25,525 nt of DNA, taken from positions 1 through 25,525 of IMG/VR virus record IMGVR_UViG_3300012000_000116, one strand, 5' to 3'. Origin of the DNA: a virus. The position numbers were made by a program, and so were the translations under genes. Below, one piece after another: positions 1 to 25,525 of the stretch (position 1 is its first letter; every line of letters starts with the position of its first letter). Below the pieces are notes generated by a model. That model ran no database searches. It was given only the letters and a program-made list of their open reading frames with translations, and was not told the origin of the DNA.

Positions 1-77
1 ATATCTGGGGCATCATAATCGTCCTGACCAACTCTATGATCTATCGCTCTGGCTAGTATGAGTAGTTTCCTATTCAT
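1..77 (-). CDS. Hypothetical protein, 3'-truncated by the window edge
   Basis: An ATG at 77-75 opens a frame that runs off the left edge, giving 25 visible residues starting MNRKLLILARAIDHRVGQ and then acidic. The start lies one base after the stop codon of the upstream membrane-protein gene (TAA-A-ATG), as expected for the next gene of the same transcript. No family is recognised from so short a piece. Confidence 0.55.
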   Translation of the reverse strand, partial: MNRKLLILARAIDHRVGQDDYDAPD

Positions 78-78
78 T

Positions 79-327
79 TTACTGTTTAAGTTTTACCATT
101 ACAAATGTTCCAATAAAAGCACCAGATGCTAATGGAATTAGATAATATATGTTTTTACTATATGATACAACACCAAATGCCAATAAACTATAAATTACTG
201 ATGTAAGAAAAGCAGCGGTAACAGCGTGTCTATTATTGACTGATATGATATACCAAGCATATAACATATCTATAATAACATATGTAAAAAAAATCATACT
301 TGCAGTTATCAAAGAAAAATCATCCAT
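79..327 (-). CDS. Small integral membrane protein (82 aa)
   Basis: The product is almost entirely hydrophobic, with about three predicted transmembrane helices (roughly residues 5-25, 35-52 and 57-77) and few charged residues outside short loops. A longer in-frame start exists at 351, but the ATG at 327 is preferred because it gives the 8-nt overlap ATGGATGA with the stop of the preceding gene, a junction type seen repeatedly here. It resembles small multi-pass membrane proteins common in phages, but I cannot assign a function. A holin role is possible and unsupported, since no lysis genes are nearby. Confidence 0.75.
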   Translation of the reverse strand: MDDFSLITASMIFFTYVIIDMLYAWYIISVNNRHAVTAAFLTSVIYSLLAFGVVSYSKNIYYLIPLASGAFIGTFVMVKLKQ

Positions 328-760
328 TAGTTTTATTCCTACAACTATCACAAAGAGTAGTTATCCATCCTCCTTTATTTGGTTTGCCAGCATTACCACA
401 AACTTCACAAACTTTATAACTATATTCTTCTGCCATACCAACAACACCATCTACATAATCATCACCACCACTATAATAGATTCTTAATCCACCATACTTC
501 TCTTTTACTTGATCAAATTTTACATGAGAGTAAGCAAGTTCTTCTTTAATCTTTTCTGGTTGATCTGCTAGAATTCTTTTCCTATCCTCTATGTTTTCTT
601 CGTGTTGAAATATACGCCAACAAACAGATGACAATAATTCATACCATCCGTTTCCTACTTCGCATCCCCAACACATACACGATTCCATGCAACTTTTATT
701 CCTATTGGAGAATAAGTCGGGATACTTTTCATAAAGTTTATCTTGGAGTTCGGCGTCCAT
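320..760 (-). CDS. Phage protein with two cysteine clusters (zinc-binding candidate)
   Basis: This 146-residue protein has an N-terminal Cys cluster (C24, C28, C30, C33) beside a GNGWYELL segment. A central QVKEKYGGLRIYY motif (84-96) follows. The C-terminal zinc ribbon pairs CEVCG (118-122) with LCDSC (136-140). The arrangement of W-Y, a K-GGLR(F/I)Y motif and a C-terminal CxxC pair is one I recognise from uncharacterised phage and prophage proteins. The ribbon suggests structural zinc; the role is unknown. It ends in an 8-nt overlap with the membrane protein at 79-327 and starts one base after the gene at 762-944 ends, so the three are probably co-expressed. Confidence 0.8.
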   Translation of the reverse strand: MDAELQDKLYEKYPDLFSNRNKSCMESCMCWGCEVGNGWYELLSSVCWRIFQHEENIEDRKRILADQPEKIKEELAYSHVKFDQVKEKYGGLRIYYSGGDDYVDGVVGMAEEYSYKVCEVCGNAGKPNKGGWITTLCDSCRNKTNG

Positions 761-761
761 T

Positions 762-944
762 TTACTTAGTCTTATACTTTTTCTGTTTTTGAAGTGTAGA
801 AAGAATACTCATATATTTTTCAGCATCACTTTTAGTATTAAATTCAGTCACAATAGACTGACCATCGCTCTTTGGCAGATTAATAGGCTGACCATTCTGA
901 GTAACAACAAACTTACCATTCTTTTCAATAACACCAAGACTCAT
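762..944 (-). CDS. Small hypothetical protein (60 aa), first gene of a unit
   Basis: The 60-residue product begins MSLGVIEKNGKFVVTQNG and has a lysine-rich tail (QKQKKYKTK). Short alternating strands followed by a helix (residues 38-52) suggest a compact fold. The ATG at 944 is preceded by a good ribosome binding site (AGAGGAT), and a perfect-hexamer promoter lies at 983-1010, so this gene likely opens a transcript continuing into 320-760 and 79-327. No family is recognised. Confidence 0.7.
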   Translation of the reverse strand: MSLGVIEKNGKFVVTQNGQPINLPKSDGQSIVTEFNTKSDAEKYMSILSTLQKQKKYKTK

Positions 945-982
945 AATTATCCTCTGAGTTAAAAGTAAGAAACCACAAACGT

Positions 983-1010
983 ATTATACCAGACTATCGG
1001 CATTTGTCAA
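983..1010 (-). promoter_or_regulatory. Consensus sigma70-type promoter (TTGACA-16-TATAAT)
   Basis: Read on the minus strand, TTGACA (1010-1005) and TATAAT (988-983) are both perfect hexamers, 16 nt apart. The spacer contains CGATA at positions 6-10 and ends GG. The promoter overlaps the 3' end of the gene at 984-1418 and would start transcription about 30 nt upstream of the 762-944 start codon. Confidence 0.8.
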
Positions 1011-1418
1011 ATCAGACTGTACCATTTTTCCATCACGCACAACATAAATCTTTGCATTACCACTATATCTAATATAACTTCGTCCACCATCAATCATATT
1101 ACCATTATTGAAACTCTTAAAATCATGGTGAGATTTACTATATTGAAGATCGCCGTTATCATCTTCTATCATACCAAATGTAAATCTCTCTACTGCGTCA
1201 GCACTAAAAATAACGTATGATCCATCTTCATAGTTTGGCGCTATACCAAAATATCTGTTACCAAACTTTGGATGAGGAGAATTCCTATAGAAAATATCCA
1301 CAGGACGATCACTAGCGTTATAGTCTGTGGTACAAACATAACTGATTGGAACACCGTCCTTATCAGAATAATGTTCGATAACCTTCTCAATACTTGTAAC
1401 AGGGAAGTGTTTAATCAT
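984..1418 (-). CDS. Hypothetical protein (144 aa)
   Basis: This is a soluble-looking protein rich in aromatic and polar residues, with no transmembrane segment. Visible segments include YFGIAPNYEDGSYVIFSADA near the middle and SYIRYSGNAKIYVVRDGK near the C-terminus, suggesting a beta-rich fold. Its ATG overlaps the stop of the upstream gene by 8 nt (ATGATTAA). Its last codons overlap the promoter for the next unit. I do not recognise a family. Confidence 0.7.
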   Translation of the reverse strand: MIKHFPVTSIEKVIEHYSDKDGVPISYVCTTDYNASDRPVDIFYRNSPHPKFGNRYFGIAPNYEDGSYVIFSADAVERFTFGMIEDDNGDLQYSKSHHDFKSFNNGNMIDGGRSYIRYSGNAKIYVVRDGKMVQSDLTNADSLV

Positions 1419-1626
1419 TTTCAGTTCTCAAATATTCGTCAATATCAATCTTAAACTTATCTGTTTCACCTAAAACTACAGCAGCATGGTATAGAATATG
1501 ATCGCGTGGATCATTTCCATCGACAATATATTCTTCATAACTCAGTTGCTCACTATCACTGTCCCAAATATATCTAGCACATTCCATAGCAGCATCAGTA
1601 TAAAATAGTTCGGTTTGAGTTTTCAT
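1411..1626 (-). CDS. Small acidic hypothetical protein (71 aa)
   Basis: The 71-residue product is acidic and probably helical (MKTQTELFYTDAAMECARYI at the start, LGETDKFKIDIDEYLRTEND at the end). Its start shares one base with the stop of the upstream gene at 1626, and its end overlaps the next gene by 8 nt, so it sits firmly inside the operon. No function can be given. Confidence 0.7.
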   Translation of the reverse strand: MKTQTELFYTDAAMECARYIWDSDSEQLSYEEYIVDGNDPRDHILYHAAVVLGETDKFKIDIDEYLRTEND

Positions 1627-2093
1627 TAAATATTCTCCACATTTTTTTCAATAATATTAGCAATAGTCGTGAACTTACACCCAGTATCATTTAGTATAGA
1701 TAGATTCTTATTATCCTTATATTCACCATATTTATCTTTTACTTTATAGATAAACTCACCAGTAGAGTCCTTAATTCCTGCCCATTTTTTAACAACGCTA
1801 GGTAGCGATCCAGACTGGTTATTGAAAATAACAAATCCATAATTATTGGCAAAGTTTTTTTCAACCATTTTTTCAATACCGCCAATTGACCCATTAATTA
1901 GTTTTTTGGTACGGGTTTTGAGAGTTTTCTTGTGGTTCTTTTTCATTTCATAATTATACAATTCACAAAGAACCCCCAAACAACAATGCCTAACTTGATT
2001 CTTTTTATTATACTGCTTGAGGTAGCCTTCGCCCCTTTTATATTTACCACTCCTAAGAGCCTTAACCCATTTTTTAGCAATTTCTTTTTTCAT
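1626..2093 (-). CDS. Conserved phage protein with HCCLGVLCE motif (155 aa)
   Basis: The protein opens with KKWVKALRSGKYKRGEGYL, followed by VRHCCLGVLCELYNY (about 34-48). Further on are SLPSVVKKWAGI and a C-terminal LSILNDTGCKFTTIANIIEKN. This order (a W-x-ALRSG-Y segment, CCLGVLC, an LP-x-VxxWAG motif, then LND-x-G-x-xF-x-xIA-x-xIE) is a widespread uncharacterised phage and prophage family that I recognise by pattern, though I know no experimentally proven role. It starts with an ATGA overlap with the gene at 2090-2308. Confidence 0.8.
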   Translation of the reverse strand: MKKEIAKKWVKALRSGKYKRGEGYLKQYNKKNQVRHCCLGVLCELYNYEMKKNHKKTLKTRTKKLINGSIGGIEKMVEKNFANNYGFVIFNNQSGSLPSVVKKWAGIKDSTGEFIYKVKDKYGEYKDNKNLSILNDTGCKFTTIANIIEKNVENI

Positions 2094-2308
2094 CGTCTGT
2101 TAACCTTTCTTGCTGGATCACGCCTTTTAGGTTTATTATAATGAGTAACACGAATAGTTTGTTCAAAAGTATATGGATACATATTATTGATTCTCATCTC
2201 TGGAATAAGATAAGGATCAGACGGGATTTTGGTTTCAGAATATCCAAAACTTTCCACAAACCAACCAATACTACCCAAAGTATTTTTAATCCAGTTATTC
2301 TCAGCCAT
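2090..2308 (-). CDS. Small hypothetical protein with basic tail (72 aa)
   Basis: The chosen start is the ATG at 2308 (MAENNWIKNTLGSIGW), because it overlaps the stop of the upstream gene by 8 nt (ATGGCTGA). A longer in-frame version to 2380 would lie almost wholly inside that upstream gene. The C-terminus is strongly basic (HYNKPKRRDPARKVNRR), compatible with nucleic-acid contact, but no domain is recognised. It is coupled by ATGA to the next gene. Confidence 0.65.
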   Translation of the reverse strand: MAENNWIKNTLGSIGWFVESFGYSETKIPSDPYLIPEMRINNMYPYTFEQTIRVTHYNKPKRRDPARKVNRR

Positions 2309-2783
2309 ACTGAGTCCATTTCCTTTCGGTAATAATGTCCTTAAACTTTTCGCCAGCAGGAGTAAGTTGAACCATACCATCTACGCAGAAAATACAACCA
2401 TCTTTATCGCCGGGATTATCATACCTATCCCCACCTTCTTCATCATAACTATCGAAATATAGAGTCAAACCAGTGTTCTTATTAAAGGAATTTTTTAGAG
2501 CGACTACAAGTTCCTCATACTCTTGAAAAATATCCTCCACAATCTGATCTTCGCTCAAGCCAAGTCGGATAACAGGATTGGACTTATCATTGGATACTGC
2601 ATCATACAAAGCATCATTAACCATATCTGGATCATCCCAACCTAGCCAGCGACCAAATATTCCCCAACCCACATCTTTAAAATACTTAGATTTTTCAATA
2701 GCCTTGATTTCGTCTGGACAGATTTTCTTCAAATCCTTGTATTCGATAACAAAACTTCCAACAGCAAAACTACCCATTCCCAT
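2301..2783 (-). CDS. Hypothetical protein (160 aa), acidic
   Basis: This soluble, acidic protein starts MGMGSFAVGSFVIEYKDL and contains an aromatic-rich GWGIFGRWLGWDDPDMV stretch around residues 39-55 and an acidic DSYDEEGGDRYDNPGDKDG segment near 112-130. The ATG at 2783 has GGAG 7 nt upstream, and a promoter lies at 2811-2838, so it probably leads an operon through to 984. No family is recognised. Confidence 0.7.
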   Translation of the reverse strand: MGMGSFAVGSFVIEYKDLKKICPDEIKAIEKSKYFKDVGWGIFGRWLGWDDPDMVNDALYDAVSNDKSNPVIRLGLSEDQIVEDIFQEYEELVVALKNSFNKNTGLTLYFDSYDEEGGDRYDNPGDKDGCIFCVDGMVQLTPAGEKFKDIITERKWTQYG

Positions 2784-2810
2784 ATTTTTTTCTCCAAGGG
2801 CGACAACACC

Positions 2811-2838
2811 ATTGTACCTTGTTATCGGCAGTTGTCAA
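2811..2838 (-). promoter_or_regulatory. Sigma70-type promoter (TTGACA-16-TACAAT)
   Basis: On the minus strand, TTGACA (2838-2833) and TACAAT (2816-2811) are separated by 16 nt. The spacer begins ACTGCCGATA, nearly identical to the promoter at 983-1010, and ends GG. It lies directly upstream of the gene at 2301-2783. Confidence 0.75.
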
Positions 2839-2852
2839 CAGCACCTTTAGGA

Positions 2853-3401
2853 TTATTTAGTGCTTCGTGGATGACCCTTGGGCAACAAATCATTATCCTG
2901 TTTATAGTTAGGATTTGATGGGCGACCATTTCTCAGTAAGTATAAAAACGCATTAACTCTTGCTATTGCCCAACCATCCCTACTCATTTTAGGAGCATGA
3001 CTAGTGCTAAATGCTCCTGCTCCCCTTCTGTATACCGCTTTTAACATACCAAGAGTAGCCTTACTTCCTTTATCTTTTTTATTATGCTCAGTAACAAGTG
3101 ATTGTAATCTTTTAATTACCGATTCATCAAGCGAAATGTTTCCCTTGTCATCTTTTGCACTATCTGGCTTGTTTTTCTTTGATCCTTTTTTCTGATCCTT
3201 TTTAGGAGCTGGAGTTTTTCTTGGATCATTTGGCCCAGGTTTTCCATATTGTAATGCTTCTGCTGTTTCGCCTTTACCGTGCTTACAATGCTGGCGACAA
3301 CTAAAGCCTGGAACTTGATTTGATTTGCCACAATTACAATAACTCATATCCTTTGCGGATAAGTATTCTTTTATTGCTTCTAAATATTTATTTGTTTGCA
3401 T
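2853..3401 (-). CDS. Phage protein with Cys/His-rich head and conserved C-terminal domain (182 aa)
   Basis: The N-terminal part holds a Cys/His cluster (C22, C24, C35, C39 with nearby H38 and H42). A lysine-rich low-complexity linker follows (about 55-90). The C-terminal domain contains LKAVYRRGAGAF, SRDGWAIARVNAFLYLLRNG and NPNYKQDNDLLPKGHP (about 120-178). That tail is one I recognise from uncharacterised proteins of several environmental phages, often in virion-associated contexts, but no function is established to my knowledge. The reading frame is supported by its own upstream promoter-like region. Confidence 0.8.
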   Translation of the reverse strand: MQTNKYLEAIKEYLSAKDMSYCNCGKSNQVPGFSCRQHCKHGKGETAEALQYGKPGPNDPRKTPAPKKDQKKGSKKNKPDSAKDDKGNISLDESVIKRLQSLVTEHNKKDKGSKATLGMLKAVYRRGAGAFSTSHAPKMSRDGWAIARVNAFLYLLRNGRPSNPNYKQDNDLLPKGHPRSTK

Positions 3402-3417
3402 AGTGTCCTCGCTTCAT

Positions 3418-3445
3418 ATTATACACCATCAAAATTTTCATTAAA
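3418..3445 (-). promoter_or_regulatory. Probable promoter with strong -10 (TATAAT)
   Basis: A perfect TATAAT on the minus strand (3423-3418) lies 17 nt upstream of the gene at 2853-3401. Its best -35 is the weak TTTAAT (3445-3440), 16 nt away. The 14 bases TGGTGTATAATATG recur identically upstream of the HNH gene at 23871-23876, which suggests a second promoter class relying on sequence just upstream of the -10. Confidence 0.45.
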
Positions 3446-3450
3446 TACTA

Positions 3451-4179
3451 CTAATAGTCTATTGGTGATAATTTATTATTAGATCTTAGTAATCGAAATT
3501 TAAAGTTGTCAAATAATTTTAAAGTATTATAAGAGTTATCAATAGTATATTTTAAGTATTTTTCTGAATGATATGTTTGGGGATTTACTATTAGATGATC
3601 GTATCTACTACAATAAGTTTTTAGTCCTTGGGTATCTAGTATAGCAAATCTGTCATTGTATCCATTCCAATGATTAAAATTTGGAATACATATATTATAT
3701 TTTGTTGATAATATTTGATTATCTAGAGGTTTTTCGAATAAACAATCTGGTCTACAAAAAAGATACTTTGCATAGGAGGTATTTAGAGAACTTAATATTT
3801 CATATATCTTTTTTAATCCATATAGTTGTCTTATTCCATGTTTTGTCAATAGTTCAGATTCATTACCCCAATCTTTTGTATACCCACATTTTGATAAAGT
3901 TTTTTCTACCCAAGTGTCCAAATTTTTAATGCTCTCGCAATTTGTATCTAAAATAACTTTTTGTGTAAAGATAAAATATTTATTAATAGATTTATAATCT
4001 ATAGGATGATTTTCTTTGGTTGATGGTCTAAAATAATAACTATTATTATAGGTTACTATAAAATAATCAATTATATATTTTTGACTCAGACTATCCGTAA
4101 TATGTTTAGTAAAAAGTTTATAGAGTAAATTGTTATAATTTTTAACTTGACCAAAAAAACATATGGCAAGATGATTCAT
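3451..4179 (-). CDS. Putative glycosyltransferase of unassigned family (242 aa)
   Basis: The protein opens with a strand-rich MNHLAICFFGQVKNY, typical of a nucleotide-sugar-binding Rossmann-like start. It contains YLFCRPDCLFEKP (140-151) and a CIPNFNHWNGYNDRFAILD segment (about 164-182). An xRPDxxF motif followed by iP...GxNDRFAI resembles glycosyltransferase-like proteins I know from large viruses and algae; this is recognition by pattern only. It is the last of four consecutive glycosyltransferase genes and is coupled to the exostosin-like gene by ATGA. The sequence is very AT-rich. Sugar donor and target cannot be inferred. Confidence 0.65.
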   Translation of the reverse strand: MNHLAICFFGQVKNYNNLLYKLFTKHITDSLSQKYIIDYFIVTYNNSYYFRPSTKENHPIDYKSINKYFIFTQKVILDTNCESIKNLDTWVEKTLSKCGYTKDWGNESELLTKHGIRQLYGLKKIYEILSSLNTSYAKYLFCRPDCLFEKPLDNQILSTKYNICIPNFNHWNGYNDRFAILDTQGLKTYCSRYDHLIVNPQTYHSEKYLKYTIDNSYNTLKLFDNFKFRLLRSNNKLSPIDY

Positions 4180-5021
4180 AGTTTGTTTACTCTTTTAATA
4201 ATTTGTTTACAAGTTCCTTCTAAAGTAAAATAATCTTCATAAAGTGTTTGTCCTATGTATAACATTTTTCTATATTGTTCATTAGAAATATTAACTAATG
4301 TATCATATATTTTAGATGTATCAGATATAATTATGGCAAATTCTGTCCAGTTTAATTCATCGCACCAAGGTAAAAAGAGTTTATCTGTTACAATTACTGG
4401 CACACACCCTAATTGAAAAGACTCATATAATCTAAAAGAATTTAATCCATATCCTCTTGGACATAATAAGAATTTGCTTCTCATAGCATAATATATATAT
4501 TGAAAATAATTTTGTTTATCAATATATTGTGACCATTTTTTAGTATTAATACTAATATTAGGTTTATTTTTTAAATGATCAACCATTCTCTGTCTAATTC
4601 GATGAGTAATTGACCCATGAAAAGAACATAACAAATCTCTACTAGATACACGATAGCATTTTTTATCATCATCTGGTATTTTTGAACAAACAAGTGGAAT
4701 AGGTATACCTCCAGAATTACCACCAGCACAAAATTTTTGAGTTTTTTTTGGCAGTTTTTCTAGAATAGCATCATCATGTTGAGATACTGTAAAATACAGT
4801 AAATCATCATTAAGTTCATCTAATATTTTTTGTAATCCATTTAACTTTTTTTGTAAATAACATTCTGTCCAATAAACTGGTATAAAAACTTTTGTTGTTA
4901 GTATTTGATTATTTATTAAATATTTATAGAAAAATTCTTCTAGGTACTCATTTTTATGATATGGAGGATAAGGCAAATGAAAAGAGGTCGGTCTATATAT
5001 TGATAATTTATCGGTTATCAT
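4176..5021 (-). CDS. Exostosin-like (GT47-type) glycosyltransferase (281 aa)
   Basis: The hallmark is FLLCPRGYG at 184-192, followed by FRLYESFQLGCVPVIVTD (196-213) and FLPWCDELNW. This is the classic C-terminal exostosin motif, in which the conserved E and GC-x-PVI contact the nucleotide sugar. An upstream SRDLLCSFHGSITHRIRQR segment (127-145) matches the usual core between the two lobes. No signal peptide or membrane anchor is seen, so it should act in the host cytoplasm. It overlaps the upstream gene by 14 nt and the downstream one by 4 nt. The family assignment is firm; the substrate is unknown. Confidence 0.85.
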   Translation of the reverse strand: MITDKLSIYRPTSFHLPYPPYHKNEYLEEFFYKYLINNQILTTKVFIPVYWTECYLQKKLNGLQKILDELNDDLLYFTVSQHDDAILEKLPKKTQKFCAGGNSGGIPIPLVCSKIPDDDKKCYRVSSRDLLCSFHGSITHRIRQRMVDHLKNKPNISINTKKWSQYIDKQNYFQYIYYAMRSKFLLCPRGYGLNSFRLYESFQLGCVPVIVTDKLFLPWCDELNWTEFAIIISDTSKIYDTLVNISNEQYRKMLYIGQTLYEDYFTLEGTCKQIIKRVNKL

Positions 5022-5625
5022 ATAGATTTCTAATCATATCTAATGTTTTAATTTTATTTTCTACTCCTACAATCCAATTAGCATGATGTAAAACTATATT
5101 TGATGGTATGGTTATTTTTTTATTAGTTGATAACCCAGCAACAAAACCAGTAGTAAAAAATCTTCTAGATAATTTTTTATGTTTACACATACGAAGAAAT
5201 CTATTCAGAGTCTTTTGATCACATCCTTGAAAATTAATTTTCATTTTTTCAAACATACTCAATGTTTTTGAATTAGCTTTACAAATAAAAACTCCTGAAT
5301 TATAACTATGAATATCATCTTGACAAGCGATATCATTATCTCCAATTTCAGTTAATAAAATATCTTTAAGGTTAATATCAAAAAATTGAACATCAACGTC
5401 ACAGTAAAAAAAGTAGTCGTTAAAATTTTCTAAACACGCTTGAATAAATATTTCTATTTTTTTAGCAGTAATTTTACCCCAGCCAGTAGAATAGTAACTA
5501 GCAGTTGGACAGTCTTGTTGTTGATATTCAAGGATATGAGGCGTAAAGTCTTTTGATAATGTTTTTAAAAAATAATTTTCATATAAGATTTTATGAGATG
5601 GTGTGTATAGTGAGTAGATGTTCAT
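5008..5625 (-). CDS. DxD nucleotide-diphospho-sugar transferase (205 aa)
   Basis: A DxD motif, FYCDVDVQFFD (73-83), follows a helix ending in a conserved lysine-rich K-x-xxI segment. It is followed by QDDIHSYNSGVFICKAN and a GCDQKTLNRF segment, then VLHHANWIVGVENKI near the end. This order (DxD, N-x-GvFi, D-Q-x-x-xN, HH-AN) fits the nucleotide-diphospho-sugar transferase family (PF03407-like). DxD would bind the metal and sugar nucleotide. The start abuts the GT25 gene with no gap, so it belongs to the glycosyltransferase operon. Confidence 0.8.
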   Translation of the reverse strand: MNIYSLYTPSHKILYENYFLKTLSKDFTPHILEYQQQDCPTASYYSTGWGKITAKKIEIFIQACLENFNDYFFYCDVDVQFFDINLKDILLTEIGDNDIACQDDIHSYNSGVFICKANSKTLSMFEKMKINFQGCDQKTLNRFLRMCKHKKLSRRFFTTGFVAGLSTNKKITIPSNIVLHHANWIVGVENKIKTLDMIRNLYDNR

Positions 5626-6312
5626 TTATCTTAATGTAGATTTGAATCTACCAATAATTGAGCCTTGATATGTTAATGGAGGATTCCACCAATACACTTT
5701 ATGATTATGCAAGAAATGTTGTGCGGACAACTCCCAATCTGAGACTAAATTAAAAGGAAACCATGTGGAAGATAAATCTTCTACTGTTTTATATCTTAGT
5801 AAAGTAGAAGCACCGCCTCTAGATGATGGATTGGGTTTTAGATAGTATTTATTTATATTTGGAATTTGTTTGGTCAAACTTGGAAAATCATTAAAATAAA
5901 TAGCATCCCAATGATCTGGAGTTTGAGATAAATTAGAAAAGAAAAGATTCTCAAAATCTTCACAAAGTATCACATCATCTTCAAAAATAATACAATAGTC
6001 AAAATTATGAGATAGTAATTCTTTAAATACCATACCAAATTTAATGGTTACAGAAATTTCAGCAATAGTTAGTATTGGTTTATGATGCCTTAATCCTTTG
6101 TTGCCCCATAAACTAACCTTTTGATTCCACTTATTTGGATTAGACTGTTTAGGTTGATATAACTTATTAATAAGTTCTCCGGTCAACTCATTTTGATCGT
6201 AGTTTTCATAAAAAGTATAGTCTGTAAAATTATATTGGTTTAGTTGCTGGATTACAGATTGTTTTCTAGACTTTAAACGCTTATAATGTAAAATTATAGT
6301 TTTTGGTAACAT
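5626..6312 (-). CDS. GT25-family glycosyltransferase (LPS-type) (228 aa)
   Basis: The N-terminus PKTIILHYKRLKSRKQSV has the LxxxR pattern typical of family 25 enzymes. YCIIFEDDVILCEDF (106-120) supplies the EDD metal/nucleotide motif. GGASTLLRYKTVEDL (about 173-187) matches the later conserved region. GT25 members transfer galactose or glucose to lipooligosaccharide in bacteria or to collagen in eukaryotes; which acceptor is used here is unknown. The start overlaps the end of the ASCH gene by 32 nt, but starting later would remove the conserved first strand. Confidence 0.8.
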   Translation of the reverse strand: MLPKTIILHYKRLKSRKQSVIQQLNQYNFTDYTFYENYDQNELTGELINKLYQPKQSNPNKWNQKVSLWGNKGLRHHKPILTIAEISVTIKFGMVFKELLSHNFDYCIIFEDDVILCEDFENLFFSNLSQTPDHWDAIYFNDFPSLTKQIPNINKYYLKPNPSSRGGASTLLRYKTVEDLSSTWFPFNLVSDWELSAQHFLHNHKVYWWNPPLTYQGSIIGRFKSTLR

Positions 6313-6679
6313 TATTAGTAAAAATTATTCCCTTATTTTTTTTCACCAGCATGGGATGGTCAAATTTTACTATATTACTAACTACCCATCCATATTTACA
6401 CTTATCTGGATTCCAGCCATAAAATTTATCATCTTCTTTTACTCTGTGTCTATTATAGTCAGAAAGCCACAGTCTTTTATCTGTATAAAGAAAACTATGA
6501 CTAAAAGTAATTGTGCCAATAATACGAGATTTAAATTGACCATTTTTCCCAGGAGTTTCAATCAATGCTAATTCCACCCCCTCATACTTTATGGGTAGTG
6601 GATAGGATCGTGTCTCAACACTTTTAGTGCCATCTATTAAAAGACGCGACCAAGGAATCTGAATGTTTAAACCAGTCAA
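6281..6679 (-). CDS. ASCH-domain protein (132 aa)
   Basis: The N-terminal LNIQIPWSRLLIDGTKSVETR (4-24) carries the G-x-K-x-x-E-x-R signature of the ASCH (PUA-like) fold. The RIIGTITF strand (52-59) and YGWV near residue 95 fit the remaining barrel. ASCH domains bind RNA or modified nucleotides and some hydrolyse acylated cytidine; here only the fold can be claimed. No ATG is near the N-terminus; a TTG at 6679, three bases after the upstream stop, is the best start, with GAGG upstream. It is co-transcribed with the downstream glycosyltransferases through a 32-nt overlap. Confidence 0.75.
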   Translation of the reverse strand: MTGLNIQIPWSRLLIDGTKSVETRSYPLPIKYEGVELALIETPGKNGQFKSRIIGTITFSHSFLYTDKRLWLSDYNRHRVKEDDKFYGWNPDKCKYGWVVSNIVKFDHPMLVKKNKGIIFTNNVTKNYNFTL

Positions 6680-6880
6680 TTAATTGTCCTCTGGAGGTTC
6701 TGGAGCAACCATCCAATGAGTAACAAATTTAAGAGTTGGATACGGTTGTAATCCGGCGGGATCATCTTCTAGATATGCTATCATATCCACATATTTGTTA
6801 TCATTTATATTTCTACAGACGATGAATCTGCCTACTGGTGGTAGTGGATATTCTTTTATTGATTTCCATTCCTTATTCAT
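6680..6880 (-). CDS. DUF551-like protein (66 aa)
   Basis: The protein starts MNKEWKSIKEYPLPPVGRFI and ends FVTHWMVAPEPPEDN. The W-x-S/K-x-x-x-x-LP...G start with a THWMxxPEPP end is the signature of DUF551, a short domain common in phages and prophages with no known activity. Its length matches the isolated domain. It is joined by ATGA to the gene upstream. Confidence 0.8.
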   Translation of the reverse strand: MNKEWKSIKEYPLPPVGRFIVCRNINDNKYVDMIAYLEDDPAGLQPYPTLKFVTHWMVAPEPPEDN

Positions 6881-7116
6881 ATATTAAAGTCCAGCATTTC
6901 ATTACCATCTTCATCCTCATATCCGTAGGTCATATTCTCAATAATTCCACGGATTCTTTCGTTATAGGTTTCTTCATCAACGCTTTCCAACCAACCATCA
7001 AGAAGTTCATAGGCAATTTCTCTGTGCATAGCGTTCTTGAATTCTATAGGCCAATCTTTTTCTTTAAAGATTTGACGAATTTGATACGCAGTATATTCAT
7101 CAAAAATATTTGACAT
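6877..7116 (-). CDS. Small acidic hypothetical protein (79 aa)
   Basis: This helical, acidic 79-residue product (MSNIFDEYTAYQIRQIFKEK at the start) ends in a very acidic GYEDEDGNEMLDFNI tail. It sits between short hypotheticals, with ATGA coupling downstream and a 3-nt gap upstream that contains the AAGGAG ribosome binding site. No family is recognised. Confidence 0.65.
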   Translation of the reverse strand: MSNIFDEYTAYQIRQIFKEKDWPIEFKNAMHREIAYELLDGWLESVDEETYNERIRGIIENMTYGYEDEDGNEMLDFNI

Positions 7117-7119
7117 AAT

Positions 7120-7317
7120 TTACTCCTTATATAATCCAACTGTCAGATCATCTTTGGTATAGTTTTCATTACGATTATATGCTGGAAAATTTCCATGAAA
7201 AAGAGGATCAATCATCTTAATAAAATTATCAGTATATTCAGCACCAATCCAAAAATCATCAAAGACTTTAACTTTTTCCACACTATTATTACGAACCACA
7301 ACAAAAACCCAATTCAT
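7120..7317 (-). CDS. Hypothetical protein with YxRNxxYxKDD motif (65 aa)
   Basis: This is a small protein starting MNWVFVVVRNNSVEKVKVF. Near its C-terminus it carries YNRNENYTKDDLTVG, which matches YDRNQDYSKDDNYLVVG in the gene at 8077-8310. Both genes directly follow a member of the GLADFI family, so the two gene pairs look like a duplicated cassette. The function is unknown. Confidence 0.65.
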   Translation of the reverse strand: MNWVFVVVRNNSVEKVKVFDDFWIGAEYTDNFIKMIDPLFHGNFPAYNRNENYTKDDLTVGLYKE

Positions 7318-7318
7318 A

Positions 7319-7504
7319 TCAAGTCTCCAAAAATTTGTTGATGAAATCGGCCAAGCCCTTGAGTTCTTCTCTGGACATTTTGAATCTCATAACATCCCAA
7401 GAAATAGCATTACAAATCTCAAGATCAACAGAATCTTGATTCTTTTCAAGATCAAATCTGAAAACATCAGCCTTGTAAAAGTCTGCTTTGATAAGATCGT
7501 TCAT
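7319..7504 (-). CDS. GLADFI-motif protein, paralogue 1 (61 aa)
   Basis: The C-terminal half contains MSREELKGLADFINKFLE, shared almost residue for residue with the genes at 8307-8519 and 8690-8893. The N-terminal halves are divergent and beta-like. The motif is likely a C-terminal helix used for oligomerisation or partner binding, though this is only inferred from the conservation. The start overlaps the upstream stop by ATGA. Confidence 0.7.
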   Translation of the reverse strand: MNDLIKADFYKADVFRFDLEKNQDSVDLEICNAISWDVMRFKMSREELKGLADFINKFLET

Positions 7505-7626
7505 ATTGTAACCTCAATATGCCACTTATTACCATGAAGTTCAGCAACAACTCCCATATTCAATTTAACCAGTTCGGATACAATTTCCGCCAATCTTTGA
7601 GTTTCGTTAATATAAAGATAAATCAT
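7501..7626 (-). CDS. Very small hypothetical protein (41 aa)
   Basis: This short frame starts MIYLYINETQRLAEIVSELV and ends KWHIEVTI, consistent with a strand-helix-strand mini-fold. It shares ATGA overlaps with both neighbours (start 7626-7624, stop 7503-7501), which strongly supports translation despite its length. No family is recognised. Confidence 0.65.
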   Translation of the reverse strand: MIYLYINETQRLAEIVSELVKLNMGVVAELHGNKWHIEVTI

Positions 7627-7796
7627 TTGGCATCCTCATGGAAAGAGTTATCAAAACTCTGAAAAAGACCATCAACTTCGTCCACAGTCCAAGGATAATT
7701 GGGACTATCGTTTTCGTAATGCTTCAAATGTTCGCTCAAACATTCAAGAGCATCCAAAATCATTGTCATATCATGTTTTTCAATGTAGTAGTTCAC
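7623..7796 (-). CDS. Small acidic protein (57 aa), GTG start
   Basis: A TTG at 7808 is possible, but the GTG at 7796 is preferred because GGAG sits 7 nt before it (TTGGAGAAATTT-GTG), and the TTG would be part of that ribosome binding site. The product is helical and acidic (MTMILDALECLSEHLKHYEN then PNYPWTVDEVDGLFQSFDNS). It is the first gene after the promoter at 7822-7849. No function is known. Confidence 0.6.
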   Translation of the reverse strand: MNYYIEKHDMTMILDALECLSEHLKHYENDSPNYPWTVDEVDGLFQSFDNSFHEDAK

Positions 7797-7821
7797 AAAT
7801 TTCTCCAATGGGTAAGCCGTT

Positions 7822-7849
7822 AGTATACTACGTTATCGTCAGTTGTCAA
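7822..7849 (-). promoter_or_regulatory. Sigma70-type promoter (TTGACA-16-TATACT)
   Basis: TTGACA (7849-7844) and TATACT (7827-7822) on the minus strand are separated by 16 nt. The spacer ACTGACGATA... matches those at 983 and 2811 and has CGATA at positions 6-10. It directly precedes the 7623-7796 gene. Confidence 0.75.
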
Positions 7850-7879
7850 GAGCAACTAAAAAGAAAGTGGCGACAACTT

Positions 7880-7990
7880 TTAATTCACGTCATATTTTCT
7901 CCAGAAGATATGTGCTTGACATTTTGGACAAACATAGTTCCATTTTTTAGGGCCACAAATATGGCAAACTGTACGATAAAGTTTAAACAT
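7880..7990 (-). CDS. Zinc-ribbon mini-protein, or C-terminal -1 frameshift extension
   Basis: This frame encodes VCHICGPKKWNYVCPKCQAH, a compact two-CxxC zinc ribbon, ending WRKYDVN. It may be translated from its own ATG at 7990, which has AGGAG upstream, giving 36 residues. Alternatively it could be reached by a -1 shift from the overlapping frame at 7885-8076 at the slippery heptamer T-TTA-AAC (7987-7981). The intact ribbon argues that this is the functional frame here and that the end of the other frame is incidental. Confidence 0.65.
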   Translation of the reverse strand: MFKLYRTVCHICGPKKWNYVCPKCQAHIFWRKYDVN

Positions 7991-8076
7991 TCAGCAAATT
8001 CTCCTTTTAGATAGTCACAATAAGATTCTAAGTCTACTACTTTCAAGTGTCGTTGTTTGTATTCTGATTTGGTCAT
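7885..8076 (-). CDS. Hypothetical protein overlapping the zinc-ribbon frame (63 aa)
   Basis: The ATG at 8076 directly follows the stop of the upstream gene (TAA-ATG), and the N-terminal part, MTKSEYKQRHLKVVDLESYC, looks protein-like and helical. After about residue 32, however, the frame runs out of phase with a clear zinc ribbon and ends in a sequence lacking recognisable structure. The likely product is the N-terminal portion, fused by -1 frameshifting or by an assembly indel to the ribbon. As a plain 63-residue protein it is less convincing. Confidence 0.45.
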   Translation of the reverse strand: MTKSEYKQRHLKVVDLESYCDYLKGEFAECLNFIVQFAIFVALKNGTMFVQNVKHISSGENMT

Positions 8077-8310
8077 TTAGATAATATCCGCCTCCATAAA
8101 ATCCATATCCAGATATAGTTCGTCCCAATCTGCCTGAGTAACATTTCCCACTACCAAATAATTATCATCCTTAGAATAGTCTTGATTTCTATCATACTTA
8201 ATATAAAAACCCTCAGACTCATCAGACTTCATCTGATTAAGATCAATAACCAGTTCGTTAGCCTCTTTATAGCCAGTAACATTACTAAAGCACTTAATAA
8301 GACTCATCAT
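8077..8310 (-). CDS. Hypothetical protein with YxRNxxYxKDD motif (77 aa)
   Basis: This acidic 77-residue product contains YDRNQDYSKDDNYLVVG (about 39-55), matching the gene at 7120-7317. It ends ELYLDMDFMEADII. Its ATG, preceded by GGAGAAAA, overlaps the stop of the GLADFI paralogue at 8307-8519, reproducing the gene order seen at 7319/7120. Function unknown. Confidence 0.65.
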   Translation of the reverse strand: MMSLIKCFSNVTGYKEANELVIDLNQMKSDESEGFYIKYDRNQDYSKDDNYLVVGNVTQADWDELYLDMDFMEADII

Positions 8311-8519
8311 TTTTCTCCAATGGTTTTGTAAATAAAATCGGCCAAACCCCTTAGATTATCTCTGGTGGTTTGAAAAGCCACACAACTATCGTTACGATCA
8401 TTGTAGACGGAAACATAACAAGAACACCCACCTTGCATAAACATTTCTACACTAATATCTTTATCAATAGTATACTGAGGATTATCAATGCTCATCATAT
8501 AATCATCTTTCATACTCAT
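8307..8519 (-). CDS. GLADFI-motif protein, paralogue 2 (70 aa)
   Basis: The C-terminus reads TTRDNLRGLADFIYKTIGEK, the same motif as paralogues 1 and 3. The middle has a small cysteine cluster (GGCSCYVSVYNDRNDSCVAF). The ATG at 8519 is favoured by AAAGGA 8 nt upstream, even though it overlaps the upstream gene by 17 nt. The duplicated motif suggests recent gene amplification inside this operon. Confidence 0.7.
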   Translation of the reverse strand: MSMKDDYMMSIDNPQYTIDKDISVEMFMQGGCSCYVSVYNDRNDSCVAFQTTRDNLRGLADFIYKTIGEK

Positions 8520-8703
8520 TTATTGTCCTTTCAATTAATATTAGTAGTTCGTCATAGTCCAATTTATCTGCTCTAGACTCGTAAGGAAACTCATGCCAAT
8601 TATAAATTCTGATTAGATACGGATTTTTCTTTAGACTTTGATTATAATGAACTTCCACAAGATAACCATTGTAGTCCATTTCGCCTAATTTAGTTGGTAT
8701 CAT
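8503..8703 (-). CDS. Hypothetical protein (66 aa)
   Basis: The start chosen is the ATG at 8703 (MIPTKLGEMDYNGYLVEVHY), overlapping the upstream stop by 14 nt; a TTG three codons earlier is less likely. The product is beta-rich, then helical, ending DYDELLILIERTINEYER. It lies between two GLADFI paralogues. No family is recognised. Confidence 0.6.
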   Translation of the reverse strand: MIPTKLGEMDYNGYLVEVHYNQSLKKNPYLIRIYNWHEFPYESRADKLDYDELLILIERTINEYER

Positions 8704-8893
8704 TCTTGTCAATAACTTTATAAATAAAATCGGCTAAACCCCTAAGTTCCTCCCTATTCAAAGGAGCATGAGCAAATTTGCTACTAAGAATCAAATCATA
8801 AGGATAGTCTTTGAGTTTATCACTTTTTCGCTCATAGTTCTTACTAACGTGCAAAACAAAATGGTCGCCACGAAAAGTAGACAACTGTTTCAT
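8690..8893 (-). CDS. GLADFI-motif protein, paralogue 3 (67 aa)
   Basis: The C-terminal REELRGLADFIYKVIDKN matches paralogues 1 and 2. The N-terminal half (MKQLSTFRGDHFVLHVSKNY) is distinct and beta-like. It starts with ATGA coupling to the gene at 8890-9207. This is the most upstream of three copies spread over about 1.6 kb. Confidence 0.7.
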   Translation of the reverse strand: MKQLSTFRGDHFVLHVSKNYERKSDKLKDYPYDLILSSKFAHAPLNREELRGLADFIYKVIDKNDTN

Positions 8894-9207
8894 TTCTTAA
8901 CCTTTTTCTGTGATAGTCTTGTTTCGCTTTTTCTTGACTGAGGTGCTTTAGGAATGATATTATCAATATTCCTATTAAAATCCCTAGTTCTTTTAACCAG
9001 TTCTTTTCCAACATTCAATTTCTTTTTAGGCTTAGGTTTTTCGTACTTAACACAAAAAACATCCATTTCTTCAATATAAGCATTACGCCAGTAGTTATCA
9101 TAAGATTCTAAATACGATTCTGCTACTTCTCTCGAAATGCAAATCATTTCTAGTTCTTCCCTAATACTACCAGCACCATGTTCAGAAAATATAGCATAAA
9201 CTTTCAT
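8890..9207 (-). CDS. Hypothetical protein with basic tail (105 aa)
   Basis: The N-terminal half (MKVYAIFSEHGAGSIREELE, then a Y-rich helix) looks like a small globular domain. The C-terminal half is strongly basic (EKPKPKKKLNVGKELVKRTR, ending SRKSETRLSQKKVKK), suggesting contact with nucleic acid or an acidic partner. It is ATGA-coupled on both sides. No family is recognised. Confidence 0.65.
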   Translation of the reverse strand: MKVYAIFSEHGAGSIREELEMICISREVAESYLESYDNYWRNAYIEEMDVFCVKYEKPKPKKKLNVGKELVKRTRDFNRNIDNIIPKAPQSRKSETRLSQKKVKK

Positions 9208-9716
9208 TTGTTTTTTCGCTTTTCTTTAATCTCGTATTCTTCTTGGCTTAAATATCTTTGAGTTTTTATATCAAATGAAGAAAACTGTCCCATTCCCAAA
9301 CATTCACCACAACTTGTTTTTTCCATTTTCGGCCCAGCAGCACCATATTCTTGAAGAAAAATTTGGTATTGATTTTCGGCTTTGTCGCAATAAGAATAAG
9401 CATCACCGTGTTCTAGTTTAACACACTCTTTGCATTTGTCAACCATTAAGTGTTTATTCAAATAAAGTTGAACTTTAGCCATAAACATTGTTCGATTAAC
9501 ATCTTCAACTCTTTCGCCGGTTCCTTTACAGTATATGCAAGTTAATAGATGATCTTGATATTTTTGATTATAGTATGCTTCTAGCCTCTTTTGTTTTAGA
9601 TAATCGTACAGATTGTATTTGTCCCAATATGCAGGGAATAAAATTATAGCAATAATCAGAGCGATTGTAGAAATAAACGCTAAGTATTCTGTAAAAGTCC
9701 AGTTCATATTTTTCAT
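9204..9716 (-). CDS. Membrane-anchored protein with DnaJ-like CxxCxGxG motifs (170 aa)
   Basis: A single N-terminal transmembrane helix (about 8-30, FTEYLAFISTIALIIAIILF) is followed by a soluble domain. That domain has two CxxCxGxG motifs, CIYCKGTG (60-67) and CGECLGMG (136-143), plus CKEC (95-98). CxxCxGxG repeats are the zinc-binding units of the DnaJ central domain, where two pairs form each zinc site; there is no J-domain here. A membrane-tethered zinc protein that binds unfolded or nascent chains is one possibility. It is ATGA-coupled to both neighbours. Confidence 0.7.
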   Translation of the reverse strand: MKNMNWTFTEYLAFISTIALIIAIILFPAYWDKYNLYDYLKQKRLEAYYNQKYQDHLLTCIYCKGTGERVEDVNRTMFMAKVQLYLNKHLMVDKCKECVKLEHGDAYSYCDKAENQYQIFLQEYGAAGPKMEKTSCGECLGMGQFSSFDIKTQRYLSQEEYEIKEKRKNK

Positions 9717-9880
9717 TCTGGTTTCTCCACCAATTTAACAACACTTCCATCCTTAAATTTAATTTCAATCCAAGTTTTCCAAGGACTATTAAATCCAGTA
9801 TAATGTATAGTATACACTCCCACTATAGGACAGGTTTTCTTGCCCAATCGCCCCATTAGATAATTAATTAGTTGATTCAT
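9713..9880 (-). CDS. Small hypothetical protein (55 aa)
   Basis: This frame starts MNQLINYLMGRLGKKTCPIV and ends with a beta-strand-rich segment, WKTWIEIKFKDGSVVKLVEK. It fills the gap between its neighbours exactly, with ATGA overlaps at both ends (9880 and 9713), which is the main evidence for translation. No function is recognised. Confidence 0.65.
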   Translation of the reverse strand: MNQLINYLMGRLGKKTCPIVGVYTIHYTGFNSPWKTWIEIKFKDGSVVKLVEKPE

Positions 9881-10119
9881 TCCTGTTCCTTGTTTTGTTT
9901 CTTATGATATTCTATACCAGATTCAAATCCAGCCGCAAAATAATTAAAAGAATTTGGTACACTCTTATACCATCCTTCCCCAAGCCATATTGGTTGTATA
10001 TTTTTTTGACACTGTTCGTATTGACTAGTTAAGAATTCTATAAACTCTTGTTTAATCATACTTTCAAGAATATCTTTAGTGATAATAGTATCTTCTATCT
10101 GTTGTTTAGAGAATTTCAT
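9877..10119 (-). CDS. Small hypothetical protein with GFESGIEYH motif (80 aa)
   Basis: The product is helical and ends SFNYFAAGFESGIEYHKKQN. The same kind of ending (F-x-YF-x-x-GF-x-SG-x-xY) occurs in the gene at 14623-14811 and, more loosely, as YDDGYKEGFSDGKYG in the adjacent gene. Such G-F-x-x-G helices are common in short phage proteins of unknown role. It is ATGA-coupled to 9713-9880. Confidence 0.65.
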   Translation of the reverse strand: MKFSKQQIEDTIITKDILESMIKQEFIEFLTSQYEQCQKNIQPIWLGEGWYKSVPNSFNYFAAGFESGIEYHKKQNKEQE

Positions 10120-10125
10120 TTTGTA

Positions 10126-10302
10126 TCAAGGCCCATATTTACCATCGCTAAATCCCTCCTTATACCCATCATCATATGCTGTTTCTATAACTATTCTGAG
10201 TAATGCCAACAATTCTTTAGGAATAGTTAGATTTTTGTTTCTTACAAATATTTGATTAATATTGTGTTTTTCGATCCAATTCTCAAATTCTTTATTATTC
10301 AT
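10126..10302 (-). CDS. Small hypothetical protein (58 aa)
   Basis: This frame starts MNNKEFENWIEKHNINQIFV and ends TAYDDGYKEGFSDGKYGP, a helix with regularly spaced glycines like those of its neighbours. Its ATG (10302) lies 8 nt inside the end of the upstream gene, the junction type common here. It is supported by position and coding character only. Confidence 0.6.
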   Translation of the reverse strand: MNNKEFENWIEKHNINQIFVRNKNLTIPKELLALLRIVIETAYDDGYKEGFSDGKYGP

Positions 10303-10525
10303 TTTTGGACAATTTCTTATAAGTTAATGGAGTAGGATGTTGTTTTCGTTCTGTGGCCGCAACTAATTCTCCGTCCTCGTTCATTACTGGTTTAGTTTTA
10401 CCATTTTCTATAATTAGATGAAATGCCTCGCCAGTTTCAGTATCCGCCCAAACTACCCAATTTAATGGATTACCATGAGCATCAAAAACAGAATATGAAC
10501 AATGTTCGGGAACTTTAAGTATCAT
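10295..10525 (-). CDS. Conserved hypothetical protein with WVVWADTETGEA motif (76 aa)
   Basis: The protein contains SVFDAHGNPLNWVVWADTET then GEAFHLI, followed by a small C-terminal basic region. The FDAxGNPL-x-WVxWADTxTGE pattern recurs in uncharacterised phage proteins I recognise by eye. It looks like an all-beta domain. It is ATGA-coupled to the HAD gene upstream. Confidence 0.7.
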   Translation of the reverse strand: MILKVPEHCSYSVFDAHGNPLNWVVWADTETGEAFHLIIENGKTKPVMNEDGELVAATERKQHPTPLTYKKLSKNE

Positions 10526-11343
10526 TTTTTCTCTGGTTGATTCACAGAAGTAATGAAATTCTCAAGATTTTGAATATAATCTACTAATTCTGGAATAGTA
10601 TTTAAATATCCATGTCTAATAACAGCACTATACATATTAATATTTTTTGCCCCTTCAATATCCCCAAATGTTGGATTAGCAGTAACCATCAATGTTTCTG
10701 TTGGCTTAAAATTTGTGTCTTTTTCTATGGTCTTATAAGCATCAAAATGAGGTTTGTACACTTTGTGTTTATTTAAGTTAATAATATAGTTCCAATAAAT
10801 ATTGTTAGATTCTGATATGGTTTTAATTAAATCATAAGAACCATTGCTTAATGCTACACAATAATATCCATTATCTTGCAAGAGTTTTATTCCTGCTGCA
10901 CTATCTTCGTGGGCCGTTAAAGCATACCAACTATTAGGGAAAGAGTATGGAGAAAAATCTTTTTTATTTACATGATCTACATAGTCTTGTATTTCTGTTC
11001 TGGATATATTGCTCATATCGAAAACAGTACCAAAACAATCAAAAGCAATACATTGAATCATTTCTTTCACCCCCCAACTATCTAAAGTAATTGGTTGACC
11101 ATTTTCATCAAGACCAAGTATGGGCCTAGCATAATTCCATGCCTTATAGTCTAAATGATGCTTCCATCTATTGTCTGGTAAATTATTTTCATCCATCCAT
11201 TGTTTATATGCTGTATGAGCGGCATGACTGGACTTGAATCGTTCAATTAGAGTAAATTCAAAAGTATCAGTACGACGAATAATATCAGCCCCATAAACCA
11301 GTTCGTTCCCTTGTGGTTGGCCGTATTTCTCAGAGTATTTCAT
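10522..11343 (-). CDS. HAD-superfamily hydrolase with N-terminal extension (273 aa)
   Basis: Residues 97-260 carry all four HAD motifs. AFDCFGTVFD (100-109) includes nucleophile D102, ALSNGS (164-169) includes S166, KVYKPHFDAY (194-203) includes K197, and TANPTFGDIEGAK (221-233) includes D228. The FGT and SNGS forms resemble haloacid-dehalogenase type II and related phosphatases. The first 95 residues are a separate domain (helical, with HTAYKQWMDEN and ILGLDENGQPITLD) not usual for the family. The likely activity is a small-molecule phosphatase or dehalogenase; the substrate is unknown. It starts directly after the upstream stop. Confidence 0.8.
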   Translation of the reverse strand: MKYSEKYGQPQGNELVYGADIIRRTDTFEFTLIERFKSSHAAHTAYKQWMDENNLPDNRWKHHLDYKAWNYARPILGLDENGQPITLDSWGVKEMIQCIAFDCFGTVFDMSNISRTEIQDYVDHVNKKDFSPYSFPNSWYALTAHEDSAAGIKLLQDNGYYCVALSNGSYDLIKTISESNNIYWNYIINLNKHKVYKPHFDAYKTIEKDTNFKPTETLMVTANPTFGDIEGAKNINMYSAVIRHGYLNTIPELVDYIQNLENFITSVNQPEKK

Positions 11344-11712
11344 TTAACAATAATCCTTACATTTTAAATGAATATTGTGATTATAATCATAATTGTGTTT
11401 TTTGCTAATTGTTTCAACGATATCAATAGATTTATAGTAGTTTGAATCAAGAAGTTTAGAAGATATGAGATTCAAAAGTAATTTTGGTCTTAGAGACTCG
11501 CAAATGATTTCATAAGCATAATCTTCTTTGTTAATAGTTCCAAATCCATAAACACAAAAATATTTATCTGAACTTGGTAGTTCATCAGTAAATACTTGTA
11601 AATCTCGTATAGATGATAAATGTGTAGTGGATGATTCAAAAGATTGAATTCTTTTATTAAAACCATCAATAAATGCGTTAGCCGCACTTTCATAATCTCT
11701 ATAAATGGTCAT
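11344..11712 (-). CDS. Hypothetical protein (122 aa)
   Basis: The product starts MTIYRDYESAANAFIDGFNK and has a central DKYFCVYGFGTINKEDYAYE segment and a His/Tyr/Cys-rich tail. No transmembrane segment or known motif is seen. ATGA coupling to 11709-11924 and a zero gap to the HAD gene place it inside the same transcript. Confidence 0.6.
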   Translation of the reverse strand: MTIYRDYESAANAFIDGFNKRIQSFESSTTHLSSIRDLQVFTDELPSSDKYFCVYGFGTINKEDYAYEIICESLRPKLLLNLISSKLLDSNYYKSIDIVETISKKHNYDYNHNIHLKCKDYC

Positions 11713-11924
11713 TGGTTTCTTTCCACTAATTTTTCAATTCCACCAACAGGCCCATTAACTATCTCCATCATTACTTTATTACATTCTAAAATATCTTGAT
11801 AAATAGTTACCATTTCTTCATAGTTTTCAAATCTAGAAGATAAGCGAAGTTTGCCCAATTTTTTTAGACTGTCTAACTGTTCATTTAGTACGGTTTTAAT
11901 ATCGTCAATATCTTCTTTGTTCAT
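11709..11924 (-). CDS. Small helical protein, paralogue A of the ECNKVMMEI pair (71 aa)
   Basis: The sequence MNKEDIDDIKTVLNEQLDSL ... YQDILECNKVMMEIVNGP closely matches the gene at 14808-15053, with the same spacing throughout. Both look like helical hairpins. The pair appears to be a duplication within the operon; the function is unknown. It has ATGA overlaps at both ends. Confidence 0.7.
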   Translation of the reverse strand: MNKEDIDDIKTVLNEQLDSLKKLGKLRLSSRFENYEEMVTIYQDILECNKVMMEIVNGPVGGIEKLVERNQ

Positions 11925-12040
11925 TTATTTTCCTCCAACCATTCATAGAAAACCTTATTAGCCTCAAGATAACTATCGAAGTAAGCCACTTTCTTAAACT
12001 TAAAAGGCCCAATCATTCTTAAAATTAGTCGCCCGGGCAT
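11921..12040 (-). CDS. Small hypothetical protein, possibly read through a +1 frameshift
   Basis: The frame ending at 11921 encodes KFKKVAYFDSYLEANKVFYE and then WLEENK, with an ATGA overlap onto the next gene, so its 3' part looks real. The in-frame ATG at 12040 has no good ribosome binding site. The better-placed ATG at 12062 overlaps the upstream stop by 8 nt (ATGAGTAA) but opens the other frame, which stops at 12000 in TTT-TAA. A +1 slip there would give a continuous 46-residue protein starting MSKQQELYARATNFKNDWAF. Confidence 0.5.
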   Translation of the reverse strand: MPGRLILRMIGPFKFKKVAYFDSYLEANKVFYEWLEENK

Positions 12041-12054
12041 ATAATTCTTGTTGT

Positions 12055-12345
12055 TTACTCATCTTTTAAGAAGCCTTCGTTTATTTTAACTCTGATACCA
12101 TCAGTATGAAATATACTAAAATCCGTTTGATATAATGGAAGATTAACTCCAATAACTTTATTGGTTTTTCCGCATCTAACCAAACTAATATCAGCACCTT
12201 CTCCCGGTATCCATTCACCATAAGTAGCAGCAGTAGTATCTAACAATAGTTCTATTCTATCATTTTCTTTGTCTATCCATAAAGATGCACAAGGCTTATA
12301 TCTTGTTGCTTCTTTTATCCAAGAGTCCCAATCAAAATTATCCAT
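12055..12345 (-). CDS. Hypothetical protein (96 aa)
   Basis: The ATG at 12345 (MDNFDWDSWIKEATRYKPC) is chosen over an earlier one at 12351 because it makes the 8-nt overlap ATGGATAA with the upstream gene. The product is beta-rich with LRV-type strands (ELLLDTTAATYGEWIPGEGA, then NKVIGVNLPLYQ). No family is recognised with confidence. Confidence 0.65.
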   Translation of the reverse strand: MDNFDWDSWIKEATRYKPCASLWIDKENDRIELLLDTTAATYGEWIPGEGADISLVRCGKTNKVIGVNLPLYQTDFSIFHTDGIRVKINEGFLKDE

Positions 12346-12532
12346 TATCATAAACCTTTTCTTTACTTACTAAAATCTCGTCGTTTTTATATTTTTGATT
12401 AAATTGTTCATCATCCCAACAAAATTCTTTTTGACAAACTTTCATCAAAAAACTCTTATTGGGTTTATGATTGGTATATAAAGTATCACCAGTGCTAGTA
12501 TCAACAACCACATAAATAAATTTGTTTTTCAT
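12338..12532 (-). CDS. Small hypothetical protein (64 aa)
   Basis: The product begins MKNKFIYVVVDTSTGDTLYT, a beta-hairpin-like start, followed by a KSFLMKVCQKEFCWDDEQFN helix. AAGGAAG lies 5 nt before the ATG. It opens a run of overlapping genes after a roughly 110-nt gap. The function is unknown. Confidence 0.65.
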   Translation of the reverse strand: MKNKFIYVVVDTSTGDTLYTNHKPNKSFLMKVCQKEFCWDDEQFNQKYKNDEILVSKEKVYDNG

Positions 12533-12612
12533 AGACTTCCTTTTTGTATTGAAAATGCCCCAATTATCTGACGTTGAAACCCTAAAATACGGGAAACAGA
12601 GGTCAAGGACAT
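12529..12612 (-). CDS. Possible 27-aa leader peptide
   Basis: In the otherwise empty gap upstream of 12338-12532, an ATG at 12612 preceded by GGGAGG opens a 27-codon frame (MSLTSVSRILGFQRQIIGAF...). It ends in an ATGA overlap with the next gene. The ribosome binding site is only 2 nt from the ATG, which is unusually close. The overlap is suggestive, but the frame could be chance. Confidence 0.3.
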   Translation of the reverse strand: MSLTSVSRILGFQRQIIGAFSIQKGSL

Positions 12613-12643
12613 TACCTCCCGGCGATCAACCCGGTGGTGACTG

Positions 12644-12883
12644 TTAGTTCAGTTCTTCTCCAGTATTATACTCAATTACCGGCTTTTTACAAGCCTCTAT
12701 CATTCTTTCTAGGTTCCACTGCAACCCCTCTAAATCATCAGATATTGGATGAGCCAAACTTTCAGAAATATTAACAATATCCCCGTTTTCATCACAATAA
12801 ATCTCATGAATACCGTAACTAATATCAGTATCTCCAAGAGGAATTTTAGTTACCGTTTTTACTACTCTATAAGACCAAGACAT
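12644..12883 (-). CDS. Conserved phage/bacterial protein with SYRVV...GIHEIYxDExG pattern (79 aa)
   Basis: The sequence MSWSYRVVKTVTKIPLG ... ISYGIHEIYCDENGDIVNIS, then a helix LEGLQWNLERMIEACKKPVI, fits a short family found widely in phages and cyanobacteria: W-x-YRVV, YGIHEVYYDE-x-G, a helix of about 20 residues, then PVxxY. It forms a beta sheet with one C-terminal helix. No biochemical role is known to me. Its ATG shares one base with the upstream TAA (TAATG). Confidence 0.75.
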   Translation of the reverse strand: MSWSYRVVKTVTKIPLGDTDISYGIHEIYCDENGDIVNISESLAHPISDDLEGLQWNLERMIEACKKPVIEYNTGEELN

Positions 12884-13098
12884 TACTCTATCTCCAAAAT
12901 ATTTATATACAATTCGGTAGTTAATATATCAACATCCTCAATCTCGTCTTCTGAAAACATATCGTACAGATTTGCTCTAGAAAACTCACTAATATCACCA
13001 ATATGAGTTGGCGATTCAATATCATTAGTATTTTTCCAAAACTTTAATTGTTGTTCAAGAAATTCTATAACTTTAAGTTGTTTGTTTGAGGGTTTCAT
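12883..13098 (-). CDS. Small helical hypothetical protein (71 aa)
   Basis: This is a mainly helical, acidic product starting MKPSNKQLKVIEFLEQQLKF and ending LYINILEIE. It overlaps the upstream gene by 26 nt and the downstream one by 1 nt. No family is recognised. Confidence 0.6.
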   Translation of the reverse strand: MKPSNKQLKVIEFLEQQLKFWKNTNDIESPTHIGDISEFSRANLYDMFSEDEIEDVDILTTELYINILEIE

Positions 13099-13327
13099 TT
13101 TTAGAATCTTTTGATTGTTGTGAACTAAAAACTAGATACAGATTTGCCAGATCATCAAGAGAATAACCTTTATTATGACGTATTCCCCAGTTTGTCTTAT
13201 CTTTCATATTTTTGTGCATAAGAGATAACGAATCTAGAATCATTTCATAAAAATACTTCTTTAGATTTTCTTGATCCACACTTATCGCTCTGAGTGCGGA
13301 CTGAATCTTATCATGGTTTATACTCAT
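13073..13327 (-). CDS. Small hypothetical protein (84 aa)
   Basis: Helical product starting MSINHDKIQSALRAISVDQE, with YSLDDLANLYLVFSSQQSKD near the end. It starts one base after the stop of the gene at 13329-13505 and is probably expressed from the same promoter. No function is recognised. Confidence 0.6.
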   Translation of the reverse strand: MSINHDKIQSALRAISVDQENLKKYFYEMILDSLSLMHKNMKDKTNWGIRHNKGYSLDDLANLYLVFSSQQSKDSKNETLKQTT

Positions 13328-13328
13328 A

Positions 13329-13505
13329 TTATGTCTTTCTTTTGGGTAACTTTTTAGATTCTACAGTAGGTTTGTTTTGTTCATTTATTTCTGGTAATTC
13401 CAAAGTATCAACCTCTGCTGATCTTATAGCATCAAGCATCTTATTCAAATGCTGTAGTCTCTCGACCAACTCCTGACCAACATTAGTTTGTTTATCGGTA
13501 CTCAT
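13329..13505 (-). CDS. Small coiled-coil-like protein (58 aa), near-leaderless
   Basis: The frame begins MSTDKQTNVGQELVERLQHL, a heptad-like helix, and ends with a basic KKLPKRKT. Its promoter -10 ends only 9 nt before the ATG, so the mRNA would have a leader of about 2-3 nt. It heads the unit running to 7880. It is too short to recognise a family. Confidence 0.65.
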   Translation of the reverse strand: MSTDKQTNVGQELVERLQHLNKMLDAIRSAEVDTLELPEINEQNKPTVESKKLPKRKT

Positions 13506-13514
13506 GGTAGTTGT

Positions 13515-13542
13515 AGTTTAACAGAAATTTTTCTTTTGTCAA
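13515..13542 (-). promoter_or_regulatory. Sigma70-type promoter (TTGACA-16-TAAACT)
   Basis: TTGACA (13542-13537) and TAAACT (13520-13515) on the minus strand have a 16-nt, A/T-rich spacer without the CGATA seen in other promoters here. The -35 overlaps the stop of the gene at 13539-13724. Transcription would begin almost at the start codon of 13329-13505. Confidence 0.7.
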
Positions 13543-13724
13543 TCCGGTATTCCGCTCTCTAGTCTATATAACATAGCCTCTATTTGATCGTAGTTTTGCT
13601 CTATAATCATTTGTCGTGGAGTTTTATTGTAAAATGCCGGATTAGGAGAGTCCAACCAAGCATCAATAAATTCTTCTTGTACTATTCTTTTTAGTCTTTC
13701 TTTAAGTTTTTCTGTAGTTATCAT
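13539..13724 (-). CDS. MbcA/ParS/Xre toxin-binding-domain-like protein (61 aa)
   Basis: Residues 20-61 read FIDAWLDSPNPAFYNKTPRQ and then MIIEQNYDQIEAMLYRLESG. The order W-L-x-x-PNPAF-x-x-x-TP-x-x-x-I, a helix, then LxRLExGI matches the antitoxin Xre/MbcA/ParS toxin-binding domain (PF09722-like). In that family it follows a helix-turn-helix and neutralises a RES-type toxin. No HTH and no toxin gene are present, so it may be a stand-alone phage version, perhaps an antitoxin mimic. It is ATGA-coupled upstream. Confidence 0.6.
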   Translation of the reverse strand: MITTEKLKERLKRIVQEEFIDAWLDSPNPAFYNKTPRQMIIEQNYDQIEAMLYRLESGIPD

Positions 13725-14050
13725 TGTAATCCTAATTCTTGATCTAAATCACTCAATCGTTGTAATGCCGCTAATCTTTTCTTTTGGCTTCTATAAATAT
13801 CTACTGACCTATTATGTAAATCAACAATGTATTCTGCTGTTTCTTTATCTATGCTACCATCTGGAATAATATATTCAAACTCATCAACTCTTTCAGTTTC
13901 ACCCACCTTATTTTTATAGAGTATCTTTTCTGTCGGCAGTATAATTCTGCACCAACATTCTTCTCCAACATTACAGGTGGTTAATTTCCAGGGTACAGTT
14001 AAACTATAACTTTGGGCTTCATCGTAACTGTCAAATATTTTTTCGCTCAT
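13721..14050 (-). CDS. Hypothetical protein (109 aa)
   Basis: This protein begins with a strand-rich part (PWKLTTCNVGEECWCRIILP) and ends in a long amphipathic helix (VDIYRSQKKRLAALQRLSDL) that could form a coiled coil. It is ATGA-coupled on both sides. No known family is recognised. Confidence 0.65.
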   Translation of the reverse strand: MSEKIFDSYDEAQSYSLTVPWKLTTCNVGEECWCRIILPTEKILYKNKVGETERVDEFEYIIPDGSIDKETAEYIVDLHNRSVDIYRSQKKRLAALQRLSDLDQELGLQ

Positions 14051-14262
14051 TTTGATACCACAACAGTAACACCATCAAAAACAAACTTATCTAATGTATC
14101 AGTAATATACATCGGATGTTGAGTTGGTTTATTAATTACATGAAAGTGCATAATTAGTTCATTATCTAGTGATAGATTTTGCGACTCTTGAAGATATTTG
14201 GCAATAGCGACTTTTACATCTTCTACGGTCAAATCTATTTCGGTTTTGTTTTGTATTTTCAT
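14047..14262 (-). CDS. Hypothetical protein (71 aa)
   Basis: The start is placed at the ATG at 14262 (MKIQNKTEIDLTVEDVKVAI), which overlaps the upstream stop as ATGA; a longer version to 14298 would intrude on the upstream gene. It is a helix-plus-sheet product with a YLQESQNLSLDNELIMHFHV segment. The function is unknown. Confidence 0.65.
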   Translation of the reverse strand: MKIQNKTEIDLTVEDVKVAIAKYLQESQNLSLDNELIMHFHVINKPTQHPMYITDTLDKFVFDGVTVVVSK

Positions 14263-14642
14263 ATTGGTTGTGTTCCATATAATTTTTCTGCAAACCATCT
14301 TGCACGATCTTTATCAGACGTTAGATTCAAATCCACGCTCTTTCGCTCATTGTAATCTAGTTTCCAGTATTTGTCAATAGCAAACTTTTCCCAAGTGGAC
14401 AAATCATAATCAGTCATAGAATTTCTATAACTTGATGGCTTGTTTTCATCATACATATGCTTAAAAACATCTCGTACAATAACAACTTTAGTATTACTAT
14501 TAAGACTATCCCAGTTGTCACTAATCCAATCTTGAACTGCTCCCGGCACATAAGTATGCCTACCTAAAGCGTACCTTAATGCTGCTGTAACCATAATACT
14601 TCCATTAGTATCACAATTGAATTTATTTTTTTTCGTTTTCAT
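14259..14642 (-). CDS. Conserved phage protein with NGSIMVTAALRYALGRxTYVPGA motif (127 aa)
   Basis: DTNGSIMVTAALRYALGRHT, YVPGAVQDWI, then TKVVIVRDVFKHM and a W-x-KFAIDKYW helix identify a family I recognise from phage and lactobacillar prophage genomes, without known function. The ATG at 14642 is preferred to 14648 because AAGGA then lies 9 nt upstream. It overlaps the upstream gene by 20 nt. Confidence 0.75.
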   Translation of the reverse strand: MKTKKNKFNCDTNGSIMVTAALRYALGRHTYVPGAVQDWISDNWDSLNSNTKVVIVRDVFKHMYDENKPSSYRNSMTDYDLSTWEKFAIDKYWKLDYNERKSVDLNLTSDKDRARWFAEKLYGTQPI

Positions 14643-14811
14643 CAGCATAATCCTTATATAACTTATAATTCATTCCAGATACAAATCCACACTGAAAATA
14701 ATAAAAGTCATTATCATTTCCTTCGTGGTCGCCATCCAACCACAATTCTCTTGCTAGTTTTTTAGCACTCTCATATCTTTCTCTGATAATATCTAGTTCA
14801 TCTGAACTCAT
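14623..14811 (-). CDS. Small helical protein with FQCGFVSGMNY motif (62 aa)
   Basis: A short helical protein starting MSSDELDIIRERYESAKKLA and ending DFYYFQCGFVSGMNYKLYKD plus an acidic tail. The F-x-YF-x-x-GF-x-SG-x-xY motif is shared with the gene at 9877-10119, suggesting a second duplicated family in this operon. ATGA coupling upstream. Function unknown. Confidence 0.65.
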   Translation of the reverse strand: MSSDELDIIRERYESAKKLARELWLDGDHEGNDNDFYYFQCGFVSGMNYKLYKDYADENEKK

Positions 14812-15053
14812 ATCATTCTTTCTACTGTTCCTCTTGGGCCTTCAATAATCTCCATCATTACCTTATTACATTCCAGAATATCTTCATAAATAGTTCGCAA
14901 TTGTTCGTAGCCTTCTAACTTAGGAGGTAATCGAAATTTACCCAACCTATTTAGGCTGTCCAACTGTTCTTTGAGAATAAATTTAATATCGTCAATATCT
15001 TGTTTATTCAGAGTTGTGGGTTCTTTTCCCATATTGGTATCTATTCTAGCCAT
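14808..15053 (-). CDS. Small helical protein, paralogue B of the ECNKVMMEI pair (81 aa)
   Basis: From residue 16 the sequence (NKQDIDDIKFILKEQLDSLN ... YEDILECNKVMMEIIEGPRG) matches the gene at 11709-11924 nearly throughout. It has a 15-residue N-terminal extension (MARIDTNMGKEPTTL). The match includes the GP-x-G turn at the C-terminus. A helical hairpin is likely. The function is unknown. Confidence 0.7.
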   Translation of the reverse strand: MARIDTNMGKEPTTLNKQDIDDIKFILKEQLDSLNRLGKFRLPPKLEGYEQLRTIYEDILECNKVMMEIIEGPRGTVERMI

Positions 15054-15071
15054 TTGTTGCCCATTACTTCC

Positions 15072-15248
15072 CTATTTACCATAATTAAAGAATTGATTAT
15101 TAGTTTTTAGGGGGTCGATTTGTCGCAAACGATTCAAAATAACGGTCAAATTTCTTGCTTCTGGAATGATTTTTTCATGTAGAGTATCACCAACAACCCT
15201 TTTCAAGAGGGCGATTTCTTTATCGGTCAACAATACATTTCTATACAT
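15072..15248 (-). CDS. Small hypothetical protein (58 aa)
   Basis: The frame starts MYRNVLLTDKEIALLKRVVG and continues as a helix, TVILNRLRQIDPLK. It is the first gene after the strong promoter at 15294-15322, with a leader of about 40 nt. The LTDKEIALLKRVV opening resembles short phage proteins, but I cannot name one. Confidence 0.65.
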   Translation of the reverse strand: MYRNVLLTDKEIALLKRVVGDTLHEKIIPEARNLTVILNRLRQIDPLKTNNQFFNYGK

Positions 15249-15293
15249 AATTCACTATACCTATTAAGAAAAATACCCGTACTACCAGTAACC

Positions 15294-15322
15294 AGTATAC
15301 CAGAGTAACCACTGGTTGTCAA
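15294..15322 (-). promoter_or_regulatory. Near-consensus promoter with palindromic spacer (TTGACA-17-TATACT)
   Basis: TTGACA (15322-15317) and TATACT (15299-15294) on the minus strand lie 17 nt apart. The spacer starts with the palindrome AACCAGTGGTT, which overlaps the -35 and is also present at 16960-16970. Such a palindrome on a promoter would suit a dimeric repressor. It drives 15072-15248 and probably the downstream run to 13539. Confidence 0.8.
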
Positions 15323-15438
15323 CTGGGTTTATCGGCCATTTCCATTAGTGGCCTTTAATCGTTTTTTCACCACCGGCATATTCAATAAGTAAAAATATGG
15401 CGATTTTTCTACCAAACAAGAATTATAAGGTAAAAAAC

Positions 15439-15618
15439 CTACTGATTCGGTAGAGGCTGGGATTCTTGAGAGGTATAAACGGGGGTATTAAGGTTCTTGT
15501 GACCAAGACTCATATAGTATTCTACCACAAATTTACTAGTAAACATAGTAATTATTGTGAAAACTCCCACAATTATCATGCCTTTTATGAAAGGTTCGTG
15601 AAATTCATTGTTCATCAT
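15439..15618 (-). CDS. Single-pass membrane protein (59 aa)
   Basis: A hydrophobic segment (GMIIVGVFTIITMFTSKFVV, about 12-31) is flanked by short polar ends. GGAG placed 6 nt before the ATG at 15618 decides the start over the ATG at 15630. It overlaps the end of the next upstream gene. Function unknown; the neighbouring genes are also small membrane proteins. Confidence 0.65.
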   Translation of the reverse strand: MMNNEFHEPFIKGMIIVGVFTIITMFTSKFVVEYYMSLGHKNLNTPVYTSQESQPLPNQ

Positions 15619-15733
15619 CAGTTTCTCCATATTCTTGGTATAAATAGATATAAAGAATCATATAACAAATTATGCAGAGAGGAATGATAATGTGTCCATA
15701 ATCTTTCATATATCCTAGATTGTAGTGACCCAT
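15605..15733 (-). CDS. Small single-pass membrane protein (42 aa)
   Basis: The frame starts MGHYNLGYMKDYGHIIIPLC and continues IICYMILYIYLYQEYGETDD, i.e. one transmembrane helix (about 13-33) and an acidic C-terminus. It overlaps the next gene by 14 nt. The evidence is its coding character and its place in a series of small membrane genes. Confidence 0.6.
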   Translation of the reverse strand: MGHYNLGYMKDYGHIIIPLCIICYMILYIYLYQEYGETDDEQ

Positions 15734-15776
15734 AATTTGTTAACCTGTTAGTGTTCTATTCGGGGTGAGAGGAATA

Positions 15777-15920
15777 TTATTTTTGTTTATGTTCTTTATT
15801 GTCAATTCCAAAGTATTCTAATACTGATTTGCATGTGCCACAAGTTCCTTTTTTCTTTCGGTTCTTGTTACTATTATAATTACATTTGGCTTTGTGTTTT
15901 TTCTTATTTGATTTTGTCAT
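15777..15920 (-). CDS. Very basic small protein with CxxC (47 aa)
   Basis: The product starts MTKSNKKKHKAKCNYNSNKN, followed by KKKGTCGTCKSVLEYFGIDN. The first half is extremely basic. Cys residues at C13, C27 and C30 could bind a metal. A 50-nt repeat of the six-copy family (15924-15973) ends 3 nt upstream of the ATG, so that element is its 5' leader. Possibly a small nucleic-acid-binding protein; unproven. Confidence 0.6.
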   Translation of the reverse strand: MTKSNKKKHKAKCNYNSNKNRKKKGTCGTCKSVLEYFGIDNKEHKQK

Positions 15921-15923
15921 AAA

Positions 15924-15973
15924 ATTTCGCTGACTGTGACCATCAAATCCAAACCGAAAGGTTGGGCTGGAAC
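15924..15973 (-). repeat. R-element copy 1 (50 nt)
   Basis: First of six copies of the R element. On the minus strand it begins GTTCCAGCCC and ends AGTCAGCGAAAT. The internal hairpin is AACC-tttc-GGTT, whose stem differs from the usual AATCC/GGATT by compensating changes. It lies between the genes at 15983-16168 and 15777-15920. Confidence 0.75.
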
Positions 15974-15982
15974 AATATGAGA

Positions 15983-16168
15983 TTATTCTGTATCTTTGTG
16001 TTCAAGTTTCGGAATCATGCTAGTATCATCATATGATATGCTTTTGATATCAATTACAAGAACAGGAGTTTTGTCTGGACTACTCTGTTGAAATTTCTGA
16101 ACTAAACTATTAATATCAGACAATATCTTTTCGCCGCTAATCCCCTTATTCAAAACATAATATCTCAT
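15983..16168 (-). CDS. Hypothetical protein (61 aa)
   Basis: Starts MRYYVLNKGISGEKILSDIN, with PDKTPVLVIDIKSISYDDTS later, suggesting an alpha/beta mini-domain. An R-element ends 11 nt upstream of the ATG and another follows the stop codon, so the gene is flanked by repeats. No family is recognised. Confidence 0.65.
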   Translation of the reverse strand: MRYYVLNKGISGEKILSDINSLVQKFQQSSPDKTPVLVIDIKSISYDDTSMIPKLEHKDTE

Positions 16169-16179
16169 AAGACTTCATT

Positions 16180-16229
16180 ATCTCGCTGACTACGACCAAA
16201 AAAACCAATCTTGGTATATAGGGTGATAC
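16180..16229 (-). repeat. R-element copy 2 (50 nt, divergent)
   Basis: Ends AGTCAGCGAGAT and begins GTATCACCC on the minus strand. The hairpin is ACCAA-ga-TTGGT, the most divergent in the family yet still paired. It sits 19 nt downstream of copy 3 and upstream of the gene at 15983-16168. Confidence 0.65.
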
Positions 16230-16248
16230 AATTTCAAAGACCCTAAAA

Positions 16249-16298
16249 AATTCGCTGACTACAACCACCAGAACAAAATCCGTAGGATTGGGCGAGAC
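16249..16298 (-). repeat. R-element copy 3 (50 nt)
   Basis: Begins GTCTCGCCC, directly at the TAG stop of the gene at 16298-16492, and ends AGTCAGCGAATT on the minus strand. The hairpin is AATCC-tac-GGATT. Copies 2 and 3 stand in tandem in the same gap. Confidence 0.75.
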
Positions 16299-16492
16299 TA
16301 TGATAAGTCATCTTTATAATCTTCCTCAAGAATTACAGAATAATTATCTTCCATAAATTTAACATCATCATTACTCTGTTTCTCAATAAATGGTTTTTCT
16401 ATAATCACATATTCTGGTTCAAAGAATATGGAATATAGTATGCAAGAGGTTCCAATTATTGTTAGGATTATAATAACGGTTAACAGAGCCAA
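16298..16492 (-). CDS. Small membrane protein with acidic tail (64 aa)
   Basis: A hydrophobic N-terminal helix (LLTVIIILTIIGTSCILYSI, about 3-22) is followed by a polar, acidic cytoplasmic or periplasmic part. No ATG is available; the best start is the TTG at 16492, with no clear ribosome binding site, so the exact N-terminus is uncertain. It could insert in the host inner membrane; function unknown. Confidence 0.55.
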   Translation of the reverse strand: MALLTVIIILTIIGTSCILYSIFFEPEYVIIEKPFIEKQSNDDVKFMEDNYSVILEEDYKDDLS

Positions 16493-16507
16493 TGTAGAGT
16501 CTTATGT

Positions 16508-16717
16508 TTAGGGGATAATGTCCTGATGTTCGAGTATTATAGATTGTATATATTCTTCGGTTGTTATGTAATTGTATTCCATAGTGCTTTTATTCTGATT
16601 TAGTTGACAATCAACAACTGGCATGGTATAGTGATGTTTGTTAATATGAATGTCCAATGTTTTAACGTCGGGCAAACTTACTATAACCAATGGCCAAATA
16701 TAGTTATTGATTATCAT
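16508..16717 (-). CDS. Hypothetical protein (69 aa)
   Basis: The ATG at 16717 (MIINNYIWPLVIVSLPDVKT) is preferred to an upstream TTG at 16783, because another small frame with a better ribosome binding site occupies that stretch. The product has two short hydrophobic strands and a His-rich middle. No family is recognised. Confidence 0.55.
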   Translation of the reverse strand: MIINNYIWPLVIVSLPDVKTLDIHINKHHYTMPVVDCQLNQNKSTMEYNYITTEEYIQSIILEHQDIIP

Positions 16718-16721
16718 AGAA

Positions 16722-16802
16722 TCATGATGGCGAGCAACAATGAATCTGTTGAATACCAGCCGCGATTCCAAAACCAAAAGCAATGAAAAATGCTACGGCC
16801 AA
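16722..16802 (-). CDS. Hydrophobic micro-peptide (26 aa)
   Basis: AAGGAG at 16810-16815 is followed after 7 nt by a TTG (16802-16800) that opens a frame of 26 residues (AVAFFIAFGFGIAAGIQQIH then CCSPS). It is a likely one-helix membrane peptide. It ends 4 nt before the next ATG. The main support is the strong ribosome binding site and the promoter just upstream at 16857-16885. Confidence 0.45.
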   Translation of the reverse strand: MAVAFFIAFGFGIAAGIQQIHCCSPS

Positions 16803-16856
16803 AACGATCTCCTTAAAATGGTTTACTACTACTTCGAATCCACCACACTCACCCGT

Positions 16857-16885
16857 ATTGTAACATACGCGGCGTTGTGACGCAA
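16857..16885 (-). promoter_or_regulatory. Probable promoter (TTGCGT-17-TACAAT)
   Basis: On the minus strand TTGCGT (16885-16880) and TACAAT (16862-16857) are 17 nt apart, directly after a degenerate TAAGTCC/AAGGAGTT hairpin. It would drive the micro-peptide and the membrane-protein genes down to 15439. Confidence 0.6.
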
Positions 16886-16936
16886 CTCCTTGGTTCATAA
16901 GGACTTACAATCACGATCCTCAATCAAAATTTTTTA

Positions 16937-17107
16937 TTAAGATGGTTTTCGTCCTTGACAACCACTGGTTTCTCTAATACTCTTATGCAGAGAGTTAAGT
17001 AACACTATAGAGATAAGAAGTACAATAGATACAATATAGAGTATTATAGAATCTATGTATCTTACATCAACTCTAACACCACCAACTTGACAACTCTCCT
17101 CCCTGCA
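16937..17107 (-). pseudogene. Open frame encoding a membrane helix, no start codon visible
   Basis: The minus-strand frame from 17107 to a TAA at 16937-16939 encodes VRVDVRYIDSIILYIVSIVL then LISIVLLNSLHKSIRETSG, a convincing transmembrane helix. No ATG, GTG or TTG lies in frame. A strong GGGAGGAG and an ATG occur just upstream but in the other frame, so this may be a gene broken by a single-base indel, or one relying on frameshifting. Confidence 0.3.
16955..16983 (+). promoter_or_regulatory. Candidate plus-strand promoter sharing the AACCAxTGGTT palindrome
   Basis: On the plus strand, TTGACA (16955-16960) and a weak TACTCT (16978-16983) are 17 nt apart. The -35 and spacer start TTGACAACCACTGGTT, nearly the same as the minus-strand promoter at 15294-15322. 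It is the only sign of plus-strand transcription in the window, and no plus-strand gene follows, so an antisense or small RNA would be the product if it is real. Confidence 0.35.
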
Positions 17108-17133
17108 TTACTATAAATCACACTCACAGTTGG

Positions 17134-17334
17134 TTAGATTTTAGTCAAATCCAAATTCCAGTTTTTCTTGGCAAACCGTTTTAGAGGATGCAAACCTTTT
17201 TCACCAACATGAAATGAATAAAATTCTTTACTCTTGTCAGGATGATAAATTTTTGCAAGGCTACCTCCATTACTATATTCAATATTATAGCCTAGTTTTT
17301 CTAATTGTTTCAGTACTTGATGAACATTTTTCAT
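17134..17334 (-). CDS. HicA/YcfA-like small protein, probably non-catalytic (66 aa)
   Basis: The helix LKQLEKLGYNIEY, then SNGGSLAKIYHPD, strands, and LKRFAKKNW resemble the double-stranded-RNA-binding fold of HicA toxins. In active HicA a conserved histidine follows the G-x-S; here the position is leucine (GGSLAK), so ribonuclease activity is doubtful. There is no HicB partner next to it; instead it is ATGA-coupled to a Nudix gene. The family call is tentative. Confidence 0.45.
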   Translation of the reverse strand: MKNVHQVLKQLEKLGYNIEYSNGGSLAKIYHPDKSKEFYSFHVGEKGLHPLKRFAKKNWNLDLTKI

Positions 17335-17741
17335 GATAGATATCCTTGGTCTTTAAAGTAACCCAGAGTTGTTATAAGATATGGCACAAGATTCTTGTTT
17401 CTATAAAGATTCAAGATCTCATCATAACTAGCCCAAAAGTATTCACTATGCTCATAGTTTAGAATAACATTTGGATTAAAGATTCTAGAAGCAAAAACAA
17501 CCTTGCTACTGTTGTTCTTGTAACTAATAGTACAGGATACCAAACTGTCTAATAGTAATCCTGTTTCTTCTAGCGTTTCTCTCCGCACAGTTTGCTCTAG
17601 ACTTTCATCACCATCTTTTCCACCACCCGGTAAACAATATTTATTTGGTTGCCAAGGTGCTGTGCTTCCCCGCTTTAGTAACAATACTTTATTATTGTGA
17701 AAGATTCCAATAGTTGCTGATCTTTGAGTTTTAACTATCAT
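17331..17741 (-). CDS. Nudix hydrolase (136 aa)
   Basis: Residues 40-62 hold a full Nudix box (GX5EX7REUXEEXGU; G40, E46, R54, E55, E58, E59, G61), with a threonine at one position that is usually hydrophobic. The preceding WQPNKYCLPGGG is typical. The enzyme would hydrolyse a nucleoside diphosphate linked to another moiety, such as an oxidised or modified dNTP, NAD or capped RNA. It starts 1 nt after the stop of 17743-17922 and shares ATGA with the HicA-like gene. Confidence 0.85.
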   Translation of the reverse strand: MIVKTQRSATIGIFHNNKVLLLKRGSTAPWQPNKYCLPGGGKDGDESLEQTVRRETLEETGLLLDSLVSCTISYKNNSSKVVFASRIFNPNVILNYEHSEYFWASYDEILNLYRNKNLVPYLITTLGYFKDQGYLS

Positions 17742-17742
17742 A

Positions 17743-17922
17743 TTAAAATTCCTTATTGGGTGGAAAATCTTTTACCGAATACAATTCCACAGTCTCATTA
17801 TAATCAAGACCCAAATATTGACTTAATTCAGTATCCACAAGAGAGTCCCAATATTCTTTAGGATCAGTACCATGTTCACTATTATAAGTAATCTTAAGTG
17901 TCACATAGGATGTTTTTAGCAT
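17743..17922 (-). CDS. Small hypothetical protein (59 aa)
   Basis: Starts MLKTSYVTLKITYNSEHGTD and ends with SVKDFPPNKEF. It is a beta-alpha-beta-like mini-domain with DPKEYWDSL in its middle. Its ATG shares one base with the upstream TAA (TAATG). The next gene upstream has a similar overall plan, but I see no strong sequence match. Function unknown. Confidence 0.65.
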   Translation of the reverse strand: MLKTSYVTLKITYNSEHGTDPKEYWDSLVDTELSQYLGLDYNETVELYSVKDFPPNKEF

Positions 17923-18077
17923 TATTCAAACTCCTTGATTGATAGAATGTTTTCAGAACCAAAGTCACCGAAGAATTCAGGATCAGTATATAGTTTATCA
18001 TTTAAATATTCTGGAATATGACTATCCTTAATATCATCATCAATAACCAATTCCATATTAATAGTAATAACCTTCAT
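17922..18077 (-). CDS. Small acidic hypothetical protein (51 aa)
   Basis: Starts MKVITINMELVIDDDIKDSH and ends NILSIKEFE. The product is acidic and, like 17743-17922, reads as strand, helix, strand. ATGA overlap upstream and TAATG overlap downstream give strong positional support for translation. Confidence 0.65.
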   Translation of the reverse strand: MKVITINMELVIDDDIKDSHIPEYLNDKLYTDPEFFGDFGSENILSIKEFE

Positions 18078-18232
18078 TCTTCTCCCCTTTGAATTCTATC
18101 AAGATAAATATTTGCCGTTCTAATATAAGCCTTAAGACTCTCAAGATACTGCTGATTATTAGTATCCTGATAGAATCTCACTTGATCACCAATCTTATTG
18201 GCCACATAAAGAAGAGCCTCACTATTATTCAT
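18074..18232 (-). CDS. Small helical protein (52 aa), first gene of its unit
   Basis: An almost entirely helical product (MNNSEALLYVANKIGDQVRF, then YLESLKAYIRTANIYLDRIQ). AGAAAGGA lies 7-14 nt upstream of the ATG. An R-element (18271-18320) lies in its leader, and the promoter at 18412-18440 is the nearest upstream. It is ATGA-coupled to the next gene. Confidence 0.7.
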   Translation of the reverse strand: MNNSEALLYVANKIGDQVRFYQDTNNQQYLESLKAYIRTANIYLDRIQRGEE

Positions 18233-18270
18233 AGAATTTTTCCTTTCTGCAAAATCACAAAGACCTTGGT

Positions 18271-18320
18271 TTTTCGCTGACTATCACTAAGACCGCCAAA
18301 TCCGCAGGATTGAGTAAGAC
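18271..18320 (-). repeat. R-element copy 4 (50 nt)
   Basis: Begins GTCTTACTC and ends AGTCAGCGAAAA on the minus strand; hairpin AATCC-tgc-GGATT. It lies within the presumed leader RNA of the 18074-18232 gene. Confidence 0.75.
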
Positions 18321-18411
18321 TTATATTAGATTTGAAAAATAGAAATACAGATTATAATCCTATTATTCTATTATTATTCCTAAGTCCTTTAGCATCAACC
18401 ACTTACGTTTC

Positions 18412-18440
18412 ATTGTATCGTCTACTAGGTCGCTTGTCCA
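18412..18440 (-). promoter_or_regulatory. Probable promoter (TGGACA-17-TACAAT)
   Basis: TGGACA (18440-18435) and TACAAT (18417-18412) on the minus strand are 17 nt apart, just after the composite repeat. It would produce a roughly 180-nt leader before the gene at 18074-18232. Confidence 0.6.
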
Positions 18441-18471
18441 TCACCATTTTTAAGAATCTTCGACAAAGTTT

Positions 18472-18553
18472 CGTAACCCATTGTGGATATTGGACTTACG
18501 ACAAAATTTCGCCGCCGGGTTTGTCATAAGTCCTTGTCTGACAAGCACTTACA
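18472..18553 (-). repeat. Composite hairpin repeat, copy 1 (most complete)
   Basis: On the minus strand it starts with TAAGTGCTTGT...ACAAGGACTTA (10 of 11 bases pair). GGACTTATGACAAA and TTTTGTCGTAAGTCC follow, which also pair around a CGGCGGCG loop, and the copy ends TAAGTCC...GGGTTACG. The ACTTA and TAAGT arms can pair in more than one combination. It lies between the DUF932 gene and the next promoter. A partial copy follows at 18379-18407. Confidence 0.7.
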
Positions 18554-18568
18554 ACAAATGGCGTGAGG

Positions 18569-18615
18569 GTGGAAACCGCCGTAGGTTATTCCCTCTTTCC
18601 CTACGGCGGCTCCAC
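18569..18615 (-). terminator. Strong hairpin after the DUF932 gene
   Basis: A 10-bp perfect stem (CCGCCGTAGG with CCTACGGCGG), extended by GTGGA/TCCAC around a small internal loop, has a 14-nt loop. It begins 18 nt after the stop codon of 18634-19578. Only a short T run follows, so it may stabilise the mRNA 3' end or terminate weakly rather than be a classic intrinsic terminator. Confidence 0.6.
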
Positions 18616-18633
18616 TATCTCCACGAAAGAGCA

Positions 18634-19578
18634 TCAGATTGCGTTGGCAAACTCTAGAGCAGATTCCAACGCCTTATTATTATCATTGGCATTTTGACCG
18701 AACCACAAACTATCAAGGCGATTATCAGTGGTGCGACCCTTACCATAGTTCAGATATTCATTGAACCCGTTATAGGCGGCCCACCAAGTACCGCGAACAT
18801 TAGCCGCAGTCTGTTTCGGGCCTTCGATACGAGCCAGAATATCATCCATAATATTACGGGTACGAGTCTTAATATCCTCGTCAGCACCCTTAATATTCAG
18901 GACAACCTTAACATACTTCTCAATATCCTTCTGGTTGAAACTCTTGCTAGCAAGGAACCGATACTGTTCCGCAGTAGCCTCAAAACCAGCGTTAATATTA
19001 TCCATAATATCGCGGACTTGTTCCAGATTCTTCTGGCTGGAGCGAGTGTGGCGAATACGGATCAGTTTGCTATCATTATGCTTGTGAGCATACGACAGCG
19101 TGTTCACGCAGACCACGCGAATCGGAGTGTATCCGACACGAATAGCCGTTGTACCGTCGTGACTATTACTCAGCAGGATAAACTTGCTAACCTCATCACC
19201 CGGAACAATCTCGCTATTATCTCGGTTGAGTTGAGCAAGCACCCAGACCTTTTGACCGAGATGCAGCGATCCGGCAGTATGGATCGAACACTCGTTAGCG
19301 TCGAGGAAAGGCTGGAACCAATCAAACGCATCCTTATTCTGGAGCGGAGTATAACGAGGGCCGACAACGCCAAGGATGCTGCCATCGCTCTTGCGATAGG
19401 TCGCACGATGGTTCACAGGCGTACCGTCAACGGTCTGCAAATCCTTCAGACCTACTTCCCAATCCAGACCAGCAGCGACGATAGCATCATTCACATTGAT
19501 ACCCTCGTCAACGCTATTGCCAAGGCCATGCCAAGGCGTCTCACCAACAAACATCATCTTTTCAACAGCAGCAGGCAT
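18634..19578 (-). CDS. DUF932 phage/plasmid-like protein (314 aa)
   Basis: The protein matches the DUF932 (phage/plasmid-like TIGR03299) family over its full length. It opens with TPWHGLG near residue 15, then has YRKSDGSILGVVGPRYTPLQ and NKDAFDWF. SLHLGQKVWVLAQL follows, then NSHDGTTAIRVGYTPIRVVC plus VNTL, and a long C-terminal helical half. Members are abundant in phages and plasmids, but their biochemical role is unproven. GAAGGAG precedes the ATG. The gene is clearly richer in G and C, with C-ending codons, than the small genes at 1-17 kb, suggesting selection for high expression or a different origin. It has its own promoter (19621-19648). Confidence 0.9.
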   Translation of the reverse strand: MPAAVEKMMFVGETPWHGLGNSVDEGINVNDAIVAAGLDWEVGLKDLQTVDGTPVNHRATYRKSDGSILGVVGPRYTPLQNKDAFDWFQPFLDANECSIHTAGSLHLGQKVWVLAQLNRDNSEIVPGDEVSKFILLSNSHDGTTAIRVGYTPIRVVCVNTLSYAHKHNDSKLIRIRHTRSSQKNLEQVRDIMDNINAGFEATAEQYRFLASKSFNQKDIEKYVKVVLNIKGADEDIKTRTRNIMDDILARIEGPKQTAANVRGTWWAAYNGFNEYLNYGKGRTTDNRLDSLWFGQNANDNNKALESALEFANAI

Positions 19579-19620
19579 AACTAACTCCTTCGTGTTTAAC
19601 TTCTTCGTTCCGATGCACTG

Positions 19621-19648
19621 ATTCTACCATCTAGTATCGTCTAGTCAA
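19621..19648 (-). promoter_or_regulatory. Sigma70-type promoter of the DUF932 gene (TTGACT-16-TAGAAT)
   Basis: TTGACT (19648-19643) and TAGAAT (19626-19621) on the minus strand are 16 nt apart; the spacer contains CGATACTA and ends GG. The Gp88-like gene has an almost matching promoter (CGATACTA, TAGAAT) at 23250-23278. Confidence 0.7.
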
Positions 19649-19679
19649 GCGGCAAAACTTGTGAAAAAATTTTTTTGTT

Positions 19680-19745
19680 CTAAGTCATTGATTGGCAAGT
19701 ACTTACGCTTCGGCCGCCGCCACCAACTGGACGTAAGTCCTTTAG
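19680..19745 (-). repeat. Composite hairpin repeat, copy 2
   Basis: On the minus strand CTAAAGGACTTACG is followed by GGCGGCGG, CGTAAGTACTT and CAATGACTTAG. ACTTACG pairs with CGTAAGT across the GC-rich core. The TAA stop codon of the phosphoribosyltransferase gene is its first part. The promoter of the DUF932 gene follows about 30 nt later. Confidence 0.7.
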
Positions 19746-20245
19746 TGATCTAGGTTTAGGAGCGGAACCCCGAGATCACGCTTGCAGAGTTTAGAACCAT
19801 CCTCATCATTACGATAAGCACATTCGTTAGGCAGATAGCAATACACACCAACACAATGAGAACACGAGTATTCATCCTTGATTACTTTTTTAATATGTTT
19901 TACGGTTCCACCAGAACAGATTAAATCGTCTAATATAATATATTGAAAAGGGGCCACTCCCTCGGTACGAAACTCTGAATAGCATTGTTCCCCCTTTCTT
20001 ACCACAACAATATTCTTGTTGAGTAACTCTGCGATTTGTGGAACCACCATCAATCCACTTACACCGCAGCAGGCAATACTATCAAAGTCTTTGGCAATCT
20101 TTCGCAGATCACACACGGCCTTAATAATAATCTTATTTCTAGCCTTATGATTTAAAACGTGACAGGTATGGCTAGCACCCTGAATATATTTTCCTTCTGT
20201 AGTTTTACGAACATCCTCAATCTGATTATTCAAAATATTGGTCAT
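19742..20245 (-). CDS. Type I phosphoribosyltransferase-domain protein (167 aa)
   Basis: IILDDLICSGGT (103-114) is the PRPP-binding loop, with the paired aspartates and the GGT that grips the ribose phosphate. The earlier GVSGLMVVPQIAELLNKNIV and then VVRK segment (61-84) fits the pyrophosphate loop. Enzymes of this fold transfer phosphoribosyl groups to nucleobases in salvage, and some act as regulators. The C-terminal third has several cysteines (C125?, CSHC, CAYR, LCKR) that could bind zinc, unusual for the core fold. A tRNA-like gene ends 6 nt before its ATG, leaving no room for a normal ribosome binding site. Confidence 0.8.
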   Translation of the reverse strand: MTNILNNQIEDVRKTTEGKYIQGASHTCHVLNHKARNKIIIKAVCDLRKIAKDFDSIACCGVSGLMVVPQIAELLNKNIVVVRKGEQCYSEFRTEGVAPFQYIILDDLICSGGTVKHIKKVIKDEYSCSHCVGVYCYLPNECAYRNDEDGSKLCKRDLGVPLLNLDH

Positions 20246-20251
20246 AAAAAC

Positions 20252-20340
20252 GATGGACGGCCGGATTCGAACCGACTAAGAAAGGAAAGATAAAGCGATA
20301 TGCTTATAATAGAATACTTGTCCCACCAAGTTGCATCCAT
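20252..20340 (-). tRNA. tRNA-like gene, anticodon arm degenerate
   Basis: The minus strand gives a 7-bp acceptor (ATGGATG with CGTCCAT, one wobble), a 4-5-bp D stem (CTTG/CAAG) and a perfect T arm (GTCGG-TTCGAAT-CCGGC). Total length is 89 nt, as in class II tRNAs. The 40 nt between D and T arms contain only an AAGC...GCTT type hairpin, and no normal 7-nt anticodon loop can be placed. It lies between the acidic-protein gene and the phosphoribosyltransferase gene on one transcript. It may be a decayed tRNA or a tRNA mimic. Confidence 0.55.
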
Positions 20341-20354
20341 CAGACGAGAAAGGG

Positions 20355-20522
20355 CTATTCGTTATCTAGTTCATCCACTACATTATGATAATAGTGTTCG
20401 TACTCTTTTTCATCCTCAAAATCATCATAATCTGGTTCGTCAGAATAGTCAGCATAATCATAGAGTTCTTCTGAATCTTCCACAATACGATCATAATCAA
20501 ACTCATATTCATTTTCAAACAT
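20355..20522 (-). CDS. Extremely acidic, tyrosine-rich protein (55 aa)
   Basis: With the ATG at 20522 (AAGGAG upstream) the protein has 13 Glu, 12 Asp and 9 Tyr in 55 residues, against only one Arg and one Lys. It starts MFENEYEFDYDRIVEDSEEL. The composition is that of DNA-mimic proteins that phages use against host nucleases or repressors, but no fold is recognised and other acidic roles are possible. Its promoter is at 20545-20572. A longer start at 20603 would read through that promoter and the tRNA-Lys gene. Confidence 0.7.
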   Translation of the reverse strand: MFENEYEFDYDRIVEDSEELYDYADYSDEPDYDDFEDEKEYEHYYHNVVDELDNE

Positions 20523-20544
20523 AGCCACTTTCTCCTTTTCCACT

Positions 20545-20572
20545 ATCATACACCAACGAACACGATTGTCAA
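20545..20572 (-). promoter_or_regulatory. Promoter of the acidic-protein gene (TTGACA-16-TATGAT)
   Basis: TTGACA (20572-20567) begins 2 nt after the tRNA-Lys 3' end, and TATGAT (20550-20545) lies 16 nt further. The spacer ends TTGGTG. It drives the acidic-protein gene, the tRNA-like gene and probably the phosphoribosyltransferase gene. Confidence 0.7.
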
Positions 20573-20573
20573 G

Positions 20574-20644
20574 TAGGGGCCGAAGGTAACGCTCCTTCTT
20601 CAATAGATTAAAAGTCTATTGCATCACTTTAATGCTTGACCCCC
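20574..20644 (-). tRNA. tRNA-Lys (anticodon TTT), divergent
   Basis: The acceptor GGGGGTC pairs with GGCCCCT, the D stem is GCAT/ATGC, the anticodon stem is ATAGA/TCTAT with loop CTTTTAA (anticodon TTT), and the T stem is GAAGG/CCTTC. The T loop is AGCGTTA rather than TTCRANN, and position 8 is A, so standard search tools may miss it. It has its own perfect-hexamer promoter at 20657-20684. Confidence 0.7.
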
Positions 20645-20656
20645 GCGAGGAAATCC

Positions 20657-20684
20657 ATTATACCAAGTATTATCGGTTTGTCAA
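20657..20684 (-). promoter_or_regulatory. Consensus promoter for tRNA-Lys (TTGACA-16-TATAAT)
   Basis: Perfect TTGACA (20684-20679) and TATAAT (20662-20657) on the minus strand, 16 nt apart, with CGATA at spacer positions 4-8 and GG before the -10. The predicted start is about 6 nt before the tRNA 5' end. R-element copy 5 ends 17 nt upstream. Confidence 0.8.
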
Positions 20685-20700
20685 GACCAAAAACTTGAAT

Positions 20701-20749
20701 CTTTCGCTGACTATCGCCAAGACTGCAAATCCGAAGGATAGGGTAAAAC
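20701..20749 (-). repeat. R-element copy 5 (49 nt)
   Basis: Begins GTTTTACCC at the 3' end of tRNA-Trp and ends AGTCAGCGAAAG, followed 17 nt later by the tRNA-Lys promoter; hairpin ATCC-ttc-GGAT. It separates two tRNA genes. Confidence 0.75.
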
Positions 20750-20819
20750 AAAGGCGGAGGGAATCGAACCCTCATCTACGGTTTTGGAGACCGTCATTCT
20801 ACCGTTGAACTACGCCAAT
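20749..20819 (-). tRNA. tRNA-Trp (anticodon CCA)
   Basis: D stem GTTC/GAAT, anticodon stem ACGGT/ACCGT with loop CTCCAAA (anticodon CCA) and T arm GAGGG-TTCGATT-CCCTC are all standard. The acceptor ATTGGCG/CGCCTTT has two T-T mismatches at positions 2 and 3, which is odd. The 3' end runs straight into R-element copy 5. Confidence 0.85.
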
Positions 20820-20853
20820 GTTCGTAACTCAGACCGTCAGCCTCCGGTTTGCT

Positions 20854-20881
20854 ATCATACTCTATTATCGACAAGAAGCAA
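20854..20881 (-). promoter_or_regulatory. Promoter for tRNA-Trp (TTGCTT-16-TATGAT)
   Basis: TTGCTT (20881-20876) and TATGAT (20859-20854) on the minus strand are 16 nt apart, with CGATA at spacer positions 6-10 exactly as in the promoters at 983 and 2811. It lies about 35 nt upstream of tRNA-Trp. Confidence 0.6.
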
Positions 20882-20899
20882 GTGAATTCTTTAGTTTTT

Positions 20900-20964
20900 C
20901 TAAGTCTAATCGTACCAAGCACTTATAACTATATCGCGCCGCCATATTTTACCTAAGTCCTTTA
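20900..20964 (-). repeat. Composite hairpin repeat, copy 3
   Basis: Minus-strand arms TAAAGGACTTAGG, core GGCGGCGCG flanked by TAT/ATA, then TAAGTGCTTGG...TAGACTTAG. It lies between tRNA-Gly and the promoter of tRNA-Trp. Confidence 0.65.
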
Positions 20965-20970
20965 TCTATA

Positions 20971-21041
20971 AGCGGATAGAGAGAATCGAACTCTCGTCAA
21001 CTGATTGGAAATCAGTGGCTCTACCATTGAGCTACATCCGC
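20971..21041 (-). tRNA. tRNA-Gly (anticodon TCC)
   Basis: Acceptor GCGGATG/TATCCGC, D stem GCTC/GAGC, anticodon stem ACTGA/TCAGT with loop TTTCCAA (anticodon TCC) and T arm GAGAG-TTCGATT-CTCTC are all well formed. It is the last gene of a five-tRNA run. No CCA is encoded. Confidence 0.92.
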
Positions 21042-21044
21042 AAA

Positions 21045-21131
21045 CGGAATCTGAGGGATTCGAACCCCCGGAGGATTTTAACCCTCGGCGGTTTAGTAAA
21101 CCGCTGCCTTAAACCACTCGGCCAAGATTCC
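21045..21131 (-). tRNA. tRNA-Ser (anticodon ACT, unusual)
   Basis: An 87-nt class II tRNA: acceptor GGAATCT/AGATTCC, anticodon stem GCGGT/ACCGC with loop TTACTAA, long variable arm GAGG...CCTC, T arm GGGGG-TTCGAAT-CCCTC. The anticodon reads ACT, where bacterial tRNA-Ser for AGY codons nearly always has GCT, so base 34 is A instead of G. The class II variable arm supports serine identity. Confidence 0.85.
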
Positions 21132-21134
21132 AAA

Positions 21135-21206
21135 CTGGCTCGGTAGGACTCGAACCTACAACCGGGCGGTTAACAGCCGCCAGCTCGACCATTGAGCTAC
21201 GAGCCA
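21135..21206 (-). tRNA. tRNA-Asn (anticodon GTT)
   Basis: Acceptor TGGCTCG/CGAGCCA, D stem GCTC/GAGC, anticodon stem GGCGG/CCGCC with loop CTGTTAA (GTT), T arm GTAGG-TTCGAGT-CCTAC. It follows 3 nt after tRNA-Gln on the same transcript. Confidence 0.93.
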
Positions 21207-21209
21207 ATA

Positions 21210-21280
21210 TTCCGGGACTACGATTTGAACGTAGAATAAAGGATCCAAAGTCCTCTGTGATACCGTTTCACCATCCCGGA
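21210..21280 (-). tRNA. tRNA-Gln (anticodon TTG)
   Basis: Acceptor TCCGGGA/TCCCGGA, anticodon stem GAGGA/TCCTT with loop CTTTGGA (TTG), T arm CTACG-TTCAAAT-CGTAG. A UUG anticodon reads CAA. It is separated from tRNA-Thr by one base. Confidence 0.9.
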
Positions 21281-21281
21281 G

Positions 21282-21353
21282 AGCCGACAGAGGGAATCGA
21301 ACCCCCGACAGGTTGTTTACAAAACAACTACTCTACCACTGAGTTACGTCGGC
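21282..21353 (-). tRNA. tRNA-Thr (anticodon TGT)
   Basis: Acceptor GCCGACG/TGTCGGC, D stem ACTC/GAGT, anticodon stem GTTGT/ACAAC with loop TTTGTAA (TGT), T arm CGGGGG-type stem with TTCGATT. It begins 2 nt after the stop codon of the membrane-protein gene 21356-21556, so gene and tRNAs are likely one transcript. Confidence 0.92.
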
Positions 21354-21355
21354 AA

Positions 21356-21556
21356 TCATTCATTCATCCCTTTAAGGATTCCAACAATAACAGCCACTCC
21401 AAATAAAATACCCAAACCACCAGCACTAAAACACGCTGATACAATCATAAATCCAAGAACTATCATTACTAAAGTGCCACAACCATTATTATCTGATGGT
21501 GGTAATCGTCTGGCATCTCTACCAGCGTCTCGCCAAAGTCCATACGGGAAATACAT
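21356..21556 (-). CDS. Glycine-rich small membrane protein (66 aa)
   Basis: The N-terminal part is polar (MYFPYGLWRDAGRDARRLPP). It is followed by a long hydrophobic segment (TLVMIVLGFMIVSACFSAGG then LGILFGVAVIVGILKG, about 28-63) that could form two close helices. The promoter at 21570-21598 gives it a very short leader. It is followed at once by five tRNA genes. Function unknown. Confidence 0.7.
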   Translation of the reverse strand: MYFPYGLWRDAGRDARRLPPSDNNGCGTLVMIVLGFMIVSACFSAGGLGILFGVAVIVGILKGMNE

Positions 21557-21569
21557 ATTTCACCTAAAT

Positions 21570-21598
21570 ATCATACTCGTTACGCCATAGTTTGTCAA
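21570..21598 (-). promoter_or_regulatory. Promoter for the membrane gene and tRNA run (TTGACA-17-TATGAT)
   Basis: TTGACA (21598-21593) and TATGAT (21575-21570) on the minus strand are 17 nt apart; the promoter overlaps the stop codon of 21595-21951. It probably drives the membrane protein and tRNA-Thr, -Gln, -Asn, -Ser and -Gly. Confidence 0.65.
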
Positions 21599-21951
21599 TA
21601 GCGTTTCGTGTACGGAGCCGCTTGGGCCTGTTGTCCATAGTTGTATCTCGGTATTCCTTGTGTCCCGTAGGCACTTCCCACGGTTTCTTGACCTTGATTT
21701 TGATAACTTTGCGGCGTCGTGGAATATCGTCGTTGTTCTGGAGCGTAATCATGCCATTGTCCGTTTTCGTGAAGATAAAATACTTTGTCTACATTAGGAT
21801 CGTAAGCCATTAAACAATATTGTATAGGATGCTTTACTGGCGTCAAATGCTTTTGTATTATGGGTATTTTGATATCACCCTTTTGATAATCCTTTAATCC
21901 AGTATACGCTAGCCCTAAGACAGCAACCACTACGCCAATCCATTGTATCAT
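21595..21951 (-). CDS. Membrane-anchored protein with Gln/Tyr-rich tail (118 aa)
   Basis: The start at ATG 21951 (MIQWIGVVVAVLGLAYTGLK) is set by AAAGGA 6-11 nt upstream; earlier in-frame starts lie in promoter-like DNA. One N-terminal transmembrane helix or uncleaved signal is followed by a soluble region. The C-terminus is low-complexity and rich in Q, Y and G (PQSYQNQGQETVGSAYGTQG, then NYGQQAQAAPYTKRY). No known family. The tail resembles disordered, adhesive or virion-associated segments. Confidence 0.65.
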   Translation of the reverse strand: MIQWIGVVVAVLGLAYTGLKDYQKGDIKIPIIQKHLTPVKHPIQYCLMAYDPNVDKVFYLHENGQWHDYAPEQRRYSTTPQSYQNQGQETVGSAYGTQGIPRYNYGQQAQAAPYTKRY

Positions 21952-22022
21952 ACCATTTCCTTTTGTCAATCGTCGCTTCATAGATAGTTTATCGACCACG
22001 ACGAGAAAAAACTTTAATCGTT

Positions 22023-22090
22023 CCTAAGTCATTGATTTGCAAGTACTTAGGATTAGATGGCCGGGCCGCCCTTGTCCTAAGTCGTTTAGG
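22023..22090 (-). repeat. Composite hairpin repeat, copy 4
   Basis: Minus-strand ACTTAGGA and TCCTAAGT pair perfectly (8 bp) around a GGGCGGCCCGGCC core. CCTAAGT...ACTTAGG then forms a second perfect 7-bp stem using the same central arm, so the two hairpins are alternatives. It lies between 22106-22348 and 21595-21951. Confidence 0.75.
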
Positions 22091-22105
22091 ATCAAGGGGT
22101 TACGA

Positions 22106-22348
22106 TTATTCATTATCGTCGCGGCTTAGTTCCCATCCTGCGGCTCTCACAATACTTTTTGTAGAGATTACATTAGTTTTAGAATCAGCACTAATATAGT
22201 CTCTATATCCACGTTCATCAGCATAAAAATATTCATCAATAATATCAAACTTATTAGTCATTAGCAGTCCCGTGATACTAGCCTCAAGAGCATCCTTACG
22301 ACTAATAACAACTTCAAGAGTATTACTCTTTACATAAAACTTAGGCAT
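22106..22348 (-). CDS. Conserved phage protein with ADERGYRDYISADS pattern (80 aa)
   Basis: MPKFYVKSNTLEVVISRKDA, a helix with LLMTNKFDI, then ADERGYRDYISADSK and a C-terminal STKSIVRAAGWEL. The order (Y-V-x-S-x-x-LEVVI, K-FDI, ERG-Y, sxxIxRAAGWE) is a short family seen in many phages, of unknown role. It overlaps the zinc-ribbon gene by 8 nt (ATGCCTAA). Confidence 0.75.
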   Translation of the reverse strand: MPKFYVKSNTLEVVISRKDALEASITGLLMTNKFDIIDEYFYADERGYRDYISADSKTNVISTKSIVRAAGWELSRDDNE

Positions 22349-22514
22349 GGTTCATCTCCGTTCCCAAATACTTCATATCCTCATCACAATCCGCACAAAC
22401 CGGCGTACCAGTATCTTGATACCACCACGGCGTTACATTGATTTCATCCTCACAAGAAACACAACGCCAAACGTGACGGATTTTAGTATCATCAATAACT
22501 TGCCAGATTTCCAT
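22341..22514 (-). CDS. Small zinc-ribbon protein (57 aa)
   Basis: WRCVSCEDEINVTPWWYQDT then GTPVCADCDEDMKYLGTEM gives CxxC pairs at C18/C21 and C40/C43. Around them W-x-x-x-x-G-x-PxC and a final M-x-x-x-x-TEM pattern match a small zinc-ribbon family of phages and cyanobacteria. GGAG lies 6 nt before the ATG. It follows the Gp88-like gene closely and is joined to 22106-22348 by an 8-nt overlap. Confidence 0.8.
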   Translation of the reverse strand: MEIWQVIDDTKIRHVWRCVSCEDEINVTPWWYQDTGTPVCADCDEDMKYLGTEMNHA

Positions 22515-22522
22515 GATAACTC

Positions 22523-23227
22523 CTAGTGGGCAGGAAAGAGAACATTAGCCAGACCGCGAACACACAAGTCACACGATATACTATCCTTCGTGCCAGTGCA
22601 AGTAATAACAGACCGACCACGACGAATCTCGGGACAAGTTACAAACTTTGTGCCGTTCAGCACAACCAGTTTCGGCAAAGATTTACGCCAAGCCTCGGCC
22701 TTGATTTTGCTCTTGGGTCGCTTGGGTGCAATCTTCATATCGCTATCACACCATGCAAACTTTTTGAAACCTTGTGCAAGAGCCTCACCCATATCATTAT
22801 CATCATGCACACTAGCATATACATTCATATACTTTTCCAGACTAACAAGCCGGGAATCGTAGATATGAGTATAAAACCACATATCGGGCAGCGTGTCACC
22901 ATCGGCAAGAATACTCTCACACGCCCACGTTACATTAGCAACATAGTCTAGGTCAAGTTCGCCATTGAGAAACCAGTCGCCACGCTCATGCCAGCGAATA
23001 GACTTTTTACGCTTTTTGGCGTCCAGAATCATAGCACGGATTTTGTTTTTCTCCGTGACTACGTTAGCAAAACCAGCAACGCGAGCATTTTTATACTGAT
23101 TCTCGGTAGCCTCGGCATAGCATCCATTATTGAGATAGTCACAGTCTGGAGGGCAAGTATCGCCAACCGGACGCGAAACCACAATGCAACCCTTACCCAA
23201 CTTATCGTTACCGTCTGCTGTTTTCAT
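22523..23227 (-). CDS. Gp88-like phage protein (234 aa)
   Basis: The N-terminal KLGKGCIVVSRPVGDTCPPD followed by CDYLNNGCYAEA places cysteines at C14, C25, C29 and C36. A central RWHERGDWFLNGELDLDY and a C-terminal VITCTGTKDSISCDLCVRG with three more cysteines complete the pattern. This is the gene product 88 family (PF17338-like) known from mycobacteriophages and other phages. The invariant Cys/His positions suggest metal or iron-sulfur binding, but the function is not established. The gene is more GC-rich, with C-ending codons, than those at 1-17 kb, like DUF932, and has its own promoter. Confidence 0.88.
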   Translation of the reverse strand: MKTADGNDKLGKGCIVVSRPVGDTCPPDCDYLNNGCYAEATENQYKNARVAGFANVVTEKNKIRAMILDAKKRKKSIRWHERGDWFLNGELDLDYVANVTWACESILADGDTLPDMWFYTHIYDSRLVSLEKYMNVYASVHDDNDMGEALAQGFKKFAWCDSDMKIAPKRPKSKIKAEAWRKSLPKLVVLNGTKFVTCPEIRRGRSVITCTGTKDSISCDLCVRGLANVLFPAH

Positions 23228-23249
23228 GGCTTTCTCCCTTGGTCTACCG

Positions 23250-23278
23250 ATTCTACATTATAGTATCGGCACGGTCAA
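23250..23278 (-). promoter_or_regulatory. Promoter of the Gp88-like gene (TTGACC-17-TAGAAT)
   Basis: TTGACC (23278-23273) and TAGAAT (23255-23250) on the minus strand are 17 nt apart. The spacer contains CGATACTA, as in the DUF932 promoter. A composite repeat (23309-23374) lies about 30 nt upstream, the same arrangement as at 19621/19680. Confidence 0.65.
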
Positions 23279-23308
23279 GCGAAAAACTGTGATAAAAATA
23301 TTTTTGTT

Positions 23309-23374
23309 GTAAATCCTTGTGGCATCAGCACTTAGAGCAAAACCGGCCCTCCGAATTCGTCATAAGTCCTTATG
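23309..23374 (-). repeat. Composite hairpin repeat, copy 5
   Basis: Minus-strand TAAGTTATT...AAGGACTTATG, core GGAGGGCCGG, then TAAGTGCTG...AAGGATTTACA. The GC core and both hairpins are more degenerate than in other copies. It separates tRNA-Asp from the Gp88-like gene's promoter. Confidence 0.6.
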
Positions 23375-23388
23375 CTTCAATAACTTAG

Positions 23389-23462
23389 CGAGAGCGACGG
23401 GACTCGAACCCGCAACCTCTAGCGTGACAGGCTAGCGATCTAACCGATTGATCTACGCTCCC
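23389..23462 (-). tRNA. tRNA-Asp (anticodon GTC)
   Basis: Acceptor GGGAGCG/CGCTCTC, D stem GATC/GATC, anticodon stem CTAGC/GCTAG with loop CTGTCAC (GTC), T arm GCGGG-TTCGAGT-CCCGT. Its first ten bases also encode the end and the TAG stop codon of the HNH gene, so tRNA and coding sequence overlap. Confidence 0.92.
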
Positions 23463-23833
23463 GAATTATAAATTATGATACCAGCATGTATTTCACTATG
23501 ACAATTTTTACATACTAATATACATTTATCTAATTCTTTTTTTATTTTAGTTTCATTTTTAGAGAATGACGTATTCTTTATCTTACTTATATTAAAATCT
23601 TTTTTAGATGGATGAATATGATGAAAATCTAAAGATCCAATATATTTATTATATCCACATATAATACAAGAACTACCCTTATATTCAACACATTTTGCCT
23701 TAAAGGCTCTCTGTCGATCTAGAGTATTCTGATGATTACACTTCCTACAATAACTTTGTATTTTCCCCTTACGATTACCAGATTTTACCTTATATGGTTT
23801 CTTTTCTATTTGACCACATTTTACGCATTTCAT
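23453..23833 (-). CDS. HNH endonuclease, probably a free-standing homing type (126 aa)
   Basis: Zinc-finger pairs CVKC (3-6), CRKC (29-32) and CIIC (56-59) precede the HNH core GSLDFHHIHPSKKDF (66-80), LVCKNCHSEIH (106-116). C108/C111 and the terminal H116 complete the metal and catalytic site. It is very AT-rich, lies between two tRNA genes, and its last four codons plus stop are part of the tRNA-Asp sequence, as expected of a mobile endonuclease. A perfect 9-bp hairpin (23844-23870) precedes its ribosome binding site GAGG. Confidence 0.85.
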   Translation of the reverse strand: MKCVKCGQIEKKPYKVKSGNRKGKIQSYCRKCNHQNTLDRQRAFKAKCVEYKGSSCIICGYNKYIGSLDFHHIHPSKKDFNISKIKNTSFSKNETKIKKELDKCILVCKNCHSEIHAGIIIYNSGA

Positions 23834-23843
23834 ATTTTACCTC

Positions 23844-23870
23844 ATGGATAGAATCTAAATATCTATCCAT
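23844..23870 (-). promoter_or_regulatory. 5'-leader hairpin of the HNH gene
   Basis: ATGGATAGA and TCTATCCAT pair perfectly (9 bp, 9-nt loop) just upstream of GAGG and the HNH start codon. A TATAAT (23871-23876, preceded by GGTG) starts next to it, so the hairpin forms the 5' end of the mRNA. It could stabilise the message or control translation timing, as known for some T4 homing endonuclease genes. Confidence 0.6.
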
Positions 23871-23876
23871 ATTATA
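23871..23876 (-). promoter_or_regulatory. -10 box of a probable HNH promoter
   Basis: TATAAT preceded by TTGGTG. No good -35 is present because tRNA-Arg occupies that position. The surrounding TGGTGTATAATATG is the same as at 3418-3423. Confidence 0.4.
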
Positions 23877-23886
23877 CACCAATAAA

Positions 23887-23959
23887 TACTGCCGGAAGGA
23901 TTTGCACCCTCGTGAGTCAACTTAGAAGGTTGATGCCTAATCTACTCGGCCACGGCAGC
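23887..23959 (-). tRNA. tRNA-Arg (anticodon TCT)
   Basis: Acceptor GCTGCCG/CGGCAGT, D stem GCC/GGC, anticodon stem TCAAC/GTTGA with loop CTTCTAA (TCT, reads AGA), T stem GAGGG/CCTTC. The T loop is TGCAAAT, lacking the usual TTC. It lies directly after the terminator hairpin of the gene at 24024-24278. Confidence 0.82.
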
Positions 23960-23965
23960 ATAAAA

Positions 23966-24001
23966 CCGATAGCCGCCAGTTATTCACCAGCGGTCTATCG
24001 G
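23966..24001 (-). terminator. Intrinsic-type terminator of 24024-24278
   Basis: CCGATAG-a-CCGC pairs with GCGG-CTATCGG (11 bp, one bulge) and is followed by TTTTA. It begins 22 nt after the stop codon. tRNA-Arg starts just beyond it, so read-through or a separate start is needed for the tRNA. Confidence 0.7.
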
Positions 24002-24023
24002 ATATTATAACATTATATTATGC

Positions 24024-24278
24024 TCAGGCAACAGCCTCGGCTTCCGATTCAACCTTGCCATTATGAGCATCCCCAGCCTGCTTCGCAGTCACACCAGTGA
24101 CCCTAGCACGCCATACCTTATAACCCTGCTCGCTAAAAGCCTTGACTTCTCCAGCCTTGACGTTAGCATGAACGTCGCTGGGCAGAGCATCGGTCAGACA
24201 GGTGGAGATCGAATCCACCACAACCTCACGGTCAAGATCATCGGCAACAATATCAACAACAAAAGAAAACTTCTTCAT
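24024..24278 (-). CDS. Small hypothetical protein (84 aa)
   Basis: The start at ATG 24278 (MKKFSFVVDIVADDLDREVV) is set by GGAAAGG upstream; a version to 24338 would extend into the promoter. The alternating hydrophobic strand, helix (DSISTCLTDAL) and strand (GYKVWRARVTGV) suggest a ferredoxin-like fold. The C-terminus is Ala/Glu-rich (ESEAEAVA). The gene uses C-ending codons and has two tandem promoters and a terminator, so it is probably highly expressed. No family is recognised. Confidence 0.7.
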   Translation of the reverse strand: MKKFSFVVDIVADDLDREVVVDSISTCLTDALPSDVHANVKAGEVKAFSEQGYKVWRARVTGVTAKQAGDAHNGKVESEAEAVA

Positions 24279-24320
24279 GGTAAAACCTTTCCAAGTAATA
24301 GTAGTAAACCCAACAAACAC

Positions 24321-24349
24321 ATTATACAAGAACCACAATCGCTTGTCAA
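24321..24349 (-). promoter_or_regulatory. Promoter of 24024-24278, proximal (TTGACA-17-TATAAT)
   Basis: Perfect hexamers TTGACA (24349-24344) and TATAAT (24326-24321) on the minus strand with a 17-nt spacer that starts AGCGAT. It is the nearer of two promoters for this gene. Confidence 0.8.
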
Positions 24350-24410
24350 GTTGCCAATCCGAACTTTCTTAGTGTTGGGATCGGTTGGTCGCTTGTCTTG
24401 CGATGCTATC

Positions 24411-24438
24411 AGTATACCATTGTTATCGTCATTGTCAA
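24411..24438 (-). promoter_or_regulatory. Promoter of 24024-24278, distal (TTGACA-16-TATACT)
   Basis: TTGACA (24438-24433) and TATACT (24416-24411) on the minus strand, 16 nt apart, with CGATA at spacer positions 5-9 and GG before the -10. The composite repeat at 24470-24536 lies about 30 nt upstream. Confidence 0.75.
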
Positions 24439-24469
24439 CAGCGGCTCGTGAATGTTTTTTTGCTTTTTT

Positions 24470-24536
24470 CCTAAATCATTGAACCATAAGCACTTACGTC
24501 AAAATCCCGCCGCCGTCCTTGCTCTAAGTCCTTTAG
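24470..24536 (-). repeat. Composite hairpin repeat, copy 6
   Basis: Minus-strand CTAAAGGACTTAG, core GGCGGCGGG, then CGTAAGTGCTTATGG...GATTTAGG. CCTTGCT and AGCAAGG flank the first arm as an additional stem. It begins 16 nt after the stop codon of the L7/L12-like gene. Confidence 0.7.
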
Positions 24537-24551
24537 TAGCAAGGCTTTAAG

Positions 24552-24920
24552 TCAAGAGAGATAACCCTCACAACCCAAAGAGGTCAGATCACGCAGCAAC
24601 CCTTCAGCCGCGTCGGGAGTCTTAGCGGTGAGAGTGATGGGATTACCACCACCAATCAAGAAGCCGCCAGCGTCCCACCGACCCACCATACCATCGGTCC
24701 AATCCTTCGATTCCTTGAGTCCCCAGCCGGTGTGCTGTCGAACAGCCTTGATGCAAGAGATACGGTTGTCCAAATCCATACCCTTGGTGATCGTAACCAT
24801 TCGACGCTGGTTCACACCCAAGACCATCTCAAAAGCCTGCGTGATACGCTCTCTAATATCCTCCCTAGCATAGAAAGAAAGTTCCATAGCCTCACGAACA
24901 CTCAGTTGCAGATTGATCAT
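24552..24920 (-). CDS. Protein with ribosomal L7/L12 C-terminal-like domain (122 aa)
   Basis: Residues 41-72 read MVTITKGMDLDNRISCIKAV and then RQHTGWGLKESKDWTDGMVG. This matches the L7/L12 C-terminal domain pattern (V-x-IK...K-x-x-vIKavR-x-x-tg-lGLKEAKdlVe), the surface that recruits translation factors. The N-terminal 40 residues differ from L12. The ATG at 24920 with GAAGAAAGGG upstream is preferred to a TTG two codons earlier. The gene is comparatively GC-rich. It follows 24923-25348 by 2 nt. Confidence 0.75.
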   Translation of the reverse strand: MINLQLSVREAMELSFYAREDIRERITQAFEMVLGVNQRRMVTITKGMDLDNRISCIKAVRQHTGWGLKESKDWTDGMVGRWDAGGFLIGGGNPITLTAKTPDAAEGLLRDLTSLGCEGYLS

Positions 24921-24922
24921 AT

Positions 24923-25348
24923 TCAAACCCTTTCTTCCAAAATGTAAACTTGTTTGCCGTTAGTTAATAGAGTAGCATACTCGCTACCGTCCCAAATGAA
25001 TTCGTTATTGTCGCTTTCTCGTCGCCAGTGCGGATCACGAAGTGGATTATAAAACAACTTCTCAAGATTGTCAACAGGCAGAGCGGGATAAAAATCCTTC
25101 CTCAACATAACTTCTTCACATCTTACCCACCCACTAACATCATGCACACCAGCCTCAAACACCTGTTTAGCCTTATTCGGCCTATTCCACAACTTACAAC
25201 CCCGCATCTCTAACTGATATTTTTTGGGGTCAACGTAGTATACATCAACTGTTTCCCCACCCTGCTTAACCTTTATTTGCCAGTGCATATAATGCTGGCC
25301 ATTACTCAGGTGAAATCGAACTTCGCCATGTAGTTTGTTCTGTTTCAT
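24923..25348 (-). CDS. Conserved phage-type hypothetical protein (141 aa), leaderless
   Basis: Starts MKQNKLHGEVRFHLSNGQHY and contains GQHYMHWQIKVKQG and YYVDPKKYQLEMRGCKLWNR, then EAGVHDVSGWVRCEEVMLR. The pattern (H-WQIK, VxYYDP, C-x-LxN, VxxWV-x-CEE) resembles uncharacterised phage proteins. The -10 box of its promoter ends 6 nt before the ATG, so its mRNA should have almost no leader. It leads into the L7/L12-like gene. Confidence 0.72.
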   Translation of the reverse strand: MKQNKLHGEVRFHLSNGQHYMHWQIKVKQGGETVDVYYVDPKKYQLEMRGCKLWNRPNKAKQVFEAGVHDVSGWVRCEEVMLRKDFYPALPVDNLEKLFYNPLRDPHWRRESDNNEFIWDGSEYATLLTNGKQVYILEERV

Positions 25349-25354
25349 GCTTAT

Positions 25355-25383
25355 ACTATACCTTATCGACCAATCGTTGTCAA
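25355..25383 (-). promoter_or_regulatory. Promoter of 24923-25348 (TTGACA-17-TATAGT)
   Basis: TTGACA (25383-25378) and TATAGT (25360-25355) on the minus strand are 17 nt apart, and the spacer contains TCGATAAGG. R-element copy 6 ends 10 nt upstream of the -35. Confidence 0.75.
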
Positions 25384-25393
25384 GACCTTTAAA

Positions 25394-25443
25394 CTTTCGC
25401 TGACTACAGCCACTCTAGCCAAATCCGAAGGATTAGGAGAAAC
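25394..25443 (-). repeat. R-element copy 6 (50 nt)
   Basis: Begins GTTTCTCC and ends AGTCAGCGAAAG on the minus strand; hairpin AATCC-ttc-GGATT. It lies between a hairpin after the upstream gene and the promoter at 25355-25383, paralleling copy 5. Confidence 0.75.
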
Positions 25444-25446
25444 AAG

Positions 25447-25472
25447 GCTGGCTTCCGCCATACTCGACCAGC
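25447..25472 (-). terminator. Weak terminator-like hairpin
   Basis: GCTGG and CCAGC pair (5 bp, 16-nt loop), followed by CTTGTTTCTCC on the minus strand. It would lie just after the stop codon of the partial gene at the right edge. Confidence 0.35.
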
Positions 25473-25475
25473 ATT

Positions 25476-25525
25476 TCAGATAGCCTCTTTTGATATCATT
25501 GTGGCTATCCCCCAAGCCTGCTCCC
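25476..25525 (-). CDS. Possible 3' end of a gene entering from the right edge
   Basis: A minus-strand frame open from the window edge ends EQAWGIATMISKEAI at a TGA (25478-25476), followed by a hairpin. The coding call rests on plausible composition only, and a second frame is also open through this stretch. Confidence 0.3.
   Translation of the reverse strand, partial: EQAWGIATMISKEAI

Follow-up and report, generated by a model that had tools for sequence, protein, structure and literature searches.

A 90-bp palindromic element stands ahead of the genes of a co-directional array in uncultured large phages and probably acts as an operator or enhancer

A 90-bp element made up of four half-sites stands ahead of nearly every gene unit of a single gene array in a group of uncultured large phages, and it is best read as a double-stranded DNA control site and not as an RNA switch. 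It probably serves as a multi-copy operator or enhancer, in which a putative protein seated on the four half-sites would be linked to the promoter of each unit on a common face of the helix. The reading as a protein-binding site comes mainly from the coupling of the element to promoters. It represents a new and very regular cis-regulatory module of these phages. The starting point was a 25.5-kb IMG/VR virus record (IMGVR_UViG_3300012000_000116), which is called the window here at its whole length.

The architecture was established from 594 unique, or 281 non-redundant, copies oriented by transcription. The half-sites (S0 to S3) are about 15 bp long, with the consensus TTGACGTAAGTCCTT. A forward and a reverse half-site separated by 7 bp form one dyad, a 16-bp GGCCGGCC-like core follows, and a second forward and reverse pair, again 7 bp apart, completes the element, so that the whole is one quasi-palindrome. 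The spacing is rigid. Of the 594 unique copies, 574 (~97%) have an S1-S2 gap of 28 bp, a gap of 27 bp is seen in all 5 copies of a divergent lineage, and the TAA/TTA cores of S0 and S3 lie at a fixed offset in 98-100% of copies. From one dyad centre to the other there are 53 bp, about five helical turns. The strong correlations between columns are those between neighbouring bases, without pairing covariation, as is expected for protein-DNA contacts.

In the window, the genes around the elements are all on the minus strand, and eight tRNAs are present. All the six complete copies named in the original prediction were found, each in the gene direction (minus strand) and 1.13-1.28 kb apart. Read in this direction, a copy consists of S0 TAAGTNCTT, 7 bp, S1 AAGGACTTA, 28 bp including the GC-rich core, S2 TAAGTNCTT, 7 bp and S3 AANGACTTA. 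Copy 6 (24466..24555, minus strand; profile score 67 bits) has S0 at 24541-24549, S1 at 24525-24533, the core at 24503-24518, S2 at 24488-24496 and S3 at 24472-24480, all on the minus strand, and a sigma70-type promoter, TTGACA-N16-TATACT (24411..24438, minus strand), with its -35 box at element position 95. Copy 5 (23304..23393, minus strand; 60 bits) overlaps the 3' end of tRNA-Asp (23388-23462); its promoter, TTGACC-N17-TAGAAT (23250..23278, minus strand), has the -35 box at position 93. For copy 4 (22019..22108, minus strand; 56 bits), the promoter TTGACA-N16-TACAAT (21942..21969, minus strand) has it at position 117. Copy 3 (20895..20984, minus strand; 32 bits) is accompanied by a weak promoter-like site with 8/12 matches (20859..20886, minus strand), and its S0, which runs into the 3' end of tRNA-Gly (20971-21041), is degenerate there. 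Two copies thus overlap the 3' ends of tRNA genes, which corrects the earlier description. Copy 2 (19675..19764, minus strand; 44 bits), whose S1 abuts the stop codon of a phosphoribosyltransferase-like gene (19742-20245), carries the promoter TTGACT-N16-TAGAAT (19621..19648, minus strand; -35 box at position 94) upstream of a DUF932 gene (18634-19578). Copy 1 (18468..18557, minus strand; 54 bits) is the last complete element and comes directly after this DUF932 gene; the promoter-like sequence TGGACA-N17-TACAAT (18412..18440, minus strand) has its -35 box at position 95. Hence, the -35 box is at 93-95 in 4 of the 6 promoters of the window, and at 117 in one.

The two copies that had been called partial are also present, each of them being a single dyad, i.e., half an element. 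One, TAAGTGGTT-N7-AAGGACTTA (18381..18405, minus strand; 16 bits), lies ~120 bp past the last complete element and overlaps the predicted transcription start of the promoter at 18412-18440. Similar half elements occur 122-128 bp past the last element in two further records, G008 and G002. The other is an isolated, degenerate dyad (~16884..16908, minus strand; 19 bits). A single half-site with one mismatch allowed is found 19 times in the window against 9.1 expected, which is barely above chance; the significance belongs to the composite and not to the single half-site. With a threshold of 25 bits, one profile built from the composite matches the collected loci 647 times and the reversed sequences not once. 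The element is not equally frequent inside coding regions, its centre lying within a called gene in only 1 of 151 array elements, so that the observation withstands the refutation proposed for it. The proposal of a modular intergenic element, placed after a stop codon or tRNA and with an AT-rich spacer and then a promoter behind it, is supported.

The element is confined to one array. In the one record examined over its whole length (G001, 230.7 kb), all 17 copies lie at 161.3-180.6 kb, in one array of ~20 kb. Eleven more records, of which a part of the length was examined, have arrays of 6 to about 25 copies. The density of ~1 copy per kb in the collected loci had suggested a genome-wide repeat, and this was rejected once the whole-record search gave the one array only. 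The array genes are small, co-directional (97%) and mostly without annotation; an apparent 'convergent/divergent' placement was an artefact of crude ORF calling, and a codon-aware caller gave co-directional arrays. At its far end, the array has a conserved DUF932/TIGR03299 gene. Its near end is adjoined by a gene like sigma-70 region 2, held by 13 of 14 records, and by an HTH-type protein (cluster 46). The large-terminase gene is found ~4-6 kb from the array in several records. The array probably comprises early genes.

The association with promoters is strong. A sigma-70-like promoter (score >=9.5, within 140 bp) follows 84% of the copies, as compared to 12% in shuffled and 11% in upstream sequence, and ~16% of the copies are without a clear promoter. 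In G001, 32 strong promoter matches are present in the 20-kb array versus 24 in the other 210 kb. This association bears out the suggested relation of the element to promoter control. Moreover, the distance is phased. Relative to S1, the -35 boxes peak at 71, 82, 92.5, 103.5, 115 and 125, with a period of ~10.6 bp, and no set among 3000 jittered ones was as periodic (p<1/3000). These figures come from 187 values in 115 downstream-gene groups (one value per mode per group), with the promoters called by consensus match. The phasing covers the positions from 71 to 125; on the left side of the array, promoters are often of TTGCAA type and lie at 147-160. In orthologous units of different phages, the -35 box is shifted by steps of ~10 bp (91/82, 92/102, 103/93). 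Such one-turn steps resemble known class I activators, and a site at whole turns from a strong promoter most likely holds a putative gene-controlling protein. The promoters at whole-turn distances also form a natural series in which the communication of an upstream complex with RNA polymerase could be studied.

In the proposed mechanism, a putative phage- or host-encoded protein would bind the two dyads as dimers or as a tetramer. The complex would sit just upstream of an AT-rich, UP-like stretch and the -35 box, sharing one face of the helix with a host-type sigma-70 promoter directly downstream; it would set the output of this promoter, most likely by contacting RNA polymerase there. As no large subunit of a phage RNA polymerase was found in 14 records, the host polymerase is expected to read the array promoters. 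With 6 to 26 repeats of the site, each unit of the co-directional array would have a separately controlled promoter. Of the possible modes, activation via RNA polymerase is the most probable. Repression of the loop type comes next, and it is the main alternative mode because the single dyad at 18381-18405 lies over a predicted start, like an auxiliary operator. When the -35 box is at 92.5, the centre of the S2-S3 dyad falls near -78. Points against the operator model are that the S0-S1 half is beyond the usual reach of classical activators, and that some copies have no clear promoter or have the TTGCAA-type promoters at a greater distance.

A role as a roadblock or boundary may be added to this control, and insulation of promoters by the element is possible. 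As a sole explanation, a stoperator-like bidirectional roadblock, where a palindrome-bound protein stops the upstream polymerases, insulates the next promoter and replaces terminators, is unlikely. It would fit with elements whose start often coincides with the stop codon of the preceding unit or lies close to it, with their presence at both array ends, and with the near absence of intrinsic terminators. A pure roadblock, however, needs no helical phasing to the downstream promoter, and the first element of the array comes after divergent late genes, so that little arrives there from upstream on that strand. Termination by the element as an intrinsic terminator, termination being one of the functions originally suggested, is not supported, since a hairpin with a T-run is present at <=4% of the copies, and neither this nor a GC-rich hairpin with the U-tract of an intrinsic terminator is found at the window elements. 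It appears that intrinsic terminators can be dispensable for the organisation of a block of phage genes. A bolder proposal, which is rather doubtful, is that the elements seed one nucleoprotein domain across the entire array, wherein a tetrameric protein would bridge 15-26 tetrad sites, drive all the promoters from a single helix face and at the same time fence each unit from the next. If true, this would be a combined enhancer-and-boundary element organising the early region of a phage, for which we know of no described counterpart in phages.

The element had also been proposed to switch between two exclusive RNA hairpins. Such an attenuator, terminator or processing site at the RNA level is very unlikely. 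The arms are complementary, in 653 of 779 copies the coding strand is the G-rich one, and the RNA folds more stably than its dinucleotide shuffles do (mean z -2.2), as any palindrome would. Nevertheless, among the 281 non-redundant copies, the paired fraction minus that expected from column composition is ~0 for all four arm pairings (S0:S1, S1:S2, S2:S3 and S0:S3). The spacing is invariant where loops should vary, a U-tract is missing, and the promoter to which the element is phased lies downstream, past the would-be RNA element. The pairing of about 14 bp between the arms around the core, described for copy 1, is not general among the copies. An apparent anti-covariation at 9/36 came mostly from orienting the copies by G content and largely faded once they were oriented by transcription. 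At the gathering score, Rfam returned tRNAs only and no described RNA family for the element.

Recombination of cassettes was another of the suggested functions, and the evidence is against it. Here, each dyad would be the core site of a recombinase in an integron- or Xer-like cassette boundary, which is highly improbable. The dyads do resemble core sites (inverted arms of ~13-15 bp with a 7-bp spacer), the cassettes would be ~1 kb long, and gene content is variable towards the left of the array. In integrons, the attC sites likewise have four box-like half-sites in one large palindrome between gene cassettes of ~1 kb; they conserve structure rather than sequence, whereas sequence and spacing are kept here, without covariation (S0:S3 and S1:S2 at expectation). 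Furthermore, shared gene order is kept 2186:356, genes are adjacent at 0.52 across elements versus 0.61 within units, and the presence of an element between the same gene pair is concordant in 320 and discordant in 22 cases among relatives. No Phage_integrase domain above the curated cut-off (one weak, sub-threshold match in G005) and no resolvase (serine recombinase) was found in the 14 records. A mobile repeat of the REPIN or MITE type, invading the intergenic spaces, is the least probable explanation of all. Though the element is palindromic, multi-copy and intergenic, it occurs in one array only, at positions conserved between divergent phages and phased to promoters, and unlike for REPINs, no Y1 (RAYT/IS200-type) transposase was detected in the 14 records. 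The positional stability, together with the lack of detected recombinases and Y1 transposases, points to a vertically inherited regulatory feature and not to a mobile or recombining one.

The operator or enhancer reading predicts a DNA-binding protein that would read the 90-bp site. The best-located candidate (cluster 31) is a protein of 70-78 aa with a predicted three-helix HTH and an AT-hook-like tail, whose gene directly adjoins the left end of the array in all clade-1 phages covered. A fold search with it gave no significant match, and it was not detected in the clade-2 phages that keep the element. It was hence set aside as a universal binder, which it would not be if clade 2 truly lacks it.

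Two known phage systems come close. The SPBRE of Bacillus phage SPbeta, first known only as a repeat, was later shown to be the repeated operator of the repressor MrpR, a protein of the tyrosine-recombinase fold; its motif is 15 bp long, and MrpR gave nine ChAP-seq peaks across the prophage (PMC10516654). Similar to the present element, SPBRE is a phage-genome repeat at intergenic or promoter regions, and the targets of the tyrosine-recombinase fold have inverted arms like the dyads here. The 15-bp motif, however, contrasts with a 90-bp tetrad of 15-bp half-sites, and the spread over the prophage with one array. A very diverged protein of the MrpR type could escape the Phage_integrase search of the 14 records, which gave no match above cut-off. 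The stoperators of cluster A mycobacteriophages (L5 repressor family) are asymmetric sites of 13 bp that a monomer binds and that are dispersed throughout the genome (PMC9283540). They too occur in many copies in short intergenic spaces and correlate with the direction of transcription, but an asymmetric 13-mer differs from a palindromic, promoter-phased 90-bp tetrad in one array. The element appears to work like SPBRE/MrpR or the stoperators, yet it differs from both in defining features of the sites. Host-takeover or early modules, e.g., those of SPO1 and T5, likewise consist of small genes in one direction and have strong promoters of the host type, and the array resembles them in both respects. 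To our knowledge, no comparable 90-bp palindromic element precedes each SPO1 or T5 promoter. The SPO1 cluster is mentioned in PMC6873191. No description of the element was found in the literature.

Among cultured phages, a single consensus query, which is insensitive to so degenerate a site, returned nothing comparable. A 595-kb huge phage and a Methylophilales phage also had no copy of the element in the neighbourhood of their DUF932 genes. Whether it is host-derived had been raised at the outset; among 84,980 species genomes, it was found only in two short MAG contigs, each with several copies. Both contigs (L217 and L219) look like misbinned phage DNA, and a host origin was rejected. A third match, in Hymenobacter, was due to chance. 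A second search pattern returned mostly unrelated contigs. In IMG/VR, the 90-bp element is present in more than 100 stretches. The exact composite pattern matched 25 viral contig stretches, nearly all of which have 46 nt for the length S1 to S2, and a wider fixed-spacing pattern matched at least 119 viral stretches. The phage group is considered uncultured because its terminase has only ~25% identity, over 74% of the length, to the best cultured-phage matches. The phages are large, with records of up to 244 kb, and the element can serve as a sequence marker for this group.

In units of the left part of the array (for example, 161-167 kb of G001, the whole 230.7-kb record), short extra modules can sit between the element and the promoter: GCAAA-N-TGCCA accompanies 12% of copies, CCTTAC-N-GTAAGG 6%. 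The promoters of left-array units often carry TTGCAA in place of TTGACA. A divergent lineage is represented by the locus L021, where the gap between half-sites S1 and S2 is 27 bp, not 28, in all five aligned elements.

Directly left of the first element, clade-1 phages carry a conserved gene for a protein of 70-78 aa (minus strand, 4927-5148 in locus L095), with orthologues in 34 loci. The protein has an invariant RRQRRKL and an AT-hook-like tail, RGRPxK. No homologue was found among INPHARED phages by tblastn, and a fold search against PDB gave no confident match.

Subtilases are encoded directly left of the arrays in four phage records (G009, G011, G012 and G014) and also in the short MAG contig L217. 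All begin with an LExRxLLS-type motif that resembles planctomycete surface proteins. This is a possible clue to the phage host, which the family libraries did not confirm.

The window also contains at least five copies of another intergenic repeat (15924-15975, 16237-16298, 18259-18320, 20688-20751 and 25382-25443), whose plus strand has the form TTCGCTGACTAYNNCC ... AAATCCGNAGGATTNGG. Some copies contain an AATCC-TTCG-GGATT-like hairpin on the coding strand, and the repeat has no match in Rfam. Outside the array, two similar small genes of the window (11709-11924 and 14808-15053), being 78% identical over 175 nt, likely arose by duplication.

The tail-gene region of G001 encodes a protein of 5078 aa (85360-100596, spanning locus L185 and the start of L186). 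It is probably the tape measure, in which case the tail would be exceptionally long.
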